In this document: positions 1 through 64,000 of the stretch, in pieces | Position numbering within the stretch: the stretch's first letter is position 1 | How the letters are laid out: every line of letters begins with the position of its first letter | Origin: Neptuniibacter sp. | GTDB lineage: Bacteria > Pseudomonadota > Gammaproteobacteria > Pseudomonadales > Balneatricaceae | Direction of reading: 5' to 3' | Assembly: GCF_024231755.1 (NCBI RefSeq) | Contig: NZ_JAAEQH010000104.1 | Span: 1 to 64,000 of the forward strand | DNA: 64,000 nt | The notes under the pieces: model-generated | Told to the model about the DNA's origin: nothing | Database searches by the model: none | The model's input: the letters and a program-made list of their open reading frames with translations, nothing else | Program-made: the position numbers and the translations under genes

Positions 1-52
1 CGATGATATCCCTTTCCAAAATCCCTATAAGGGCATGGAGCTGGTGGTATGA
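1..52 (+). CDS. 3' end of an unidentified phage gene (partial)
   Basis: The reading frame from base 2 is open to a TGA at 50-52 and codes for 16 C-terminal residues ending in MELVV. The stop overlaps the ATG of the next gene (ATGA at 49-52), the translational-coupling arrangement used throughout this early operon. Too little is present to assign a function. Confidence 0.5.
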   Translation, partial: DDIPFQNPYKGMELVV

Positions 53-561
53 GCGGTCATCCGGATTGCTTGGTATGCAAGGGGAAGGGGTTTATCTCCT
101 CCCCGGTTCCAGGGGAAGTTGGAACTTGGCCCTGTGACTGTAACCGAGTGGATCTGGATAAGGCTATAAAGCAACTTTGTCTATCAGATAACGGCCATTT
201 TGAGACACAAACCGTTTTGAGTGCAGAAAGTGAGACGCAAATGGAACAAGAAGAAAAACAAGCGATCGATTTTACGGCAAAGAACTTCGAACTAATCAGG
301 TCTGGTAAGCGCACGACTATCCGTTTGGGTCGTAAAGACTACCCGCTGACAGGCTTTGATTTCACTTGTGATGGACTCCTTAGCGAATACACACCTGTTA
401 TCACTGAGTTACGACATATGCGCTTTAAGGGGCTGACTGTTCAGGATGCTATCAATGATGGCTTTAGTTCTATCGAGCAGCTTAGACAGGAACTAGAGCA
501 ATGCTACAGCCGCCGTGTTTCTGATTTTGACGAAGTAACCGTTGTTCGGTTTGAGGTGTGA
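49..561 (+). CDS. ASCH-domain protein with N-terminal CxxC zinc-knuckle-like segment
   Basis: A 170-residue phage protein. The C-terminal part (about residues 75-170) has the ASCH-like pattern: a hydrophobic strand, then LIRSGKRTTIR, then a conserved strand and a basic SRRVSDFDEV end. ASCH domains have a PUA-like beta-barrel fold and are thought to bind RNA or nucleotides. The N-terminus has C7xxC10 followed by GKG, and C29/C31, resembling half of a DnaJ-type zinc knuckle. A low-complexity acidic/Gln linker joins the two. It starts at the ATGA overlap with the preceding gene and its stop overlaps the next start, so it is part of the early operon. The nucleic-acid-binding role is a family inference. 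Confidence 0.6.
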   Translation: MSGHPDCLVCKGKGFISSPVPGEVGTWPCDCNRVDLDKAIKQLCLSDNGHFETQTVLSAESETQMEQEEKQAIDFTAKNFELIRSGKRTTIRLGRKDYPLTGFDFTCDGLLSEYTPVITELRHMRFKGLTVQDAINDGFSSIEQLRQELEQCYSRRVSDFDEVTVVRFEV

Positions 562-821
562 GCATGTTCAAGGTAACTGATTTTTCTGGGCTGCCAGTAA
601 CTAAAGACCTGCGGTTCCCTCTGCCCGTCGAAGAGTACAAGAAGAACCCATCACCAGAGGGCGGTGATATATCGGTAATGGTACTGACTAACGAAGATGA
701 CACCGAAGTGCTGGGAACCATTCAGCATTGGAAGGATATGCCTACCGGTATCGTGTGTGGGCAAGAATTATTCGAGACGTTGTCGAGCCATAAAAACATT
801 CCAAATGGGGCTAACGCATGA
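558..821 (+). CDS. hypothetical small phage protein
   Basis: The 87-codon frame starts at GTG 558, overlapping the previous stop. An alternative ATG at 564 would give 85 residues. The protein is soluble and acidic with no motif I recognise. It is retained because it fills the gap in an operon with 4-base overlaps at both ends; its stop overlaps the next ATG at 818. Function unknown. Confidence 0.65.
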   Translation: MSMFKVTDFSGLPVTKDLRFPLPVEEYKKNPSPEGGDISVMVLTNEDDTEVLGTIQHWKDMPTGIVCGQELFETLSSHKNIPNGANA

Positions 822-1192
822 GTGATTACGAGCCTGGCTTAGAGCCGCAGGAAACAGACCCATCTGGTAAAAGCCAGCATGAAGTCGGTGCCAAACTGGA
901 CCACGGAAAGAATCGACTAGCGCTGGTTCTGGGTGGTTTCACTAACGCCCTGCAGGCAGTGGGTGAGGTAGGCACGTTCGGCGCGAATAAGTACACCGAC
1001 AATGGCTGGAAGTCTGTAGAAAACGGTACCGAACGCTATACAGACGCAATGCTTCGCCACCAGTTTAAGGAGTTCGCTGGAGAGATTACGGATCCAGACA
1101 GCGAGAAAATGCACGCAGCGCATACCGCTTGGAATGCATTGGCTCGACTCGAGTTATTACTCCTGGAAGAGAAGGTCGCTGCTAATGCCTGA
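818..1192 (+). CDS. dATP/dGTP diphosphohydrolase-like protein (DUF5664/PF18909 type)
   Basis: A 124-residue protein. The core runs from KLDHGKNR at about residue 27 through GFTNALQAVGEV, FGANKYTDNGW, RYTDAMLRHQFKEF and HAAHTAWNALARLELL. These are the helices and conserved D/H/E positions of the phage family annotated as dATP/dGTP diphosphohydrolase N-terminal (formerly DUF5664). Some relatives reshape the nucleotide pool during infection. The His/Glu/Asp-rich four-helix layout is also reminiscent of all-alpha NTP pyrophosphatases (MazG-like). It is translationally coupled on both sides. The family match is good; substrate specificity cannot be read from sequence. Confidence 0.7.
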   Translation: MSDYEPGLEPQETDPSGKSQHEVGAKLDHGKNRLALVLGGFTNALQAVGEVGTFGANKYTDNGWKSVENGTERYTDAMLRHQFKEFAGEITDPDSEKMHAAHTAWNALARLELLLLEEKVAANA

Positions 1193-1502
1193 ATATACCC
1201 AAGGGCTGGCACTGGATGGCGTTGCTGTTCTTAAAGATGGTGTTCGGTTAACTGCTGAGGAGGTTATGGCAGAACTGAATGGCATCAATGGTTTGATCGA
1301 ATACATCCATTTCCTTGAGCGTAAGAACCTTGTCCCCAAAGAAGCAATCACCGAGGAGATAGCTGTTAAAGCGACAGCAGCTGCAGCTCGGGTGCTGGGA
1401 ATCGACGCTGATGAGTCGCAACCCACCAAGCTGGAACGATCGCAACTTCGGGAAGTGGTTATTGCCACTGTGGAATCTATTAAGGATCAGCTAGGGCGAT
1501 GA
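1185..1502 (+). CDS. hypothetical phage protein
   Basis: A 105-residue protein from ATG 1185, which overlaps the end of the preceding gene by 8 bases. The frame is open further upstream to 1134, but that start would lie deep inside the upstream gene. It is mostly helical, with an Ala-rich patch (KATAAAARVLGI) and an acidic N-terminal half. No domain recognised. It ends in an ATGA overlap with a 22-codon ORF. Confidence 0.6.
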   Translation: MPEYTQGLALDGVAVLKDGVRLTAEEVMAELNGINGLIEYIHFLERKNLVPKEAITEEIAVKATAAAARVLGIDADESQPTKLERSQLREVVIATVESIKDQLGR

Positions 1503-1567
1503 GACGAAACCTGCTTTGGCTGTATATGGAACACGCTTACTACGAACTAGGGTGGGAACAAGCATGA
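1499..1567 (+). CDS. 22-residue micro-ORF in the early operon
   Basis: ATG 1499 overlaps the previous stop (ATGA) and the TGA at 1565-1567 overlaps the next ATG at 1564. The product starts MRRNLLWLYMEHAYYE, aromatic and hydrophobic. The perfect stop/start coupling on both sides is the only argument that it is translated. It may act mainly to carry ribosomes to the next small gene. Confidence 0.4.
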   Translation: MRRNLLWLYMEHAYYELGWEQA

Positions 1568-1671
1568 GCACAGTAACACTGCCTTGGAAGATATTCTCAG
1601 TGGTGTTTTGGGCCGCACTGGTTTTGGTGCCGCTTGGGTTATTAGCCCTGGCTATACGGAGCTGCGCTTAA
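1564..1671 (+). CDS. 35-residue single-TM peptide
   Basis: ATG 1564 to TAA 1671. After a short polar start, about residues 10-30 form one strongly hydrophobic segment (IFSVVFWAALVLVPLGLLAL), followed by a basic/Cys tail. It is coupled at both ends (ATGA upstream, TAATG downstream). It is probably a small inner-membrane peptide. Role unknown. Confidence 0.45.
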   Translation: MSTVTLPWKIFSVVFWAALVLVPLGLLALAIRSCA

Positions 1672-1877
1672 TGGATAAGGGTAGAAGACCTATGCGGATT
1701 ATCAGTACAGACCATCTGCCATGGCGGTTCTTAGCGGTGGTGATATATACAGGGTGTTCTCTAATGTTTTTCCTGTTGCTGTCAGCTCTTGGTGTAAGTG
1801 ACAGCAGGGCGATGATATCTGCAGTCGTGTTTGCTTCTTTGCTAGGAGCATTTAATAAGTTCGAGCCGAGGGGATAA
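1671..1877 (+). CDS. small membrane protein, hypothetical
   Basis: The ATG at 1671 overlaps the preceding TAA, giving 68 residues. A longer frame exists to 1584 but would overlap the upstream peptide gene. The basic N-terminus (MDKGRRPMR) is followed by two hydrophobic helices, about residues 21-42 and 46-60, so positive-inside topology predicts both ends in the cytoplasm. No family recognised. Confidence 0.5.
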   Translation: MDKGRRPMRIISTDHLPWRFLAVVIYTGCSLMFFLLLSALGVSDSRAMISAVVFASLLGAFNKFEPRG

Positions 1878-1880
1878 GGG

Positions 1881-2156
1881 ATGTATAGCTGTGCATCTGG
1901 TTGCGGTGGGACGGTTAGAGTTTACGGGTGTAAATGGTGTCCTGACTGTTACCCAAATTTCAGCATGGGGCATGCCTGTAAAGAAAGAGCCTTTGTCGTG
2001 GTGGCGGGGAAGTATGACGAATTCGAAGGCGAACAGATCGAAAACTTTAAATACTGCTCTGAGCCAATGTTGTTAGAAGATGCTGAGAAGGATTTAGAAA
2101 GATTTAAAGGCTATCCGTTTGCTCGGATTGAGTATCAGGCGGCAGATAACAGCTAG
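1881..2156 (+). CDS. Cys-rich small hypothetical protein
   Basis: A 91-residue protein starting MYSCASGCGG with a CKWCPDCYP segment, so five cysteines fall in the first 25 residues. This suggests a small zinc-binding knuckle. The C-terminal half is acidic and helical. It lies 3 bases after the preceding gene with GGGGATAAGGG as a plausible ribosome site. No named family recognised. Confidence 0.55.
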   Translation: MYSCASGCGGTVRVYGCKWCPDCYPNFSMGHACKERAFVVVAGKYDEFEGEQIENFKYCSEPMLLEDAEKDLERFKGYPFARIEYQAADNS

Positions 2157-2187
2157 CAACCAATCGTTATACCTACGAGGTGAAATT

Positions 2188-2508
2188 ATGAACGATATAG
2201 ATATTGAAAAAGAGATTCAGGAAAAAGGTTTGAACGCTCCGCGTGTGCCACTGGACAACCTGCACGCGAAGATTAAAGAGGTCGAAATCGTTAAGCACGT
2301 TTCTGTTTCAGGGCAGGTCCTCCGTTGGGCGGTACTGACAATGGAAAACGGCTTTGCTGTGACTGGCAGTCCGTCATGTTCAGTATCTTGCGAAAATGAT
2401 GATGTAGAACTTGGCGAGAAGATCGCTATCAAGAATGCAGAGAATGAGGTATGGGCGCTTGAAGGGTACGCGCTGAAGCAAAAGTTGTATGAACAACCCT
2501 CTACATAA
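2188..2508 (+). CDS. Gp49 family protein (phage N4 Gp49 / Sf6 Gp66 type)
   Basis: A 106-residue protein from ATG 2188, preceded by ACGAGGTGAAATT. The N-terminal helix ends in KGLNAPRVPLDNLHAKI, and later come LTMENGFAVTGSPSCSV, GEKIAIKNAENEVWALEGYALK. This is the signature of the Gp49 family (PF13876), widespread and small in tailed phages, with no established biochemical role. The frame extends upstream to 2119 but the ATG with the ribosome site is preferred. Confidence 0.75.
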   Translation: MNDIDIEKEIQEKGLNAPRVPLDNLHAKIKEVEIVKHVSVSGQVLRWAVLTMENGFAVTGSPSCSVSCENDDVELGEKIAIKNAENEVWALEGYALKQKLYEQPST

Positions 2509-2529
2509 CTTTCTCATGGAGGATTGAAC

Positions 2530-2772
2530 ATGGAGCCAAAAGCAGGAAACGAGTATCCAGACAAGGATTTAACACCTGAGCACTCTAAGCGTAATACGCC
2601 AGACGATGAGCCTCTACACCCTGATATATCCGCTGCATATGACTATGTTGATTCAGTTCTGGATACGAGCGATTTCAAAGACTCATATGCATGGCACGGG
2701 TGGGCATTAAGAGAAGCTTTTCTAGCTGGCATAAGCCACGCAGAGAAGCACGCAGAAGGCAAACAGCCCTAA
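2530..2772 (+). CDS. hypothetical acidic phage protein
   Basis: An 80-residue protein from ATG 2530 behind CATGGAGGATTGA. A TTG two codons upstream is less likely. The N-terminal half is polar and probably disordered (charged, Pro-rich). The C-terminal half, SYAWHGWALREAFLAGISHAEKH, looks like one amphipathic helix pair. Similar short proteins occur in phage early regions; no function known to me. Confidence 0.55.
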   Translation: MEPKAGNEYPDKDLTPEHSKRNTPDDEPLHPDISAAYDYVDSVLDTSDFKDSYAWHGWALREAFLAGISHAEKHAEGKQP

Positions 2773-2820
2773 GTTAGTCGGCCATACGGTCTTATATGCA
2801 CGCAAGAGGTCTACAAAATA

Positions 2821-3267
2821 ATGAGAATCGGAATAGATCCGGACTTGATTAAAAGTGGTGCAGCTGTAGTGGTAGATGGGCAGCTGCAGGAACTCCACGC
2901 TCTGACATTCTTTGAACTGATCCAGTTCATTGATAAACACAGGGAAGGCACTCGGTTCTTCCTGGAAGATGTAGAGCATGACAAGGCTGTTTATATACGC
3001 CCCGGTACGAATCGCAAGCAGATGCTAAAGATTGCCCAGAACGTTGGGAGTGTTAAAGCGATTGGACGACTGTTGCATGGTTACCTGCAGGACTCCGGTG
3101 CTGACTATGTTCTGGTTAAGCCTCTGCAGGGTTACTACAAGCGAGCTAAGAAAGACGCGGATTTCTTTAAAAAGTTAACTGGCTGGGAAGGCCGAACAAA
3201 CGAAGACAAACGAGATGCCGCTCTACTGGCATTGTATGGCGATACTTCCAAACTCAGACTGGGGTAA
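2821..3267 (+). CDS. RuvC-like Holliday-junction resolvase (RNase H fold)
   Basis: A 148-residue protein starting MRIGIDPDLIKSG, the first strand of the RuvC/RNase H fold with catalytic Asp6. A second acidic site follows strand 4 (FFLEDVEHD, around residue 50), and a C-terminal NEDKRDAALLALYG supplies the last two acidic residues. The pattern D...E...D-x3-D and the length agree with phage RuvC-type resolvases, which cut branched DNA before packaging. It immediately precedes the late regulator gene, where lambdoid phages carry Rap/RusA-type nucleases. An active enzyme is likely; cleavage specificity is unknown. Confidence 0.7.
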   Translation: MRIGIDPDLIKSGAAVVVDGQLQELHALTFFELIQFIDKHREGTRFFLEDVEHDKAVYIRPGTNRKQMLKIAQNVGSVKAIGRLLHGYLQDSGADYVLVKPLQGYYKRAKKDADFFKKLTGWEGRTNEDKRDAALLALYGDTSKLRLG

Positions 3268-3269
3268 GC

Positions 3270-3755
3270 ATGGCTTCTGAAAACATTAGAGCTGACGTTA
3301 TCAATGTTGTTGACCGCTATATAGCAGTCAGCCTGGTAAAGGAACTGAATAAGGATGCTGGGTGGCGCTCTGAGCACATGCTAGGGCGTATGGCTGACTA
3401 TTTAGGTCAACTGCCTCACTCGCAGGGTGGTGGTAACAGTAACGGTGCCATGATCCACCAGCTTTCTATGATGTTTGCAGAGCCTGACGATCCACATACT
3501 AAATGGGCGTGTGCTGCTATGGATTTATTGAAGCTTAAGAGCGAGCGTAACCATGATGCTCTATTCGGATATGTATTGCTCCGCAATCGTCCGGATCCGC
3601 TGGTGGAAGGTAGCGAGTGCCATACAGCTGCAGCGATCGGAAGGGCAGTGGAGATGTCTCGTTCTGCTCTTTATAAGAATCTCGCAGCGGCGGAAGAGTT
3701 TCTGATTAAGCTGATTGATATGTATGAGATGGGTGGTCTACTTAAGGCCGCATGA
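3270..3755 (+). CDS. probable late-gene regulator (Q/ArpU-like antiterminator or activator)
   Basis: A 161-residue protein, 2 bases after the resolvase gene. The C-terminal part has an AIGRAVEMSRSALYKNLAAAEEF segment that reads as a sigma-region-4-like helix-turn-helix. The central half has a helical core with KWACAAMDLLKLKSERNHD. Overall layout and position (last early gene, after a RuvC-like nuclease and before the lysis genes) match phage Q/ArpU/RinA-type late regulators. A promoter followed closely by terminators lies downstream at 6622-6725, which would suit antitermination. The assignment rests on layout and the HTH, not on a confident family match. Confidence 0.5.
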   Translation: MASENIRADVINVVDRYIAVSLVKELNKDAGWRSEHMLGRMADYLGQLPHSQGGGNSNGAMIHQLSMMFAEPDDPHTKWACAAMDLLKLKSERNHDALFGYVLLRNRPDPLVEGSECHTAAAIGRAVEMSRSALYKNLAAAEEFLIKLIDMYEMGGLLKAA

Positions 3756-3782
3756 GAATATGCGTAGATGAAACTTTAAAAG

Positions 3783-3818
3783 CCTTCACTGACACTTCTT
3801 AGGGAATAATAGTGAAGG
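3783..3818 (+). repeat. 8-bp inverted repeat after the early operon
   Basis: CCTTCACT (3783-3790) and AGTGAAGG (3811-3818) are perfect inverted arms around a 20-base loop. No T-run follows, so it is more likely an operator or RNA-processing structure than an intrinsic terminator. It lies between the late regulator and the accessory membrane-protein gene. Confidence 0.45.
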
Positions 3819-3869
3819 TATACTGGCTTGAACTTAGATTCATTTTCTACAGGGACGACGTTACAACAC

Positions 3870-5045
3870 ATGGAAACACCCAAAAACGAACAAGCGATAA
3901 AAGCTGTAGCTTATCGTGATGCAATCAACTTGACTCGCTCGCAGCTGGTGAGCACTACTCCTTTACTCGATCCTAACGATCCGTTAATAACTGAAATTGA
4001 CGGATTGATTGAGACGTTCGACATTCTCCATCAGAAGTATCAAAAAGGTATAGCGCATTATCTGTCTGCATTAGAGAGCGTGCCTATTCAAGATAAGTGC
4101 ATTAGTGTTACCAGAAAATTAGAGGCCCGAGGGGAGCCTTTCATTGATATTGCTGCCCAAGTAACAAGATACTGGGGGAAAGTGGATCCATCGTGCATTG
4201 AAGAGGCAAAGAGGATTGAAAGGCGAAACAGCTCTTCTTCTGATCTAAATTTATTAGACAAGCCCATCACAAGCCTTGAAGCAGATATTGAATCTAAGCC
4301 TACTACTGAACGATTAGCTCAGCTCGAAACCCAAGTCCGAGGCATTTCAGAAGCTATCTCCGCAGAGTCTCTTAAAGAACTTAAAGCCGAAGCGGAAACC
4401 AATATTGAATTAAGTAAGAACTATATAGCAGATGCTAAAGTGGCCTCGATAGCTACGAGGGCAGCAGCTGATAAAGCGATAAAAGAAATAAAGGACAGTA
4501 ATTCAGAGGCTTATCAATACACGGTAGCTAGAGAGTATATTGAAAGCGCTGACGATGAAGAAGGACATGCTAACAAGTATCGATTGCTATCAGTGATTAG
4601 TCTCAGCACAGCGATCGCTTTGGTGTTCTCAGCATTATTCTTGCTGTCTGATACACAGACTATAACCCGGACAAGCTCTGAACCTACGGTCACAACTGTA
4701 ATCCAGGAGGTTAGCTACACCTTTGACCCTGTTAAAGGTTATTTGCTGGGATCGTTGACCCTATTACTGACTATTCTCTCTGCGTATTTGGCGAGAGAAT
4801 CGGCAAAGCATCGTATACAGATGAATGCTTATAGGCAGATTGCCATGAATACATCTGTAGTAAAAAATATTACAGGTAGTTTAGATAAGGATACAGAGGC
4901 TGAGATAGTCTCTAACCTTGCGAAATACTTATTCTCTAATCCCGTTGGGGTCGGTCTAACAGCGCCTAATGACGGCCCGCCAATCAATGTGGCAGAGTTA
5001 ATTACTAAGCTGGTGGAAAAAATAAACCCACCTGACAAGCCATAG
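3870..5045 (+). CDS. two-TM coiled-coil membrane protein (accessory phage gene)
   Basis: ATG 3870 gives 391 residues; a TTG at 3828 would add 14. The long N-terminal part is charged and helical (residues about 130-235 are coiled-coil-like, Glu/Ala/Lys rich). It is followed by two membrane segments: YRLLSVISLSTAIALVFSAL and, after a short periplasmic loop of about 30 residues, LLGSLTLLLTILSAYL. A soluble tail of about 85 residues follows. Both large domains should face the cytoplasm. It has its own leader, is separated from the early operon, and converges on a PDZ-TM gene, so it looks like a lysogenic-conversion or exclusion gene rather than a virion gene. No family recognised. Confidence 0.6.
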   Translation: METPKNEQAIKAVAYRDAINLTRSQLVSTTPLLDPNDPLITEIDGLIETFDILHQKYQKGIAHYLSALESVPIQDKCISVTRKLEARGEPFIDIAAQVTRYWGKVDPSCIEEAKRIERRNSSSSDLNLLDKPITSLEADIESKPTTERLAQLETQVRGISEAISAESLKELKAEAETNIELSKNYIADAKVASIATRAAADKAIKEIKDSNSEAYQYTVAREYIESADDEEGHANKYRLLSVISLSTAIALVFSALFLLSDTQTITRTSSEPTVTTVIQEVSYTFDPVKGYLLGSLTLLLTILSAYLARESAKHRIQMNAYRQIAMNTSVVKNITGSLDKDTEAEIVSNLAKYLFSNPVGVGLTAPNDGPPINVAELITKLVEKINPPDKP

Positions 5046-5067
5046 AGCTATTTGGTAATTAGAAGAA

Positions 5068-5106
5068 AGCCTTCCCGTTCATTATGAATAGGAAGGCTAA
5101 ATTTTT
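5068..5106. terminator. bidirectional intrinsic terminator
   Basis: AGCCTTCC (5068-5075) pairs with GGAAGGCT (5091-5098) and is followed by AAATTTTTT. An A-rich stretch precedes the stem for the opposite direction. It sits between the convergent ends of the coiled-coil membrane gene and the PDZ gene and suits both. Confidence 0.8.
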
Positions 5107-5531
5107 TAGAGAATCATTGCTGCAAGGATGCCGTATATAAACATAACGATGGCTATGGCAGGTATCGAAGCGAGAGACCACTTAACCATAAAGAAGACCA
5201 TAGATATAAAGCTCATGTTTATATCGGTAACCACAACTTCTTGAGGCAGTGGTTTGACCCGTTTCTTTGGCTTAACATCTTCCTCTGTACAGACTAAGCC
5301 AAGCGGAGCGGAAGTTGTTAGCTCAATTTCAATAGGCTCATCATTGCGTAATAGGGTTAATGTGACATTTTCTTTTCCTTGTGACTTAGCTTTTCCAACG
5401 CAAACCGATAGGTCTCTATTAGTCTGTATTGGGTTGCCATCGTAATCCTTTAATATGTCTCCTTGCTGAAAACCTAATTCAGCCGCTTGTCCCTGATCCT
5501 TGACCGTTTCTATCACTAAACTTTTAGACAT
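5106..5531 (-). CDS. PDZ-domain protein with C-terminal membrane anchor
   Basis: A 141-residue protein. Residues about 5-78 form a PDZ-like domain (GQAAELGFQQGDILKDYDG, then NRDLSVCVG and VTLTLLRNDEPIEIEL), resembling the peptide-binding modules of DegP or RseP. A basic Pro-rich linker (VKPKKRVKPLPQ) leads to one hydrophobic segment near the C-terminus (about residues 112-138) that would anchor it. No signal peptide or protease domain is present, so the PDZ should be cytoplasmic. A PDZ-only tail-anchored protein is unusual for a phage; it could bind a host membrane protease or the neighbouring coiled-coil protein. Function unknown. Confidence 0.65.
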   Translation of the reverse strand: MSKSLVIETVKDQGQAAELGFQQGDILKDYDGNPIQTNRDLSVCVGKAKSQGKENVTLTLLRNDEPIEIELTTSAPLGLVCTEEDVKPKKRVKPLPQEVVVTDINMSFISMVFFMVKWSLASIPAIAIVMFIYGILAAMIL

Positions 5532-5615
5532 TTAATAATCCTTATATTTCCCTAATGGTTTAAAAGCGGGATGGATTGTAGCACTTAATGCCTAAAAGGT
5601 TTGTCTGTGGGATGG

Positions 5616-5652
5616 GTGATCCGATCGGGTAGTAGGTGTTCGATCGGATCAC
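5616..5652. repeat. perfect 12-bp inverted repeat
   Basis: GTGATCCGATCG (5616-5627) and CGATCGGATCAC (5641-5652) are exact inverted arms around a 13-base spacer. It lies just downstream of the antitoxin stop and upstream of the PDZ gene, both reverse-strand. No T-run follows on either strand. It could be a strong RNA hairpin ending the antitoxin message or an operator for the PDZ gene. It contains several GATC sites. Confidence 0.65.
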
Positions 5653-5663
5653 ATTTATAGGGG

Positions 5664-5987
5664 CTAGTGGCTTAAGCTGAATAGCTCGCCTGGCGAATGA
5701 ATGCCTTCACGTTCTTGGCATAGTTTGAATAAGCGGAAAATGTTTTTGCAGGTTCCGTTGCCTGCTGGGCTTAACATTCGGCGTAGCCCTGATTCTTTCA
5801 TTTGCATGTCTTCAGACACTTCTTTAAATGCCTGAGTACCGTTTAGGTAATCTCGAAACATTGAGTTGCCAACTGCAATGTCGCCTTCGAGATAGGATTC
5901 TAGTGCTTCAAGTAGTAATCCTTTTCTGTATTCTGGATCTTTACAGAGCTCCATTACGGTGTCTTTGAATTCACGAGTTAGTGCCAT
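5664..5987 (-). CDS. HI1420-type antitoxin (HigA-like, addiction-module antidote)
   Basis: From ATG 5987, 107 residues (a GTG one codon upstream is possible). It has the features of the putative addiction-module antidote family: an N-terminal helical region (SYLEGDIAVGNSMFRDYL) followed by a degenerate helix-turn-helix with MKESGLRRMLSPAGNGTCKNIFRLFKLC. This family is encoded directly downstream of its toxin, as here (72-base gap, same strand). It should bind and neutralise the toxin and repress the shared promoter, probably through the palindrome at 6499-6514. Confidence 0.75.
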   Translation of the reverse strand: MALTREFKDTVMELCKDPEYRKGLLLEALESYLEGDIAVGNSMFRDYLNGTQAFKEVSEDMQMKESGLRRMLSPAGNGTCKNIFRLFKLCQEREGIHSPGELFSLSH

Positions 5988-6062
5988 CACTCATCTCACT
6001 TTTTCATTATGGCGCTTTTATTATTCTTGTTAGTAGCTATACCTGATTAGGTTCGTCGATAT

Positions 6063-6473
6063 TTAATTTTTTCGTTTGGTTTTCTTTTTTCGCTTTCTAT
6101 TAGCGATATTAGATCGGTTTGGTTGTTTAGGTTTTCTGCTTAGGTAGTCCTGGTGGTAATCCTTTGCTTTATTAATAGCCGCTTGCTGGTCTGATTTATC
6201 ACTGCCTGCAAACAGGATAATTAGATCGCCGCCTTCAGTTATGTAATAGATCCGGTAGCCGGGGCCATAGTCGATTCTATGTTCGTGTAATCCATTACCG
6301 TCCGTAATAGCTTTATGGTCACCAAAGTTACCTGCTTCCATTCGGGTAATTGCCTTGGTAACTTTGGTCTTAGCTCGTACATCCTTGAGGTCGAACATCC
6401 ATTCTTTAAATGGGGCTTTACCTTCCTCTGTTTCGTACTCTTTTGCTTTACGCTCTACTACTGGTATCGGCAT
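6063..6473 (-). CDS. HigB/RelE-type toxin (HI1419-like, Gp49-like) with a very basic C-terminal tail
   Basis: A 136-residue protein. The core (about 1-105) has the family pattern: FKEWMFDLKDVRAKTKVTKA, RMEAGNFGDHKAI, GLHEHRIDYGPGYRIYYI and IILFAGSDKSDQQAAINKA. This is the phage-derived Gp49-like/addiction-module killer family (PF05973), ribosome-dependent or free mRNA interferases. Members are usually about 95-110 residues. Here about 25 extra residues end in a Lys/Arg-rich tail with nine basic residues in the last eleven, which could strengthen RNA or ribosome binding. It is first in a toxin-then-antitoxin operon. Confidence 0.78.
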   Translation of the reverse strand: MPIPVVERKAKEYETEEGKAPFKEWMFDLKDVRAKTKVTKAITRMEAGNFGDHKAITDGNGLHEHRIDYGPGYRIYYITEGGDLIILFAGSDKSDQQAAINKAKDYHQDYLSRKPKQPNRSNIANRKRKKKTKRKN

Positions 6474-6498
6474 CTAAGGTGCTTATCCTTCTTATAAG

Positions 6499-6514
6499 AT
6501 AACATATATGTTAT
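6499..6514. promoter_or_regulatory. 16-bp palindromic operator upstream of the toxin-antitoxin operon
   Basis: ATAACATATATGTTAT is a perfect 16-bp palindrome centred about 33 bases upstream of the toxin start. Position and symmetry are what is expected for the autoregulatory operator of a type II toxin-antitoxin operon. Binding by the HTH antitoxin is inferred. Confidence 0.65.
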
Positions 6515-6621
6515 TAAGTTCAATGCTACCTAGGTTTGTAGTTTGATGCCAGTGGGTTTAAAGGGAAAAATGCATAATTACTGTTTTTTTATCCATGCTG
6601 TAAAAATAATCAGTAAGTGTC

Positions 6622-6650
6622 TTGATTAAACGAGACAAATAACATACCCT
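6622..6650 (+). promoter_or_regulatory. candidate late (pR'-like) promoter
   Basis: TTGATT (6622-6627), a 17-base spacer, then TACCCT (6645-6650) oriented toward the lysis genes. The -10 match is weak. Two terminator hairpins start only about 10 and 45 bases after the expected transcript start. This is the layout of lambdoid pR'-tR', where a Q protein overrides early termination. Inference from position and spacing. Confidence 0.4.
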
Positions 6651-6662
6651 AATTTGTAAGTT

Positions 6663-6694
6663 GGGAGAGTTGCCTAAAGGCGCTCTCCCTTTTT
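6663..6694 (+). terminator. intrinsic terminator, possibly the late-leader tR'
   Basis: GGGAGAG (6663-6669) pairs with CTCTCCC (6683-6689) around a 13-base loop and is followed by TTTTTATT. It lies directly after a candidate promoter and before the endolysin gene, so unless it is overridden it would block late transcription. Confidence 0.75.
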
Positions 6695-6699
6695 ATTGG

Positions 6700-6725
6700 G
6701 CCTCGCTAATCAGCGGGGCTTTTTC
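6700..6725 (+). terminator. second tandem terminator before the lysis cassette
   Basis: GCCTCGCT (6700-6707) pairs with AGCGGGGC (6712-6719) with one wobble, followed by TTTTTCG. It follows the first hairpin by 10 bases. Tandem leader terminators fit an antitermination-controlled late operon. Confidence 0.7.
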
Positions 6726-6743
6726 GTTTCTGGAGTATGCAAA

Positions 6744-7193
6744 GTGATTAAGCGCCCTAAGACATGGCTGGCTATTGCATTGACTGCTGTAGCAGGTTTC
6801 GAGGGTGTCAGAACTAATGCTTATATAGATCCGGTTGGTATCCCGACAATCTGTTTTGGATACACGCACGATGTGCAGATGGGTGATACAGCAACAATTG
6901 AAGAGTGCAAAACGTTGCTGACCGATGAAGTTGTTGAGTTTGGTCTACAGGTTAGTAACTCGGTTACCGTTCCGCTCTCTAAGCAAGAACAGGCCGCATA
7001 TACATCGTTTGCTTATAACGTAGGCATTGCCAACTTCAATAAAAGCACGCTTCTTAGAAAACTAAATTCAGGCGACCGAGAAGGTGCCTGCAATGAACTC
7101 CCTCGCTGGGTATACGCGAAAGGGGTAAAGCTACCAGGGCTGGTTAATCGACGTGAGTCGGAGCGGCATTTATGTTTATCGGGCATCAAGTAA
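6744..7193 (+). CDS. SAR endolysin, T4-lysozyme/GH24 family
   Basis: GTG 6744 gives 149 residues, preceded by CTGGAG at 8-9 bases; the frame extends upstream to 6696 but without a good site. After a short basic start, residues about 8-20 (WLAIALTAVAG) form a weakly hydrophobic signal-anchor-release segment running into the catalytic GFEGVRTNAYIDPVG. Glu, Asp (YIDP) and Thr (CFGYT) form the E-D-T triad of phage muraminidases. A later FAYNVGIANFNKSTLLRKLN helix and GLVNRRESERHLC end are family-conserved. It would be secreted by Sec, held at the membrane and released to cut peptidoglycan at lysis. Confidence 0.88.
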   Translation: MIKRPKTWLAIALTAVAGFEGVRTNAYIDPVGIPTICFGYTHDVQMGDTATIEECKTLLTDEVVEFGLQVSNSVTVPLSKQEQAAYTSFAYNVGIANFNKSTLLRKLNSGDREGACNELPRWVYAKGVKLPGLVNRRESERHLCLSGIK

Positions 7194-7204
7194 GGGGTAA
7201 AGCT

Positions 7205-7420
7205 GTGAATATAGATCATCAAACAGCAGCCCTAGGAAAGATCGCGTCAGTTGCATCTGGTGCTTCTTATACTGTGTCGGGCGGTCTGGTTGCTGGGGAT
7301 TACCTCCAGTTTCTAAACGCTAATTACGGCGCGATCGGTGTCTTTATTGGCGTCGCCACTTTTGCTGTTAACTGGTACTACAAGCGCCAAGAAATCAAAA
7401 TATTGGCTAAAAAGTCATGA
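7205..7420 (+). CDS. holin, HP1-like family
   Basis: From GTG 7205 (AAGGGGTAAAGCT in front), 71 residues. A polar N-terminal stretch is followed by a glycine/serine-rich weak hydrophobic segment (GASYTVSGGLVAG), a hydrophobic helix (AIGVFIGVATFAVNWYY) and a basic tail (KRQEIKILAKKS). This matches small two-TM phage holins that release or activate the endolysin. It directly follows the endolysin and overlaps the Rz start. The frame is open upstream to 7172 inside the endolysin gene, which is not needed. Confidence 0.75.
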   Translation: MNIDHQTAALGKIASVASGASYTVSGGLVAGDYLQFLNANYGAIGVFIGVATFAVNWYYKRQEIKILAKKS

Positions 7421-7764
7421 AATCCGTATTCGTCATGATCATGATGCTTTCTGTGAGTATGGCTTTGCTATACCAGCAGGTAAGCCGGAACGGCAAGCTA
7501 GCAGCTGAAAACAATCAGCTTCAACAAACCGTGGTAGATCAGACAGAAGAGATACATAAACAGCGGGAGCGAATCGTCGAGATTGACTCTATCGCTGCTG
7601 ATGTACGCATTCAAAATGAAACCATTAGAAGGCAGAGCAATGAACTACGTCGTGCACTTGAAAGCGCCTCTGACTGCTCTGGCTCTTATATTGATCCTAC
7701 TGTCGCTGAGCGGGTGCGAGAATACCGTAATAAAAACAGTGACCGTTCGGGAAAAGATTCCTGA
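7417..7764 (+). CDS. i-spanin (Rz-like)
   Basis: A 115-residue type II inner-membrane protein: a short N-terminal membrane anchor (about residues 3-20, VFVMIMMLSVSMALLY), then a long Gln/Glu-rich coiled coil to about residue 85. That is the spanin periplasmic rod. ATG 7417 overlaps the holin stop (ATGA). The o-spanin gene starts inside this one in another frame, as in lambda Rz/Rz1. The complex fuses inner and outer membranes in the last step of lysis. Confidence 0.8.
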   Translation: MKSVFVMIMMLSVSMALLYQQVSRNGKLAAENNQLQQTVVDQTEEIHKQRERIVEIDSIAADVRIQNETIRRQSNELRRALESASDCSGSYIDPTVAERVREYRNKNSDRSGKDS

Positions 7765-7891
7765 GTCATTTCTGGTTCCATTAGAGCCTCCTGCCTTAAC
7801 GGGAACGTATGGCGATTATATAGCCGACTGTGAAGCTGCCATTAAGAGTAGTAACACGGATAAAGAAGCGCTTCGGAAGTGGTCTGAGTAA
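7640..7891 (+). CDS. o-spanin (Rz1-like lipoprotein), nested in Rz
   Basis: From ATG 7640, 83 residues. The N-terminus is a lipoprotein signal ending in the lipobox LSGC (cleavage before Cys26), then a Pro-containing segment (SFLVPLEPPAL). It overlaps the Rz gene by 125 bases in the -1/+2 frame and continues beyond it. A frame start at 7583 exists but lacks a signal-like N-terminus. It would be outer-membrane anchored and pair with Rz. Confidence 0.8.
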   Translation: MNYVVHLKAPLTALALILILLSLSGCENTVIKTVTVREKIPESFLVPLEPPALTGTYGDYIADCEAAIKSSNTDKEALRKWSE

Positions 7892-7950
7892 TCGGTCCCC
7901 CCAATCCCTCTGTTAACAATTCCTTAAGATGATTCATCGAGGTGTAGGCA

Positions 7951-8313
7951 GTGCCTAGACGTGCTCCTAAAGCGTGCCGTGTGCAAGGGTGTGGCGGGCT
8001 TGCCACAGCAAGTCACGGTTACTGCGACAAACATTCTGATAGAGCTAAAGCCTGGAGTAGAGGCCGTGGCGGTAGAGGTCGTGGTGGTAGAGAGTGGCGG
8101 CGAATAAGAGAGCAAATCAAAGAACGAGCTAATGGGCTGTGTGAAGAGTGCCTACGCCATGGTCGTCTTACTCCTGGGCAGGTCTGTGACCACGTAGTGC
8201 CAGAGGCAGAGGGCGGCACCACAACGGACGACAACCTGCAGTGGCTCTGCCAATCATGCCACGACAAAAAGACTCAAGAGGAAAGCAGGAGAGGTCGCGA
8301 CCGTATCTCCTAG
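7951..8313 (+). CDS. HNH endonuclease (HK97 gp74-like)
   Basis: GTG 7951 with GAGGTG about 12 bases upstream; 120 residues. An N-terminal CRVQGCGG...HGYCDKH cluster is followed by an Arg/Gly-rich linker and then the HNH core: CEECLRHGR, CDHVVPEAEGGTTTDDNLQWLC, CHDKK. The catalytic His, the Asn and the last His are all present, as are the zinc cysteines (CEEC and CQSC). Such HNH proteins sit next to terminase genes in cos phages and stimulate terminase cutting. Position just upstream of the packaging genes agrees. Confidence 0.85.
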   Translation: MPRRAPKACRVQGCGGLATASHGYCDKHSDRAKAWSRGRGGRGRGGREWRRIREQIKERANGLCEECLRHGRLTPGQVCDHVVPEAEGGTTTDDNLQWLCQSCHDKKTQEESRRGRDRIS

Positions 8314-8416
8314 GGGTAGGGGGGGGATCAAAACTTCCCACCTTTCGATCCCGGACACCGCCGCCCAACGTTTTCTCACACGCGTGCAAAATTAGAGTAG
8401 GGGGGAGTCGCCACAT
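8314..8416 (+). other. G-run intergenic segment, candidate cos/packaging region
   Basis: Between HNH and the methyltransferase gene lie two runs of G (around 8328 and 8401), with a C-rich patch between them. In HK97-like cos phages with a P27-type small terminase the cohesive end often lies beside the HNH and terminase genes. No direct proof; the second G-run also provides the ribosome site for the next gene. Confidence 0.3.
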
Positions 8417-9610
8417 ATGAGCGATCTCAATCTGACGTATCAACCTGTGGGTGATCTTATTGAATACATCAATAACTCACGCACTCACAGCGACGAACAA
8501 GTCAATCAAGTAGCTGCCAGCATCAAAGAGTTTGGTTTTACTAACCCAATTCTGGTGGACGGTGAGAACGGAATTATTGCCGGTCACGGTCGCTTAATGG
8601 CCGCTAAAAAGTTGGGGCTGGATAAGGTTCCGACAATCGAGCTTTCGCATCTGTCCGATGCGCAGAAGAAAGCTTATGTCATTGCTGATAACAAGCTGGC
8701 TCTAAATGCAGGCTGGGATAACGACCTGTTAGCACTTGAAATTCAGGGGCTGGATGAACTCGGTTTTGATCTCGAGCTACTGGGTTTCTCTGATGATGAG
8801 CTTCAGGAGTTTAAGCTTGATGAAGAGGTCGAAGGTTTAACGGATGAAGATCAGGTGCCAGATGTTCCAGCAGAGGCAATTAGCCGTGAGGGAGACCTTT
8901 GGCTGCTCGGGAATCACCGTGTGTTGTGTGGTGATAGCACAAGTATGGATGCCATCGACAGGTTGATGGGTGGCGTGAAGGTCGACATGATTTTCACAGA
9001 CCCACCTTACAATGTCGCTATCAATGGTAGAAGTGGAAAGCATGACGTAATCAAAAACGATGATCTGCCTGAAGCTGATTTCAACTCATTTATCGATGAT
9101 GTTTTACAGAATATAAAGCTAATTAATCCGGCAGCCTATTACATCTGGTGCAATTGGGATTTCTATGGGGTTTTGCAGGAAAAGCTAGCTTATAAAAGCT
9201 GCATCGTCTGGGCTAAAAATGTTTTCGGGATGGGGAACGGATATCGCCACCAACATGAATTTTGCTTATTTAACGGCAAGATTGATGAGGTCATAAAAAA
9301 TGAGAGTGATCTTTGGTCAATTAAAAAAGACACCAATTACGTCCACCCTACACAGAAGCCTGTCGAGTTAAGCGTTCGTGCTTTTGGTAACCACATAAAA
9401 TTATTGAACGTTCTTGATCTATTCGGTGGGAGTGGTAGCACGCTTATTGGTGCCGAACAAACCGGCCGAAAAGCGTTTCTGATGGAACTGGATCCTAAAT
9501 ACGTTGATGTAATCATAAACCGCTGGCAAGACTTTACCGGCAAGAAAGCAATGCATGCTGAGCTCGGTAAATCCTTTGATGAGATGAAAGGCGATCGGGA
9601 GGGAGAATAA
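8417..9610 (+). CDS. ParB-like domain fused to a DNA methyltransferase
   Basis: A 397-residue protein. Residues about 5-100 are a ParB/Srx-like domain (NSRTHSDEQVNQVAASIKEF, GIIAGHGRLMAAKKLG, ADNKLALNAGWD). Residues about 155-390 are an N4/N6 amino-methyltransferase with motif IV DPPYN near residue 195 and the SAM-binding LDLFGGSGSTLIGAEQTGRK near 345. Catalytic motif before SAM motif makes it beta class. Phages use such fusions to modify their own DNA, perhaps against host restriction. The gene overlaps the small terminase start by one base, tying it to packaging. Target sequence not predictable. Confidence 0.85.
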   Translation: MSDLNLTYQPVGDLIEYINNSRTHSDEQVNQVAASIKEFGFTNPILVDGENGIIAGHGRLMAAKKLGLDKVPTIELSHLSDAQKKAYVIADNKLALNAGWDNDLLALEIQGLDELGFDLELLGFSDDELQEFKLDEEVEGLTDEDQVPDVPAEAISREGDLWLLGNHRVLCGDSTSMDAIDRLMGGVKVDMIFTDPPYNVAINGRSGKHDVIKNDDLPEADFNSFIDDVLQNIKLINPAAYYIWCNWDFYGVLQEKLAYKSCIVWAKNVFGMGNGYRHQHEFCLFNGKIDEVIKNESDLWSIKKDTNYVHPTQKPVELSVRAFGNHIKLLNVLDLFGGSGSTLIGAEQTGRKAFLMELDPKYVDVIINRWQDFTGKKAMHAELGKSFDEMKGDREGE

Positions 9611-10083
9611 TGGCTCAGGGCAGAAAACCATTACCAACCAACCTTAAGCTGCTAAAGGGTACCGCTCAGCCTTGTCGTATGAACAAGAACGAGCCAAAGC
9701 CGAAGTCGGATAAGGTTAAGATGCCAACCTTTCTATCTCCTGCAGCTAAAAAATGTTGGCGTAGAGTATCTAAGACATTATCTGAAGCAGGCCTTCTGAC
9801 TAACTTAGATGTCGATGCTTTGGCGACATATTGTGAAGCCTTTGCAAGATGGGTAGATGCTAACGAGAAAGTCGAAAAAATGGGTGGTGTCATTAAATCA
9901 CCAAACGGCTATCCAATCATTAACCCATATCTGTCGATTTCCAATAAAGCTCAAGAGCAGATGAAGACCATGATTACCGAGTTCGGTATGACTCCATCGA
10001 GCAGAACTAAGATCGACGTTAAAGTCGAAGAGGAAATCGAGGATCCTGTAGAAGCTTATCGGAAACGTAAGAATACACCGTGA
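9610..10083 (+). CDS. terminase small subunit, P27 family
   Basis: A 157-residue protein. Family features are the N-terminal GRKPLPTNLKLLKGTA, then FLSPAAKKCWRRV, LTNLDVDALATYCEAFARW and the conserved YPIINPYLSISNKAQEQM block. It recognises the packaging site and recruits the large subunit. It overlaps both the upstream methyltransferase stop and the TerL start. Confidence 0.92.
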   Translation: MAQGRKPLPTNLKLLKGTAQPCRMNKNEPKPKSDKVKMPTFLSPAAKKCWRRVSKTLSEAGLLTNLDVDALATYCEAFARWVDANEKVEKMGGVIKSPNGYPIINPYLSISNKAQEQMKTMITEFGMTPSSRTKIDVKVEEEIEDPVEAYRKRKNTP

Positions 10084-11741
10084 GTGCAGGTGTAGCTGAA
10101 GGGCATCAGTATGCGTTAGATGTCGTTGAGGGAAAGGTTGTAGCGGGCAAATGGATAAAGCTCGCCTGCAAGCGGTACTTAGATGACCTAGAGCGCGATG
10201 ATATTTACTTCGATGTTGACGATGCTCAGCATCATCTAGATTTTTATCCAATATTTTGCACCCACGTAAAGGGCAAGCTCGCTGGAGAACCCATTGAGCT
10301 AGAGCCTTGGCAAGCATTCGGCCTGATGAATGTCTTCGGGTGGAAAACGCTAGATGGTTTGCGCAGGTTCAGAACCGCTTACGAAGAAGTGGCGCGTAAG
10401 AACGCTAAGTCTACAAAGCTGTCTGGTGTTGGCCTGTATATGCTTGGTTTCGACGGCGAGGGTGGTGCTGAAGTATACAGTGCTGCCACAACCCGGGATC
10501 AGGCAAAGATCGTATTTAACGATGCCAAAGAGATGGGGCGAAAATCCCCACAGCTCCGTAGAACCTTTGGTTTTCACCAGAGCAATATCCACGATTTACA
10601 GTCGGCATCAAAGTTTGAGCCTTTGTCATCTGATGCGGGGACGCTGGATGGTAAGAACGTTCACTGCGGTCTAATCGATGAGGTTCACGCCCATAAAACC
10701 CGCGATGTTTGGGATGTAGTAGAAACGGCGACAGGCGCTCGAGAGCAGCCGTTGATGTATGCCATAACTACTGCTGGCTCCAACAAGCTGGGCATTTGTT
10801 ATGAACTTAGAGAGTACTTGTGCAAGATCCTCGAAGGTGTTTTCGAGGATGACACATTCTTCGGTCTAATTTTTACGCTCGATGAGGGTGATGACTGGAC
10901 TGATGAAAACTGCTGGATAAAGGCTAACCCTAATCTTGGAATCTCCAAGAAATGGGATGATATGCGCCGCCTCGCTAAGAAAGCGCAGGAGATGCCAACA
11001 GCACGGAATAACTTCCTCACTAAGCACCTTAACATCTGGGTAAACGCTGCTGTTTCCTGGATGAACATGGATAAGTGGGAGCGAGCGCCAAAGATAGCGC
11101 CTGATGAAACGCTGCAGCAGCTTCCTTGCTTTATCGGTACCGACTTGGCAAATAAGCTGGATATTGCAGCTGTAGTAATGGTTTTCCCTGATTCTGATGG
11201 GCATTACCACATTCTCTGCAAGTTTTACCTCCCTGAAGAAGCGATTCAGATAAAAGCGCGATCGATCGGGAATATGTACCAAGCTTGGGCAGATGACGGT
11301 TATATCACGTTAACTGAGGGCAACATTATCGACCACGAGTATATCGAGGACGATATTAGAGCCATTCTCAGCGAGCACGATGTTAAAGCGATCGGCTTCG
11401 ACCCTTGGGGTTCTACACAGCTTTCCATAAAGCTGGCAGAAGATGGTGCGCCGATGGTTGAGGTACCGCAGACGGTTAAAAACCTCTCTGAATCCATGAA
11501 GGAAGTAGAGGCGCTTGTTCATGCCGGTAAGCTTCATCACGGCGACAACCCGGTTCTAAATTGGATGGCATCCAACGTGACTGCCAAAGAAGACAAAAAC
11601 GAAAACGTCTTCCCTAACAAAGAACATAAAGACAACAAAATCGACGGCATGGTCGCACTGTTTATCGCAATGAACAGGATCCTCTGTTTTGAGGACATCG
11701 ATCAAGACTCCGTTTACGACTCCTCGGATGTAGCATGTTAA
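10080..11741 (+). CDS. terminase large subunit
   Basis: A 553-residue Terminase_1-type protein. The ATPase half has the deviant Walker A ARKNAKSTKLSG near residue 105 and Walker B GLIDEVHAH near residue 200, with the ITTAGSN coupling motif after it. The C-terminal nuclease half has acidic RNase H-like sites (GTDLANKLDIAAV, IGFDPWGS, NKIDGMVALFIAM). It packages DNA into proheads and cuts genome ends. GTG start 4 bases inside the TerS end. Confidence 0.95.
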   Translation: MSAGVAEGHQYALDVVEGKVVAGKWIKLACKRYLDDLERDDIYFDVDDAQHHLDFYPIFCTHVKGKLAGEPIELEPWQAFGLMNVFGWKTLDGLRRFRTAYEEVARKNAKSTKLSGVGLYMLGFDGEGGAEVYSAATTRDQAKIVFNDAKEMGRKSPQLRRTFGFHQSNIHDLQSASKFEPLSSDAGTLDGKNVHCGLIDEVHAHKTRDVWDVVETATGAREQPLMYAITTAGSNKLGICYELREYLCKILEGVFEDDTFFGLIFTLDEGDDWTDENCWIKANPNLGISKKWDDMRRLAKKAQEMPTARNNFLTKHLNIWVNAAVSWMNMDKWERAPKIAPDETLQQLPCFIGTDLANKLDIAAVVMVFPDSDGHYHILCKFYLPEEAIQIKARSIGNMYQAWADDGYITLTEGNIIDHEYIEDDIRAILSEHDVKAIGFDPWGSTQLSIKLAEDGAPMVEVPQTVKNLSESMKEVEALVHAGKLHHGDNPVLNWMASNVTAKEDKNENVFPNKEHKDNKIDGMVALFIAMNRILCFEDIDQDSVYDSSDVAC

Positions 11742-11920
11742 TAGCAATTATCACATTTCTGGTGGGCATTATCGGTGTCGGCTTGGTGTCTTTTGGTGCT
11801 TGGCAGATATTCCCGCCTGCGGGGCTTATTGTTTGCGGCACGCTTTGCCTAGCCTGGTCCTATTTGATGTCTAAAGCTGCAGCTAGTCGCAGTGTTACCC
11901 CAACCGAAGGAGACGAATGA
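11735..11920 (+). CDS. small two-TM protein between terminase and portal
   Basis: A 61-residue protein with two hydrophobic segments (about 2-22 and 26-44) and a polar tail. It overlaps TerL by 7 bases and the portal start by 4. Short membrane proteins at this position recur in HK97-like gene clusters, but their role is not known to me. Confidence 0.65.
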   Translation: MLIAIITFLVGIIGVGLVSFGAWQIFPPAGLIVCGTLCLAWSYLMSKAAASRSVTPTEGDE

Positions 11921-13182
11921 TGTTTATCCCTATGCTGTTCAAGGGCTCGTCTCCAATGCAAGGGAAAGCGGATTTCTCTAAATGGATCAGTTCAGTTTCC
12001 GGTCGAAACACTAAGGCCGGGACACACGTAACCACTGAAACAGCCTTGGCGCTATCAGCGGTTAGGGCGTGCGTTACCTTACTGGCAGAGTCCGTGGCAC
12101 AACTACCTTGCGAACTGTATGAGCGAGATGAAGAGAACGGGCGCTCTAAAGCGGTAGATCATCCACTGTACGATGTAATCCGGTACCAGCCGAATCGTAA
12201 AGACACTGCTTTTGAGTACTTCGAACAGGTGCAAGGTGCTTGCGGGCTTGAGGGGAACAACTTCTCTCTGATAGAGCGCGATGAGCGCAGCTATGTCAAA
12301 GAGCTAATCCCGATCAACCCGAAGAAGGTCCGAGTGCTTAAAGGCCCTGACCTGATGCCGTACTACGATATCGAAGGCATTGATGGCTTGCTGCCGATGC
12401 GAATGGTTCACCACACCAGAGCCTTTTCGTTAGATGGCTATCTTGGGCTTTCACCGCTGCAGACTAACGCAGATGTGGTTGGTTTAAGTCTGGCCACAGA
12501 AGAGCACGCTGCTGCCGTTTTTAGTCGGGGTACCACTATGAGCGGTGTGATCGAGCGACCGAAAGAAGCTGGATCCATTAAAACTCAGGAAGGTGTAGAT
12601 CGCCTGCTGAGTAAGTTCGCTGATAAGCATAGCGGTTTAGGCAATGCCTTTTCTGTTGCGCTGCTGCAGGAGGGTATGAGCTATCGCCAGTTATCCATGG
12701 ATAACGAAAAAGCCCAGCTTATAGCGAGTAGGCATTTTGGTGTAGCTGAAGTATGCCGTCTGTACAAAGTGCCGCAGCACATGGTCCAGGAGATAGAAAA
12801 ATCCACCTCTTGGGGTAGTGGTATTGAGCAGCTTTCGCTGGCGTTTGTGATTTACACGTTGCTGCCATGGCTGAAGCGTCACGAAGCAGCAATGATGCGC
12901 GACCTATTGCTACCTGAAGAGCGCAAGAAGTATTACATCGAATTCAATGTTTCTGGTCTGTTGCGTGGTGACCAGAAGTCACGATACGAAGCATACGCAC
13001 TGGGCCGTCAGTGGGGCTGGCTATCAGTAAACGATATCCGCCGCATGGAGAATATGGCACCGATAGATGGTGGCGATAAGTATCTAACGCCTCTAAATAT
13101 GGCTGATTCACAGCTTCAGCAATCGCTGAACGCAACACCTGAGCAAATGAAAGAAATTGAGGGCATCCTATGCAGGGCTTAA
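11917..13182 (+). CDS. portal protein, HK97 family
   Basis: A 421-residue protein. It has TETALALSAVRACVTLLAESVAQLPCELYE near the N-terminus, HPLYDVIRYQPN and NFSLIERD strands, GLSPLQTNA, and the long helix region ending RDLLLPEERKKYYIEFN and LLRGDQKSRYEAYALGRQWGWLSVNDIRRMENM. These are typical of the HK97 portal family (PF04860). It forms the dodecameric DNA entry ring. Start is coupled to the preceding small gene. Confidence 0.95.
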   Translation: MMFIPMLFKGSSPMQGKADFSKWISSVSGRNTKAGTHVTTETALALSAVRACVTLLAESVAQLPCELYERDEENGRSKAVDHPLYDVIRYQPNRKDTAFEYFEQVQGACGLEGNNFSLIERDERSYVKELIPINPKKVRVLKGPDLMPYYDIEGIDGLLPMRMVHHTRAFSLDGYLGLSPLQTNADVVGLSLATEEHAAAVFSRGTTMSGVIERPKEAGSIKTQEGVDRLLSKFADKHSGLGNAFSVALLQEGMSYRQLSMDNEKAQLIASRHFGVAEVCRLYKVPQHMVQEIEKSTSWGSGIEQLSLAFVIYTLLPWLKRHEAAMMRDLLLPEERKKYYIEFNVSGLLRGDQKSRYEAYALGRQWGWLSVNDIRRMENMAPIDGGDKYLTPLNMADSQLQQSLNATPEQMKEIEGILCRA

Positions 13183-14114
13183 TTAACTACCCACATATCG
13201 CAAGCATGGCTTTCAATACGCCACTGTATGCGACACCAGAGCTTATTGCTGGCGTTAAATCGGTTCTGATTCCACGTCTGACTGGTGGACAGGCTGAAAC
13301 TGTTTCTCTGGAAGCGGCGAGTGAAGACGCTACTCCGTTGATGATGACGGAACAGGAAGACCGCGAAATTCGCCGTATGACAATCTCGGGTAATATCGCC
13401 GTGATCAATGTCCATGGCGTTCTGGTTTCCCGTCGTGGCACGATCGATCAATCTTGTTCTGAGCTGATTAGTTATGAGCGCCTACGAACTCAGATTTCAG
13501 CAGCGCTAAACCACGATATGGTTCAAGAGATCGTCTTGGATTTCCATTCCGGTGGCGGGATGGCGATGGGCTGTAAAGAGTTGGCCGACTTTATTCATGC
13601 AGCTACAGAGATCAAGCCTATTACAGCGATCGTTAACTTCGCTGCTTACTCCGCGGCATATTTCTTGGCCGCTGCTTGTTCGAAGGTGATTTGTAGTCCC
13701 ACTGGCGGTGTAGGATCCATTGGCGTAATTCTGGAAACCTTCGAGGTCAGTAAGTGGGAAGAGGAGGTGGGTATCACTTACAACACCTTCTACCGCGGGG
13801 GCCATAAAAACGACATGAGTCCACATGAGCCGATTACAGAGCAGGCGGTTGCAGAGATAAATCAGAAGCTCGATAAGTCTTATCAAATTTTTACTGAATC
13901 TGTTGCTCAGTACCGCGAAATCGACCCGCAGCTGGTGGTTGATACTGAAGCGCGTTTGTTTGATCCGGAAGAAGCCCTGTCACTGGGTTTGATTGATGAG
14001 ATCAGCCCCGCTCAGGATGCAGTAAACCAGATTGCACAGAGTTACGTTCAACAGGAAACACGTCCAAGCATTGGCCTCCGGGCTGCAGCGATCAATCTAG
14101 AATCCCAGCTCTAG
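13170..14114 (+). CDS. S49-type head maturation protease (SppA/lambda C-like)
   Basis: A 314-residue protein overlapping the portal end by 13 bases. Motifs: IAVINVHGVLVSR, DFHSGGGMAMGCKELADFI, a nucleophile region FAAYSAAYFLAAACSKV (Ser near residue 162), and GGVGSIGVILETFEVSKWEEEVG. A Lys in GGHKNDMSP is a candidate for the Ser/Lys dyad. This is the ClpP/crotonase fold used by SppA and lambda protein C. It should cleave the capsid N-terminal domain and itself. Many HK97-like phages carry an S78 or S14 protease here; the S49 type is also common. Confidence 0.88.
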   Translation: MQGLINYPHIASMAFNTPLYATPELIAGVKSVLIPRLTGGQAETVSLEAASEDATPLMMTEQEDREIRRMTISGNIAVINVHGVLVSRRGTIDQSCSELISYERLRTQISAALNHDMVQEIVLDFHSGGGMAMGCKELADFIHAATEIKPITAIVNFAAYSAAYFLAAACSKVICSPTGGVGSIGVILETFEVSKWEEEVGITYNTFYRGGHKNDMSPHEPITEQAVAEINQKLDKSYQIFTESVAQYREIDPQLVVDTEARLFDPEEALSLGLIDEISPAQDAVNQIAQSYVQQETRPSIGLRAAAINLESQL

Positions 14115-14138
14115 CCCTGCGGCGGAGCTGAAAACCTG

Positions 14139-14162
14139 AACCGGCATTGAGCCGGTTTTTTT
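14139..14162 (+). terminator. terminator hairpin between protease and capsid genes
   Basis: AACCGGC, ATTGA loop, GCCGGTT, then TTTTTATG. A strong intrinsic terminator, so the capsid gene likely has its own mRNA end or start control, or read-through under antitermination. Confidence 0.8.
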
Positions 14163-14195
14163 ATGCCTAAAACAATCCAACAAAGGTAATAAACC

Positions 14196-15479
14196 ATGAG
14201 TAAAATCGACCAACTCCGCCGCGAGCGAGCTGATGTAAACGATCAGATTCAGGTGCTTGCGAAAGCTGAAGCTGAAGGCTCCCTGACTGATGAGCAAGTA
14301 AGTCAGTTCGAAGAGCTTTCCGCTTCTTTTACTAGCCTTACGGCACAGATCGAACGACTGGAAACAGCTGAGCAGATGAATGCGCAAGCTTCGGTACCAG
14401 TAACAACTACGATCGGTGCTGCAGCTCCAGCTGTCCACGTTAAGAAAGAAGCCGAAACCTATAAAGGTTCTGCGTTCGCACGTACCGCTATGGCTATCGC
14501 TGCCGGTGATGGTGATCTTAACCTTGCCGCTAAATTCGCCCGCGATGAAATTCGTGACGCGAATGTAGCGATGGCGATCGAAACGACCAACGGTAGTGGT
14601 GGTGCGCTGATTCCTCAGAACACCCACGACGAAGTAATCGAGCTTCTACGTCCTAAGACTGTAGTTCGCCAGCTGGGTGCTCAAGCTCTGCCACTGCCTA
14701 ACGGCAACCTGAGTATTCCTCGTATGTCCGGTGGTGCTACTTCCGGCTATGTTGGTGAGGGTGCTGACGTTCTGGCGACAGAAGCGACTACTAACGATGT
14801 TCAGCTGTCCGCGAAGACAATGATTACGATCGTTCCGATCTCTAATCAGTTGATTGGGCGTTCAGGTTTCAACACAGAGCAGCTGTTCCTGAACGATATG
14901 CTGAGTGCGATGGCTGTCCGTGAAGATAAAGGCTTCCTCCGCGACGATGGTACTAACAACACTCCTGCAGGCTTCAAGAAGACTGCAGAAGATGCTTCTC
15001 GTACTGTTGCGTGGTCTGGTACTGCGGATCTGGCAACGATCGATGCTTACCTTGATAGCTTGATCCTGAAACTGATGGAAAGCGATAGCATGATGCTGCG
15101 CTGTGGCTGGGCTCTGTCTCCACGCTCCTTTATGAAGCTGGCAGGTCTGCGTGACGGCAACGGCAACAAAGCTTATCCAGAAATGGCTCAGGGCATGCTG
15201 AAGGGCTGGCCGGTACTACACACAACCACAATTCCTGTGAATTTGGGTGTGGGTACAAATGAGTCTGAGATCTACTTCGCAGACTGGAATGATGTAGTTA
15301 TCGGTGAAGATGACAGCATGAAAGTCGACTTCTCCCGCGAAGCTACCTACAAGGACAGCGGCGATAACCTGGTTTCTTCGTTTGCTCGTAACCAGTCGGT
15401 TATCCGTGTGGTTAACGAACACGATATCGGTTTCCGTCATCCAGAAGGTCTGGTGCAGGGCACAGCGGTTACTTGGTAA
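14196..15479 (+). CDS. major capsid protein, HK97 family
   Basis: A 427-residue protein. Residues about 1-75 are a charged coiled coil (delta/scaffold domain), then an Ala/Val-rich linker, and the HK97 fold from about residue 120: SGGALIPQNTHDEVIELL, RTVVRQL-type strand, SIPRMSGGATSGYVGEGAD, KTMITIVPISNQLIG, and the P-domain with GWALSPRSFMKLAGLRDGNG and AQGMLKGWPVLHTTTIP. The fused N-terminal domain would be removed by the S49 protease during maturation. Codon use is strongly biased, as expected for the most abundant virion protein. Confidence 0.95.
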   Translation: MSKIDQLRRERADVNDQIQVLAKAEAEGSLTDEQVSQFEELSASFTSLTAQIERLETAEQMNAQASVPVTTTIGAAAPAVHVKKEAETYKGSAFARTAMAIAAGDGDLNLAAKFARDEIRDANVAMAIETTNGSGGALIPQNTHDEVIELLRPKTVVRQLGAQALPLPNGNLSIPRMSGGATSGYVGEGADVLATEATTNDVQLSAKTMITIVPISNQLIGRSGFNTEQLFLNDMLSAMAVREDKGFLRDDGTNNTPAGFKKTAEDASRTVAWSGTADLATIDAYLDSLILKLMESDSMMLRCGWALSPRSFMKLAGLRDGNGNKAYPEMAQGMLKGWPVLHTTTIPVNLGVGTNESEIYFADWNDVVIGEDDSMKVDFSREATYKDSGDNLVSSFARNQSVIRVVNEHDIGFRHPEGLVQGTAVTW

Positions 15480-15489
15480 TCCCTGTTTA

Positions 15490-15512
15490 AGCAGGCTCCA
15501 AGTGAGCCTGCT
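15490..15512 (+). other. perfect hairpin after the capsid gene
   Basis: AGCAGGCTC and GAGCCTGCT form a 9-bp perfect stem with loop CAAGT. Only a weak pyrimidine run follows (GTCTCTATC). It may protect the capsid mRNA 3' end or attenuate downstream transcription. Confidence 0.6.
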
Positions 15513-15544
15513 GTCTCTATCACAAATAAAGTAGGTAATTATCC

Positions 15545-15775
15545 ATGACTGACCCTAAGAAAGCTCCAGAAAAGAAGCCTGCAGCTCAGAAGCCTGCAGC
15601 CCAGAAAACAGAACAGAAGAAAACTGCTGTTGAGTTCATTAAGCCACACGGTCGTTACGTCCGTGGTGATATCGCAGGGTTTGATCCTGAGACTGCTGAA
15701 TGGCTGATCACTAAAAAATATGCTGTAAAGCCAGGTGAAGCACCAAAGGACGATTCTGAAGATCCAGCTGCTTAA
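15545..15775 (+). CDS. small Lys/Ala/Pro-rich protein after capsid
   Basis: A 76-residue protein. The first 28 residues are a low-complexity Lys/Ala/Pro/Gln segment containing a repeated KPAAQ unit. The rest folds as FIKPHGRYVRGDIAGFDPETAEWLITKKYA, a short domain commonly found in proteins encoded right after the capsid gene in HK97-like phages. A head-associated role is likely from position only. Confidence 0.6.
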   Translation: MTDPKKAPEKKPAAQKPAAQKTEQKKTAVEFIKPHGRYVRGDIAGFDPETAEWLITKKYAVKPGEAPKDDSEDPAA

Positions 15776-15796
15776 CTGCGACTAGTACGTTCACTC

Positions 15797-15819
15797 AAAG
15801 GCATTCAGTGAGTGCCTTT
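15797..15819 (+). other. hairpin in the capsid-connector gap
   Basis: AAAGGCA (15797-15803) pairs with TGCCTTT (15813-15819), 7-bp stem with a 9-base loop. No convincing T-run. A third structured element around the capsid genes; likely an mRNA-level control. Confidence 0.45.
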
Positions 15820-15843
15820 CGGTGAAAATTGAGGATTGAATTC

Positions 15844-16404
15844 ATGCCAATTATCCAGGCTACACAACCTGCAGAGACACCAATCTCTCTGGTTGAAGCG
15901 CGATTACAGTGCCAAGTTGATGCTGATATCACAGATGAAGATACGCTCATCGAATCATTGATAAAAGCAGCCACAGGATTCTGCGAGAAATATACGGGCC
16001 GCCCCCTGATTACTCAGCAAAAAAAGTATGTCGGCTGTTTTGCTCCTGAGCTTGTGTTGAGTCCCAACCTTGTATCAGTCGAGTCGGTGAAATACCTGGA
16101 TTCTCAAGGCGCACAGCGCACTGTAGATGCTTCCGACTACTTCGTTGATGTTGCATCGATAGAAGGGCAGGTTTCAGCATATGAGGTGTGGCCTTCTACT
16201 AAGGCGAATCATCCGCAGCCAGTAACCGTTAGTTTTACTTGTGGCTACGGTGATGCTGCTGATGTCCCTGAAGCGATAAAGCAATGTATTCGTTTACTGG
16301 TCGGGCATTGGTTTAACAACCGGGAAGCGGTTGGCAAGGTCGATGGCGAATTAGAGTTTTCAGTGTCGAGTTTATTAAGCCTTTACCGAGTTCCTGTTAT
16401 ATGA
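15844..16404 (+). CDS. head-tail connector (gp6-like)
   Basis: From ATG 15844 (GAGGATTG in front), 186 residues; a TTG at 15829 would be less likely. The start TPISLVEARLQCQVDAD and IESLIKAATGFCEKYTGRPLI are typical of the phage_gp6/connector family (PF05135), followed by a beta-rich part ending VTVSFTCGYGDAADVPEAIKQ and a helix with LLVGHWFNNREAV. It forms the ring below the portal. Confidence 0.85.
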   Translation: MPIIQATQPAETPISLVEARLQCQVDADITDEDTLIESLIKAATGFCEKYTGRPLITQQKKYVGCFAPELVLSPNLVSVESVKYLDSQGAQRTVDASDYFVDVASIEGQVSAYEVWPSTKANHPQPVTVSFTCGYGDAADVPEAIKQCIRLLVGHWFNNREAVGKVDGELEFSVSSLLSLYRVPVI

Positions 16405-16718
16405 AATTGCCCCACCGCATAACAATCCAAGCCTATACCGAATCGGGAAATGAATACGGTGAAACAGAAAAGGATTGGGCTGATTACATAACGGCTTTTG
16501 CTAATGTCCGAATGATCAAAGCAACTGAGAATTTCTCAGCAGATCAGGAACAGGCAAGAGTTGATCTAACAGTAAGACTACGCAATCGCCCCTGGCTTAC
16601 AGCTCAGCACCGTATCAAGTGGAAAGGCAATATTTATGAAATAGCTGGCCCACCCGTAGATGTCGACGGAACTGGGCGTTTTGTGGAGCTCGCTTGCCAT
16701 GACCTCAATAAAGCTTGA
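16401..16718 (+). CDS. head closure / head-tail adaptor (SPP1 gp16-like)
   Basis: A 105-residue protein with KLPHRITIQ, ADYITAFANVRMIKATE, ARVDLTVRLRNRPWL, and IKWKGNIYEIAGPPVDVDGTGRFVELAC. This is the small beta-barrel head-tail adaptor family (PF05521) that closes the portal channel. It is coupled to the connector gene by an ATGA overlap. Confidence 0.88.
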   Translation: MKLPHRITIQAYTESGNEYGETEKDWADYITAFANVRMIKATENFSADQEQARVDLTVRLRNRPWLTAQHRIKWKGNIYEIAGPPVDVDGTGRFVELACHDLNKA

Positions 16719-17217
16719 ATACGATGAAGCAGATGTTCTGGCAAGGCTGGAAAACCTGGAGTCTGAGCTAAAAGTTAAAGCGGTTCGTTCCGGATTAACC
16801 CGAGTTGCAGCTCCTCTTAAAAAGACCGCTAAACGCTTAATGCCCGTAGATGAGGGTGATCTGGCTAAAGCGGTAGGCCACAAGACAGTTACCAAGCGCC
16901 AGCAAGCCCGGTTAAACGTCTTTGAAGGCTCTTCAAATCGAATATCAGTAGATAACCCCGGCATTGCGATCATTGTAGGTGCTAACCGTAAGGTCAACGG
17001 CCTTAATCAATCATACAAAGCCACGCTTGTAGAGTTCGGGGTTAAAAGGAAATGGCGAACCTATAAAAAGCGCAGGCTCCGCAAATACCCCGGCTATCAT
17101 TTCGGTGGAATTAAAGGCAAGTACGTAATGAGCAGAGCTTTAAGTCAAACCTCACCACAAATCGGCACTTTGTATTACCAGGGTGTTGCCAGATATCTAA
17201 ACCGGATAGATGCATGA
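16699..17217 (+). CDS. HK97 gp10-like neck/tail completion protein
   Basis: From ATG 16699, 172 residues (the frame runs back to 16660 inside the adaptor gene). It has GLTRVAAPLKKTAKRLMPVDEGDLAKAV, IAIIVGANRKVN, and a basic KRKWRTYKKRRLRK stretch, then a C-terminal helix. This is the HK97-gp10 family, a neck or tail-completion component. The 20-base overlap with the adaptor gene agrees with tight coupling. Confidence 0.82.
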   Translation: MTSIKLEYDEADVLARLENLESELKVKAVRSGLTRVAAPLKKTAKRLMPVDEGDLAKAVGHKTVTKRQQARLNVFEGSSNRISVDNPGIAIIVGANRKVNGLNQSYKATLVEFGVKRKWRTYKKRRLRKYPGYHFGGIKGKYVMSRALSQTSPQIGTLYYQGVARYLNRIDA

Positions 17218-17924
17218 TTGATAACATCATTACAACGCTCTCAGGCCAGTCTATTAATGCTGTAAAAACCAGTGACGCAGATATCTCCACTGTAGATACG
17301 GCGATTGGCTTGAAGGATATTTTCGGGCCATTGGTTGGCTCTAAGGTATACCCGCTGGTGCTTCCTGCTGATGTGGTTTTGCCAGCAATGATCTATCAGC
17401 AGGTTAATAGGCAACACATCGAAGTGGATGGCGAAAAGCTAGGGCGAATAGATACTTATGTGCTTAGCGTGAGAGCCTCTACATTCAAAGATCTTCAAGG
17501 ACTTTGCGCGCAGATTGTTGATACGGTGGCTGGTCTGGCTGGACAATACGAAATCACAGACTTTGCTGTTGATTATGAACCGGATGAAAAGCAGTACAGG
17601 GGGCATCTGGAATTAGAAGTAACTACTCTTGCCACTGTATCGCAGTCTATTCCGGCGGCTCTTGTTTATGAGTTTGCTTCGCAAGCTCAGGAAAGCCAAT
17701 ACGATAATGTTGTGCGCCAAGCCGTAACAGATGTTTTTTCGGTTGTACTAGTGTGCGATCAAGATCAGCTCGAAACAGTTCGAAACCAAGCCTCTACAGC
17801 GCTGGTGGGATTGCAACCAAATCCCCAAAGCCACCCCATTCAATATCTATCCGGTAAGCGTTTAGCCCAAACAGGGCAGCTCGTTTACTGGCGAGAACAA
17901 TTCTCCTTCATTCGTTACATCTAA
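17214..17924 (+). CDS. tail terminator-like protein with two apparent domains
   Basis: A 236-residue protein, longer than the usual 120-150 residues for tail terminators. The N-terminal part (about 25-145) has DUF3168-like features: VYPLVLPADVVLPAMIYQQ, DTYVLSVRASTFKDLQGL and a final LELEVTTL strand. The C-terminal part (about 155-236) looks like a second terminator-type module: DNVVRQAVTDVFSVVLVC, then LSGKRLAQTGQLVYWREQF. A terminator hexamer stops tail-tube growth and joins it to the head. The two-part reading is my inference from length and repeated motif style. Confidence 0.65.
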   Translation: MIDNIITTLSGQSINAVKTSDADISTVDTAIGLKDIFGPLVGSKVYPLVLPADVVLPAMIYQQVNRQHIEVDGEKLGRIDTYVLSVRASTFKDLQGLCAQIVDTVAGLAGQYEITDFAVDYEPDEKQYRGHLELEVTTLATVSQSIPAALVYEFASQAQESQYDNVVRQAVTDVFSVVLVCDQDQLETVRNQASTALVGLQPNPQSHPIQYLSGKRLAQTGQLVYWREQFSFIRYI

Positions 17925-17941
17925 CCAAACCCGAGGTCCCT

Positions 17942-18079
17942 ATGAGTAACCAAGGCGGACGCTATGAAATGCGGGACGGCCAGCGCGTGCGCGTTGGTGG
18001 AACCGAAGCAAAGGAGCGGGCTCAGCCTGCTAAAAAACCAACCAAAGTAAAAAAGGTAAAAGACAATGCTGAGTCGTAA
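17942..18079 (+). CDS. 45-residue basic peptide before the tail tube gene
   Basis: ATG 17942 to TAA 18079. N-terminal half resembles a short beta-hairpin (GRYEMRDGQRVRVGG). The second half is Lys/Ala/Pro-rich and disordered. It overlaps the tail tube start by 14 bases in another frame. Similar short basic ORFs occur before tube genes in related phages; role unknown. No longer ORF covers the interval. Confidence 0.55.
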   Translation: MSNQGGRYEMRDGQRVRVGGTEAKERAQPAKKPTKVKKVKDNAES

Positions 18080-18992
18080 GAAAATTCTACTGGCAAAGGT
18101 TGAGAGTACTTACGGTACTGATGCCACTCCTGCAGCAGCAGACGCTATTCTCACGAAAAATCTGGACATCACGCCATATGACGGCAACACAGTCCAACGT
18201 GACCTGGTGCGTCCAACGCTAGGTAATGAAGAAGCAATCAATGTAGCGCCTAATGTAAAGGTCAGCTTTGAAGTCGAGATTGCGGGCTCTGGTGCTGCAG
18301 GTACTGCTCCTGCTTGGGGTTCCGTGCTTCGTGCTTGCGGCTTCTCAGAAACGGTTAACGCTGGCACTGACGTACAGTATCAACCGGTATCCTCCAGCTT
18401 TGAGTCTGCAAGTCTGCACTATGAGCAGGATGGTCAGATTCATAAAGTACTAGGTTGCCGTGGATCCGTAAGCTTTGATCTGTCTTCTGGTGGCATTCCA
18501 GTAATGAAGTTTAGCTTCACTGGCCTGTACGCTAAGCCAGTTACAGGCTCGCTTACAGCCGATCTGTCTGCCTTCCAGGTGCCGCTGCCAGTTACTAAAG
18601 CAAACACACCGACCTATACCATTCATGGCTATAGCGCGATTGCTAATAGCTTTAGTGTGGATATGTCCAACAACGTAGTTCACCGTAACCAGATCGGTCA
18701 TGAAGAAATTTCTATCACTGATCGTAGTCCAAGCGGCCAGATGGTGATTGATGCGCCAACGCTGACTGATAAAGATATGTTTGCGCTGGTGGAATCCCAT
18801 AATGGCATTACAACTGATGCTGTTCAGGTAGTTCACGGCACAGTAGCCGGGAATATCGTTCAGATCGATGCACCTAAAGTGCAGTTGAGTGGTATCAGTG
18901 GCACTGACCTCGACGGCCAATATGCCTACCAGTTGAATACATCTTTCATCCCTGATGCGGGCGATGATGAGATCGTAATCACGGTTAAATAA
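18066..18992 (+). CDS. tail tube (major tail) protein
   Basis: A 308-residue protein with MLSRKKILLAKVESTYGTDATPA, the typical start of the phage_tube_2 family. It continues beta-rich: NVKVSFEVEIAGSG, PAWGSVLRACGFSETV, SFDLSSGGIPVMKFSFTGLY. Hexamers stack to build the flexible siphophage tube around the tape measure. Position after the terminator and before the chaperones is standard. Confidence 0.9.
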   Translation: MLSRKKILLAKVESTYGTDATPAAADAILTKNLDITPYDGNTVQRDLVRPTLGNEEAINVAPNVKVSFEVEIAGSGAAGTAPAWGSVLRACGFSETVNAGTDVQYQPVSSSFESASLHYEQDGQIHKVLGCRGSVSFDLSSGGIPVMKFSFTGLYAKPVTGSLTADLSAFQVPLPVTKANTPTYTIHGYSAIANSFSVDMSNNVVHRNQIGHEEISITDRSPSGQMVIDAPTLTDKDMFALVESHNGITTDAVQVVHGTVAGNIVQIDAPKVQLSGISGTDLDGQYAYQLNTSFIPDAGDDEIVITVK

Positions 18993-19003
18993 CCGGCCCC
19001 TTC

Positions 19004-19044
19004 AACCCTGCCTTCTGTCTATCCGTGGAGGGCGGGGTTTTCTC
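19004..19044 (+). terminator. terminator-like hairpin after the tail tube gene
   Basis: AACCCTGCC (19004-19012) pairs with GGCGGGGTT (19031-19039) with one wobble, 18-base loop, then TTCTCT. A moderate terminator that would lower expression of the chaperones relative to the tube protein. Confidence 0.6.
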
Positions 19045-19048
19045 TACC

Positions 19049-19080
19049 AACGGATAGCTAAACGGATAAACCAACGGATA
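19049..19080 (+). repeat. AACGGATA repeated three times at a 12-bp period
   Basis: AACGGATA occurs at 19049, 19061 and 19073, exactly 12 bp apart, and its inverse TATCCGT lies at 19019-19025. The cluster sits directly upstream of the tail chaperone gene. It looks like a protein-binding iteron set or an mRNA element. Confidence 0.6.
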
Positions 19081-19093
19081 TAGGACAGATACC

Positions 19094-19519
19094 ATGTCAT
19101 TTATTGTTAAGCCAGTAGAAACATTCACGCTTCCTTTGATCATTAAAGAGCCAACAGGGGTGGCAGAAACAAAGGAACACGACCTCGCGGTTACTTGGAA
19201 GCTTCTTTCTAAACCCGAGCGTAAAGCGTTACTGAAGGATATTGAAACAGCTAAAAAAGAACATCGCGAGCTGATTACTCAATTCGCAGCCGGTGAATTG
19301 GAAGAGCTGCCTGAATTCGAATTTTCAGATATTGCTCTCTGTGAGCAGTTGATTACGGGTGTTGATGGCTTACTAACTCCTGATAAGGAAGAAATTGAAT
19401 ACAGTGCAGAGTTGCTGCCTGAATTATTCGATATGGACTACGTTGAAGCAGCTTTCTCCGCGCAATTGGGCGAAGTTCTTTACGGTAAAGCTATTCGGGA
19501 TCTGCTTGAAAAAAACTGA
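19094..19519 (+). CDS. tail assembly chaperone (G protein)
   Basis: A 141-residue acidic, mostly helical protein (LLKDIETAKKEHRELI, ELPEFEFSDIALCEQLI, PELFDMDYVEAAFSAQLGEVLYGKAIRDLL). It ends E-K-N-stop at a slippery A_AAA_AAC. It corresponds to the shorter product of the lambda G/GT pair, which coats the tape measure before tube polymerisation. Evidence is position between tube and tape measure plus the frameshift. Confidence 0.8.
   Translation: MSFIVKPVETFTLPLIIKEPTGVAETKEHDLAVTWKLLSKPERKALLKDIETAKKEHRELITQFAAGELEELPEFEFSDIALCEQLITGVDGLLTPDKEEIEYSAELLPELFDMDYVEAAFSAQLGEVLYGKAIRDLLEKN
19510..19516 (+). promoter_or_regulatory. -1 ribosomal frameshift site A_AAA_AAC
   Basis: The last sense codons of the G gene are GAA AAA AAC, placing A_AAA_AAC in the correct phase, directly before the TGA at 19517. 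A -1 slip continues CTG ATA GAG GCT into a frame that is closed by a TGA at 19507-19509 just before the site and open to 19884. The seven-A run and the immediate stop agree with programmed frameshifting. Confidence 0.8.
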
Positions 19520-19884
19520 TAGAGGCTGGCCGGTATTGGGCAACTGATACCGGTTCCAGCACCGACCCAGAAACCCTAAAGGAAATGGAAGAGGCGGGCG
19601 CTCCAGAGGAAGTTCTGCAACACTACCGTTCTTCTGAGGTTGAGAATTTTGTTCTTTACCAGGACAATATTCAAGCATTAGATCTGTTCCTTGGGTGCAG
19701 ACCTCAGCGCCTTGTCATTAGCTCAATGAGCGGGGTTAAGCTTCTTTATGATGGTATCGACCGCAGCGAATTAGTTTCGCTGATGGATATCTATTCCATA
19801 AAGCCGAAGAAGCGACCATATGTGTTAAGGCAGGTTCAGCTGATTGAGACGGGTGCCAAGGAAAAGGCCAACGCAGAAAAGTAA
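19516..19884 (+). CDS. T part of tail chaperone GT, reached by frameshift (DUF1799-like)
   Basis: This frame has no convincing independent start before ATG 19585, and translation from the frameshift gives LIEAGRYWATDTGSS followed by residues with the DUF1799-like pattern (NFVLYQDNIQALDLFLGCRPQ, SSMSGVKLLYDGID). The YWATDTGS stretch lies upstream of ATG 19585, so the protein is better explained as a fusion of the G protein with about 120 extra residues. GT links the tape measure to tube subunits during assembly. Confidence 0.75.
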   Translation: MIEAGRYWATDTGSSTDPETLKEMEEAGAPEEVLQHYRSSEVENFVLYQDNIQALDLFLGCRPQRLVISSMSGVKLLYDGIDRSELVSLMDIYSIKPKKRPYVLRQVQLIETGAKEKANAEK

Positions 19885-19936
19885 GAATTTTACTGGTATG
19901 CTCCGATCATCATCACGGAACAACAAGGAGTTGAAG

Positions 19937-20356
19937 ATGAGATTGGTACTCCCAGCGGTTGCAGTAATATTGCTTATAACAAGCTGCACAAACGAGGTGC
20001 CTGACCGGTTTCAAGAGCTAACAGGGGCTGTTACGGAGATAGAAAGGCTGGTTGCTTGCAAAAAAGTCTATGAGTGGCAAGCAGTTAATCTCATAATGTC
20101 CCGAGATTCGCTGAGTGAGAGCAGCGAGTTAAGACCTGCCTTTATTGAGATGATAAATAATACCTACCAAAAATATGGTGAATACTTTGTATTTTTGGAA
20201 ACGCGAGACAGCGCTAAGACCGAGATGGCCGAGCGCAAGCTTCAAAAGCGATTCACCCAAGAGGAGTTTCGTCTACTAGTTAAAGAGTATGATGAGCTAC
20301 TAGTTGCTCACTGTAGGGATTTCTATCAAACCTATGGAGTGAGGAGTCTTCGGTAG
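19937..20356 (+). CDS. lipoprotein (accessory gene in the tail operon)
   Basis: From ATG 19937 behind AAGGAGTTGAAG, 139 residues. The signal peptide MRLVLPAVAVILLITSC ends in a lipobox with Cys17; +2 is Thr, so outer-membrane sorting is likely. The mature part is helical and charged, with three further cysteines removed from the lipid anchor. It is followed by its own terminator. A lipoprotein has no place in tail assembly, so it is probably a lysogenic-conversion gene, for example masking a receptor. No family recognised. Confidence 0.65.
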   Translation: MRLVLPAVAVILLITSCTNEVPDRFQELTGAVTEIERLVACKKVYEWQAVNLIMSRDSLSESSELRPAFIEMINNTYQKYGEYFVFLETRDSAKTEMAERKLQKRFTQEEFRLLVKEYDELLVAHCRDFYQTYGVRSLR

Positions 20357-20395
20357 GAGTTGAAAGTTAGAGCGCGGCAACTTTTGAATATAAAT

Positions 20396-20419
20396 GGGGC
20401 ATATAGCCCCGTTTTTATT
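20396..20419 (+). terminator. intrinsic terminator after the lipoprotein gene
   Basis: GGGGC (20396-20400), loop ATATA, GCCCC (20406-20410), then GTTTTTATTG. It separates the lipoprotein gene from the reverse-strand repressor gene. Confidence 0.75.
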
Positions 20420-20454
20420 GCATGTCCGGCAAATGGAAGGAGTAGGGTTTCTGA

Positions 20455-20742
20455 CTAGCTCTTTTCATCATCTGTTTCAAAGGTGTTGCAAATCTCAATT
20501 GCAGCGGACTTGGTTTCGTTATCCGAGTTTTCAGAGGCTTCTATTATTTTTGCAGCCCTCATAAGGTAGTAGGCCGCCGTCACGCCTTTACCGTTTTTTC
20601 TCGGTTCTGCGATAGATTGGTTAAGCCTGAAAATAATTTCAGCATTAAGTGAGCGGCCGCTTTCTTCTGCTGCTTTTTCTAAATGCTGCCTTAATTCCTG
20701 CTCCATTCGGAGTGGATAGCTTTGTAGTTTATTGGTACCCAT
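20455..20742 (-). CDS. Arc/Mnt-type ribbon-helix-helix repressor (Mnt-like)
   Basis: A 95-residue protein. Residues about 5-45 form the RHH fold: LQSYPLRMEQELRQHLEKAA, then the conserved EESGRSLNAEIIFRLNQ. This is the Arc-like DNA-binding domain (PF03869). A C-terminal helical region (about 55-90) could tetramerise it, as in P22 Mnt (83 residues). It is divergent from an Arc-antirepressor pair, the same arrangement as mnt versus arc-ant in P22 immI. It probably represses the rightward promoter at 20787-20814. Confidence 0.82.
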   Translation of the reverse strand: MGTNKLQSYPLRMEQELRQHLEKAAEESGRSLNAEIIFRLNQSIAEPRKNGKGVTAAYYLMRAAKIIEASENSDNETKSAAIEICNTFETDDEKS

Positions 20743-20763
20743 ATCTTTATTCTGAATCTTTTA

Positions 20764-20820
20764 GATATCTTTTTCAAAGAATCTTATTGATATCTGCTTT
20801 CTGTTTGCTATAGTGATATC
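20764..20820. promoter_or_regulatory. three GATATC-cored operator candidates between divergent repressors
   Basis: GATATC occurs at 20764-20769, 20789-20794 and 20815-20820, spaced 25 and 26 bp; the last lies in GTGATATCAC. They cover the space between the divergent RHH genes, and the second and third flank and overlap the rightward promoter. RHH repressors bind such short palindromic half-site pairs. Binding is inferred. Confidence 0.55.
20787..20814 (+). promoter_or_regulatory. rightward promoter for arc-like/antirepressor genes
   Basis: TTGATA (20787-20792), 16-base spacer, TATAGT (20809-20814). Good agreement with a sigma-70 promoter. The -35 overlaps one GATATC site and the region just after the -10 overlaps another, so repressor binding would block it. 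Confidence 0.6.
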
Positions 20821-20847
20821 ACATAGAATCTGCTTGAGGTAAAAGAA

Positions 20848-21012
20848 ATGCCAAAAAGACTCCGCGAAACATCTTATCCATTTCGAATGGAACCAGAGAT
20901 GAGGCTACAGGCTGAAAAAATTGCCAAGCAAGAACGGCGTAGCCTGAATGCTTGGCTTCAAATAGCTGTAGAAGAAAAACTTGGTCGTTACAAAGATCAG
21001 GAGGCCGTATGA
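20848..21012 (+). CDS. Arc-like repressor, 54 residues
   Basis: ATG 20848 after GAGGTAAAAGAA; 54 residues, almost the length of P22 Arc (53). The RHH pattern is TSYPFRMEPEMRLQAEKIAKQERRSLNAWLQ. It is followed directly by the antirepressor gene with an ATGA overlap (21009-21012), as arc precedes ant in P22. It should act as a dimer-of-dimers repressor of its own operon. Confidence 0.82.
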   Translation: MPKRLRETSYPFRMEPEMRLQAEKIAKQERRSLNAWLQIAVEEKLGRYKDQEAV

Positions 21013-21797
21013 GCAACGTAATTCCGTTCGATTTTAAGGGGATTCAGATAAGGGCGCTTGAGATTGAGGGCGAGGCTAAATTTGTAGCTAAAGACATTGC
21101 ATCCGCTTTAGGTTATTCGAATCCGCGAAAGGCAGTTATAGATCACTGCAAAGCAGCTAAACCTGTAGGGGGTAACGATTCGTTACCCCTGGACCCTCAA
21201 ACCATTGTCATTCCTGAGCGCGATATGTATCGCTTAATAATGAAGTCACAACTCCCTTCTGCTGAAGCGTTTGAAGAGTGGGTTGTAGGAGAAGTTCTCC
21301 CTTCAATCCGTAAGACCGGTGGTTACGGTAGCGGCATGCCAGCAATTAATGATCCTAAGCTGGCCGCATTACTGGAACTGGCAGTAAAGCAGGACCAGTT
21401 AGAGGAGCGTCAGCAGATTCTTCAGGATCAAAACTTGAAGCTAGCGCAAGATAATCAGGTACTGACTGAGCGTGTTGAAAATGTTGAGCTTCAGCATCGG
21501 AATGGTGTGCCTGCAGGCTGTATTTCAAAAGGTGATGCATATTCGCTTTATGGTTTTGGCCTGTCATCCGATATTTTTCATGCAGCGCTTAAAAAACAGC
21601 AGGTAGAGCGGGTTAACTACATCCACACAACAGCTGAAGGTTTCACAACACCTACATACGCCTACCGCAATAACGGATCTGTTCGCCACGCGATAGAGGC
21701 TTTCATCAAAGATGCAGAGCAAGTTACTGAATGGTTTTGTGAGTCTCCAATGCTGGACGGAAAGCGATTCAGGTTTAAAAAGGAGAAAGCAGCGTGA
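21009..21797 (+). CDS. antirepressor, BRO-N domain
   Basis: From ATG 21009, 262 residues; the frame is open to 20952 inside the arc-like gene. Residues about 10-105 are a BRO-N domain: RALEIEGEAKFVAKDIASALGYSNPRKAVIDHC and EEWVVGEVLPSIRKTGGYG (PF02498). A Gln-rich helix (about 120-160) and a C-terminal domain (about 165-260) follow. BRO-N antirepressors such as P22 Ant bind the main repressor and induce the prophage. Position after arc suggests the same here; the target repressor lies outside this window. Confidence 0.82.
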   Translation: MSNVIPFDFKGIQIRALEIEGEAKFVAKDIASALGYSNPRKAVIDHCKAAKPVGGNDSLPLDPQTIVIPERDMYRLIMKSQLPSAEAFEEWVVGEVLPSIRKTGGYGSGMPAINDPKLAALLELAVKQDQLEERQQILQDQNLKLAQDNQVLTERVENVELQHRNGVPAGCISKGDAYSLYGFGLSSDIFHAALKKQQVERVNYIHTTAEGFTTPTYAYRNNGSVRHAIEAFIKDAEQVTEWFCESPMLDGKRFRFKKEKAA

Positions 21798-22138
21798 ATG
21801 ATTATCCAAGCGATCTTTTAGATAAGTTCACTCTGCGCCTTCCGGAAGGTATGCGTGATGAAATCAGGGAGGCTGCGGTGAAGCGCGGACGGAGCATGAA
21901 CTCTGAGATCGTTCTGCGCCTTCAGGCTACAGCCAGATCAGAACAAAGAGGAAATAAGCCACCTCCGTTCAATCTGCATATCTCTCGGGAGTTAATGGAT
22001 CAAGTCGCGCTGACGGCCTTAGAATCCGGTAGATCAATAAATGCTGAAATCGTGTTTCTGTTAAAGCAGGTTCTTTCTGATCAGGTCACGCTAAAGCAGA
22101 TTAACGAGAAGCTGGATAGGCTTTTAGAACGCAAGTAG
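21794..22138 (+). CDS. protein with two tandem Arc-type domains
   Basis: GTG 21794 overlaps the antirepressor stop (GTGA); 114 residues. Two RHH units are visible: residues about 8-48 (DKFTLRLPEGMRDEI, RGRSMNSEIVLRLQ) and about 55-95 (PPFNLHISRELMDQV, SGRSINAEIVFLLKQ). Each has the strand plus the N-S/A-E-I helix start. A C-terminal helix (KQINEKLDRLLE) may oligomerise it. Two RHH units in one chain would form an intramolecular Arc dimer, like engineered single-chain Arc. Confidence 0.8.
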   Translation: MNDYPSDLLDKFTLRLPEGMRDEIREAAVKRGRSMNSEIVLRLQATARSEQRGNKPPPFNLHISRELMDQVALTALESGRSINAEIVFLLKQVLSDQVTLKQINEKLDRLLERK

Positions 22139-22207
22139 TTAAATGGGACTTGGGAGATTCGGACCTCTCAAGCCCCGCATCAAATCTCTTAGGACAGAGG
22201 AAATGAT

Positions 22208-22564
22208 ATGAACAATATTAGCCTTAGTGCTGACGTTCGTCCATTGCCCAAACGGACCACGGCAAAAATAATTAACTTCCCGGTGCGAGCGAACGCTTCT
22301 GCAATGGGTTTGATTAAAGAATATAGAGAGCTTCGAGCGGCTTGTTCACACGCAGTTGGTGAAGAGTTCGAACAGAAAGGCAAGCTAATGAACAAGCATG
22401 TTGATCGAATGATTGCCTATGGCTTGAGACTCGTTGGCGAAAAAACGAAAGAAGAAGCATCGCTGCATTCATTCGCAAAGAAAATGGAGAATGCTGAGCA
22501 ATTAGCTGGGCCTTCATATTTCATAGCGTGTGTGGAGGCTAGTTTCGAGCTTTTGCAGGCATGA
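22208..22564 (+). CDS. hypothetical protein in the immI-like island
   Basis: ATG 22208 behind GACAGAGGAAATGAT; 118 residues. The N-terminal 30 residues are basic and Pro-rich, the rest helical. No motif recognised. It is the last gene of the cassette before a terminator, so it is probably co-expressed with the antirepressor genes. Confidence 0.55.
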   Translation: MNNISLSADVRPLPKRTTAKIINFPVRANASAMGLIKEYRELRAACSHAVGEEFEQKGKLMNKHVDRMIAYGLRLVGEKTKEEASLHSFAKKMENAEQLAGPSYFIACVEASFELLQA

Positions 22565-22593
22565 CGGTACTGGTGAATAGTAAAATTTTAAAG

Positions 22594-22616
22594 CCCGCGC
22601 TCAGCGGGTTTTTTAT
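22594..22616 (+). terminator. intrinsic terminator ending the immI-like island
   Basis: CCCGC (22594-22598), GCTCA loop, GCGGG, then TTTTTTATT. It ends transcription of the island just before the reverse-strand membrane gene. Confidence 0.7.
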
Positions 22617-22625
22617 TGCCTGAAA

Positions 22626-22799
22626 TTAGTACTTCAGCGCGTACGTTGTCGCGCTAACCCACGCAACGAGGCCAATCAAAGGATTGGCGAACCATATCCC
22701 GATATTAAAAAGCGAAAGAAGCGCCCACCAAGGCTTACCTGTGAACAGCAGGCAGGCAGCAGGGAATAGCAGAAACGCAATCAATAAATAATTAAGCAT
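22626..22799 (-). CDS. 57-residue membrane protein on the reverse strand
   Basis: ATG at 22799 running to TAA at 22626. It encodes two hydrophobic helices (YLLIAFLLFPAACLLF and NPLIGLVAWVSATTYAL) around a Trp-rich turn (KPWWALLSLF), and ends KY. A GGGGG ribosome site lies 3-8 bases upstream, close to ideal spacing but short. It is the only gene-like content of this 256-bp gap. Opposite orientation inside a late operon suggests expression in the lysogen; superinfection exclusion by a small membrane protein is possible. Confidence 0.5.
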   Translation of the reverse strand: MLNYLLIAFLLFPAACLLFTGKPWWALLSLFNIGIWFANPLIGLVAWVSATTYALKY

Positions 22800-22822
22800 A
22801 CCCCCAGTATAAGGTAATTTTG

Positions 22823-25800
22823 ATGGCTAAAACATACTCAACAGGCCTGATTATAACGGGTGACTCTAAAGGTGCGGTGAAAGCAACCGAGCTAACGAGT
22901 GACTCTCTCAAAAAACTGGGGAAACAAGCCAAAACAACCAAAAGAGATGTTGGCGATTTCGAAAAAGCATTAGGGACTGCAGCCCATAAAGCAACTGCAT
23001 GGGGTGTTGGAATTGCGGCAGCAGCCGTTTCTACTGAGAGCTTTTTCCGTCAGTTTGATGAAGTTGACAAAATCCATAAGCTAAATTTGCGAATGGATGC
23101 CAGCACAGAGGCGTTATCAGCTTACCAGTACGTTGCTGATCTATCAGGAACCACTATTCAGCAACTTTCTCTAGCCTGGCAGCGCCAGACACGCCGTATT
23201 TCGGAAGCATCTGCGGGTTACGGTGAAGCAAGAAGCTCCCTGCAGGAACTAGGTCTTGAAGCTGATCAATTAAAAGCTTTAGCGCCAGAAGAACAATTTT
23301 ATGCGATCGCCACAGCTCTCGAGAAAGTAGGGGATAAGTCCGACCGTCTAAGGCTGGCAAATAAGATCTTTGATAGTGAAGGCGCTGCGGCTGCGCTACA
23401 GATTATCAATCAGGGCACAGATGCCATTGATGGCATGATCGCAAAAGCCCATGAGCTGAATGTAGTTATCAGTCAGGATCAGGCTAACGCCATTGCTGAT
23501 TATAACGATGCTGTTACTGGGCTTTCTTATGCTTGGGACGGTGTAAATAAACAGCTTGCATATTTTGTTGCAGAGTCTTCAACAGGAGCGCTAAATGATT
23601 TTGCTGAAGTTCTGGCAACTTCTGCTGACGCAGCGGAGTATCTTGATGATGTAATGGCGCTGTCTGCTATAGCAGTAGCCAGTAAATATACACCTGCGCT
23701 CTTTGCAAAAACCAAAGCTAGAGTAGCTGATACGCTTGCGATCCGTGCCGCTGTTGTTTCTGAGTATAAATTAGCCAAGGCGCTGGCTGATAGCACAGCA
23801 GCGGATTTGGCAAAATCACAGGCTTCAGCTAAATCTGCTACAACTCAGCTCGCCTTAATGAAGGCCAGTGTTCAGCTTACAGCTGCAGAAAACGCTGCAA
23901 CGGCAGCGAAAGACCGGCTAACTGCTGCAACATCTCGTTATAATGCTGTGGCGATAACTGGCGCTAGCGTAGCCACTAGACTAAATTCCGCAATGGCCTT
24001 TATGGGTGGCCCTGTTGGGGTTGCTATGCTTGCAGCGGGTGCAATTTCATATTTTGCGCTCACTGCAGACGGTGCGAAAGAGCCGGTTGATGTTCTCCGT
24101 CGACACACTGACGGATTGGGTGAATCACTTGATAATTTAAGCAAAAAAAGAGCTGAAGCTGATCTGATAGGTCTTAAAGACCAGCTTGATGAAATAGAAT
24201 TCAAGCATCGAGCTGTTGCTGCTCGAATTGAGACGCTTCAAGGTCTTCAGGCTAATGGTTGGATTAAGCCAGAACAGCAGAATGAATTAATCCTAAAGCT
24301 TGCAGAAGAAGAAAAGTTACAGGCCAAATTAAATCAAGGTCTGGAGTTACAAGGAAAGCTTCGTGCAATCATTACCGGTGAATTCAAGAAGTCTACTGTT
24401 GCGACAGATGAGCAGGGGCAGGCTACCGGTAGATTAACGGTCGCCGACGAAAAGCGACTAGAGCAGATGGCTGCTCAGGTTACTCAGCTCGAAAAGCTCA
24501 GACAAGAAAAAGAATGGTTATTATCCAAAGAGCCGGAGAACGAAAAGCAGCAAAAGCTTATAGCTAAGGCGATAGAAAACAAAAACCGCCAGATTGCAGA
24601 AGAAGAAAAACGCCTCAAAACAAAAGTAGAGAAAAACAAAGAGTTACTACCGCAACTTGAGGAAGAGTTGCGCCTAATGAAACTCTCTGAACGCGAGCGA
24701 TTCATTGAAAACCAATTGCGTGGTGCCTCGGCTACTGAGATGGCTAAACAGGGAGACCAGCTCCGCGAGTTACTGGGCATAATGTATGATGAGCAGCAAC
24801 GCCTTAAGGATATTGAGGAAGCTGCGAAGGAAGCAGAAAAAGCTGCTGATCCATTCGCTGACGCCTGGGAAGAGTCTACAAAACGCATTGATGAGGCGTT
24901 TGCTAACGCTTGGGAAGGTGCGTTCGATTCCTTTGAAGATTTCGGCGATGCGCTACTAGATTCCTTTAAAAAGACCTGGGCTGAGATGGCGCACCTTGCC
25001 ATGACGAAGCCAATCACTCTAAACATGCAGGCCGAAATGGAGCGGTCTGGGGGTGGTTTATCTGGAATGCTTTCTAGTAGCGCTGTAGGCCTAGATAGCT
25101 TTACCAGCTACTTTAACCCTTCTTCCGGCAGCATTACTAGAATGGTAAACAGTGTTGCTGGAGATTTCGGGTATGGCTGGGCCCCGGACGGCATGGGGCC
25201 TCCTACTCTGATAGACCCAAATAGCGCAACGGCTGGCGCTCTTAACTCGTTGGGTGCGGGTTTCTCTGCTTATGGCTTTGCTCAGGAACATGGCGTTCTG
25301 GGCGGTGTTGCTGGTGGTGCGGCCAGTACAGCTATTGCCGGTGGCATTGGTGGCTTAGCTTCTGGTGCGGGCTTTATGTCTGGCGCTAGTGGTGCGCTAG
25401 CAGGCTTAGGCCCTATGGGCTGGGCTGCCATCGGTGTTGGTGCTTTGCTTGGCGGCATGGGCGGCGGTGAAACCCGCTCTGGCCAACGCTACCTATATGA
25501 CCCGGAAGAGGGCATTCGGATTAGCAAAACCCCATCTGGCGGACCGATTGCTAAAGATGAGATGACGGTAGCGGTCCAATCGACCATTGATAATCTGAAT
25601 CGTCTGCTCGAAACGCTGGGCTCAACCGCTCATGTTGAATACCTAAAGGCTGAGCTGAAGACGTCAGAGAAAGGCCGTGGCGGTGTCCAAGTTCTTGGTG
25701 AGCTTTCAACAGGGGAGTCATTTGGCGAGCGTTACTTTGAAGATGGTACTTCTCACTCTCTTAGCAGTGAAGAGGCGGTAAAATTCTTCATTGAGGATCT

Positions 25801-28800
25801 ACACCAAGCCACGATTCAAGGCTTGCAAGCGGCTGATATTGGCGGTGCTGTTGGGGAGTATTTGGCAGGCATTGCCGATCCTGAAACGCTCGGCCTTGCA
25901 GAAACACAGGTCATCGTTGATTACATCACCGGCTTTACAAAAGTTAATGAAGCGCTGGAAACCGGCTCCTCTCTATTCGACTTCCTACCGGGTAATGTTG
26001 ATGATGCCGTAGCTGCGATCAGCGGTTTCTCTCTTGAAGGTGAGGCATTAACAAGTACCTTTGCCCGTGTTACTGCTGCATATTCTGGCCTGCTAACTGA
26101 GCAGGATCTAAATATCCTGCGCATTAACGAAAGCCGTCAGGCTATTGATGAATTTAACAGCACATTCGATGCGTCTATCAGCTCAGCTGATCAGCTTAAA
26201 GATTTTGCGCTGGGTCTGGACCTTACAACAGAATCAGGCAGAGAAGCTTTTGCCGCGGTAACCGCGCTGGCCCCAGCCATTGTCGATTATGAAAACCGTA
26301 CTGGGCAACTTCGTGACACGATCACATCTTTCTATACCGACATCTTGGGTCGTGAGCCTGATACTGAAGGGCTAGAGCTTTGGCTGAATGCTGTTGCTGA
26401 AGGCACGTTCACGCTGGAAGAGGCGGCAGAAGCTTTTGCAAATTCAGAGGAAGCAGCTAGAAACGCTTTCAATGTCATCCAAGGGGATGCTGAGGCATTT
26501 GCGCAGAGCCTGGCAGATCAAAACCTGCAGGACTCGCTCTCTGAATACGATAAGGCGGTTAATGCTCTCGATACTTGGTATCAGGAGCAGCTTGAAGCAT
26601 TCAACGGCTTTATTGATGCTGGCGCCACCTTTGCTGGTGGCTCTGAAGCTGTACTGGCTAACCTCGATGCCATCTTTGAGCGCGATCTGGCAGAGATTGA
26701 AGGGCGCTTCAGTGAATTTAGTGATGCGGTCGATGAGACTACCGATGCTATTACTGACAACACAGCAGATCTACAGGCTGCCGCCAGCGAGCGACTGCGC
26801 CTAGAGAATCAACTGCTTCAGCTTCAGGGTGATACCGAGGAGATTCGTAAACGTCAGCGCGATGCGCTTGATGAATCCAATCGGGCAATCTTCGATAAAA
26901 TCACAGCACTTGAGGATCTACAGGCTGCAACAGCAGCTGCCGAGCAAACTGAAAGGGAGCTAGCATCCCAGCGCGAGGCGATCGCTTCAGAGCGTTATAA
27001 CCTGGAAACGCAACTGCTACAGCTGCAGGGTGATATAACCGCGCTACAGGAACGTGAAAAGAATGCGCTGGATGAATCTAACCATTCCCTCTATGAGCAA
27101 ATTAAAGCCCTAGAAAAACTGCAGGAAGAGGCTGAAGCAGCTGCCGCTGCAGAACAAGCGCTAGCTTCAAAGCTGGAAGCCATTGCTTCCGAGCGTTACA
27201 GCCTGGAAACTCAACTGCTACAGCTTCAGGGCAATATTACTGAGCTTCGTAAGCGTGAGCGTGACACTCTTGATGAATCTAATCAGAAGATCTTTGATCA
27301 GATCACTGCGTTAGAGGATTTGCAGGCAGAAACTGCTGCGGCTGAACAGGCTGAAAGAGACCTAGCATCTCAGCGCGAGGCGATCGCTTCCGAGCGCTAT
27401 AGCCTTGAAACCCGGCTGTTGCAGTTGCAGGGCAATCTCGTTGCTTTGCAGGAGCGTGAGAAGGCCGCGCTAGATGAGTCTAATCATTCTCTATACGAGC
27501 AGATCAAAGCATTGGAGGCCCAGCAAGCAGCAGCTGAGATTGCCGCTCAAGAGCAACAGGATGCAGCAGACGCTATAGCGAAGGCTGAGCAGGAACTGGC
27601 TGATAAGCGCCAAGCTATCGCTTCAGAGAAGTATAACCTTGAAGGCCGCCTTCTAGAACTACAGGGCAACCTCGTAGCGCTCCAGGAGCGAGAGAAGGCA
27701 GCGATTGATGAATCAAACCACTCACTTTACGAGCAGATCAAAGCTTTAGAGGCTCAGCAAGAAGCTGCTGAAGCAGCTGCGAAGATTGAGAGCGATCTGG
27801 CTGCCAAACGAAATGCTATTGCATCAGAGCGTTATAACCTGGAAGGACAGCTTCTCGAGTTATTAGGCGATGAGGTTGCACTACGAGAGCGCCAAAAGGC
27901 CGCAATCGATGAATCTAACTATGCCTTATTCGATCAAATTGTAGCCCTTGAAAGCAAAAAGGCTGCAGATGCATTGGAGCTGCAAAGACAGCAGGAAGTA
28001 GAGGCGCAAAAGCAACAGCTACAGCAGGAAGCTAATGCTCAAGCTTTGGAGGCAGAGCGCCAACTTGCTGCACTCAGAGAGGCGACTGCAGCGGAGCGTT
28101 ATGGCCTAGAGACACAGTTACTTCAGGCGCAGGGCAACATTACAGCGCTGCGCAGAAGAGAAATGGAAGCGTTGGCACCTGCCAACCGTGCGCTGTATCA
28201 GCAGATCAAAGCTCTGGAAGATCAAAAAACAGCTTCTGAGGAAGCTGCGGCTTCTAGTCGTAGCTTGATCGATGAGATTTACAGACTACGCGGGTTATCA
28301 GGTGGTGCCGAGGCTCTTGGCGTTGATTTCCTATCATCTCAATTTGAATCTGCTACCGCCGCCGCGAGGGCTGGGGATCTCGATGCTTTAGCCGACCTAC
28401 CTTCAATTAGCCAATCGCTTGAAGCGGCAGCCGCTGCTTCGGCTTCAACAGCTTTAGATGTTCAACGCATGAACGCTTGGCTGGCGAATAGCATGGCCCA
28501 GACATTGAGCACCAGAGGGATAGAGGTTCCTCAGTTTGCGTCAGGTGGTAACCATCAAGGCGGCTGGCGAATCGTAGGCGAGCGAGGGTGGGAGCTAGAG
28601 CATACCGGCGCCTCCCAAATCATCAATCACAACGACTCAATGAAAATGCTTGATAACCGTGAAGTGGTTGCTGAGTTGAGAGGGCTGCGAGCTGAGGTCG
28701 AAAGCCTGCGTGCAGAGAATAAGGGGCTTCAATACACCATTGCCAAGAACACCGGCAAGGTCGTTAAGAAGCTTAATCAATTTGATGCAGAAGGAATGCC

Positions 28801-28819
28801 AGAGGTGCGTGCTTCATGA
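22823..28819 (+). CDS. tail tape measure protein with DUF4214 and a seven-unit repeat
   Basis: ATG 22823 gives 1,998 residues. Layout: helical N-terminal part; hydrophobic segment about 385-410 (MAFMGGPVGVAMLAAGAISY); Lys/Glu coiled coil about 440-690; Gly/Ala-rich membrane-like region about 805-885; a DUF4214 unit about 1168-1215 (SFYTDILGREPDTEGLELWL); seven repeats of about 67 residues (about 1321-1810); and a C-terminal GGNHQGGWRIVGERGWELE motif near 1905 common to tape measures. It sets tail length; at about 0.15 nm per residue the tail would be near 300 nm. It follows the chaperones by the inserted island. Confidence 0.93.
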   Translation: MAKTYSTGLIITGDSKGAVKATELTSDSLKKLGKQAKTTKRDVGDFEKALGTAAHKATAWGVGIAAAAVSTESFFRQFDEVDKIHKLNLRMDASTEALSAYQYVADLSGTTIQQLSLAWQRQTRRISEASAGYGEARSSLQELGLEADQLKALAPEEQFYAIATALEKVGDKSDRLRLANKIFDSEGAAAALQIINQGTDAIDGMIAKAHELNVVISQDQANAIADYNDAVTGLSYAWDGVNKQLAYFVAESSTGALNDFAEVLATSADAAEYLDDVMALSAIAVASKYTPALFAKTKARVADTLAIRAAVVSEYKLAKALADSTAADLAKSQASAKSATTQLALMKASVQLTAAENAATAAKDRLTAATSRYNAVAITGASVATRLNSAMAFMGGPVGVAMLAAGAISYFALTADGAKEPVDVLRRHTDGLGESLDNLSKKRAEADLIGLKDQLDEIEFKHRAVAARIETLQGLQANGWIKPEQQNELILKLAEEEKLQAKLNQGLELQGKLRAIITGEFKKSTVATDEQGQATGRLTVADEKRLEQMAAQVTQLEKLRQEKEWLLSKEPENEKQQKLIAKAIENKNRQIAEEEKRLKTKVEKNKELLPQLEEELRLMKLSERERFIENQLRGASATEMAKQGDQLRELLGIMYDEQQRLKDIEEAAKEAEKAADPFADAWEESTKRIDEAFANAWEGAFDSFEDFGDALLDSFKKTWAEMAHLAMTKPITLNMQAEMERSGGGLSGMLSSSAVGLDSFTSYFNPSSGSITRMVNSVAGDFGYGWAPDGMGPPTLIDPNSATAGALNSLGAGFSAYGFAQEHGVLGGVAGGAASTAIAGGIGGLASGAGFMSGASGALAGLGPMGWAAIGVGALLGGMGGGETRSGQRYLYDPEEGIRISKTPSGGPIAKDEMTVAVQSTIDNLNRLLETLGSTAHVEYLKAELKTSEKGRGGVQVLGELSTGESFGERYFEDGTSHSLSSEEAVKFFIEDLHQATIQGLQAADIGGAVGEYLAGIADPETLGLAETQVIVDYITGFTKVNEALETGSSLFDFLPGNVDDAVAAISGFSLEGEALTSTFARVTAAYSGLLTEQDLNILRINESRQAIDEFNSTFDASISSADQLKDFALGLDLTTESGREAFAAVTALAPAIVDYENRTGQLRDTITSFYTDILGREPDTEGLELWLNAVAEGTFTLEEAAEAFANSEEAARNAFNVIQGDAEAFAQSLADQNLQDSLSEYDKAVNALDTWYQEQLEAFNGFIDAGATFAGGSEAVLANLDAIFERDLAEIEGRFSEFSDAVDETTDAITDNTADLQAAASERLRLENQLLQLQGDTEEIRKRQRDALDESNRAIFDKITALEDLQAATAAAEQTERELASQREAIASERYNLETQLLQLQGDITALQEREKNALDESNHSLYEQIKALEKLQEEAEAAAAAEQALASKLEAIASERYSLETQLLQLQGNITELRKRERDTLDESNQKIFDQITALEDLQAETAAAEQAERDLASQREAIASERYSLETRLLQLQGNLVALQEREKAALDESNHSLYEQIKALEAQQAAAEIAAQEQQDAADAIAKAEQELADKRQAIASEKYNLEGRLLELQGNLVALQEREKAAIDESNHSLYEQIKALEAQQEAAEAAAKIESDLAAKRNAIASERYNLEGQLLELLGDEVALRERQKAAIDESNYALFDQIVALESKKAADALELQRQQEVEAQKQQLQQEANAQALEAERQLAALREATAAERYGLETQLLQAQGNITALRRREMEALAPANRALYQQIKALEDQKTASEEAAASSRSLIDEIYRLRGLSGGAEALGVDFLSSQFESATAAARAGDLDALADLPSISQSLEAAAAASASTALDVQRMNAWLANSMAQTLSTRGIEVPQFASGGNHQGGWRIVGERGWELEHTGASQIINHNDSMKMLDNREVVAELRGLRAEVESLRAENKGLQYTIAKNTGKVVKKLNQFDAEGMPEVRAS
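26783..28252 (+). repeat. seven-copy coding repeat in the tape measure gene
   Basis: Copies begin at 26783, 26984, 27185, 27386, 27620, 27821 and 28088. The first three steps are exactly 201 bp (67 codons); later steps are 234, 201 and 267. Each unit has ASERYxLExxLLxLQG, then R-x-R/K and ALDESN, then an amphipathic helix and a variable Ala/Glu/Gln linker. Copies 1 and 3 share one subtype (IFDxITALEDLQ), copies 2, 4 and 5 the other (SLYEQIKALE). Third-position differences are many, so the duplication is old. Confidence 0.85.
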
Positions 28820-29721
28820 AGTATATCCAGCCTATAGAAATCACTGACGCTGAGCTGGTAGATAGTAATGTTCTCGAAGATGATTACGCCGTTTACGATC
28901 CGGGGACTCCATACAGTACCGGTGCCAGAGTAATTAGCCTGGTCACACATACCGTTTATGAGTCCTCCGGTGATGGCAATCAGGGCAACGACCCAGACGA
29001 TAGAGCCAACAATGCGGTCCTGTGGACGGTTGTTTCAGCAACCAATCGCTGGAAAGTGTTTGATAAAAAATTAGCGGACCAGACGACAAACGCAGGCAGT
29101 ATTACTTATGAAATCACGCCGGGCAAGATCGTAAATGCTATCGCGTTTTTTAATGTAGAAGCGTCTTCCATCAACGTGCGAATAACTGACCCTACGGACG
29201 GGGAAATTTATAACGAAACATACAGCCTGAGCGACAACTCAGGGGTGACTGACTGGTATACCTACTTCTTCACTCCTACTGAGAAAGTTGCAGAGGTTGT
29301 GGCTTTCGATCTGCCTAGTTACTCAACTCAAACAATTTTTATCACTCTTTCCGTTCCCGCTGGTGATGTGTCAGTAGGGGAAATAGTGCTTGGGGCTCAA
29401 AAAACAATAGGCGGTGCAGTGTTCGGAAGCGGCATCGGCATTGTTGATTACTCTCGAAAGGAGCGTGATGACTTTGGCAACGCCGTAATAGTTGAGCGTG
29501 GTTACTCCCAGACCTCTAGCTATGACGTTTCAATTGAAACTAAGAACGTGCGGCATATTCAGCGGCAGTTAGGCAGGCTCAGGGCTAAACCACTTGTATG
29601 GAGTGGCACAGATGATGGGGGCTATGGATTGCTTATCTATGGCTATTTCACAGATTTTGATATTCAGCTGTCCGGGCCACTTTTCTCGGACTGTTCAATT
29701 GAAGTAGAGGGTTTGACCTAA
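28816..29721 (+). CDS. tail tip protein, hypothetical
   Basis: A 301-residue protein overlapping the tape measure stop (ATGA). N-terminal residues include a chitin-binding-like DYAVYDPGTPYSTGARV and HTVYESSGDGNQGNDP. Residues 90-200 are beta-rich, and the C-terminal part (YSRKERDDFGNAVIVERGYSQT, then QRQLGRLRAKPLVWSG) resembles distal tail components of siphophages. The aromatic N-terminal stretch suggests carbohydrate binding. Position after the tape measure supports a distal-tail role; exact function unknown. Confidence 0.65.
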   Translation: MKYIQPIEITDAELVDSNVLEDDYAVYDPGTPYSTGARVISLVTHTVYESSGDGNQGNDPDDRANNAVLWTVVSATNRWKVFDKKLADQTTNAGSITYEITPGKIVNAIAFFNVEASSINVRITDPTDGEIYNETYSLSDNSGVTDWYTYFFTPTEKVAEVVAFDLPSYSTQTIFITLSVPAGDVSVGEIVLGAQKTIGGAVFGSGIGIVDYSRKERDDFGNAVIVERGYSQTSSYDVSIETKNVRHIQRQLGRLRAKPLVWSGTDDGGYGLLIYGYFTDFDIQLSGPLFSDCSIEVEGLT

Positions 29722-30434
29722 TGAGCTCAACTATCGACCAGTTACCGGCTGCTCCACAGCGGTCAGATGATCCGGATTTATTCGCATCTAAATCAGATGC
29801 TTTTGTCGCCGCATTAACCCAATTTGTAACACAGGCGAATACTCTAGCGGCTAATGTGAATCTCGCAGCTGCCGCACCCGGGATGTCTGCCACCAGTACA
29901 ACATCCCTAACGGTTGGTACTGGAGCTCAATCCCTAACTGTAGAAACCGGGAAGCAGTTTGTGCCAGGAATGAGTGTGGTCATAGCGTTCAGCGCTGACA
30001 CGACTAACCGCATGGTCGGCACTGTGCAGAGCTATAACGACAGCACAGGTGCTTTAGATGTTGATATCACCCTCGTAGAAGGCAGCGGTACGCATGCTGA
30101 TTGGGTGATTAGTCTCACCATTGCAATAGATGTTTCATTGTTCGCTCTTGCTACAGAAAAGGAATACATAGCTAGCGGCACAGGCGAGGCCTTTGATAGA
30201 TCTAAAGGGTCTGTCTGGGTTTACACAATGACAGGTAATGCAGTGTTTCCTGACTCGTTAAGTAACGGCCAAAGCCTCACTCTTAACTTAAAGGGCACAG
30301 GATGGAGCTTTGCTCCTCCCCCGGGCTCAGTGTGGGTGAATATCGCAGATGCTGCATTGACCGGAAATGACCTGATCGTTGTCACCAAGATGAACGACCT
30401 ATTGATATTGAATTACTGTGGAGCGTTACCATAA
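29721..30434 (+). CDS. tail fibre/tip-associated protein, hypothetical
   Basis: A 237-residue protein, one-base overlap with its neighbour. N-terminal residues 1-55 are helical (PAAPQRSDDPDLFASKSDAFVAALTQF), a motif seen at the N-terminus of phage fibre proteins. Then a beta repeat rich in Thr/Ser/Gly follows (SLTVGTGAQSLTVETGKQF). No enzymatic motif. Likely a fibre or adhesin component. Confidence 0.6.
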   Translation: MSSTIDQLPAAPQRSDDPDLFASKSDAFVAALTQFVTQANTLAANVNLAAAAPGMSATSTTSLTVGTGAQSLTVETGKQFVPGMSVVIAFSADTTNRMVGTVQSYNDSTGALDVDITLVEGSGTHADWVISLTIAIDVSLFALATEKEYIASGTGEAFDRSKGSVWVYTMTGNAVFPDSLSNGQSLTLNLKGTGWSFAPPPGSVWVNIADAALTGNDLIVVTKMNDLLILNYCGALP

Positions 30435-31744
30435 TGCTAGCTCGTAGAATGCTATTAAGCGGAGGCGGTGGGCCGTCTCCATACTGGATAGGGAAATACG
30501 GTACAGCGGGGATTACGTGGTCAATCGATATTGATATAGCTGGAGGAATTGAAGCCGTATCATATGATGGCGGCACCTCTTGTGAGGTGGCTGTTTTTCA
30601 GGAAGGTGTGCTGGTCGACCAAACAGGTATGAATACTAGTTTGGTTAGCACCAATGATCGGGTTGGAGTTAATGTCAATCAAGGGAAGCTTGTTGTCTCA
30701 AGGCGTTTATCAAGCAATGTTTCCCATTATGTAATCAATCCAGATTACACTGAAATTATGCGGATATTTTCTGGTGATGGAGCGGGTTACTACAACGCGC
30801 ATATAACCAGCGGGGGTGGAATGATAGGGCTAACAGCAAGCCCAACTAGTAACGCGCACGCGCTTTATTACGTTACTGACATTGGAAGCCCAAGTGCCGC
30901 CTGGATATTTAACTTAGGTTTTGCTAATTGGTTAGAGCCTCACACGGTTATTTTTGAGGATGATGGTACTCACCTATATGTTGTAGGTATTAACAGTGCA
31001 GCCAACGACTACCTAACAGTTATGAAGATTGATCCAAGCTCGCCTTCTATTGTTTGGCAGCGGAAGATTACAGTCTCATCATCTGACATGACCGATGTTA
31101 AGCCGACCATTCATATTGATGCTTCCGGCAATGTTATTGTGGGGTATTACTGTAATACGGACCTTTGCTTATCAAAGTGGAACTCTTCAGGTATCCATCA
31201 ATGGAGCAAATACTTCAATTATGCTGCTCAGGGTTTCGCAAAGTCCTCAGTGTACAACTCTGCACCATGGGCGATTACAGATAGTTATGCTTATTGCCTG
31301 TGGCCGCACACATCCGATAAGAAAAAATGCCTTCTTTTCTGCTTTGATATTTCGAACGCGCCGACCGGGATAGAGTGGGTTAAAACCTTAACAAATACAG
31401 AGGCTAATGCTGACTGCACAAATGCAGTTGCAATAGATGCATCTGATGAGGTTGTCCGTGGCGCTTACTACAACACCGCAACAGCGGGATCGCATTATAT
31501 ATTATTCAATCTTTCAGCAGCGAATGATGGTGAAGATGATGGGGCTGTAAATGGCGTGACTGTTTCTTCTGCAGCTAGTGCCTCAATCAATATGGGTAAT
31601 TTAAGTATGACCGAATCTGTTGATGTCACAACGTTTAGTGATATTTCAGGCTCGGCATCAGGCTTGGTTGATGGTACTTCCGGGCTGTCTACAAACTCTA
31701 ATTTAGTTAATGATACTTGGAACGCAACGGAGATATTGGGATGA
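30434..31744 (+). CDS. putative receptor-binding protein, propeller-like
   Basis: A 436-residue protein, one-base overlap with the previous stop. It contains recurring strand units resembling beta-propeller blades: HLYVVGINSAANDYLTVMKI, VIVGYYCNTDLCLSKW, and DSYAYCLWPH. The C-terminal 70 residues are Ser/Thr/Asn-rich. Such blade repeats occur in fibre tips that bind surface sugars or proteins. Specificity unknown. Confidence 0.55.
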   Translation: MLARRMLLSGGGGPSPYWIGKYGTAGITWSIDIDIAGGIEAVSYDGGTSCEVAVFQEGVLVDQTGMNTSLVSTNDRVGVNVNQGKLVVSRRLSSNVSHYVINPDYTEIMRIFSGDGAGYYNAHITSGGGMIGLTASPTSNAHALYYVTDIGSPSAAWIFNLGFANWLEPHTVIFEDDGTHLYVVGINSAANDYLTVMKIDPSSPSIVWQRKITVSSSDMTDVKPTIHIDASGNVIVGYYCNTDLCLSKWNSSGIHQWSKYFNYAAQGFAKSSVYNSAPWAITDSYAYCLWPHTSDKKKCLLFCFDISNAPTGIEWVKTLTNTEANADCTNAVAIDASDEVVRGAYYNTATAGSHYILFNLSAANDGEDDGAVNGVTVSSAASASINMGNLSMTESVDVTTFSDISGSASGLVDGTSGLSTNSNLVNDTWNATEILG

Positions 31745-32277
31745 CTTGGTATTTAAACGACAATCCAATTAATGACCGAAAGCTTCGAGAAGCAGTTGCT
31801 CCGACTCTGCTGCCTAAAACACTAACCGATCAGCACTACTTAGAAGCTGGTGCAAAGAAACTGGTTGAGACAGATGCGCCGCCTCATAATCCTGACACTC
31901 AACGGATCTTTTTAGAGGTGATGAAGGTCGATGGAAATCCAACACAAGTGTGGCAGGTTGAAGATATCCCTCAGAGTGAGCTGGAAGAGCAAGCGGAAGC
32001 TGATTTTTATGCCTTTGCAGCTTCTGTTAAGAATGAGTGTGAACGACGTATTTTCAAAGTAGCTAGCGCGAATACGCAGCAGACTCTGAATATGCACGCA
32101 ACACTTGGCAATCTATCCGAAGAGCAGATGACAGTGCTAAGAGCGGGCATGGCATGGATTGATTCATGCGTGGCCAAAAGCCGAGCTCTTGTGGCTAATA
32201 AGGTCGCCGATTATCAGGACGATAAACACTGGCCGGCCCCTACTCAGGAAATGATTGATCTGGCGAATACATACTAG
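31741..32277 (+). CDS. hypothetical protein next to the fibre genes
   Basis: ATG 31741 overlaps the previous stop (ATGA); 178 residues. The N-terminus (TWYLNDNPINDRKL) and a long helical middle with ANTQQTLNMHATLGNLSEEQM are like proteins encoded after siphophage fibres, often called fibre assembly or chaperone proteins. Position favours a chaperone for the preceding receptor-binding protein. Confidence 0.5.
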   Translation: MTWYLNDNPINDRKLREAVAPTLLPKTLTDQHYLEAGAKKLVETDAPPHNPDTQRIFLEVMKVDGNPTQVWQVEDIPQSELEEQAEADFYAFAASVKNECERRIFKVASANTQQTLNMHATLGNLSEEQMTVLRAGMAWIDSCVAKSRALVANKVADYQDDKHWPAPTQEMIDLANTY

Positions 32278-32284
32278 GTTTGTT

Positions 32285-32677
32285 ATGCCCTGGCTTTATC
32301 AGATAGATAAGGACTTCACATACAGACACCCGGCGTTAGAAGGTATCGAATACCGTAACGAGTGGTGCTGTATTGAGGGCGGAGCCTTAACGATTAAAAG
32401 GGGCTATGCCCATGATGGCTGCAGTCCTAAATTCGATATATTGGGGCTGGTGGTTTTAGGCGTCCCGGATGGGCGTTCGCATCTTGGAAAGCCGATTACT
32501 CATGACGCTTCTTTGGTGCATGATGTGTTCTGTCAATTCAGGGATGAAATACCAATCTCAAAAGCTAATACGGTCCAGATCTTTAGGGATATGCTGGATG
32601 AGCCAGGCTTTAAATTGGCTTGGGTTTATTCTGCTTTTGTAGACTCCTTCGGCCCCCAAGACTTTCAAATAAAATAA
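32285..32677 (+). CDS. DUF1353 family protein
   Basis: From ATG 32285, 130 residues (frame open to 32255). Features of DUF1353 (PF07087): ALTIKRGYAHDGCSPK, then THDASLVHDVFCQF and an end FVDSFGP. The conserved Asp/His pairs (AHDG, THDAS, VHD) suggest metal binding or hydrolase ancestry. Phages carry it near the tail tip or lysis end. Function is not established. Confidence 0.8.
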   Translation: MPWLYQIDKDFTYRHPALEGIEYRNEWCCIEGGALTIKRGYAHDGCSPKFDILGLVVLGVPDGRSHLGKPITHDASLVHDVFCQFRDEIPISKANTVQIFRDMLDEPGFKLAWVYSAFVDSFGPQDFQIK

Positions 32678-32694
32678 AACTCCATAATAATTAG

Positions 32695-32710
32695 CTGTAT
32701 ATGCGTACAG
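32695..32710 (+). promoter_or_regulatory. LexA (SOS) box
   Basis: CTGTATATGCGTACAG matches the gammaproteobacterial consensus CTG-N10-CAG with the preferred TATATxxxxTA core. It lies 9 bases before the UmuD-like ATG, so LexA bound here would cover the transcription start. DNA damage should derepress the gene. Confidence 0.8.
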
Positions 32711-32719
32711 GTTTTGATT

Positions 32720-33085
32720 ATGAAATTTATTGCTTCCCCAGAAAATAGAGCTGATCTGAACGAAATCACAAACTGTCAGCATTTCACCGTTTATATGTTT
32801 ACTGCTAGCGGTCCAGCAATGGAAAGGGCAGGTATATTCAACGGTGATTTGTTGGTCGTAGATCGCGCTCTTGAGCCACAGAATAATGATGTGGTCGTAG
32901 CTGCAGTAGACGGTGAATTTGTAGTTCGCCGCCTGCAGCTCAACCCTGATTTGCTCCTTCCTGATTGTGACAATAACCACTATCCACCCATCGTTCCGGA
33001 GACGACTCAATACGGTCATGATGTGACTTATTTGGGGATATTTGGTGTGGTTACTAACTCTGTTCATAGGTTCAGAAATGACTAA
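32720..33085 (+). CDS. UmuD'-like protein lacking the Ser-Lys dyad
   Basis: ATG 32720 gives 121 residues, close to processed UmuD' (115). The S24 fold is clear: ASGPAMERAGIFNGDLLVVDRAL, NNDVVVAAVDGEFVVRRLQLNP, and YLGIFGVVTNSVHRFR. Relative to E. coli UmuD the sequence starts near residue 38, so the self-cleavage site is absent. Ser60 aligns with Ala33 and Lys97 with Arg70; the spacing of 37 residues is kept. It is therefore a catalytically dead, already-short UmuD' analogue. No umuC is nearby. It might tune host UmuC or antagonise UmuD. A LexA box precedes it. Confidence 0.8.
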   Translation: MKFIASPENRADLNEITNCQHFTVYMFTASGPAMERAGIFNGDLLVVDRALEPQNNDVVVAAVDGEFVVRRLQLNPDLLLPDCDNNHYPPIVPETTQYGHDVTYLGIFGVVTNSVHRFRND

Positions 33086-33406
33086 ACCGGTACGTATTGA
33101 ACAGTACGTATAGCCTCGTTTAAGGGACTGTCACTAAAATTAGCTTGACCTGTAACAATAAAAGCCCATAATCCCCGCCCCAAAAGTGGGACAACTTAAG
33201 CGTAAATCATTGATTTCCTTAGTCCCAAAAACAACATATAACCAATGGGTATATATACAGGAATTTGGCAGCAACTCTTTGATAAGAAAGAGGATTTCTG
33301 GGTTTAAATGTGTGTATATGGGGTAAAACCCTGTCGAAGGAATTGTTTTTTTCTTCGAATTGTTGATAATGTGCCGTCAGGTAGAGAATGAACTTTGCTT
33401 CTCAGC
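33086..33406. other. prophage right end / attachment region
   Basis: No gene is evident. It contains a direct repeat GTACGTAT (33090-33097 and 33104-33111), an imperfect inverted TGGGAC...GTCCCA pair around 33190-33225, and AT-rich sequence up to the acpP promoter. The phage-host junction (attR) must lie here, since phage genes end at 33085 and the host promoter begins at 33407. The left junction is outside the window, so the core cannot be identified. No tRNA gene is present, so integration is intergenic. Confidence 0.55.
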
Positions 33407-33434
33407 TTGATTTTGCTGGGTGGCTTTATATAAA
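33407..33434 (+). promoter_or_regulatory. acpP promoter
   Basis: TTGATT (33407-33412), 16-base spacer, TATAAA (33429-33434), 56 bases before the acpP ATG. It lies on the host side of the prophage junction, so acpP can be expressed independently of fabG and phage transcription. Confidence 0.6.
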
Positions 33435-33490
33435 ATTTCTTTCCGCGTACCAGACAGGTATGTGGTGTTAATAAGAAGATAGGAAGAGAT

Positions 33491-33724
33491 ATGAGCAACA
33501 TTGAAGAGCGCGTAAAGAAGATCATCGCTGAACAGCTGGGTGTTAAAGAAGAAGAAGTAACTCAGGAAGCTTCTTTCGTTGAAGATCTGGGCGCTGACTC
33601 ACTGGACACAGTTGAGCTGGTAATGGCTCTGGAAGAAGAATTCGAAACTGAAATTCCAGACGAAGAAGCTGAAAAAATCACTACAGTTCAGCTGGCAATC
33701 GATTACATCAACGCTCACCAGTAA
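33491..33724 (+). CDS. acpP: acyl carrier protein
   Basis: A 77-residue acidic helical protein. The phosphopantetheine attachment Ser sits in [18 protein letters not shown] (Ser38 approximately). It carries growing acyl chains in type II fatty acid synthesis. ATG behind AGGAAGAG. Codon use is strongly biased, as for a very abundant protein. Immediately followed by its own terminator. Confidence 0.98.
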
Positions 33725-33748
33725 TCGAACCGAGCAAGTATTTCTGAC

Positions 33749-33787
33749 AAGCCGCCTATCTTTGGATAGAGCGGCTTTTCTTTTGCC
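33749..33787 (+). terminator. acpP terminator
   Basis: AAGCCGCCTATC, TTTG loop, GATAGAGCGGCTT, then TTCTTTT. A strong long hairpin that lets acpP be made in excess over fabF. The following 130 bp up to fabF holds no gene. Confidence 0.85.
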
Positions 33788-33919
33788 TGTAATCCGGAAA
33801 GCAGCGAATAATCCTTATGTTTTCTCAGTGGGTTACACAACGGCGCATTAGACTTGTTCGCAGGTTCCCTAGTAAAATTGTAGCCTCCCATCTGTGTTAT
33901 CTGTTTATGGAGATTTTCA

Positions 33920-35158
33920 ATGGCACGTAGACGTGTAGTTGTTACCGGGCTTGGTATGGTAAGTCCTATCGGTAATACAGTAGCTGAAACATGGGATCAG
34001 CTACTGGCAGGGAAAAGCGGTGCTGCTGCAATCACCCATTTCGAGGCGGAGCCATTTGCTACTCGTTTTTCATCATCGGTTAAAAACTTTGATGTAACCC
34101 AGTACATGAGCGCTAAGGATGCGCGCAAAATGGATCTGTTTATCCAGTATGGCTATGCTGCTGCGGTTCAGGCGGTTGAAGATTCCGGTATCGAAGTCAC
34201 TGATGAAAATGCTCCGCGCATCGGCTGTGCTATTGGCTCCGGTATCGGCGGATTACCAATGATCGAGAAAAACGTCGACATTTTGGCCAAATCAGGCCCG
34301 CGCCGTGTTTCTCCATTCTTTGTGCCTGGTAGTATCATCAACATGATTGCAGGTAATCTGGCGATTAAGTATGGCTTCAAAGGGCCGAATATCGCTATTA
34401 CTACTGCTTGTACAACCGGTACACACAATATTGGCCAGGCGATGCGGATGATTCAGTATGGGGATGCTGATGTGATGTTGGCCGGCGGGGCTGAGATGGC
34501 GACTACGCCTCTAGGCATTGCTGGTTTCTCCGCTGCGCGCGCACTGTCTACACGTAATGATGATCCAGAAGCAGCAAGTCGGCCCTGGGACAAAGATCGC
34601 GATGGTTTTGTTTTGGGTGATGGAGCCGGCATTCTGGTAATTGAAGAATATGAGCATGCTAAAGCTCGTGGTGCAGAAATCTACTGCGAATTGACCGGCT
34701 TTGGCATGAGTGATGATGCTTACCATATGACTGCCCCTCCTGAATCAGGAGAGGGTGCAGCACTTTCTATGTCCAATGCGATGAAAGATGCTGCTATCGA
34801 AAGTAGCAAGGTTCACTATATCAATGCTCATGGTACTTCGACCCCAGCAGGGGATATTGCGGAGTCCAATGCTGCGAAACAGGTGCTGGGTTCAGCTGCT
34901 GATAGTGTACGTATGAGTTCAACCAAATCTATGATCGGGCATTTGTTAGGCGCAGCGGGTGCAGTCGAAGCGATCTTCTGTGTGCAGGCCATCAAAAATC
35001 AGGTTGCGCCTCCAACGATCAATCTGGATAACCCTTCTGAAGGCTGTGATCTTAACTACGTTCCGCATACTCCTCAGGAGTGCCTGATTGAAGCTGCTAT
35101 GTCCAATTCCTTTGGTTTCGGTGGTACAAACGGCACATTGTTGTTTGAGAAGCTCTGA
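33920..35158 (+). CDS. fabF: beta-ketoacyl-ACP synthase II
   Basis: A 412-residue thiolase-fold enzyme. Active-site Cys in [12 protein letters not shown] (near residue 163), His in [11 protein letters not shown] (near 303) and Lys/His in [18 protein letters not shown] (near 340). The C-terminal [14 protein letters not shown] loop is family-specific. It condenses malonyl-ACP with acyl-ACP, favouring palmitoleoyl elongation. Follows acpP, standard for Proteobacteria. Confidence 0.98.
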
Positions 35159-35181
35159 ACGAGGCTGTAAAGCATACTGGT

Positions 35182-36015
35182 ATGAAGCGTGTTTGGGTCA
35201 ACGGTATTGAGACTGATGAGCTCTCTGTCTACGACAGGGCGTTTAGCTATGGCGATGGTCTATTTGAAACAATAAGGGTTGAGCGGGGTGAAGCTCAGCT
35301 TCTTAATGCCCATCTTCAGCGGCTGAAGCTGGGACTTGAGCGATTACGTTTTCCTGCCCAGGCTTTTGATCTGGTTTTGTCAGATCTTGAACAGCTTCCT
35401 CTTAAAGGTGATAGCGTGCTTAAGCTTGTTATCACACGGGGGCAGGGTGAAAGGGGCTATGCGCTGCCTCAACAGGCAAATATCACTCGTGTAATGATGT
35501 TGGCCCCGTTGAGTGATTTTTCTTCTCAAGCAGAGAATGGAGTTCATGCGTGCGTCTGTGAATATCAGATGGCTCTAAATCCAGCCCTTGCGCAGATAAA
35601 GCACCTAAACCGTCTTGAGCAGGTTATGGCACGTAGCGAATGGCAGGGGACAGACCAGTTTGCTGAAGGTCTGGTTACGGATCGAGAAGGTTATCTTGTT
35701 GAAGGAACAATGAGTAATCTGTTCTGGGTTAAGGATTCAGTGGTTTATACGCCTTCTCTTGATCGCTGTGGGGTAAAAGGCGTGATGCGCGATCATCTTA
35801 TCCAGCTGATTCAACTACAGGGTTATGAGCTTTCAGAGGGTTTATACAAACCTGATGTGTTGGGCTGTGCTGATGAATTATTTATCTGCAACAGCTTGAT
35901 AGAGGTTTGGCCTGTAGTGTCTGTTACTGCATCAGAGGATAGAGTGCAGGGTTATCCGATTGGCGCTGTTACTAAGAAGTTACAGCAGTTACTGCAACAG
36001 GAAAAACATCATTGA
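35182..36015 (+). CDS. pabC: aminodeoxychorismate lyase
   Basis: A 277-residue fold-type IV PLP enzyme. The N-terminus MKRVWVNG, then DRAFSYGDGLFETIRV, the catalytic Lys in AQIKHLNRLEQVMA (near residue 139), and VEGTMSNLFWVKD. It makes 4-aminobenzoate plus pyruvate for folate. Branched-chain aminotransferase relatives share the fold, but the location between fabF and mltG favours PabC. Confidence 0.92.
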   Translation: MKRVWVNGIETDELSVYDRAFSYGDGLFETIRVERGEAQLLNAHLQRLKLGLERLRFPAQAFDLVLSDLEQLPLKGDSVLKLVITRGQGERGYALPQQANITRVMMLAPLSDFSSQAENGVHACVCEYQMALNPALAQIKHLNRLEQVMARSEWQGTDQFAEGLVTDREGYLVEGTMSNLFWVKDSVVYTPSLDRCGVKGVMRDHLIQLIQLQGYELSEGLYKPDVLGCADELFICNSLIEVWPVVSVTASEDRVQGYPIGAVTKKLQQLLQQEKHH

Positions 36016-37037
36016 AGAAGTTTCTTATCGCGTTTGGCGTTCTTGCGACTGTATCAGGCATTGCAGCTGGTTGGTTTTGGAACGATTATCAAACTTATTT
36101 GAAAACCCCTCTTTCAATTACTGAGGATCAGGTCTTTGAGGTTGAAAAAGGCAGCCGTTTCAATAAGGTGCTATCAAAACTTAAAGAGAAAGACGGTACT
36201 GTAAACGATCTTTATTTAAAGCTTTATGCGCGTCATTCGAAGCTGGCATCGAAGATCAAGGCGGGTGAGTACATGCTGAAACAGGGCATGACTCCGGTTG
36301 CTTTTCTGAAGCTGATTACTTCGGGGCGCTCCATCAGTTACAACTTCACTATTGTCGAAGGCAGTACTTTTAAACAGCTGAAAGCATCACTTCTTGCCGC
36401 GAAGAATTTAAAAAATGATATCGCTGATCTCTCTGATACCGAGCTGCTAAAAAAACTTGGTATTGAATACAAACATACAGAGGGTGTTTTTCTAGCTGAG
36501 ACCTACAGCTATGAGCGAAATAGTAATATCTCAACACTGTTATCTCGCGCGCATAAAATGCTGAAGCAGGAATTAGACGCAAAGTGGCAGGAGCGCCAGA
36601 AAGATCTTCCTTATAAAAATCCCTACGAGAGCCTGATTATGGCTTCTATCGTGGAGAAGGAGACTGGCCGTGCGGTTGAGCGTCCTATTATCTCCGGCGT
36701 GTTTGTGCGACGCCTGGAGAAACGGATGCGATTACAGACGGACCCAACTGTTATCTACGGTATGGGTGATGCGTATAAAGGAAACATCCGTCGTTCAGAT
36801 CTGCGTAAACCGACACCTTACAATACTTATGTGATACCCGCTTTGCCGCCAACACCTATCGCGATGGTTGGTCGTGAAGCTATCCATGCGGCGCTCAACC
36901 CTACGGACGGAAAGGCGCTGTACTTCGTTGCAAAGGGGGATGGTAGTCACTATTTCTCAGCAACGCTGAGAGAACATAATAACGCGGTGAAAAAGTATCA
37001 GTTAACCCGTCGTAAAGACTATCGTTCATCGCCGTAG
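36012..37037 (+). CDS. mltG: endolytic murein transglycosylase
   Basis: A TTG start overlaps the pabC stop (TTGA); 341 residues. A membrane anchor (about 3-22) precedes the periplasmic YceG domain with LKAGEYMLKQGMTP-type repeats, PYESLIMASIVEKETG (catalytic Glu near 218), LRLQTDPTVIYG and NTYVIPALPPTPIAMVG. It ends newly made glycan strands. The stop-coupled TTG start suggests translation depends on pabC. Confidence 0.95.
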   Translation: MKKFLIAFGVLATVSGIAAGWFWNDYQTYLKTPLSITEDQVFEVEKGSRFNKVLSKLKEKDGTVNDLYLKLYARHSKLASKIKAGEYMLKQGMTPVAFLKLITSGRSISYNFTIVEGSTFKQLKASLLAAKNLKNDIADLSDTELLKKLGIEYKHTEGVFLAETYSYERNSNISTLLSRAHKMLKQELDAKWQERQKDLPYKNPYESLIMASIVEKETGRAVERPIISGVFVRRLEKRMRLQTDPTVIYGMGDAYKGNIRRSDLRKPTPYNTYVIPALPPTPIAMVGREAIHAALNPTDGKALYFVAKGDGSHYFSATLREHNNAVKKYQLTRRKDYRSSP

Positions 37038-37047
37038 CTGCATATGA

Positions 37048-37692
<645 letters not shown>

Positions 37693-37694
37693 CC

Positions 37695-38690
37695 ATGTCT
37701 GAATTGATTGCTGCATATCCATGGTTTACTGAGCGTTTTCAGCATTTAGCTAAGCTTCATGCGGATAAGCGACTGCCTCATGCGTTGCTAATTAATGGCA
37801 TGTCAGGAATTGGTAAAGCTAGTTTTGCCAAATCGTTTGCTCAGTATCTGCTGTGTCAATCTCCAGTAAACGGGCAGAGTTGCGGTCAGTGTAAATCCTG
37901 CGAATTAAATGCGGCAGGCAGCCATCCCGATCTGTTTTTATTGTCTCCTGAGGAAGAAGGTAAGCAGCTCAAAGTCGATCAGGTTCGTGCATTAGGTGAG
38001 TTCATTTATAGCACTGCTCAGCAAGGTGGTTACAGAGTTGTGGTTATTGAGCCGGCTGATTCCATGAATATTGCCTCGGCTAATGCGCTGCTGAAAATGC
38101 TGGAGGAGCCAGGTGCCGATACACTTATCCTGTTGGTGACATCCAAAATGGGGCAGGTGCTACCGACAATTAAAAGTCGCTGTCAGCATGTGGAATGTCC
38201 TAATCCTTCTGAAACAGAAGCGATCAATTGGTTAATGGCTGCTACTGATCTGGATCAGGAGCAAGCGCGTAGTATTCTGCATATTAATCGAGGAGCACCA
38301 AAAGAAGCCCAAAAGTATATCGATGGCGGCTTGAGCGAGCATCGTGCTCAAGTGATTCGTGGTTTGGCAGATATACTTAAACAGAGGCGGTCTGTGATTG
38401 AGGTTGCACAATCGTTGCAGAAGCTGGATTTGGAACTCGTGCTGGGGTGGTTGTATAGCTTGTTGTCTGATGTGGCGCGTTGTGCCGCTTGTGAAGATGC
38501 GGATAGTCTACGTCAGGATGATGCTCGTAACATGCTTACTGCAGTTGCGAAAAAAACTGACCCCGTTAAAATCTTCAAGTTAGCTGATAAAGTTCATGAG
38601 GAACGCCGGGCGGTGATGCTCCGTCAAAACCCCAATAAGCAACTATTATTGGAATGTGTACTCTTAGAATGGGCTGGATTGCTCAAGTAA
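37695..38690 (+). CDS. holB: DNA polymerase III subunit delta'
   Basis: A 331-residue clamp-loader AAA+ protein. It has LLINGMSGIGKASFAKSFAQYLLC, a zinc module (CGQCKSCELNAAGSHPD), SANALLKMLEEP and LLVTSKMGQVLPTIKSRCQ. The P-loop is degenerate (GMSGIGKA), typical of the non-catalytic delta' subunit. It lies 2 bases after tmk. Confidence 0.96.
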   Translation: MSELIAAYPWFTERFQHLAKLHADKRLPHALLINGMSGIGKASFAKSFAQYLLCQSPVNGQSCGQCKSCELNAAGSHPDLFLLSPEEEGKQLKVDQVRALGEFIYSTAQQGGYRVVVIEPADSMNIASANALLKMLEEPGADTLILLVTSKMGQVLPTIKSRCQHVECPNPSETEAINWLMAATDLDQEQARSILHINRGAPKEAQKYIDGGLSEHRAQVIRGLADILKQRRSVIEVAQSLQKLDLELVLGWLYSLLSDVARCAACEDADSLRQDDARNMLTAVAKKTDPVKIFKLADKVHEERRAVMLRQNPNKQLLLECVLLEWAGLLK

Positions 38691-38706
38691 GGAGAATCAG
38701 GCAGTT

Positions 38707-39057
38707 ATGGTCGCTGTACCACGTTTAAGCCACGGTATATTGTCTTTGACAATCAATACGAAGGAAGAGCTGTATCAGGCTTTTCTTCCTTATATCACCA
38801 ATGGTGGCCTGTTTATTCCAACGTTGCGTTCTTACCATCTGGGCGAAGAAGTTTTTATGCTGCTTGAGCTGATGGAAGAGGGCGATAAAATTCCTGTTAC
38901 TGGTAAAGTTATCTGGGTTACACCTAAAGGTGCTCAGGGTGGACGCATTCCCGGTATAGGCATCCAATTGTCACCAGAAGACTCAACGCTAGTAAATAAG
39001 ATAGAAACCTACCTTGCTGGCGCACTTAACTCTGACCGTAAGACTAATGCCTTGTAA
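38707..39057 (+). CDS. pilZ: type IV pilus PilZ protein
   Basis: A 116-residue PilZ-domain protein with GILSLTINTKEELYQAFLPYITNGGLFIPT and GKVIWVTPKGAQGGRIPGIGIQL. The c-di-GMP-binding RxxxR is absent, as in Pseudomonas PilZ, which acts with PilB/FimX in pilus extension. A ribosome site AAGGAG precedes it. Next to holB, its usual place. Confidence 0.92.
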   Translation: MVAVPRLSHGILSLTINTKEELYQAFLPYITNGGLFIPTLRSYHLGEEVFMLLELMEEGDKIPVTGKVIWVTPKGAQGGRIPGIGIQLSPEDSTLVNKIETYLAGALNSDRKTNAL

Positions 39058-39093
39058 AGTTTAGCTTTGTAAAACTTGGCTTTGTAAAATAAG
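39049..39093 (+). repeat. 15-bp tandem repeat over the pilZ stop codon
   Basis: Three units of 15 bases start at 39049, 39064 and 39079, each G-C-t/c-TTTGTAAA-like with a variable 5-base end. The first includes the pilZ TAA. In each unit a TAA is in frame with pilZ, so slippage in the repeat would not extend the protein. The following 60 bp lacks a gene. Confidence 0.6.
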
Positions 39094-39110
39094 GTTATCG
39101 TAAATCCCAT

Positions 39111-39132
39111 ACCTGCCGGTGGCGGGTGTTTT
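39111..39132 (+). terminator. weak terminator-like hairpin before tatD
   Basis: ACCTGCC (39111-39117) pairs with GGCGGGT (39121-39127), one wobble, 3-base loop, then GTTTT. A weak intrinsic terminator for the holB-pilZ message. Confidence 0.5.
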
Positions 39133-39155
39133 AAGTTTAATTTGTAATTCCCTTT

Positions 39156-39935
39156 ATGTTTATTGATTCCCACTGCCATCTGGACCGGTTAGATCTGTCT
39201 CCTTATGAAAATGATTTTGAAGCAATGCTGCAATCTGCCCATGACCGGCAGGTATCAAGTATGCTTTGTGTTTCTATTTCTATGGCGCAGTTTGGCCCTA
39301 TGTACGAACTGATAGAGCCTCATAAGTCAATTTATGCTTCTGTGGGTGTGCATCCACTGAGTGCTGTGGATGAGCAGGTCAGCGTTGCGGAGCTAGTAGA
39401 ACAAGCGAGTAAAGACAGAATTGTTGCTATTGGTGAAACCGGTTTGGATTATTTTTATCAGACTGATACACAGGAACAGCAGCAAGAGAGCTTCAAAAAT
39501 CATCTACTTGCAGCAGGGCAGTTGCAGCTACCAACAATCATCCATACTCGAGATGCTCGGGAAGATACCCTTGCTATGATTAAAGAGTACGGCAACCTGG
39601 ATTCTGCAGGGGTTTTGCACTGCTTCACCGAAAGTTGGGAGATGGCTAAAGCGGCACTGGATATGAACTATTACATCTCTTTCTCAGGGATCGTTACCTT
39701 CAGAAATGCTGCAGAACTGAGAGAAGTGGTTAAACAAGTTCCTCTTGATCGCATTCTTATCGAAACGGATGCGCCTTACTTGGCGCCTGTTCCGCATCGA
39801 GGCAAGAAAAATGAACCCAAATATGTGGTTGATGTTGCTCAATGTGTAGCTGACCTCAAAGGTGTCAGTTTGGAGGAGATTGCAGAAATCTCTTCGAAAA
39901 ACTTTTATAAGTTGTTTAATAGAGCAGTGGGCTGA
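39156..39935 (+). CDS. tatD: TatD family metal-dependent hydrolase
   Basis: A 259-residue TIM-barrel hydrolase starting MFIDSHCHLDRLDL with the HxH metal site. Later GETGLDYFY, THTRDAREDT-like strand (PTIIHTRDA), LHCFTESW, and ETDAPYLAPVPHRGKKNEP. TatD/YcfH family members are 3'-5' exonucleases or DNases. The gene after holB-pilZ is YcfH-like by synteny, so ycfH would be an equally good name. Confidence 0.92.
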   Translation: MFIDSHCHLDRLDLSPYENDFEAMLQSAHDRQVSSMLCVSISMAQFGPMYELIEPHKSIYASVGVHPLSAVDEQVSVAELVEQASKDRIVAIGETGLDYFYQTDTQEQQQESFKNHLLAAGQLQLPTIIHTRDAREDTLAMIKEYGNLDSAGVLHCFTESWEMAKAALDMNYYISFSGIVTFRNAAELREVVKQVPLDRILIETDAPYLAPVPHRGKKNEPKYVVDVAQCVADLKGVSLEEIAEISSKNFYKLFNRAVG

Positions 39936-39937
39936 TT

Positions 39938-40834
39938 ATGTTTCTTTACCCGCCTGTAGATTATATAGAACCGGTTTTTCGTCCTCCCAGTGAGGCGAAC
40001 TCATTGATACTACAAGTGACCAATGGTTGTAGTTGGAATAACTGTACTTTTTGCGAGATGTATACCGCTCCGCAAAAAAAGTTTCGCCCAAAGCCACAAT
40101 CAGATATCGAAGAAGAAATAAAACGCTGTGCAGCTTCATTAGGCACTGTTCGCAGAGTTTTCCTAGCGGATGGTGATGCAATGGCGCTTTCGTTCAAGCG
40201 CCTAAAAGATATCTTATTGGCTATAAAGAAGTATCTACCCAGTGTTTCAAGAGTTTCTTCGTATTGCCTGCCGCGTAATTTGAAAAACAAATCTGCTGAA
40301 GAGTTGCAGGAACTGTATCAGTTGGGTTTGACGCTTCTGTACGTTGGTGCGGAAAGTGGTAATGACTATGTACTTGAGCAGGTAGATAAGGGCGAAACCT
40401 ACCAGACAACCCTGGATGCTCTTTTAAAAATCAAGAAGACCGATATAAAGACCTCGGTTATGTTTATCAACGGAATCGGTGGTGATAAATACAGTGAACA
40501 GCACGCACTTGATTCTGCCAGGTTAGCCAATGAAACTCAGCCTGATTACCTGGCCACGCTTGTGCTGTTCTTTCGTGAGGCTGAGCAAAAATTCCGCCAG
40601 GGCTTCCCCGAATTTTCAGAACTCTCCCAGCGCCGGCTTATTGAGGAGATGCAGATCTTTATTTCTAATCTGGAATTAGAGAAAAGCATCTTCCGTAGTG
40701 ATCACGCATCTAATTACCTTGTTTTGAAGGGGGTTCTTAATAAGGATAAAGACAAGCTTCTCTATATGATTGATGCCGCTTTGAACCAGGATAGTAGTGT
40801 TTTCCTGCGCTCAGAATCATCCCGCGGTTTATAG
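39938..40834 (+). CDS. radical SAM protein with CX4CX2C cluster
   Basis: A 298-residue protein, 2 bases after tatD. The cluster motif is GCSWNNCTFCEMY, with four rather than three residues between the first two Cys. VRRVFLADGDAMALSF and LYVGAESGNDYVLEQVDKGET are radical-SAM barrel strands that bind SAM. No C-terminal cluster or B12 domain is present. This COG1032-like family has no established substrate; a stand-alone oxygen-sensitive enzyme is likely. Confidence 0.85.
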   Translation: MFLYPPVDYIEPVFRPPSEANSLILQVTNGCSWNNCTFCEMYTAPQKKFRPKPQSDIEEEIKRCAASLGTVRRVFLADGDAMALSFKRLKDILLAIKKYLPSVSRVSSYCLPRNLKNKSAEELQELYQLGLTLLYVGAESGNDYVLEQVDKGETYQTTLDALLKIKKTDIKTSVMFINGIGGDKYSEQHALDSARLANETQPDYLATLVLFFREAEQKFRQGFPEFSELSQRRLIEEMQIFISNLELEKSIFRSDHASNYLVLKGVLNKDKDKLLYMIDAALNQDSSVFLRSESSRGL

Positions 40835-40968
40835 AATCTCCTTTTACCTACCAAATTGCTAAAAAATCAGTACCAGCGTAGGGGTTCCATTGCTGTGATA
40901 TATGTTTATACTTTGGTATTAAATAAATAATATCCAGGTATAAGGATATAACGAGAGGTCATAAGTTT

Positions 40969-42069
40969 ATGAGACGCCCTGTTCGAATTGCTGTTACTGG
41001 TGCAGCTGGTGCAATCAGCTATAGCCTTCTATTTAAAATTGCTGCGGGTGAAATGATGGGTAAGGATCAACCTGTCATTTTGCAGCTGGTTGAACTGCCA
41101 CATGCGATGGAAGCTCTGCGTGGTGTGGCGATGGAATTAATGGATTGTGCATATCCACTGCTACACACCATTACTTTGCATGACAATGTCGAAGATGGAT
41201 TTAAAGGTGCTCACTATGCACTTCTGGTCGGCGCCAAGCCGCGCGGCCCAGGTATGGAGCGTAGCGATCTGCTCGAAGAGAATGCTGAGATCTTTGCACG
41301 CCAGGGTAAAGCGCTGAATGATTTTGCTAACCGTGACGTAAAAGTTCTGGTTACTGGTAACCCAGCTAATACGAACGCGCTGATCGCAAGCCGTAATGCG
41401 CCGGATCTTAGCCCGTCTCAGTTTACTTGCCTAACCCGTTTAGACCATAACCGTGCGAAAGGCATTCTGGCAAATCACTGTGGTGCGACCACACGTGATA
41501 TTGGCGGCATTATGATCTGGGGTAATCATTCGGCTACACAGTATCCTGATCTTCACCAGGCAACTATCCTTGGTAAGCCTGCAATGGGGCAGATCGATAC
41601 TGGCTGGTATCGTGATGAGTTTATCCCTAAGGTCCAGAAACGTGGTGCAGAGATTATCGATGCGCGCGGTCAATCCAGTGCCGCATCTGCAGCTCAGGCG
41701 ATTGTTGACCAGATGCGCGATTGGGTTCTTGGTACTGATCCAGGTGAGATTATCAGCATGGGCATTCTGAGTGATGGCAGCTATGGTATCACCAAAGGCG
41801 TATTCTTCTCGTTCCCAGTACGTTGTAACTATGGTCGTTACCAGATTGTTCAGGATATTGAGGTTAATGAATTTAGCCGTCAGCGCCTGACAGCAACCGA
41901 GCAGGAACTGCTGGATGAGAAAGCGGTAGTTAACCATCTACTTCCTGAAGAAACTAAAGCCTCTCACGAGAACCTGACTATCTGTCTGCGCTCGGGTGTA
42001 ACACTGTATGCTGATGATGCGGGCCCGGATTCTGATAGCAAGTTTATGAGCACAAACCGAGTTATGTAA
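40969..42069 (+). CDS. mdh: malate dehydrogenase, type 2, with a C-terminal extension
   Basis: A 366-residue protein. NAD-binding [15 protein letters not shown], then [29 protein letters not shown], the catalytic His in [14 protein letters not shown], and the DHNRA motif. Type-2 MDH is usually about 326 residues ending near KHLL; here HLLPEE at about 323 is followed by some 40 extra residues. It oxidises malate to oxaloacetate in the TCA cycle. Own leader of about 130 bp and own terminator. Confidence 0.93.
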
Positions 42070-42124
42070 CCGGAAAACGTGCACTAAGCAGAGCGAACTT
42101 TTAAGTAAAAAAGTAACGCAAACT

Positions 42125-42153
42125 AAAAAGCCCCTCAATGAGGGGCTTTTTTT
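42125..42153. terminator. bidirectional terminator between mdh and rne
   Basis: AAAAAGCCCCT, CAATG loop, AGGGGCTTTTTTT. T-runs in both directions serve the convergent mdh and rne genes. Confidence 0.9.
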
Positions 42154-42185
42154 GTATCTAAACTTTGCATCTAAACATTAGTTGC

Positions 42186-44999
42186 TTAACTGTCAGCTTC
42201 CTGACGTTTACGAACTTCCCTTGGGTCATTCGGGGCACGTCTAGTACGGCGTTTACGGACAGGAGCTTCTTGTTCTGGCTGAGCCTGAGTTTCCTGCTCT
42301 ACAGTAGGCTCAGGAGTCTCTGCTTCAGCTGCGGGTTCAGTCTTTTCAGTTACTGCTTCAACTGGGGCTTCTTCTGTCTCTTCTTTAACAGTGGTTTCAA
42401 CTGGAGCGGCATCAGCAGATGTTGCGGATGCAGGTTCAGGTGCTTCACTTGTCGATTCAGTCTGCTCTGGTTCGGAGTTGTCCGCAGCAGGGGCTTTATC
42501 TTCAGCTTCTGCTGGAGATGGACTGTTTTCAGGCGCGCTGCTGGTGCTTTCAGCTGAAGATTCAGGTTCGGATGTTTTTTCCGGTGCTGACTCAGTGGTT
42601 TCAGTAGCGTCCTTAGTTGCAGTCTCAGCTGTAGCTTCAGTAGCTGTTTCAGCTTGTACCTGATCAGGTGCAGAAGTTTTAGTTGCCTTTTCTGCTTTAA
42701 CTTCAGGGGTCTCCTTTGTAGGATTCTCCTGTTTTTCAGCCGAAATATCTGCAGCAGGAGCCGCGTCTTTGCCAGCAGATGCATCTTTTGCTGAAGGCGC
42801 CTCTGCTGGAGTGTCTGCAACTACCTGCGATTCAGTTGCTGCTTGCGGCTGAGAGCCGGAGCGGGTAGCAGTGCGCTCTGAACTGCGACGACGACGACCG
42901 CGACGACGCGGGTTGCGTGGTGCTTCCTCTTTCTCTTCGGCAGATGTTTCATTTACCTGATTCAGGTCTTTCTTTGGCGTGGATTCGCCCTGATCAGATT
43001 CACCTTTGCGTTTGCGACGGCGGCGTCTACCTTTTTCTTCACCAGCTTCAGCTGTTGGTGGCATATCGGGTTCTGGTTGAACCGTAATGATCTCGTCGTT
43101 TTGCTTACGCTGCTTGTTGCGATCATTGTCGCGACGTCTGCGTTTGCGGCCAGAGTCGTTGCGATCGTTGCGCTCATTGCGTTTACGTTTCGGTTTTCTT
43201 TCTTTCTTATTCTCTTCTTTTGATTCTTCAACAGCAGGAGCTGGTTCTGCAGGTGCAGAAGAGCCGAAAATACCTTTAAACATACCGAATACACGGCTGC
43301 TCAGGGAGCTTGTTTCGGTAGGTGCTTGAGGTGCAGCTGGTTCTTTCTTAGCTGCGGCAGGCTCTGGAGTTGCTTCTGGGGCTGGAGTTTTTGGAGCTAC
43401 ACTGCGAACGGCTGCCTGTTCACGTGGAGCAGGTGCTTGAGTTGCCGCGCTGCCTACCTCCAGAGAGTCATTCTCTTCTGGTTCAGGCTGCATGGTATAG
43501 CTGGCATCATTCGTTGTGGCTACTGTATGGTCATCACGTAAGCGTACAACTTCGTAATGAGGCGTTTCCATATTCGGATTAGGAACAATTACCACGCGCA
43601 CGTCCTGACGTAACTCGATGTCATGAACTGCATGACGCTTCTCGTTAAGCAGGTAGGTTGCAACTGTTACAGGCAGAATTGCTCGGATCTGGGCTGTACG
43701 ATCTTTGCCGGATTCTTCTTCGATCAGGCGCAGGATGGAAAGTGCCAGAGATTCTGTATCACGAATAGTGCCTTGACCGCTACAACGAGGGCACACAACA
43801 CCGCGCGTTTCCGCAAGGGAAGGACGCAAGCGCTGGCGCGACATTTCTAATAGGCCAAACCGAGAGATGCGTCCCATTTGAACACGGGCGCGGTCCAGTT
43901 TAAGCGCATCACGCAAGCGGTTTTCCACTTCACGCTGGTTCTTGATCGGTGTCATATCGATAAAGTCGATAACAACCAAGCCGCCTATGTCACGCAGACG
44001 AAGTTGGCGAGCAATCTCGTCAGCGGCTTCAAGGTTTGTGTGCAGCGCTGTTTCTTCGATATCGCCACCGCGAGTAGCGCGTGCAGAGTTGATATCAATT
44101 GAAACCAATGCTTCTGTCGGATCGATCACAATTGAGCCGCCAGAAGGAAGTGTTACTTCGCGCTGGAACGCCGTCTCGATCTGAGTTTCGATCTGGAAGC
44201 GGTTAAATAGTGGTGTTTGTTCAGAGTAATGCTTGATCTTATTTTCATAAGTTGGCATTACCTGTTTTACGAAGTTCTTTGCATCTTCATAGACCTGTTG
44301 GTCATCGATAAGTACTTCGCCGATATCTGAGCGAAGATAGTCACGTACCGCACGGATGACTACATTGCTTTCCTGGTAGATCAAGAATGGAGCAGGTTTC
44401 TCTTCGGAAGCCTGTTTGATTGCAGTCCACAAAGTCTGGAGGTAATCAAAGTCCCACTGTAGCTCTTCGCTGCTGCGACCAACACCCGCTGTACGAACAA
44501 TAATGCCCATCTGTTTCGGGATGTTTACGCCTGACAAAGCTTCTTTAAGCTGTGTACGCTCTTCGCCTTCGATGCGACGGGAGATGCCGCCTGCACGAGG
44601 GTTGTTAGGCATCAGAACCAGGTAGCGCCCAGCCAAACTGATAAAGGTCGTCAGGGCTGCACCCTTATTGCCACGCTCCTCTTTATCAACCTGAACGATA
44701 ACTTCGGTGCCTTCTTTCATCACTTCTTTGATGTTTGGGCGAGAACCACGCGTTGGTGGTTGAGTGAAGTATTCGCGTGAGATCTCTTTCAGAGGCAGGA
44801 AACCGTGGCGCTCAGCACCATAGTCGACAAATGCAGCTTCAAGGCTTGGTTCAATACGGGTGATTTTGCCCTTATAGATATTGGCTTTTTTCTGCTCGCG
44901 CGAACCGGATTCGATATCCAGATCATATAGGCGCTGGCCATCTACCAGAGCTACACGCAACTCTTCAGGTTGAGTTGCGTTAATTAACATTCTTTTCAT
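42186..44999 (-). CDS. rne: ribonuclease E
   Basis: A 937-residue protein. N-terminal S1 domain (about 35-125), RNase H and DNase I-like domains with the metal Asp residues in [14 protein letters not shown] and [10 protein letters not shown] (near 303 and 346), and Zn-link Cys in CPRCSGQG (near 404). Residues about 520-937 are the disordered scaffold: Arg-rich RNA-binding blocks ([20 protein letters not shown]) and a long Glu/Ala/Thr/Pro low-complexity part, ending [11 protein letters not shown]. It makes the degradosome and matures rRNA and tRNA. Antisense ORFs here are artefacts of its biased composition. Confidence 0.97.
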
Positions 45000-45000
45000 A

Positions 45001-45020
45001 GCGTTCTCGATGTAGAACGC
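45001..45020 (-). promoter_or_regulatory. hairpin over the rne ribosome-binding site
   Basis: GCGTTCT and AGAACGC are perfect 7-bp arms around a six-base loop, ending one base before the rne ATG. On the rne strand the likely Shine-Dalgarno GAG lies at the loop/stem edge, so the hairpin could block translation. RNase E autoregulates through its leader in E. coli; an analogous control is inferred. Confidence 0.45.
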
Positions 45021-45520
45021 TTTTCACACAGTATCTAAGCCAAGCAAAACCTGTCTTTTGGACTCAATAATGTCCCACTGATGTGGCATAAATGCTTCAT
45101 TTTAGGCCTTTCGGCAACCAAAACGACAAAATCTGCTCAAGCAAATAGTTTGGAGCAGGTATGATCTATCGCCCTTTCTCAGTGCTATTAATCAATACGC
45201 AATCGGCGTATCAATCGTCCGCAGTAGAGGAAACATCAGCCTATATATTTCTTCTTTCTAATTGTTACTGTCGGTGAGACAGGTTCCTGGCTAATGTGCG
45301 TCTCTACTTCCAACCGGTCTTACGGCCGACTGGGTGAAAAGCTTTCATAATTTATGTTCTTTGTTGCCGTGTTCATCTGGATCTGAACTTTTATTCCAGA
45401 GACTTACTCGCTGATTTAAGGCATTTGAAAAAAAGATAAAGCCAACAGCTTACGGCAGCGCTAGAATATAGCAGCTATCCCATTAGGCATCAATTCGCTA
45501 ATTTGGTTTTCATATTAAAC
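45021..45520. other. 500-bp divergent rne/rluC intergenic region
   Basis: No credible ORF. It must hold the rne leader and the promoters of both genes. A paired ACCGGTCTTACGGCCGACTGG segment around 45317-45338 can form a stem-loop and may be part of a structured rne leader. No promoter fits well enough to be named. Confidence 0.5.
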
Positions 45521-46486
45521 ATGTCGCAGCAGAGCAGTTCTGAGAACTCTAAAGTTCGTTTCGTTGAAATTACAGAAGATAATGAAGGGCAGAGGGTCGA
45601 TAATTTTCTGATTACCGCCCTTAAAGGTGTACCCAAAAGTCTTGTCTACCGGATATTGCGTAAAGGTGAGGTAAGGGTAAATAAAAAACGAGTTAAACCA
45701 GAATATCGTGTTCAACCCGGGGATCTGGTCAGAATACCTCCAGTCAGGGTGGCTGATCGCAAAGAACCTGCAAAAGTGGGCTCTAAACTGATTGATCAGC
45801 TTGAGGCAGCCATTCTTTATGAAGATAACGATCTGATCGTGGTCAATAAACCTTCAGGACTAGCTGTCCATGGTGGGAGCGGGATCAGCTTAGGGCTTAT
45901 CGAAAGCTTTCGGCAGATGCGTCCTCAGTGTAAATTCCTTGAGCTAGTTCATCGTCTTGATCGTGATACATCGGGCTGCATTCTGATTGCCAAGAAAAGA
46001 AGCGCTCTGAAGCTGATGCATGAATCCCTGCAAAAAAGCCGAATTACCAAAATCTATCATGCGCTTGTGATTGGTTCATGGTCAGAGCGCAAACGTAAAA
46101 TAGATGCTCCTTTGCGTAAAAATGAACTGAAATCGGGAGAGCGAGTCGTAAAGGTGGCAGCGGATGGCAAGGCCTGCCTGACGGAGTACAAAGTACTATC
46201 CCGCTTTGGTCGTGAGGCAACATTGGTTGAAGCTCGACCTATTACAGGGCGAACACATCAGATAAGGGTTCATTGTCAGTTTGCAGGTCATCCTATTGTC
46301 GGTGATGCAAAATACGGAACTGACAATGATAATGATGCGATGAAAGCACAAGGTTTTAATCGACTTTTTCTTCACGCAGCGGAATTGAGATTTCCACTGC
46401 CATCAGGTGGTCGCAAAGTTGTAGTGGCGCCACTTGAACTTCCGTTGCAAAAAGCGATTGGTAAATTAAAGAGTAAAAATGGCTAA
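45521..46486 (+). CDS. rluC: 23S rRNA pseudouridine synthase (955/2504/2580)
   Basis: From ATG 45521, 321 residues; an upstream TTG at 45503 is less likely. S4 RNA-binding domain at about 25-85 (SLVYRILRKGEVRVNKKRVKP), then the RluA-family catalytic motif HRLDRDTSGCILIAKK with the nucleophilic Asp, and RPITGRTHQIRVH. The rne-rluC pairing is typical of Gammaproteobacteria and supports RluC over RluD. Confidence 0.95.
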   Translation: MSQQSSSENSKVRFVEITEDNEGQRVDNFLITALKGVPKSLVYRILRKGEVRVNKKRVKPEYRVQPGDLVRIPPVRVADRKEPAKVGSKLIDQLEAAILYEDNDLIVVNKPSGLAVHGGSGISLGLIESFRQMRPQCKFLELVHRLDRDTSGCILIAKKRSALKLMHESLQKSRITKIYHALVIGSWSERKRKIDAPLRKNELKSGERVVKVAADGKACLTEYKVLSRFGREATLVEARPITGRTHQIRVHCQFAGHPIVGDAKYGTDNDNDAMKAQGFNRLFLHAAELRFPLPSGGRKVVVAPLELPLQKAIGKLKSKNG

Positions 46487-46501
46487 CAGGCTTTTCTCTA
46501 A

Positions 46502-47602
46502 ATGAGTGACATAGTTTTAAGAGACAATATTTATAACACTGCCGATCGTTTGTTACTGGCAGGCATTCAGCCCACGACTGAACTTATTTCTCAGTCTATC
46601 GATGCACCAAGTTCGGAAGTAGAAAATCATTTTAAAGAGTGGTGGTCATTAGTTCCTGAGCGTTTATCAATAGCGGGGGAAGTACTGTCGGTTCCTGATG
46701 TCCCTGATTCATTAATACAGGCCTTCTCTCGTGTCTGGCAGCAAGCAGTTCAGGAGGCAAATAGTAAGCTTGTTGCAGAGAAGCATCGCGAAGAGGTAGG
46801 GATCGATGCTGTAAAACGTGAAGCTGACGAAACAATTATGGAGTCCCGAGGGAAACTTCAGGATCTCGAGGATAGACTTCGCGCCGAGCAGAATAAGCGT
46901 GAAGAGGTCCATTCGCAGATAAAAGGTCTTGAGGCAGAAATAGAAGTTCTGAAGGCTAATTTGGCTGCGGAAACGTCTCAGCGTAAGCAAGAAGAGCAGT
47001 CACGCTTAAATGTTGAGCAGGAATTGAATCATCTGCGAAAAACCTACGATGACAGTAAGAGAACTTTTGATCAGCGGATTAAAGACGAGCAGCGGCATAC
47101 ATTGGATGCGATTAGTAAAGCTGATGCTGATGTCCGTTATTATCGAGGGGCGCTTGAGAAGCTGCGTGATGAGGTGGGTAAAAAAGAATCAGCACTGACA
47201 AAGTCTATCCATGACCTCCAGGCTGAGCTGGCACGTAAAGATGTGAAAAGTGATACCCAGAAAACTCAGATTAAAAGTCTTGAGGATGAGCTTAAGCGAA
47301 TTAAGACAGACAGCTCAGGTCAGAGTCGGGATCTCTCTAAAATCAACTCAAAGCTCTTATCTGAATCTAATAAAAACAAGCGCTTAGAAGATAAAATTAA
47401 AGAGATTGAGGAAGAGCTCAGAAAGGCAAGGCAGAAGCAGGTTGCGACTTCAAACGAACAATCCCGCCGTGAAAGTAATATTCGCAGCCAATATAAGGAT
47501 AAAGAGGAAGAGTTGGTGCGATCTCTGGCTAAAATATCCAGCCTGGAGAAGAAAATCATTGCTCAGGACGAAGAGATTAGAAGATTAAATAGCCGGCCTT
47601 AA
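46502..47602 (+). CDS. KfrA-like DNA-binding coiled-coil protein
   Basis: A 366-residue protein. Residues about 5-95 resemble the KfrA N-terminal domain (IYNTADRLLLAGIQPTTELI and EVENHFKEWWSLVPERL, PF11740), a helical DNA-binding module. The rest (about 105-365) is an uninterrupted Glu/Lys/Arg-rich coiled coil. Plasmid KfrA binds DNA and forms filaments, but chromosomal versions have unknown roles. It lies 15 bases after rluC, so it is likely co-transcribed. Confidence 0.8.
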   Translation: MSDIVLRDNIYNTADRLLLAGIQPTTELISQSIDAPSSEVENHFKEWWSLVPERLSIAGEVLSVPDVPDSLIQAFSRVWQQAVQEANSKLVAEKHREEVGIDAVKREADETIMESRGKLQDLEDRLRAEQNKREEVHSQIKGLEAEIEVLKANLAAETSQRKQEEQSRLNVEQELNHLRKTYDDSKRTFDQRIKDEQRHTLDAISKADADVRYYRGALEKLRDEVGKKESALTKSIHDLQAELARKDVKSDTQKTQIKSLEDELKRIKTDSSGQSRDLSKINSKLLSESNKNKRLEDKIKEIEEELRKARQKQVATSNEQSRRESNIRSQYKDKEEELVRSLAKISSLEKKIIAQDEEIRRLNSRP

Positions 47603-47611
47603 GTCTGTTAG

Positions 47612-48685
<1,074 letters not shown>

Positions 48686-48710
48686 ATCAGCTCTGCGTTT
48701 AGCATGATGA

Positions 48711-48737
48711 AAAGCTCTGTAATCAGGGCTTTTTTTA
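48711..48737 (+). terminator. cysB terminator
   Basis: AAAGCTCTG, TAAT loop, CAGGGCTTT, then TTTTT. One wobble; strong terminator. Confidence 0.8.
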
Positions 48738-48787
48738 TGTCTGAGATTCAGGTTTATACTTAAATTACGCAAGTAGAGGAGTGTGTC

Positions 48788-49402
48788 TTGGATTTACATC
48801 TATATAAAGGCGAATGGGTTCAGGGTGAGTCGGATTTAGCTGATCTCAACTTGATGCTGGTTTTTCAGGTGAACTGCCCGGGCTGTTTGGCCCACGCTTT
48901 ACCTTTGCTCCAGGTTTTAGCGGATGAATATCCCGATATTAACTGTTTTGCCTTATCTACCGCATTTGAAGACTTCGCATTAAACACTTTAGAAAATACT
49001 CAAAGCCTAATCGCAGAGGGTGAGCTGACGCCTGCAAGTAAGCGTTATTTTTCGCGACTAGGACAGTTCGAGTTGCCTTATCGGATTGAAGTGCCGGTTG
49101 TTATGGATCTCTTCCTCTCTGGTGATGAAATTTCAAGTCTAACGGTCAGCTTTATCAAAAATATTGATCAAGGCAGTTTATCAAGCAAAATGTCTCAGCA
49201 GCTCCGTCATCAATTCAATCAGAGGTTCCTGCCAGTAGCTATGACCGGAAGAACCTTTCTCAATAATGAGATGCAGGGAACGCCCAGTTGGTTCGTGTTT
49301 GATAAGAAGATGAATATTCTGGAAAGCTGGTTTGGACATAAGGAGAAGGAGTGGGTTAGGGCAAGAGTCCAGCATTCTATTGATGGCTTGAGCTTGGATT
49401 AA
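48788..49402 (+). CDS. thioredoxin-fold protein with CPGC motif
   Basis: TTG start behind AGAGGAGTG; 204 residues. Strand-turn LNLMLVFQVNCPGCLAHALPL is a thioredoxin-like beta-alpha with active-site Cys-Pro-Gly-Cys (near residues 30-33). The C-terminal TPSWFVFDKKMNILESWFG contains the cis-Pro loop. No signal peptide, so it is a cytoplasmic peroxiredoxin/TlpA-like protein. The uncommon CPGC sequence and TTG start are odd. Partner unknown. Confidence 0.75.
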   Translation: MDLHLYKGEWVQGESDLADLNLMLVFQVNCPGCLAHALPLLQVLADEYPDINCFALSTAFEDFALNTLENTQSLIAEGELTPASKRYFSRLGQFELPYRIEVPVVMDLFLSGDEISSLTVSFIKNIDQGSLSSKMSQQLRHQFNQRFLPVAMTGRTFLNNEMQGTPSWFVFDKKMNILESWFGHKEKEWVRARVQHSIDGLSLD

Positions 49403-49630
49403 TTGCTCACTAGCTAAGTTGAACTAAGTAGTTTTGAAATTGTTTGTGGGGAAGAAAAAGCGGGAATTTCTTAATGTTAAGAGGAGTAGGGTATTTCAGC
49501 GCTAATGCTTTCAATGCAAACGATTGATATCAACAGCATTCAGATTATTCTTAAACTATTATTATTGTGTGGTTTTTGTACTGTTATTTGAGATAAAACA
49601 CTCAAAAGTAAGAAATAAGTGCCGATAGGT

Positions 49631-49659
49631 TTGTAATCTTGCAGCGCGCGAGATATAAA
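49631..49659 (+). promoter_or_regulatory. promoter of the six-gene signalling operon
   Basis: TTGTAA (49631-49636), 17-base spacer with a GC-rich GCAGCGCGCG discriminator-like segment, TATAAA (49654-49659). It lies 57 bases before the first gene. The remainder of the 313-bp gap (49403-49715) holds no ORF and no other obvious signal. Confidence 0.6.
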
Positions 49660-49715
49660 AAGCAAACGCCTGTTTGGATATACTCCAATAACTACAACAA
49701 AGCAGGAGCACATTT

Positions 49716-50180
49716 GTGAATTCTCCGATTTGGGATGCCCTAGCTGATTGGGAACTTAATGCCGATTTTGACAGCCCTAATACGTCGCGTATCCAGGCTG
49801 CATTTGATGCCCAGCATTCCAAGTATCTTATCTACAAGGGACATCAGGGCAAAAGGATTCTTTATCACTTTACCCGTATGGTTGCAGCTGATCCGGATTC
49901 CTTAAGGCTACACACTAAACGCATCTATCTCTCTATAGCCTGTTTTCATAGAGACTCGTTGGAAGGAGCTTTCGCTGATTTCCTTTTGGTTCTGGGTAAG
50001 AGAGGCCCGAAATTACGCCAACGCTTATTTGAACAAGCACGTTCGGTTATGAAACCCAAGGTTCGTAATATTATCCAACGGGCTATTGAAGAGGATGACC
50101 TGAGTGAGCTGTCTAAACTATCTACAAAGTATTCTGTGTTGATCGATGGGCGTTTTCAGCCTGCTAGCTTAAATACATGA
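49716..50180 (+). CDS. hypothetical protein, first gene of the signalling operon
   Basis: GTG 49716 with GCAGGAGCACATTT in front; 154 residues. Helical, with conserved-looking aromatic and Arg positions (YLIYKGHQGKRILYHFTRM, HTKRIYLSIACFHRD, KRGPKLRQRLFEQARSVM). No family recognised. Possibly a scaffold for the following regulators. Confidence 0.6.
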   Translation: MNSPIWDALADWELNADFDSPNTSRIQAAFDAQHSKYLIYKGHQGKRILYHFTRMVAADPDSLRLHTKRIYLSIACFHRDSLEGAFADFLLVLGKRGPKLRQRLFEQARSVMKPKVRNIIQRAIEEDDLSELSKLSTKYSVLIDGRFQPASLNT

Positions 50181-50208
50181 GGCTGATACAGGTTAAGGGC
50201 AATAGTTA

Positions 50209-51684
50209 ATGAGCGCTGTCGATAAGCAGAATTTGCTGAAAAATATCAGACGAGTGGCTATTGATGGATTCACTGGTCCTAATCTTGCCATGCTTGAATA
50301 TTGTTTATCGTCTGCTGTTGACTGTGAGCTTGTTAATTCTGTTGATGCAGATATTGTGATTTTAAATGGTGATCAGCCTGTTGCAGAGGTTGATCTACAA
50401 AAAAAGGCCCTGGAGCGTTATTCGGGATCTAAAATTGTTATCAGTGTAAAAGATCTGGAGTGGCCTGGGTTTATTCTGCTCAAGAAGCCTCATACATCGG
50501 ATCAGTTGTTAGCAACAATCCGCTCCATTAAAACCGCTATAGGACAAAATAAAGAAAAGGTTGTACCAGAAAGTAAAGGAAGTAGTGTAATACAACCGGA
50601 GAATCTGGATTTTTATCGCGGGGGGAAATACTCCCGCAAGCGTCAGGGTGAAGCGTTAAAGCAGAAGTTAATGCGTGGAAACCTTGTAGTGAATGCTGCT
50701 GATCGCCTGGTGCAAAAGATCGAAATTGATCTTAAGGCTCAGGAAGCAGAGCTACAAGCGAAGCTCGAAGAAGAGAAACGCAAGCAGGTGGAGCGTGAGA
50801 AGGCTAAACGGAAAGAGCAAAAAATACGTGAACTGAAAAAGAAGAAGCTTGAAGAGAAGCGGCTAGAGGCTAAACGGAAGAAGCTAGCTGAGGAAAAGGC
50901 GAGAAAGCTTGAGGAAAAGAAAAAGCAGCTTGCTGAAGAAAAAGCGACAAAGCTTAAGCAGCAGTTAAAAGAGCATCAGCGAAAAAAACAGCAAGCTAAA
51001 GCCCTAAAGCAACGCCAGATAGAAGTAAAAAAGAAAAAAAATAAAGAAGATTCCCGTGCAGCAGAAGTAGCAACTGATGCACCTTTGACTGAGCAGATAA
51101 TTCTACAACGTTGCGGCAATTTGGCCGATGTGGATATGACTCAGCATGAAGAGCGGCGAAGAATTTTCTTGAATCCAGAAGGTTTACTTTTGGGTACAAT
51201 GAAGGAAGCGGAACAGCTTTCCAAGAAACTAGAGCGTGTAGTAGAAATATCAGGCTTGCCTGGGAAAATGCTGGTATCAGCAGAAGCGGGTGAATTTTAC
51301 TTTACCTTTGCCGATGATTTCCTGAATCAGCTTTCTCTTACTAAGTTTGGTTTTGCTGAACTTGAATTAGAGCCGCTTGAAGACACTGAGTTTGACGCTG
51401 GTGAATTCTCCAGCGAGGCTGTCGATTCGTTACTTTGGAAGGTAGCTATCTGGACAGCAAGAGGAAAAATATTTCAGGGAATGGACCCCGAGAAAGTGCT
51501 ACAACTGAAAACGCAACCCGATTTTACCCGCTTTATCATGCTGCCTAGTGGTAAGGAGATCAGTGATCTTTGGTCAGGGCATCAGTTGTCTGCGTTAGAT
51601 GTTGTTAGGATACTGGATATCCCTCAGCGTTATGTATTTTCGTTTATGTCAGGGGCTTTTTTGCTAGGATGGTTTCAGGAATGA
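50209..51684 (+). CDS. receiver-like domain plus Lys/Glu-rich coiled-coil protein
   Basis: A 491-residue protein. Residues about 10-110 resemble a degenerate CheY-like receiver (RRVAIDGFTGPNLAMLEYCL, DADIVILNGDQ, KIVISVKDLEWPGFILLKKPHTSDQLLATI): strand order and the KP loop Lys fit, but the phospho-Asp context is altered. Residues about 160-285 are a highly charged coiled coil (Lys, Glu, Gln, Arg). Residues about 300-491 form a separate domain of unknown type with an LSALDVVRILDIPQRYVFSF end. It probably couples signal sensing to assembly. Confidence 0.6.
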   Translation: MSAVDKQNLLKNIRRVAIDGFTGPNLAMLEYCLSSAVDCELVNSVDADIVILNGDQPVAEVDLQKKALERYSGSKIVISVKDLEWPGFILLKKPHTSDQLLATIRSIKTAIGQNKEKVVPESKGSSVIQPENLDFYRGGKYSRKRQGEALKQKLMRGNLVVNAADRLVQKIEIDLKAQEAELQAKLEEEKRKQVEREKAKRKEQKIRELKKKKLEEKRLEAKRKKLAEEKARKLEEKKKQLAEEKATKLKQQLKEHQRKKQQAKALKQRQIEVKKKKNKEDSRAAEVATDAPLTEQIILQRCGNLADVDMTQHEERRRIFLNPEGLLLGTMKEAEQLSKKLERVVEISGLPGKMLVSAEAGEFYFTFADDFLNQLSLTKFGFAELELEPLEDTEFDAGEFSSEAVDSLLWKVAIWTARGKIFQGMDPEKVLQLKTQPDFTRFIMLPSGKEISDLWSGHQLSALDVVRILDIPQRYVFSFMSGAFLLGWFQE

Positions 51685-51718
51685 AGCCACATATGACGAA
51701 TGGTTTCGGAGTTAATTT

Positions 51719-52351
51719 GTGACAAGTGCAACGATCCAGAATCAATTTATACAGATTTGCCCTGCCGGGGCTTTTTACGCGACGGTTGGTTCTGAGCCTG
51801 ATGACGCCCGTGCGTTGTTATTGCAGCTTTTAAGTTCGGATGTTTCATTACCATTTAGTGAAGAGTTGGTGATGGAGCTTTCCGATCTGGAACGGGATGA
51901 AGCTCAAGAGTTATTCCAAAAGCTACAGGATAAAAACTTTATTCAATTGGTTAAAAATCCTAGCCGGGTTATTAGCGAGCCTTTGGAGAAAGCTTTACCA
52001 GAGTTGCTAGCTGGCTTGTCCAGTTCAGGAAAAGTGGCCCTGGCTGATGACCACGGTTTCTGTTTGGGTTCTACTGGATATGAAGCTGATCATGCCGACG
52101 CTCTCTGTGCTTTAGCTGCAGATTTGAGCTCTTTACATGAAAGGCACCGATTATTATTGAATCGTGACCTCACTATGATGGGTGAGTCATGGGGAATGCT
52201 TGATCCTGTAGGTTTAAGTCAGGTAGGTTTTTGGGTGATTCATTTGGGACATCAGCGCTTTGTGCTGGTCATCGATCAGATGCCTAAATTGAATCAGGGG
52301 AATTATGTCGATTTATTAAGTGTTTTGGCGAGACGTTATCTGGACTATTGA
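51719..52351 (+). CDS. wHTH-like plus roadblock-like protein
   Basis: GTG 51719 behind CGGAGTTAATTT; 210 residues. The first about 85 residues look winged-helix-like (VMELSDLERDEAQELFQKLQDKNFIQL). Residues about 95-205 have the roadblock/LC7 pattern: KVALADDHGFCLGSTGYEADHADALCALAADL and GFWVIHLGHQRFVLVI. It is divergent from the next, clearer roadblock gene. Roadblock proteins regulate Ras-like GTPases such as MglA. Confidence 0.55.
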   Translation: MTSATIQNQFIQICPAGAFYATVGSEPDDARALLLQLLSSDVSLPFSEELVMELSDLERDEAQELFQKLQDKNFIQLVKNPSRVISEPLEKALPELLAGLSSSGKVALADDHGFCLGSTGYEADHADALCALAADLSSLHERHRLLLNRDLTMMGESWGMLDPVGLSQVGFWVIHLGHQRFVLVIDQMPKLNQGNYVDLLSVLARRYLDY

Positions 52352-52416
52352 TATTCATCAATGAGCTTTTTTCAGATTACTGTAATTTTATGCCGTTACG
52401 TTAAAGGAGTATGTAT

Positions 52417-52779
52417 ATGCGCTCAGAAATGTTGACCTCTATTTTGAGTGACTTAAATGGGACTTCAGCTGAGATTGAGGCTTCCGCAGTCATTTCAACA
52501 GATGGTCTGATGATCGCAGCACTTCTTCCAGCAGGGTTGGATGAAGATCGAGTAGGTGCAATGAGCGCTGCAATGCTTTCATTGGGGGAAAGAACTGCCA
52601 CAGAACTGGCTCGAGGCGAGCTTGAGCAGGTACTGGTAAAGGGTGATGACGGTTATATTCTGATGACTCATGCTAATGATGAATCAGTTCTGACTGTTGT
52701 AGCTAAACCGAATGCCCGGCTTGGTCTTATCTTTCTGGATGTTAAGCGTGCAGCTGAAGCAATAGGCAAAATCCTTTAA
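52417..52779 (+). CDS. roadblock/LC7 domain protein
   Basis: ATG 52417 is 8 bases after AAAGGAG; ATG 52411 is too close. 120 residues. It has IEASAVISTDGLMIAALLPAGLDEDRVGAMSAAMLSLGERTATEL and ELEQVLVKGDDGYILMTHAND, the MglB/roadblock signature (PF03259). In Myxococcus MglB is a GTPase-activating protein for MglA; no GTPase gene is in this operon. Confidence 0.82.
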   Translation: MRSEMLTSILSDLNGTSAEIEASAVISTDGLMIAALLPAGLDEDRVGAMSAAMLSLGERTATELARGELEQVLVKGDDGYILMTHANDESVLTVVAKPNARLGLIFLDVKRAAEAIGKIL

Positions 52780-52820
52780 CTTTTATCCACTTTCTATATA
52801 TCTATGCAGGCGTTTAATAA

Positions 52821-53279
52821 ATGTCAGAGCAGGGTAATGCTTCGCGGGAAGCTGTCATTAATTATTTCGATGGTAGCTCTCGTACTGCAATCATTCATGA
52901 TCGAGAGGTCCCTTACCCAGAAGGGAAGCTGATCGTTTCCAGAACGGATACGAAAGGGATTATCACTCATGCCAACCAGGCATTTGTTGATATGTCGGGT
53001 TACACTCAGGAAGAGTTAATCGGTCAAAACCACTATATTCTTCGTCACCCGGATATGCCAGCTGTAGCCTTTGCCGGGCTGTGGGAAACTCTCGAAGCCG
53101 GGAACAAATGGCATGGATATGTCAAAAATTTGCGTAAAGATGGCGCCTATTATTGGGTTAAAGCAACAGTAATCCCCAATATTCGCAACGGTGAAGTTGT
53201 TGGTTACACCTCTGTCAGGCGTAAACCTTCACGGAGCAAAATTGCTGAAAGTGAAGCGCTATATGCCACACTGAAATAA
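52821..53279 (+). CDS. PAS-domain protein (Aer-like sensor without output)
   Basis: A 152-residue protein: about 25 disordered residues, then one PAS domain (about 35-140) with LIVSRTDTKGIITHANQAFVDMSGY, NHYILRHPDMPAVAFAGLWETL and GYVKNLRKDGAYYWVKATV. The RHPDMP sequence is the FAD-binding PAS motif of Aer. No output domain follows, so it must signal through a partner, probably encoded in this operon. Redox sensing through FAD is inferred. Confidence 0.82.
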   Translation: MSEQGNASREAVINYFDGSSRTAIIHDREVPYPEGKLIVSRTDTKGIITHANQAFVDMSGYTQEELIGQNHYILRHPDMPAVAFAGLWETLEAGNKWHGYVKNLRKDGAYYWVKATVIPNIRNGEVVGYTSVRRKPSRSKIAESEALYATLK

Positions 53280-53291
53280 GGTAGATTATCA

Positions 53292-54041
53292 GTGATTTTG
53301 AATCTCACCGTTAGTCCGGACTTTGCCCCTGACCACATATCAGGCTGGTTTATTTTTAATACTTGGTTGCAGCGACAACTGGGCACCCGTGTACATTTGG
53401 AACTATACGATTGTTTTGACAAGCAACGTGAAGATATTCAAGCAGGCAAATACGATATTGTATACGCCAATCCATTTGATGCTTCTATGCTGGTGCGTGA
53501 ATTAGGGTTCAAAGCTGTTGCTCGCCCTAAAGCTAAGCCTGATGAAACTATCATAGCTACCCATGCTGATAACGATGATGTTAATTGCGTAGAAGATCTA
53601 TCCCCAGGTTGCAAGCTGGTCGCAACGGACGACCCAGATGTAAACCGGATAGGCATGATCATGTTAGAACCGGCTGATCTGGATTCTACCAATACGTCAG
53701 TTAAAACAGTTGATAGCTATGTAATCGTAGCTAAAAATGTTCTAAAGAATGATGCAGATGCCGGTTTCTTTTTAAAAGACGCTTATGATGAACTCTCAGA
53801 CCTTATTCGCAACCAGTTGAAAGTATTGGTTAGCAGTGAGATCAGTGTTGTGCATCATGCCTTGTTAGTTGGGCCTCGTTTGCAACAGTTTATCCCTCAG
53901 ATCCAACAGCGCCTTATTAAGATGGAGCAAGACGAAAAAGGCAAGGGGGTTTTGGAAAGCATGGATCTGGAAGGTTGGGAGATCATGACGGATGAAGAAA
54001 CCGAGTTTATGATCGACCTGATCGATACCTTGATCGATTAA
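53292..54041 (+). CDS. cytosolic PhnD-like periplasmic-binding-fold protein
   Basis: GTG start; 249 residues with no signal peptide. The pattern FAPDHISGWFIFNTWLQRQLG, KYDIVYANPFDASMLVREL and LVATDDPDVNRIGMIMLEPAD matches the phosphonate/phosphate-binding (PhnD/PF12974-like) fold, which normally has an export signal and an ABC partner. Neither is here. It lies 12 bases after the PAS gene. As an intracellular ligand sensor it would be the last member of this operon. Confidence 0.75.
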   Translation: MILNLTVSPDFAPDHISGWFIFNTWLQRQLGTRVHLELYDCFDKQREDIQAGKYDIVYANPFDASMLVRELGFKAVARPKAKPDETIIATHADNDDVNCVEDLSPGCKLVATDDPDVNRIGMIMLEPADLDSTNTSVKTVDSYVIVAKNVLKNDADAGFFLKDAYDELSDLIRNQLKVLVSSEISVVHHALLVGPRLQQFIPQIQQRLIKMEQDEKGKGVLESMDLEGWEIMTDEETEFMIDLIDTLID

Positions 54042-54070
54042 TCTGTGTTTCTTTTGAAGTCAGTAACAAT

Positions 54071-54098
54071 AAAAAACCGCCGTAAGAGGCGGTTTTTT
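54071..54098. terminator. bidirectional terminator between the signalling operon and acnA
   Basis: AAAAAACCGCC, GTAAGA loop, GGCGGTTTTTT. A-run and T-run allow termination both ways. Confidence 0.88.
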
Positions 54099-54123
54099 TA
54101 TTCTTAGTCTTGTTGTGTAGATA

Positions 54124-56841
54124 TTATGTGTTAGAGGCGATGATATCGCGTAATACCATTGGCAAAATACCTTTGTGACGAATCTGATCCAGCTCAGACG
54201 AAGTATCAACACGGGAGGTTAACTCCAGCTGCTGAGATGAGCCGTCTGCTCTGTTAATGGTCAGGCTAACAGTGCCGCGTGGCTCCAGAGTATCGATACC
54301 ATTCAGATCGAAGGTTTCTGTGCCGTCCAAGTTCAGCGATGCACGTGTTACACCTTCTGGCATCTGTAGCGGTAATACGCCCATGCCTACCAGGTTGGAT
54401 TTGTGAATACGCTCAAAGCTCTCTGCGATAATTGCTTTAACACCCAGCAGTGCAGGACCTTTTGCCGCCCAGTCACGGGATGAGCCAGTTCCATAAAGCT
54501 TACCGCCAAAGACAACAGTAGATGTACCTTCGTTACGGTAGCTCTCAGCAGCGTCATAGATAGACATCTGTACTGGAGCGGCATCAGATGAGTAATAGTT
54601 AGTGACCGCGCCTGTGGTGCCTGGCAGTAGCAGGTTTCGAGCTTTTACGTTGCCGAAAATACTACGCAGCATCACGTGGTGGTTACCACGGCGGGCACCC
54701 AGTGATGTCATGTCTTCGTCAGCTACGCCTTGCGAGCTTAGGTATTCACCTGGAGGGGAGTCCGGACGAATACGGCTTACCGGTGAAATATGGTCGGTCG
54801 TTGTGTTGTCATCACACATTACCAGCATACGTGCAGCCGAGATGTTGTTCAGTGAATCTTTAGGTGTTTCCAGTGAGAAGCCATCGAAGAATGAGATCTC
54901 CTGGATGTAGGTAGAATCCGGCGCCCAGTCATAAACAGGGCCAGTAGGGGATTCCAGGTTCTGCCATGTCGCAGGGCCGTCCAACGCGTTTTCATAAGTT
55001 TCACGGAACGCTTTCGGGTCCATGCACTCAAGCATGGTCTGGCTGATTTCAGCGTTGCTTGGCCAGATGTCCTTAAGGTAAACATCGTTACCTTTAGCAT
55101 CCTGACTGATCGGCTCTTTAGTCACATCGATATTCACGTTGCCAGCCATCGCCATCGCAACTACCAGTGGTGGCGACATCAGGAAGTTGGTGTCAACATC
55201 CGGATGGACACGGCCTTCGAAGTTACGGTTACCGGACAGTACCGACGCGGCGATAATGTCGTGGTTTTGTAGGGCTTCTTCGATGCTTGGTGCCAGTGGG
55301 CCTGAGTTACCTACACAAGTGGTACAGCCGTAACCTGCCGTATTAAAGCCCAACGCATCCAGGTGTTGCTGCAGTCCTGCTTTAGTCAGGAAGTCTGTCG
55401 CAACAGGGGACCCCGGAGCCAGGGATGTTTTAACGCCGTCAGGTACCTTCATGCCCAGTTCGTTGGCTTTCTTAGCCAGCAGACCTGCGGCAATCAATAG
55501 GCCAGGGTTTGAGGTGTTGGTGCAGGCGGTAATCGCGGCAATCACGATATCGCCGTCTTTTAGCTCGCGCTCAGGCAGCGGTGCGAAAATACCCGCTTCG
55601 TCTGCCTTCATTGGTGTAACTTTTACAACTTCAGGGTTGCGGTCGCCTTCAGCAGCGGCTTTGCGGAATACGTTACCGATCTCAGCCAGTGGTAGTCTGT
55701 CCTGAGGACGTTTAGGACCTGCGACAGACGGCTCAACGGTAGATAGATCAAGCTGCAGAAGATCTGTGTAGCGAGGCAGCGCCTGACCCTGTTTCCACGC
55801 CATGTTCTGCGCTTTGTAGAATTCGAGTGGCAGGTCGCCGTCTCTGCCCGTAGCTTTCATATAGTCGGCAGAGATCTCATCGAATGGGAAGAAGCCCATC
55901 GTCGCGCCATATTCAGGCGACATGTTAGCAATGGTTGCACGGTCAGGGAGGGACAGATTGGCACAACCTTCACCCACGTATTCAACGAACTTACCGACAA
56001 CGCCACCCGGGAAGTTACGTAGCATTTCAGTAATGGTTAGTACCAGGTCAGTAGCGGTTACGCCTTCTCTTAATGCGCCGGTCAGTTCAACACCAACCAC
56101 TTCAGGTGCCAGCATCTGCATAGGCTGGCCTAGCATGGATGCACCGGCTTCGATACCACCAACACCCCAGCCAACAATACCCAGTGCGTTTGCCATTGGC
56201 GTGTGGCTGTCCATACCGATCAGCGTGTCAGGGATCATCAGGTTATTGTTGTTTAGATAGCCCTGAGCCAGATACTCAAGGTTTACCTGATGCACGATAC
56301 CAGTTTGTGGCGGAATAATGCGGATAGTTTCAAAGGCCTGCGCGCCCCATTTCAGGAAGGCATAACGCTCTTTGTTTCGTTCAGCTTCCAGCTCACCATT
56401 GATTCTTAACGAAGCAGGGCTACCGGTGTTATCCATTGTGACTGTGTGGTCGATAACCAGATCTGCACGAACCAGGGGTTCGATAATCGCCGGGTCCAGA
56501 TCCATGCGCTGTACGGCTGAGCGCATCGCAGCAAAATCGACAATCGCAGGCGTACCACTAAGGTCGTGCATAATGACACGGCCGGCCGTGAAAGGAATTT
56601 CGATCGGCTCTTTACCTTGATGTTCGGTCCAACTACCCAGCGCTTTAACCTGCTCAGCAGTTATGCCGTTCTGGCCAACATTGCGAGCGATACCTTCTAA
56701 GATTGGTCGTAAAGAGAACGGTAGTTCATCAAGCTTGATACCAAACTGCTCAGCAGTGTCAGGAAGGCTATGATATTTGTACTCCGTTCCTGGGAGTGTT
56801 TTAACAGAGTTGGATGGATCGAAATTGATTGGACTTGTCAT
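54124..56841 (-). CDS. acnA: aconitate hydratase AcnA
   Basis: A 905-residue AcnA/IRP-type aconitase. Fe-S ligands in ACTNTSNPGLL and the CTTCVGNSGPL loop (Cys near 435, 501 and 504). It shows SLPDTAEQFGIKLDELPFSLRPILE, GMDSHTPMANALGIVGWGVGGIEAGASMLGQP and the swivel domain GTGSSRDWAAKGPALLGVKAIIAESFERIHKSN. It isomerises citrate and isocitrate. Its start lies behind GCGCGAGGTATACAA. The AcnA type is often the stress-resistant isoform. Confidence 0.95.
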   Translation of the reverse strand: MTSPINFDPSNSVKTLPGTEYKYHSLPDTAEQFGIKLDELPFSLRPILEGIARNVGQNGITAEQVKALGSWTEHQGKEPIEIPFTAGRVIMHDLSGTPAIVDFAAMRSAVQRMDLDPAIIEPLVRADLVIDHTVTMDNTGSPASLRINGELEAERNKERYAFLKWGAQAFETIRIIPPQTGIVHQVNLEYLAQGYLNNNNLMIPDTLIGMDSHTPMANALGIVGWGVGGIEAGASMLGQPMQMLAPEVVGVELTGALREGVTATDLVLTITEMLRNFPGGVVGKFVEYVGEGCANLSLPDRATIANMSPEYGATMGFFPFDEISADYMKATGRDGDLPLEFYKAQNMAWKQGQALPRYTDLLQLDLSTVEPSVAGPKRPQDRLPLAEIGNVFRKAAAEGDRNPEVVKVTPMKADEAGIFAPLPERELKDGDIVIAAITACTNTSNPGLLIAAGLLAKKANELGMKVPDGVKTSLAPGSPVATDFLTKAGLQQHLDALGFNTAGYGCTTCVGNSGPLAPSIEEALQNHDIIAASVLSGNRNFEGRVHPDVDTNFLMSPPLVVAMAMAGNVNIDVTKEPISQDAKGNDVYLKDIWPSNAEISQTMLECMDPKAFRETYENALDGPATWQNLESPTGPVYDWAPDSTYIQEISFFDGFSLETPKDSLNNISAARMLVMCDDNTTTDHISPVSRIRPDSPPGEYLSSQGVADEDMTSLGARRGNHHVMLRSIFGNVKARNLLLPGTTGAVTNYYSSDAAPVQMSIYDAAESYRNEGTSTVVFGGKLYGTGSSRDWAAKGPALLGVKAIIAESFERIHKSNLVGMGVLPLQMPEGVTRASLNLDGTETFDLNGIDTLEPRGTVSLTINRADGSSQQLELTSRVDTSSELDQIRHKGILPMVLRDIIASNT

Positions 56842-56947
56842 TTGTATACCTCGCGCAGATAGGGCGCTTCTGAACCTATAGCCTTTATGTATGAGTCTCC
56901 AGGGATTACCGGAGCAGTACGATCTTATTCTTAGCTATATTTTCAGC

Positions 56948-56953
56948 CGTCAA
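56948..56953 (-). promoter_or_regulatory. candidate -35 for acnA
   Basis: TTGACG on the acnA strand, about 105 bases before the ATG, followed after 17 bases by GAATAA, a poor -10. Weak candidate only. Confidence 0.25.
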
Positions 56954-57525
56954 GCGAACCGCTATTTCCTGCAATATAGATTATTGCTTGTTAGGATTGT
57001 CGACAATGTTAGCCGATAGTTATCTTAAATCAAGTCAAATAGAGGTTTTTATAGGTCGATTACATACAATCTAAGACTATTTGCTAGTGTGTATGAGGTT
57101 TTTTGAGGCAATTTATAGAGAGCGAGGCAAGTTCTGTTCATCAACAGTACTGGTTTTACCTTTAACAGGCTTGTCGATTATTTAGTGAGATAGAGTGGTT
57201 ATATAAAGAAGAAGGAGCCTTTTTAGAGAAGGGGGAATCTAGTTTGTGTTCCCTTGGGTGGGGACCAAGCTAGTTGTTGTGTAGATATCCTAATGAAGAG
57301 AACCGGCTAGGGAATATGGGTGTAGGCTATTTTGTCTGAGAATGGATACTGAAGGGTATATAACGTAAGTATTTAGAGAAATTATGCGTGATTGGTACGA
57401 GGAAATGGCAAAAATTGTTATGAAAAATACATGCTTACAACCAATGTATACCATCCGAAACACGTTGATTTAAGTACTATTTTTTTAATTTATACCGACT
57501 ATAAGCCCCATTTAACTTGTTTTCA

Positions 57526-57555
57526 TTGAGCTGTTTGCAACTTTTTTTTTATAAT
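57526..57555 (+). promoter_or_regulatory. acnB promoter
   Basis: TTGAGC (57526-57531), 18-base spacer containing a T9 tract, TATAAT (57550-57555), 56 bases before the acnB ATG. A perfect -10 fits the strong expression suggested by codon bias. The rest of the 770-bp acnA-acnB gap (56,842-57,611) is AT-rich; I see no gene or further site in it. Confidence 0.6.
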
Positions 57556-57566
57556 CTGTCCGCAAA

Positions 57567-57590
57567 TCATAACTAGATTCATAACTAGAT
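57567..57590 (+). repeat. tandem 12-bp repeat in the acnB leader
   Basis: TCATAACTAGAT occurs twice head to tail (57567-57578 and 57579-57590), between the promoter and the ribosome site. It could be a regulator-binding site or an mRNA element. Confidence 0.7.
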
Positions 57591-57611
57591 ATAAGTGAGA
57601 CGTTGGACGCT

Positions 57612-60407
57612 ATGAGCTACTATTCTGAGTACCTAGAAGAAATTGAGGTTCGTAAAAAGGACCTGGGTCTAAACCCAAAACCAATCGATAGCGCTGAATT
57701 GCTATCTGAAATCATTGCCCAGATCAAAGACACGGGTAATGCGGAGCGCGAAGCATCTCTAAACTTCTTCATCTACAACACTCTACCTGGTACTACTCCA
57801 GCGGCTGGCGTTAAAGCTGCTTTCCTAAAAGACATCGTTCTGGGTAAAGAAACAGTTGCAGAGATCTCTGCTGAGTTCGCTCTTGAGCAGCTTTCTCACA
57901 TGAAAGGCGGTCCTTCTGTTGAAGCTCTGCTAGATATCGCGCTGTCTGACGATGCTCAGGCTGCTGCTGCAGGCGAAGTCCTGAAATCTCAGGTATTCCT
58001 ATACGACGCAGACACTACTCGTCTGGCTGACGCTTTCAAAGCGGGCAATGCCATCGCTAAAGAGATCCTGGAAAGCTACGCGAAGGCTGAGTTCTTCACT
58101 AAGCTGGATGACATTCCAGAGAAAATCAAAGTTATTACCTACATTGCTGCGGAAGGCGACATCTCTACTGACCTTCTGTCTCCAGGTAACCAGTCTCACT
58201 CACGTGCTGACCGTGAACTGCACGGCAAGTGCATGATCTCTCCAGAAGCTCAGCAAGAAATTAAGAAGATGGGTGAAGACAACCCAGACGCTAAAGTGAT
58301 GCTGATCGCTGAGAAAGGCACCATGGGTGTAGGTTCTTCCCGCATGTCTGGTGTAAACAACGTTGCACTGTGGGCAGGTGAGCCAACTTCTCCATACATC
58401 CCGTTCGTAAACAACAAGCCGGTTGTTGCGGGTACTAATGGTATCGCGCCTATCTTCCTGACAACTGTTGGTGTAACTGGCGGTATCGGTCTTGACCTGA
58501 AAAACTGGGTTAAGAAAACTGACGCAAACGGCGAAGTTGTTCGTGATGAAAACGGCGATCCAGTACTGGAAGAAGCATACTCTGTTGCGACAGGTACAGT
58601 TCTGACTATCGATACTAAAGCTAAGAAGCTGTACAACGGCGACGAGGAACTGGCTGATATCTCAGACGCGTTCACACCACAAAAAGTTGAATTCATGAAA
58701 GCGGGCGGTTCTTACGCGGTAACATTCGGTAAGAAACTGCAAACGTTTGCTGCTGAAACTCTGGGCGTTGAAGCACCAGCTGTTTACGCACAGTCTAAAG
58801 AGATCTCTAACGAAGGCCAGGGTCTGACAGCTGTTGAGAAAATCTTCAACCGCAACGCTGTAGGCGTAGCTTCTTCTACTCCTCTGCACACAGGTTCTGA
58901 CGTTCGCGTTAAAGTGAACATCGTAGGTTCTCAGGACACTACTGGTCCTATGACTTGCCAGGAACTGGAAGCGATGGCTGCTTCTAAAATCTCACCAAGC
59001 GTTGATGGTGCCTTCCAGTCTGGTTGTCACACAGCGTCTGTATGGGACAACAAAGCTAAGGCAAACACACCTAAGTTGATGGCATTCATGAACGCGTTCG
59101 GCGTAATCACTGCACGTGACCCGAAACACGTTTACCACTCAATGACTGACGTTATTCACAAAGTACTGAATGACATCACAGTTGACGACCGCGCTATCAT
59201 CATCGGTGGTGACTCTCACACCCGTATGTCTAAAGGTGTAGCGTTCGGTGCTGACTCCGGTACTGTTGCGATCGCACTGGCAACGGGTGAAGCAGCAATG
59301 CCTATCCCAGAGTCTGTGAAAGTAACCTTCAAAGGTTCTATGAAGCCACACATGGACTTCCGTGACATCGTACACGCGACTCAAGCGCAGATGCTGAAGA
59401 AGTTTGCTGGCGAAAACGTATTCCAGGGTCGTGTAATCGAAGTACAGATCGGTACTCTTCTGGCTGACCAGGCGTTCACGTTCACTGACTGGACTGCAGA
59501 AATGAAAGCGAAAGCTTCTATCTGTATCTCTACTGACGACACGCTGATCAAGTCTCTGGAACTGGCTAAGTCCCGTATCCAGATCATGATCGACAAAGGC
59601 ATGGAAAACGAAGCGGGCATGCTGGCTGGCCTGATCGAACTGGCTGACAAGCGTATCGCTGAAGTTAAATCTGGCGAAGCTCCTGCTCTGGCTCCAGACG
59701 ACAACGCTAAGTACTACGCTGAGCTGGTTGTTGACCTGGACGCAATCGACGAGCCAATGATCGCTGACCCAGACGTAAACAACGAAGACATCTCTAAGCG
59801 TTACACGCATGATGTAATCCGTCCAACTTCTTACTACGATGGCCGCCAGGTAGACCTAGGCTTCGTTGGTTCTTGTATGGTTCACAAAGGCGACATGCAG
59901 ATCATCGCTGCGATGCTGCGTAACCTGGAGAAGAAAGGTCCTATCACCTTTAAAGCTCCACTGGTTGTTGCTCCACCAACATACAACATCGTTGACGAGC
60001 TGAAAGCTGAAGGCGATTGGGAACTGCTGGAGAAATACGCTGGCTTCGAATTCTCTGACGAGAATCCAAAAGAAGAAGCGCGTACTAAGTACGAAAATAT
60101 TCTGTACCTAGAGCGCCCTGGCTGTAACCTGTGTATGGGTAACCAGGAGAAAGCAGAAGCAGGTGATACTGTACTGGCTACTTCTACTCGTTTGTTCCAG
60201 GGTCGTGTTGTAGAAGACTCTGCTGAGAAGAAAGGTGAGTCTCTGCTGGGCTCTACGCCAATGGTTGTTCTGTCTTGTATCCTGGGTCGTTTCCCGACTC
60301 TGGAAGAGTACAAGGATGCCGTTGAAGGTATTAACCTGACATCTTTCGCTCCACCAAGCGAAGATCTGAGCGTAGCTCCACAGGCGATTCCAGCTGCACG
60401 TATCTAA
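57612..60407 (+). CDS. acnB: aconitate hydratase AcnB-type
   Basis: From ATG 57612, 931 residues (a TTG at 57603 precedes). N-terminal HEAT-like domain, then swivel part (KVMLIAEKGTMGVGSSRMSGVNNVALWAG) ahead of the catalytic part, the AcnB order. Fe-S ligands in GCHTAS, and CNLCMGNQEKA near the C-terminus; IIGGDSHTRMSKGVAFGADSGTVAIA is family-specific. It works in the TCA cycle and may act on 2-methylisocitrate. Codon bias is the strongest of all genes here, so it is the main aconitase. Confidence 0.95.
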   Translation: MSYYSEYLEEIEVRKKDLGLNPKPIDSAELLSEIIAQIKDTGNAEREASLNFFIYNTLPGTTPAAGVKAAFLKDIVLGKETVAEISAEFALEQLSHMKGGPSVEALLDIALSDDAQAAAAGEVLKSQVFLYDADTTRLADAFKAGNAIAKEILESYAKAEFFTKLDDIPEKIKVITYIAAEGDISTDLLSPGNQSHSRADRELHGKCMISPEAQQEIKKMGEDNPDAKVMLIAEKGTMGVGSSRMSGVNNVALWAGEPTSPYIPFVNNKPVVAGTNGIAPIFLTTVGVTGGIGLDLKNWVKKTDANGEVVRDENGDPVLEEAYSVATGTVLTIDTKAKKLYNGDEELADISDAFTPQKVEFMKAGGSYAVTFGKKLQTFAAETLGVEAPAVYAQSKEISNEGQGLTAVEKIFNRNAVGVASSTPLHTGSDVRVKVNIVGSQDTTGPMTCQELEAMAASKISPSVDGAFQSGCHTASVWDNKAKANTPKLMAFMNAFGVITARDPKHVYHSMTDVIHKVLNDITVDDRAIIIGGDSHTRMSKGVAFGADSGTVAIALATGEAAMPIPESVKVTFKGSMKPHMDFRDIVHATQAQMLKKFAGENVFQGRVIEVQIGTLLADQAFTFTDWTAEMKAKASICISTDDTLIKSLELAKSRIQIMIDKGMENEAGMLAGLIELADKRIAEVKSGEAPALAPDDNAKYYAELVVDLDAIDEPMIADPDVNNEDISKRYTHDVIRPTSYYDGRQVDLGFVGSCMVHKGDMQIIAAMLRNLEKKGPITFKAPLVVAPPTYNIVDELKAEGDWELLEKYAGFEFSDENPKEEARTKYENILYLERPGCNLCMGNQEKAEAGDTVLATSTRLFQGRVVEDSAEKKGESLLGSTPMVVLSCILGRFPTLEEYKDAVEGINLTSFAPPSEDLSVAPQAIPAARI

Positions 60408-60426
60408 TTACTGAAACGTGACTAAT

Positions 60427-60456
60427 AAAAAGCCTCGAAAATTCGGGGCTTTTTTG
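60427..60456 (+). terminator. acnB terminator
   Basis: AGCCTCGAA, AA loop, TTCGGGGCT, then TTTTTTG. The next 200 bp contain imperfect 24-bp repeats (GAAAGCAGTxGCTAxxxCGGCT at 60465 and 60489) and no gene. Confidence 0.85.
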
Positions 60457-60665
60457 TGTCTATTGAAAAGCAGTGGCTAGGGCGGCTTCGAAAGCAGTAG
60501 CTATAACGGCTGCGCCTGCTAGAACGCCTTCGGCTGCTAGGGGCTAGGAAAAGCGGGTTTCTTTTTGCTGGGTACTATTCAGTAAATCCTGTCATTCAAG
60601 CGCAGGCTGGAATCAATTACTTCAAACCATCCTAGAACTGATAGAAGGTCCAAGCCCTGGCTCGT

Positions 60666-60968
60666 CTACAAAACTGCTTTAAACCCTTCAAACTTAGGTG
60701 GACCAAGGTAAATATCTTTAGCCGGTTTCGCATTGGCGTGCGCTTTTCTGAATGCTTCGGATTTGGTCCAGCCAATGAATGCCTCTTCTGATTCCCACAC
60801 GCTATGGGAAGCAAACAATGTGCACTCTTCATCGGTGGCTCCTTGCATCAGGTTAAAGCTTTTGAAGCCTGGTACTTCGTCCAGGTAGGTTTCCCGATTT
60901 TTCCAGATCTCTATAAAGTCCTGCTCCTTGCCCAGAGCGATACGGAAGCGGTTCATTGCAACGTACAT
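60666..60968 (-). CDS. ABM-fold protein (haem-degrading monooxygenase-like)
   Basis: A 100-residue protein starting MYVAMNRFRIALGKEQDFIEIWKNRE, then VPGFKSFNLMQGATDEECTLFASHSVWESEEAFIGW. The strand-helix-strand pattern with an Asn in the first strand and a conserved Trp is that of the antibiotic-biosynthesis-monooxygenase/IsdG superfamily. Members degrade haem or oxidise small quinones. It lies 36 bases after the Rieske-GGDEF-EAL gene on the same strand, probably in one transcript. AAGGAA precedes the start. Confidence 0.75.
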   Translation of the reverse strand: MYVAMNRFRIALGKEQDFIEIWKNRETYLDEVPGFKSFNLMQGATDEECTLFASHSVWESEEAFIGWTKSEAFRKAHANAKPAKDIYLGPPKFEGFKAVL

Positions 60969-61004
60969 AAAAATTCCTTGGATGAATCTGTAAATGATTT
61001 GTTC

Positions 61005-63980
61005 TTAGGTTCTTTTGATACTTCGCTGGGAGACGAAAGTAAAGAACTCATCGGTCGAAAGAGGTTTTGAGATCAGGTAACCCTGCGCTTCTTCGCAACC
61101 AAGCGCTTTGAGAAGTTCCAATTGAGCTTGCTCCTCGACCCCTTCAGCGATGATTGTCTTTTCCATGATAGAGCCTAGATTGATGATCGACTCGACAATC
61201 GCTCTTGCCTGTTTTGAGTGTTCAATATCATTTATAAAACTACGGTCTATCTTCACTCTCTCTACTGGCAGAGATGCGAGATAGGATAGAGAGGAGTATC
61301 CGGTTCCGAAGTCGTCCATGGCGATACTGATGCCAAGGTTTTTGAGTGCCTTAAGTTGTGCCATGGCAAATTCAGGATCAGACATCGCTGCTGTTTCAGT
61401 GATCTCCAGTTCAATATACTCTGCAGGTATATCGTACTCCTGTAGCAAATCAGAAAGCTCCTCAACAAAATTGCCATCCTTTAGCTGGACCGTTGATAGG
61501 TTGATCGCGATCTTTGGTGGAGTAATACCCTGTTGAAGCTTGCTCCGCAGAGTAGACAATGTTTCCTTTAGCACCCATTCGCCAAGCTCAAGAATCAAGC
61601 TACTTTGCTCAGCAATTGGAATAAATTCTGCCGGGGATATAAAACCCAAATGCTGACTATTCCAGCGTAAGAGCACTTCAGCGCCAACTATCTGGCTGTC
61701 TTCAATCAATATTTTAGGTTGATAAACAAGGCAGAGCTCATTGTCTCGTATTGCTTTGTGAAGATGGATTTCGATCAGGTGTTTTCTCTGTATTTTGGAC
61801 TGTAGTTCCTGATCATAGTAGTAATAGCCTGGACCTGAGCCTGCTTTAGCGGCATACATTGCCATATCAGCATTACTAAGTAGGGTGCCAGTTTCTAGTC
61901 CATCTGTTGGAATTAGGGTAATCCCGATGCTAATGCCGATATGTATCAAGTGATCATCGATCTGATAAGGCTGTGTTATGGAGTCGATTATTCTATCTGC
62001 CAATTCTCCAGGCGTTTTCAGAGATGATATATCCGCCTGAATGATGGCAAATTCATCGCCACCTAACCTCGCAACTACATCTGCTTTTTCTACGCAATTC
62101 AGTAGTCGTTGAGCAACTAGCTGAAGTAGTGTGTCACCGCACAGATGTCCCAGTGTATCGTTAACATCTTTGAAGTTATCCAGATCCATAAACAGCATGG
62201 CTGAGTGCTTTTGGTTGTGTTTAGCACTCAGTATTGCGCTTTCCAGGTGGTTAAGGAAAAGAGGGCGATTGGGCAAATCTGTCAGAAGATCGTGTTCTGC
62301 TTGATAGCGTAACTGGCTCTCTGCTTGTTTCTGTTTGGTTATGTCAGATTTCAGCGATAGGAAATGGGTGATGGCGCCTGAGGAATCTGTGATCGGAGAA
62401 ACTGTCATATACTGCCAAAACTTCTCACCACTTTTTTTGCGGTTGATGATTTCGCCTTTCCATCGATTGCCATTTTTTATGGTTTGCCACAGATCTTTGT
62501 AAAATCTATCTGACATCTCACCCGATTGGACTAGGTTGGATTTTTTGCCAATTGCCTCACCTGCGCTGTAGCCAGTATTTTCAGTAAATATTGGGTTTAC
62601 ATATACAACGATGCCATCAGTATCGGTAATGATCACTTCGTGGGAGCTTTGTTCTACAGTCGAGGAGAGTAAGCGAACATGTTCCTCAGCTTCACGGCTT
62701 TGGGTGATGTCGCGTGTAGTGATAACGAAACCGCCAGAAGGCATAGGGTACGATTCACATTCGATCACATTTCCGCATTCGTAAAACAACAACCACTTTT
62801 GTTTGGCTTTAGAAAGTTGTTCTGGTTCAGGGGAAGGATTATCACCAGTCAATTCATGAGTGATTCGACAGAGTTGAGTGATATGCGGCAGCTGTTGTAA
62901 TAGCTCTTCCCTAAAACCGCCATTGCTAGAAAAGGGCGGGTTCCATACTTGTAGATGTCCATCTGGTCCAAACATAGCAACACCCTGGCCCAAAGTGGCA
63001 AGTGTGTTTTTTAGTTGGCTTAGGTGAGATTCAAGATCCTGCTGACGTTTAATATGTTCACTTTGCTTAACCCTGGAGATGTCGGTTGCTGTGAGAATAA
63101 GGCCTTCCTCTTTTCCCGCATGAGAATAAAGAAGGGTGCCGCGCAACAGGAAATGTTTATCGGTAATACTTTGGCCGTTGGTGTTTTGTGATTTAAAGCA
63201 AACCTCTCGCTCGAATTCACTGTTCTTGTATACGGCCCGGTAAATATGCGGGCGCTGGTCCCACTGTTGAGATGGTGTAGCGTTAACAAGTTCCTCTAAT
63301 ACTGAATCGCAGAGAATATTATCTGGTGATGTACCTAAAAGTGAGCTGGCATTGCACTCAAGGATATTTTCCGCATAGCTATTAACGCGGGTAATTCTCC
63401 CTTGACTATCAGTTACTATCAGAAACTCATCAATTGAATTGGTAATGCAATCTATTAACTCATTTGCTGTTTGCAGGTCACTATTTCTATGCTCAAGCTC
63501 CGTTTTTTTATTTTCTACCTGGGTCAGCATTTGGTCCATAGATTCCAGATTAGAGAGGACCTTTTTCTGTAGGGCGGAATTGGCAGACCTTAAAACCTTT
63601 ATTTCTTGTTCTTCTTTCGTTTCATCCTTTTGCGAAGGTTCGATTAGAGCAACTTTTATATTCTTGTTTGTTACAGGAATAAATCGGCTATTCTGTTTTT
63701 GTACCTCAATGCTATTAGGGCCACTTGATAATGCGGTAACCAGTCCATGATTCGGGCAGATGATGTTGCCGTTCTTATCCAGTCGTGCTTCAAGAAGCGA
63801 AGCTTGACCATGGCTGCAGAGCAGCGGTATAGCGAAGTATCTACCCTGATATTCAGCGACCAACAGCTCGGTATCTGAATTTTCCCGTTTACCAACCCAG
63901 CGAGTACGACCCTGCACCACCTGTTCATGCTGAATTGTGATGCTGTCTTCAATTTCTGCATGAATGTCCGCTTGTGTCAT
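61005..63980 (-). CDS. Rieske-PAS-GGDEF-EAL c-di-GMP signalling protein
   Basis: A 991-residue soluble protein; ATG 63980 with AAGGAGG 7 bases upstream. Domains: Rieske-like [2Fe-2S] (about 15-110) with C55-x-H57, 17 residues, C75-x2-H78; coiled coil (about 120-170); PAS (about 175-295); a second PAS-like region (about 310-430); a clear PAS (about 435-555, VVYVNPIFTENTGYSAGE); GGDEF (about 565-730) with an intact RLGGDEFAII; EAL (about 745-990) with EVLLRW, ELEITE, DDFGTGYSSLSYL, KIDRSF and AEGVE all present. Both cyclase and phosphodiesterase residues look intact. The Rieske module should sense redox or iron state. No membrane segment. Confidence 0.9.
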   Translation of the reverse strand: MTQADIHAEIEDSITIQHEQVVQGRTRWVGKRENSDTELLVAEYQGRYFAIPLLCSHGQASLLEARLDKNGNIICPNHGLVTALSSGPNSIEVQKQNSRFIPVTNKNIKVALIEPSQKDETKEEQEIKVLRSANSALQKKVLSNLESMDQMLTQVENKKTELEHRNSDLQTANELIDCITNSIDEFLIVTDSQGRITRVNSYAENILECNASSLLGTSPDNILCDSVLEELVNATPSQQWDQRPHIYRAVYKNSEFEREVCFKSQNTNGQSITDKHFLLRGTLLYSHAGKEEGLILTATDISRVKQSEHIKRQQDLESHLSQLKNTLATLGQGVAMFGPDGHLQVWNPPFSSNGGFREELLQQLPHITQLCRITHELTGDNPSPEPEQLSKAKQKWLLFYECGNVIECESYPMPSGGFVITTRDITQSREAEEHVRLLSSTVEQSSHEVIITDTDGIVVYVNPIFTENTGYSAGEAIGKKSNLVQSGEMSDRFYKDLWQTIKNGNRWKGEIINRKKSGEKFWQYMTVSPITDSSGAITHFLSLKSDITKQKQAESQLRYQAEHDLLTDLPNRPLFLNHLESAILSAKHNQKHSAMLFMDLDNFKDVNDTLGHLCGDTLLQLVAQRLLNCVEKADVVARLGGDEFAIIQADISSLKTPGELADRIIDSITQPYQIDDHLIHIGISIGITLIPTDGLETGTLLSNADMAMYAAKAGSGPGYYYYDQELQSKIQRKHLIEIHLHKAIRDNELCLVYQPKILIEDSQIVGAEVLLRWNSQHLGFISPAEFIPIAEQSSLILELGEWVLKETLSTLRSKLQQGITPPKIAINLSTVQLKDGNFVEELSDLLQEYDIPAEYIELEITETAAMSDPEFAMAQLKALKNLGISIAMDDFGTGYSSLSYLASLPVERVKIDRSFINDIEHSKQARAIVESIINLGSIMEKTIIAEGVEEQAQLELLKALGCEEAQGYLISKPLSTDEFFTFVSQRSIKRT

Positions 63981-64000
63981 GCAGCCTCCTTCAGTTGAAC

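Follow-up and report, generated by a model that had tools for sequence, protein, structure and literature searches.

Group 2b regulatory [NiFe] hydrogenases, whose large subunits carry no C-terminal extension, are held to dock on a partner kinase, HoxJ or HupT. Group 2c, a related group whose source is Greening et al. 2015 as cited in PMC4853749, is entered in HydDB as "diguanylate cyclase-linked, putative", with its role left undetermined in the accessible text (PMC5037454); its L2 motif is given as SFDxCLVCTVH, with the version SHDaCLVCTVH in Thiomargarita (PMC4853749). Redox or gas cues act on GGDEF/EAL output in DosP, CdgF and AxDGC2 (PMC8846402; for DosP, PMC4263535), which use haem- or flavin-PAS domains, unlike the Rieske head described here, and the accessible text of PMC8846402 has zero mentions of hydrogenase, iron-sulfur, 2Fe-2S, Rieske or molecular hydrogen. 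The accessible portions of PMC5037454 and PMC4853749 likewise say nothing of a Rieske head. Searches of an open-licence library found no paper on the present architecture; Greening et al. 2015 lies outside it and may mention the head.

In the 64,000-nt Neptuniibacter window analysed here, a 991-aa ORF (61005..63980, − strand) starts with an ATG 20 bases from the window end, with AAGGAGG 5-11 bases 5′ of it, and by Pfam matches and operon position encodes a Rieske–coiled coil–PAS x3–GGDEF–EAL protein. Its start is overlapped by 4 bases by the upstream hydrogenase maturation protease gene (PF01750), the 3′ end of which lies at 63977..64000 (− strand) and which continues to contig position 64534. 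Past the window end, on the same contig and strand, are the hydrogenase large subunit (contig 64471-65976) and small subunit (contig 65995-66951) genes. The [NiFe] small subunit, large subunit, maturation protease and Rieske genes likely form a four-gene operon and would be co-transcribed; a promoter scan returned 2 sites compared with 10.8 in shuffles and was left out of consideration. On the downstream side, the original prediction had read a haem/iron context from the neighbouring gene, which scores as HmuQ (152.1 bits, cut-off 130). HmuQ copies at ≥80% identity occur in 8/11 genomes of the genus, this one included, and the Rieske gene occurs in 3/11, one of which, G001 (91% complete), gave no match to HmuQ. 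Because HmuQ is distributed across the genus independently of the operon, the haem/iron context was rejected: this haem-degradation neighbour looks incidental, and the telling neighbourhood is the [NiFe] hydrogenase operon on the other side, past the window end.

The large-subunit motif, SHDPCLVCTVH, has H for F relative to the 2c motif and is otherwise identical, and the GGDEF-EAL gene supplies the 2c linkage to a diguanylate cyclase/phosphodiesterase; judged by motif and linkage rather than by the HydDB classifier, the operon fits HydDB group 2c. In alignments of 35 rows, 30 of them 2c-type, the large-subunit Ni/Fe cysteines C60, C63, C482 and C485 are kept in 35/35 rows, as are the nine metal-site cysteines of the small subunit (35/35). 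No export leader was seen on the hydrogenase by eye. The 2c-type rows separate in the tree from 2a-like and 2b-like rows, the reference labels of which were assigned in this analysis. Like HoxBC/HupUV with HoxJ/HupT, a set of which (2b-type hydrogenase plus kinase) is also encoded in this genome, the present system places a two-subunit hydrogenase beside a coiled-coil/PAS protein with a homologous input region. It differs from group 2b in having a GGDEF-EAL output instead of a histidine kinase, a Rieske head, Asp rather than Cys at small-subunit position 20, and a large subunit that keeps its C-terminal extension: 13 residues follow the last His, against 11-16 in the 30 operons and none in two 2b rows, which places this large subunit outside the group 2b C-terminal form.

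The Rieske [2Fe-2S] domain spans residues about 14-104 (63669..63941, − strand) according to PF00355 and the AlphaFold2 model. PF00355 scored 27.7 bits on the whole protein, over a curated gathering cut-off of 20.3, and 32.5 bits on the N-terminal 114 aa alone, so that the HMM check suggested with the original prediction supports a Rieske domain; the cut-off was also exceeded in G001 (25.3 bits) and G010 (26.5 bits), and a PF00355 search of the own genome found the head again as one of six places (E 2.8e-7). The predicted ligand set, CxH-17-CxxH at residues 55-78, is present exactly as claimed (C55-x-H57-(17)-C75-xx-H78; 63747..63818, − strand). All 12 operon-linked members match PF00355 at E 0.01 or better, and the 11 other heads are 19-38% identical to the own copy. 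Since the 12 proteins keep all four ligands despite this low identity, the head is beyond a chance match. Profile matching linked it to solved Rieske ferredoxins of oxygenases (CarAc, E 2.9e-5; T4moC, 1.4e-4; biphenyl dioxygenase ferredoxin, 1.9e-4), which share the ligand motif, whereas here the domain forms part of a signalling protein whose gene adjoins those of a hydrogenase. An AlphaFold2 model of the 991-aa protein (m68ddbd8b3796, 12 sequences, mean pLDDT 84.1), following a poor one from three sequences (mean pLDDT 68.5), has block pLDDT values of 81-91 over residues 11-100 and is beta-rich at residues 14-102. Among the structure-search matches listed (best 50 each), entries mainly concern the PAS part and fill the list, and the absence of Rieske entries is therefore uninformative. 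A redox role of the head is likely. The domain is divergent and scores only moderately, as could be expected if the Rieske fold were a docking domain for the hydrogenase with a structural or vestigial cluster; however, all four ligands are invariant in 12/12 heads, though only ten of 125 columns are invariant overall, and we consider this explanation very improbable.

The Pfam-defined PAS 2 (PF12860, residues 328-433; 62682..62999, − strand) and PAS 3 (PF00989, residues 440-543; 62352..62663, − strand) are preceded by a further PAS domain, so that the PAS-GGDEF-EAL architecture originally described stands for all three domain types but has three PAS regions, not one. PAS 1 (residues 183-303; 63072..63434, − strand) was called from the structure model (best PAS structure 3lyx_A, Z 12.7, rmsd 3.1, 118 aligned), with support from a kinase profile match, and falls just below the Pfam cut-off (PF13188, PAS_8, 20.8 vs 21.8). 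With the long helix or coiled coil before it (residues 120-182; 63435..63623, − strand), recognized from the model and kinase homology, it makes up the second half of a putative hydrogenase-docking module, the helix being the first. When a Rieske-helix-PAS1 profile was searched in reverse against 369 genomes of the class (E 1e-12, no more than 6 candidates being scored in each genome), 14 matches were obtained, among which the own genome alone matched from the Rieske part onward and the 13 others begin at profile position 121 or later. In G390 and G210 the match is the 2c partner itself, which accounts for two of these 13. As for the remaining 11, nine lie 0.1-6.7 kb from a separately found group 2 large subunit, one lies 12.4 kb from such a subunit and one is on another contig. 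All seven of the 11 that were scanned contain PAS, HATPase_c and HisKA, one HisKA being just below cut-off, and at four of the 11 loci, read by eye, the kinase is flanked by a response-regulator frame on one side and a CGGC-type small-subunit frame on the other. In profile-profile comparison with three 2b-linked kinases of the genus, the 2b label being assigned here from motif and neighbours, helix plus PAS 1 gave E 1.6e-9 with 8 rows and 1.5e-8 with 3 rows, and the control PAS 3 of the same three proteins gave E 0.0069 (probability 5.5); the kinase match is partly owed to the helix, a part absent from this control. By these profile comparisons, the coiled coil and PAS 1 are homologous to the input region of HupT-like kinases beside 2b hydrogenases.

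Both output domains score well above their Pfam cut-offs and have intact motifs, as originally predicted: GGDEF at 61842..62300 (− strand; 153.8 bits, motif residues present) and EAL at 61062..61763 (− strand; 245.6 bits). The positions that we take to be catalytic in EAL domains (E768, N827, E859, D889, D890, K910, E946 and Q966) are all present, and the RxxD motif, presumably the inhibitory site of the GGDEF domain, is not kept, with E at its first position. The protein probably makes or destroys c-di-GMP. A GGDEF-EAL partner occurs in 22 of the 30 collected 2c-type operons; the RxxD site is lost in the window's genus (three operons) and present in the other 19, so the c-di-GMP output may differ between lineages. 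The GGDEF motif and EAL catalytic residues are conserved in 22/22 partners, which speaks against the hydrogenase being an ordinary uptake enzyme, with the Rieske domain a relay to some other partner and GGDEF-EAL either reporting turnover or a passive fusion. Relatives with kinase or GGDEF partners argue the same way, as does the lack of any reductase or oxygenase gene beside the operon on its strand in the stretches read by eye. The C-terminal peptide of 11-16 residues and the protease gene, visible in 22/30 operons, do resemble catalytic hydrogenases and count against a sensor reading, the head does match electron-carrying Rieske ferredoxins, and second-hydrogenase genes lie close by on the opposite strand in G588. 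On balance, an uptake enzyme of this kind appears distinctly unlikely.

Across genomes, the Rieske head is present in 12 of the 22 GGDEF-EAL operons, spread over four family labels, and the order small subunit-large subunit-protease-Rieske protein recurs in the own genome, G001, G010 and nine further genomes, the Rieske gene directly following the protease gene in 12/12. The 10 operons lacking the head indicate that it is not required for hydrogenase-to-c-di-GMP coupling in general. Operons with and without it occur within one hydrogenase clade, and the tree fits either two gains, or one early gain with loss, as what may have been its history. A separate Rieske gene was sought by a motif scan of ORFs <300 aa in the ten fusion-less operons and none was credible; a 163-aa frame in L079 is away from the operon, overlaps a longer unrelated ORF and was attributed to chance. 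The genome searches were samples in which at most 4-6 candidates were scored per genome, depending on the search, so members can be missed, and those behind the Rieske-PAS count would overlook Rieske joined to other modules. Further matches in G075 and G076, and those in G670, G724, G793 and G667 obtained with a Rieske-only profile in 56 relatives of G674, lie in open frames 104-121 aa long rather than in fusions. A contig scan for the N-terminus pattern left one confirmed case from 66 matches, a 2275-aa protein in L013, in the matched part of which no Rieske motif was seen and which was put down to chance; a plasmid search had no match at E 1e-5.

An absence from 10/22 operons is what would be expected of an add-on input, and the head sits N-terminal to a complete helix-PAS module; the Rieske domain could then act as a separate sensor in its own right, responding to oxygen, redox poise or iron supply and gating or vetoing the H2 signal that the hydrogenase delivers to the PAS module, with no electron exchange. 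Within the sets searched and the candidates scored, however, the Rieske-PAS fusion was seen only in hydrogenase operons, which favours a hydrogenase-tied function, and we consider the independent sensor unlikely.

Our preferred reading, which we regard as reasonably probable, is that the four-gene operon is an H2-responsive c-di-GMP switch working through hydrogenase docking and electron transfer to the Rieske cluster. It draws on how the genes are ordered, which domains they encode, the conserved ligands and catalytic residues, the recurrence of the arrangement and the homology to 2b-linked kinases. The group 2c-type hydrogenase, matured by its own protease, would oxidise or bind H2, and its docking site on the fourth gene product would be the coiled coil together with PAS 1. 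In Rieske-bearing operons, electrons would leave the small-subunit iron-sulfur chain for the N-terminal Rieske cluster. The redox state of this cluster would be relayed along the coiled coil and the PAS domains and would set GGDEF synthesis against EAL breakdown; that the reduced state favours the phosphodiesterase is guessed from what the accessible text of PMC8846402 lists for CdgF and PdeC. Against this reading, a Rieske potential could be unsuited. We hold more tentatively, as possible but somewhat doubtful, the stricter version in which H2 electrons run through the hydrogenase iron-sulfur chain to the Rieske cluster and its reduction itself flips the enzyme between synthesis and breakdown.

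The original view that a Rieske domain serves a c-di-GMP enzyme as an uncommon input module gains support from the Pfam score, the ferredoxin matches and the conservation in 12 operons, and iron-sulfur clusters would thereby join the inputs of the c-di-GMP network. The precise mechanism of sensing by HoxBC/HoxJ is still being studied, according to the accessible text of PMC6978683; with a head that bears a cluster, the signalling partner offers a concrete candidate for the signal passed on, one that spectroscopy can see, and natural controls with and without the head are found in one hydrogenase clade. With a Rieske enzyme directly behind the hydrogenase, the bacterium may turn the presence of H2, via electrons, into a lifestyle signal. 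If reduction of the cluster is itself the switch, an energy source would be connected to a second messenger directly by electron transfer, which would also account for the role of group 2c-type hydrogenases in these lineages.

The 991-aa protein encoded at 61005-63980 on the minus strand begins with an ATG that has AAGGAGG closely upstream. Pfam identified a Rieske domain (PF00355, 27.7 bits against a cut-off of 20.3), PAS families above cut-off in PAS regions 2 and 3 and slightly below it in region 1, GGDEF (153.8) and EAL (245.6). The Rieske ligands appear as C55-x-H57 and, after 17 residues, C75-xx-H78, and the original observation of a Rieske domain with its full ligand set on a GGDEF/EAL protein was borne out by Pfam and by ligand spacing. 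In NCBIfam, GGDEF and sensory box domain models exceeded their own cut-offs, while no equivalog did so among the best 25 of 55 matches, the best of those listed being phosphodiesterase DibA (553.7 bits versus 980); the N-terminus alone weakly matched dioxygenase ferredoxins (HcaC, 30.9 bits versus 150).

The contig extends past the window end, and three hydrogenase genes lie immediately upstream of the Rieske gene on the same (minus) strand: directly upstream a maturation protease (PF01750), next the nickel-dependent large subunit (PF00374, 285.5 bits) and last the small subunit (PF01058 and PF14720; L012:5996-6952, outside the window). Because the protease stop and the Rieske gene start share four bases, the four genes are probably co-transcribed. 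The identical gene set and order recur in two further species of the genus, and three of the genus's 11 genomes carry the Rieske gene. The N-terminal 182 aa were matched in 5 of 144 genomes, namely three of the genus and two with short free-standing Rieske proteins. A haem or iron context, suggested earlier from the downstream gene, did not hold up: this HmuQ-type haem-degrading protein (60666-60968, minus strand) has copies at ≥80% identity in 8 of the genus's 11 genomes and is distributed among them independently of the hydrogenase operon. It adjoins an aconitase-like gene (57603-60407, translation read by eye) that is encoded on the plus strand, opposite to the operon.

In the AlphaFold2 model (12 sequences, mean pLDDT 84.1), the Rieske domain is followed by a long helix and then PAS1 before PAS2 is reached, and the two partner proteins without a Rieske domain that were aligned in full begin at this helix. 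A Rieske-helix-PAS1 profile found matches in 14 of 369 class genomes (E 1e-12, with no more than six candidates scored in each genome), of which only that of the source genome included the Rieske part; those of genomes G390 and G210 start at the helix, and the remaining 11 cover the helix/PAS1 part only. These 11 lie 0.1-6.7 kb (nine), 12.4 kb (one) or on a different contig (one) from a group 2 large subunit. All seven scanned by Pfam carry PAS and HATPase_c, with HisKA above cut-off in six and slightly below in one. By eye, a response-regulator frame on one side and a CGGC-type small-subunit frame on the other were read in 4 of the 11 loci, the others having fewer such frames or an illegible stretch. 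The helix-PAS1 segment is homologous to the input module of these kinases: in profile comparison with three of the genus, eight partner rows gave E 1.6e-9 (probability 96.3) and the three Rieske proteins of the genus E 1.5e-8 (probability 95.5), versus E 0.0069 (probability 5.5) for the control PAS3 of the latter, which is shorter and has no helix. From the profile search, the kinase neighbours and these comparisons, helix and PAS1 look like a module shared by the partners of group 2 sensor-type hydrogenases, onto which the Rieske domain seems to have been added as a head. By analogy with the HoxBC-HoxJ model, as described in passages of PMC6978683, this module may dock on the hydrogenase.

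The large subunit was used as query in overlapping sets of 369 class genomes, 121 relatives of G390, 115 relatives of G210 and 299 phylum genomes. The operons of the source genome, G001, G010, G390 and G210, together with 25 other loci at E 1e-140 or better from the G390-relative, G210-relative and phylum searches, made 30 operons from 29 genomes. Rieske-PAS-GGDEF-EAL partners occurred in 12 (source genome, G001, G010, G588, G575, G516, G621, G527, G563, G539, G536, G674), spanning family labels f1, f181, f212 and f246 and eight genus labels; each of the 12 heads matches PF00355 and retains all four ligands, and their profile found solved Rieske proteins (best 3d89, E 1.8e-5; ferredoxin CarAc, E 2.9e-5). 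PAS-GGDEF-EAL partners without a PF00355 match by Pfam occurred in 10 (G390, G510, G511, G512, G523, G210, G628, G641, G634, G637), PAS-histidine kinase-receiver partners in five (G546, G782, G709, G749, one of two in G689) and PAS-GGDEF partners in two (G739, the other in G689); one partner gene is truncated by a contig end (G627). At loci L122, L129, L132, L133 and L134, related operons have PAS kinases with a receiver domain that start with a similar-looking helix-PAS segment and have no PF00355 match.

A maximum-likelihood tree was built from 35 large subunits, five of them 2a/2b comparison rows whose labels come from motifs and gene neighbourhood instead of HydDB. In it, the GGDEF-EAL-linked subunits and G627 formed one group (100/99) and the kinase-linked and GGDEF-only-linked subunits a second (100/98); G546 is a long branch, the 2a and 2b rows join via long branches, and the letter composition of G010 and G001 differs. 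The Rieske label requires two changes on this tree: the head was either gained twice, or gained once early and later lost.

The GGDEF motif and the catalytic residues of EAL are complete in 22/22 GGDEF-EAL partners; at the RxxD inhibitory site, R is kept in 19 and replaced by E or S in the three of this genus. Four cysteines and the last His of the large subunit and nine cysteines of the small subunit are conserved in 35/35 rows, and small-subunit His203 in 32 (Gln in three). At small-subunit position 20, 29 rows have Asp, a single row has Glu, three have Asn and two have Cys (Asn in the 2a row shown, Cys in the 2b row shown). The Asp or Glu of the source genome (L012:5996-6952) and 29 related rows takes the place of the second Cys in the N-terminal CxxC of 2b rows, Asn standing there in 2a-like rows; the proximal cluster of these 30 possibly has an unusual ligation.

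By reading of sequence, the source genome would have at least three [NiFe] hydrogenases: on other contigs (L046:7264-11066 and L049:6582-9466) lie, by eye, a 2b-type regulatory hydrogenase together with a PAS kinase, whose kinase domains Pfam found, and a hydrogenase of group 1 type that carries a leader and is accompanied by a cytochrome b-like gene. In G010, which retains the Rieske operon, the 2b-type large subunit (L047:6871-8323) is split into two open frames, either an interrupted gene or an assembly error. G588 has a second large-subunit-like gene near the operon on the other strand (L114:10610-12076), and G516 has HypD/HypE-type maturation genes downstream (L116:1105-3301, by eye).

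The HydDB table lists group 2c as putative, diguanylate cyclase-linked and of undetermined role, and as possibly sensing H2 and regulating via c-di-GMP (PMC5037454); passages of PMC4853749 quote 2c motifs and mention that these hydrogenases may be co-transcribed with diguanylate cyclases/phosphodiesterases. By term counts, a 2022 review of c-di-GMP sensory inputs has zero occurrences of hydrogenase, iron-sulfur, 2Fe-2S or Rieske (PMC8846402). Passages of PMC12727194 place an EAL/GGDEF/PAS cluster and, separately, a NifU/Rieske cluster among hydrogenase neighbours, with no fusion, and searches covering open-licence papers turned up no report of the Rieske-PAS-GGDEF-EAL architecture.

Against a need for the head, 10 of 22 GGDEF-EAL-linked operons have no Rieske domain, and the main alternative is that the head acts independently as a second input for redox state or oxygen. 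In the sets searched, the Rieske-PAS fusion was found only beside the hydrogenase, which speaks for a role wired to that enzyme, or one at least specific to it, rather than for a free redox sensor. In such a wired role, the hydrogenase would dock on the partner protein, electrons would pass from it to the Rieske cluster and the redox state of the cluster may serve as the signal; the sign that we ascribe to the c-di-GMP output is presumptive. The protein belongs to a known but uncharacterised kind, the partners of group 2c-type hydrogenases, and its Rieske head makes it a variant that is new.
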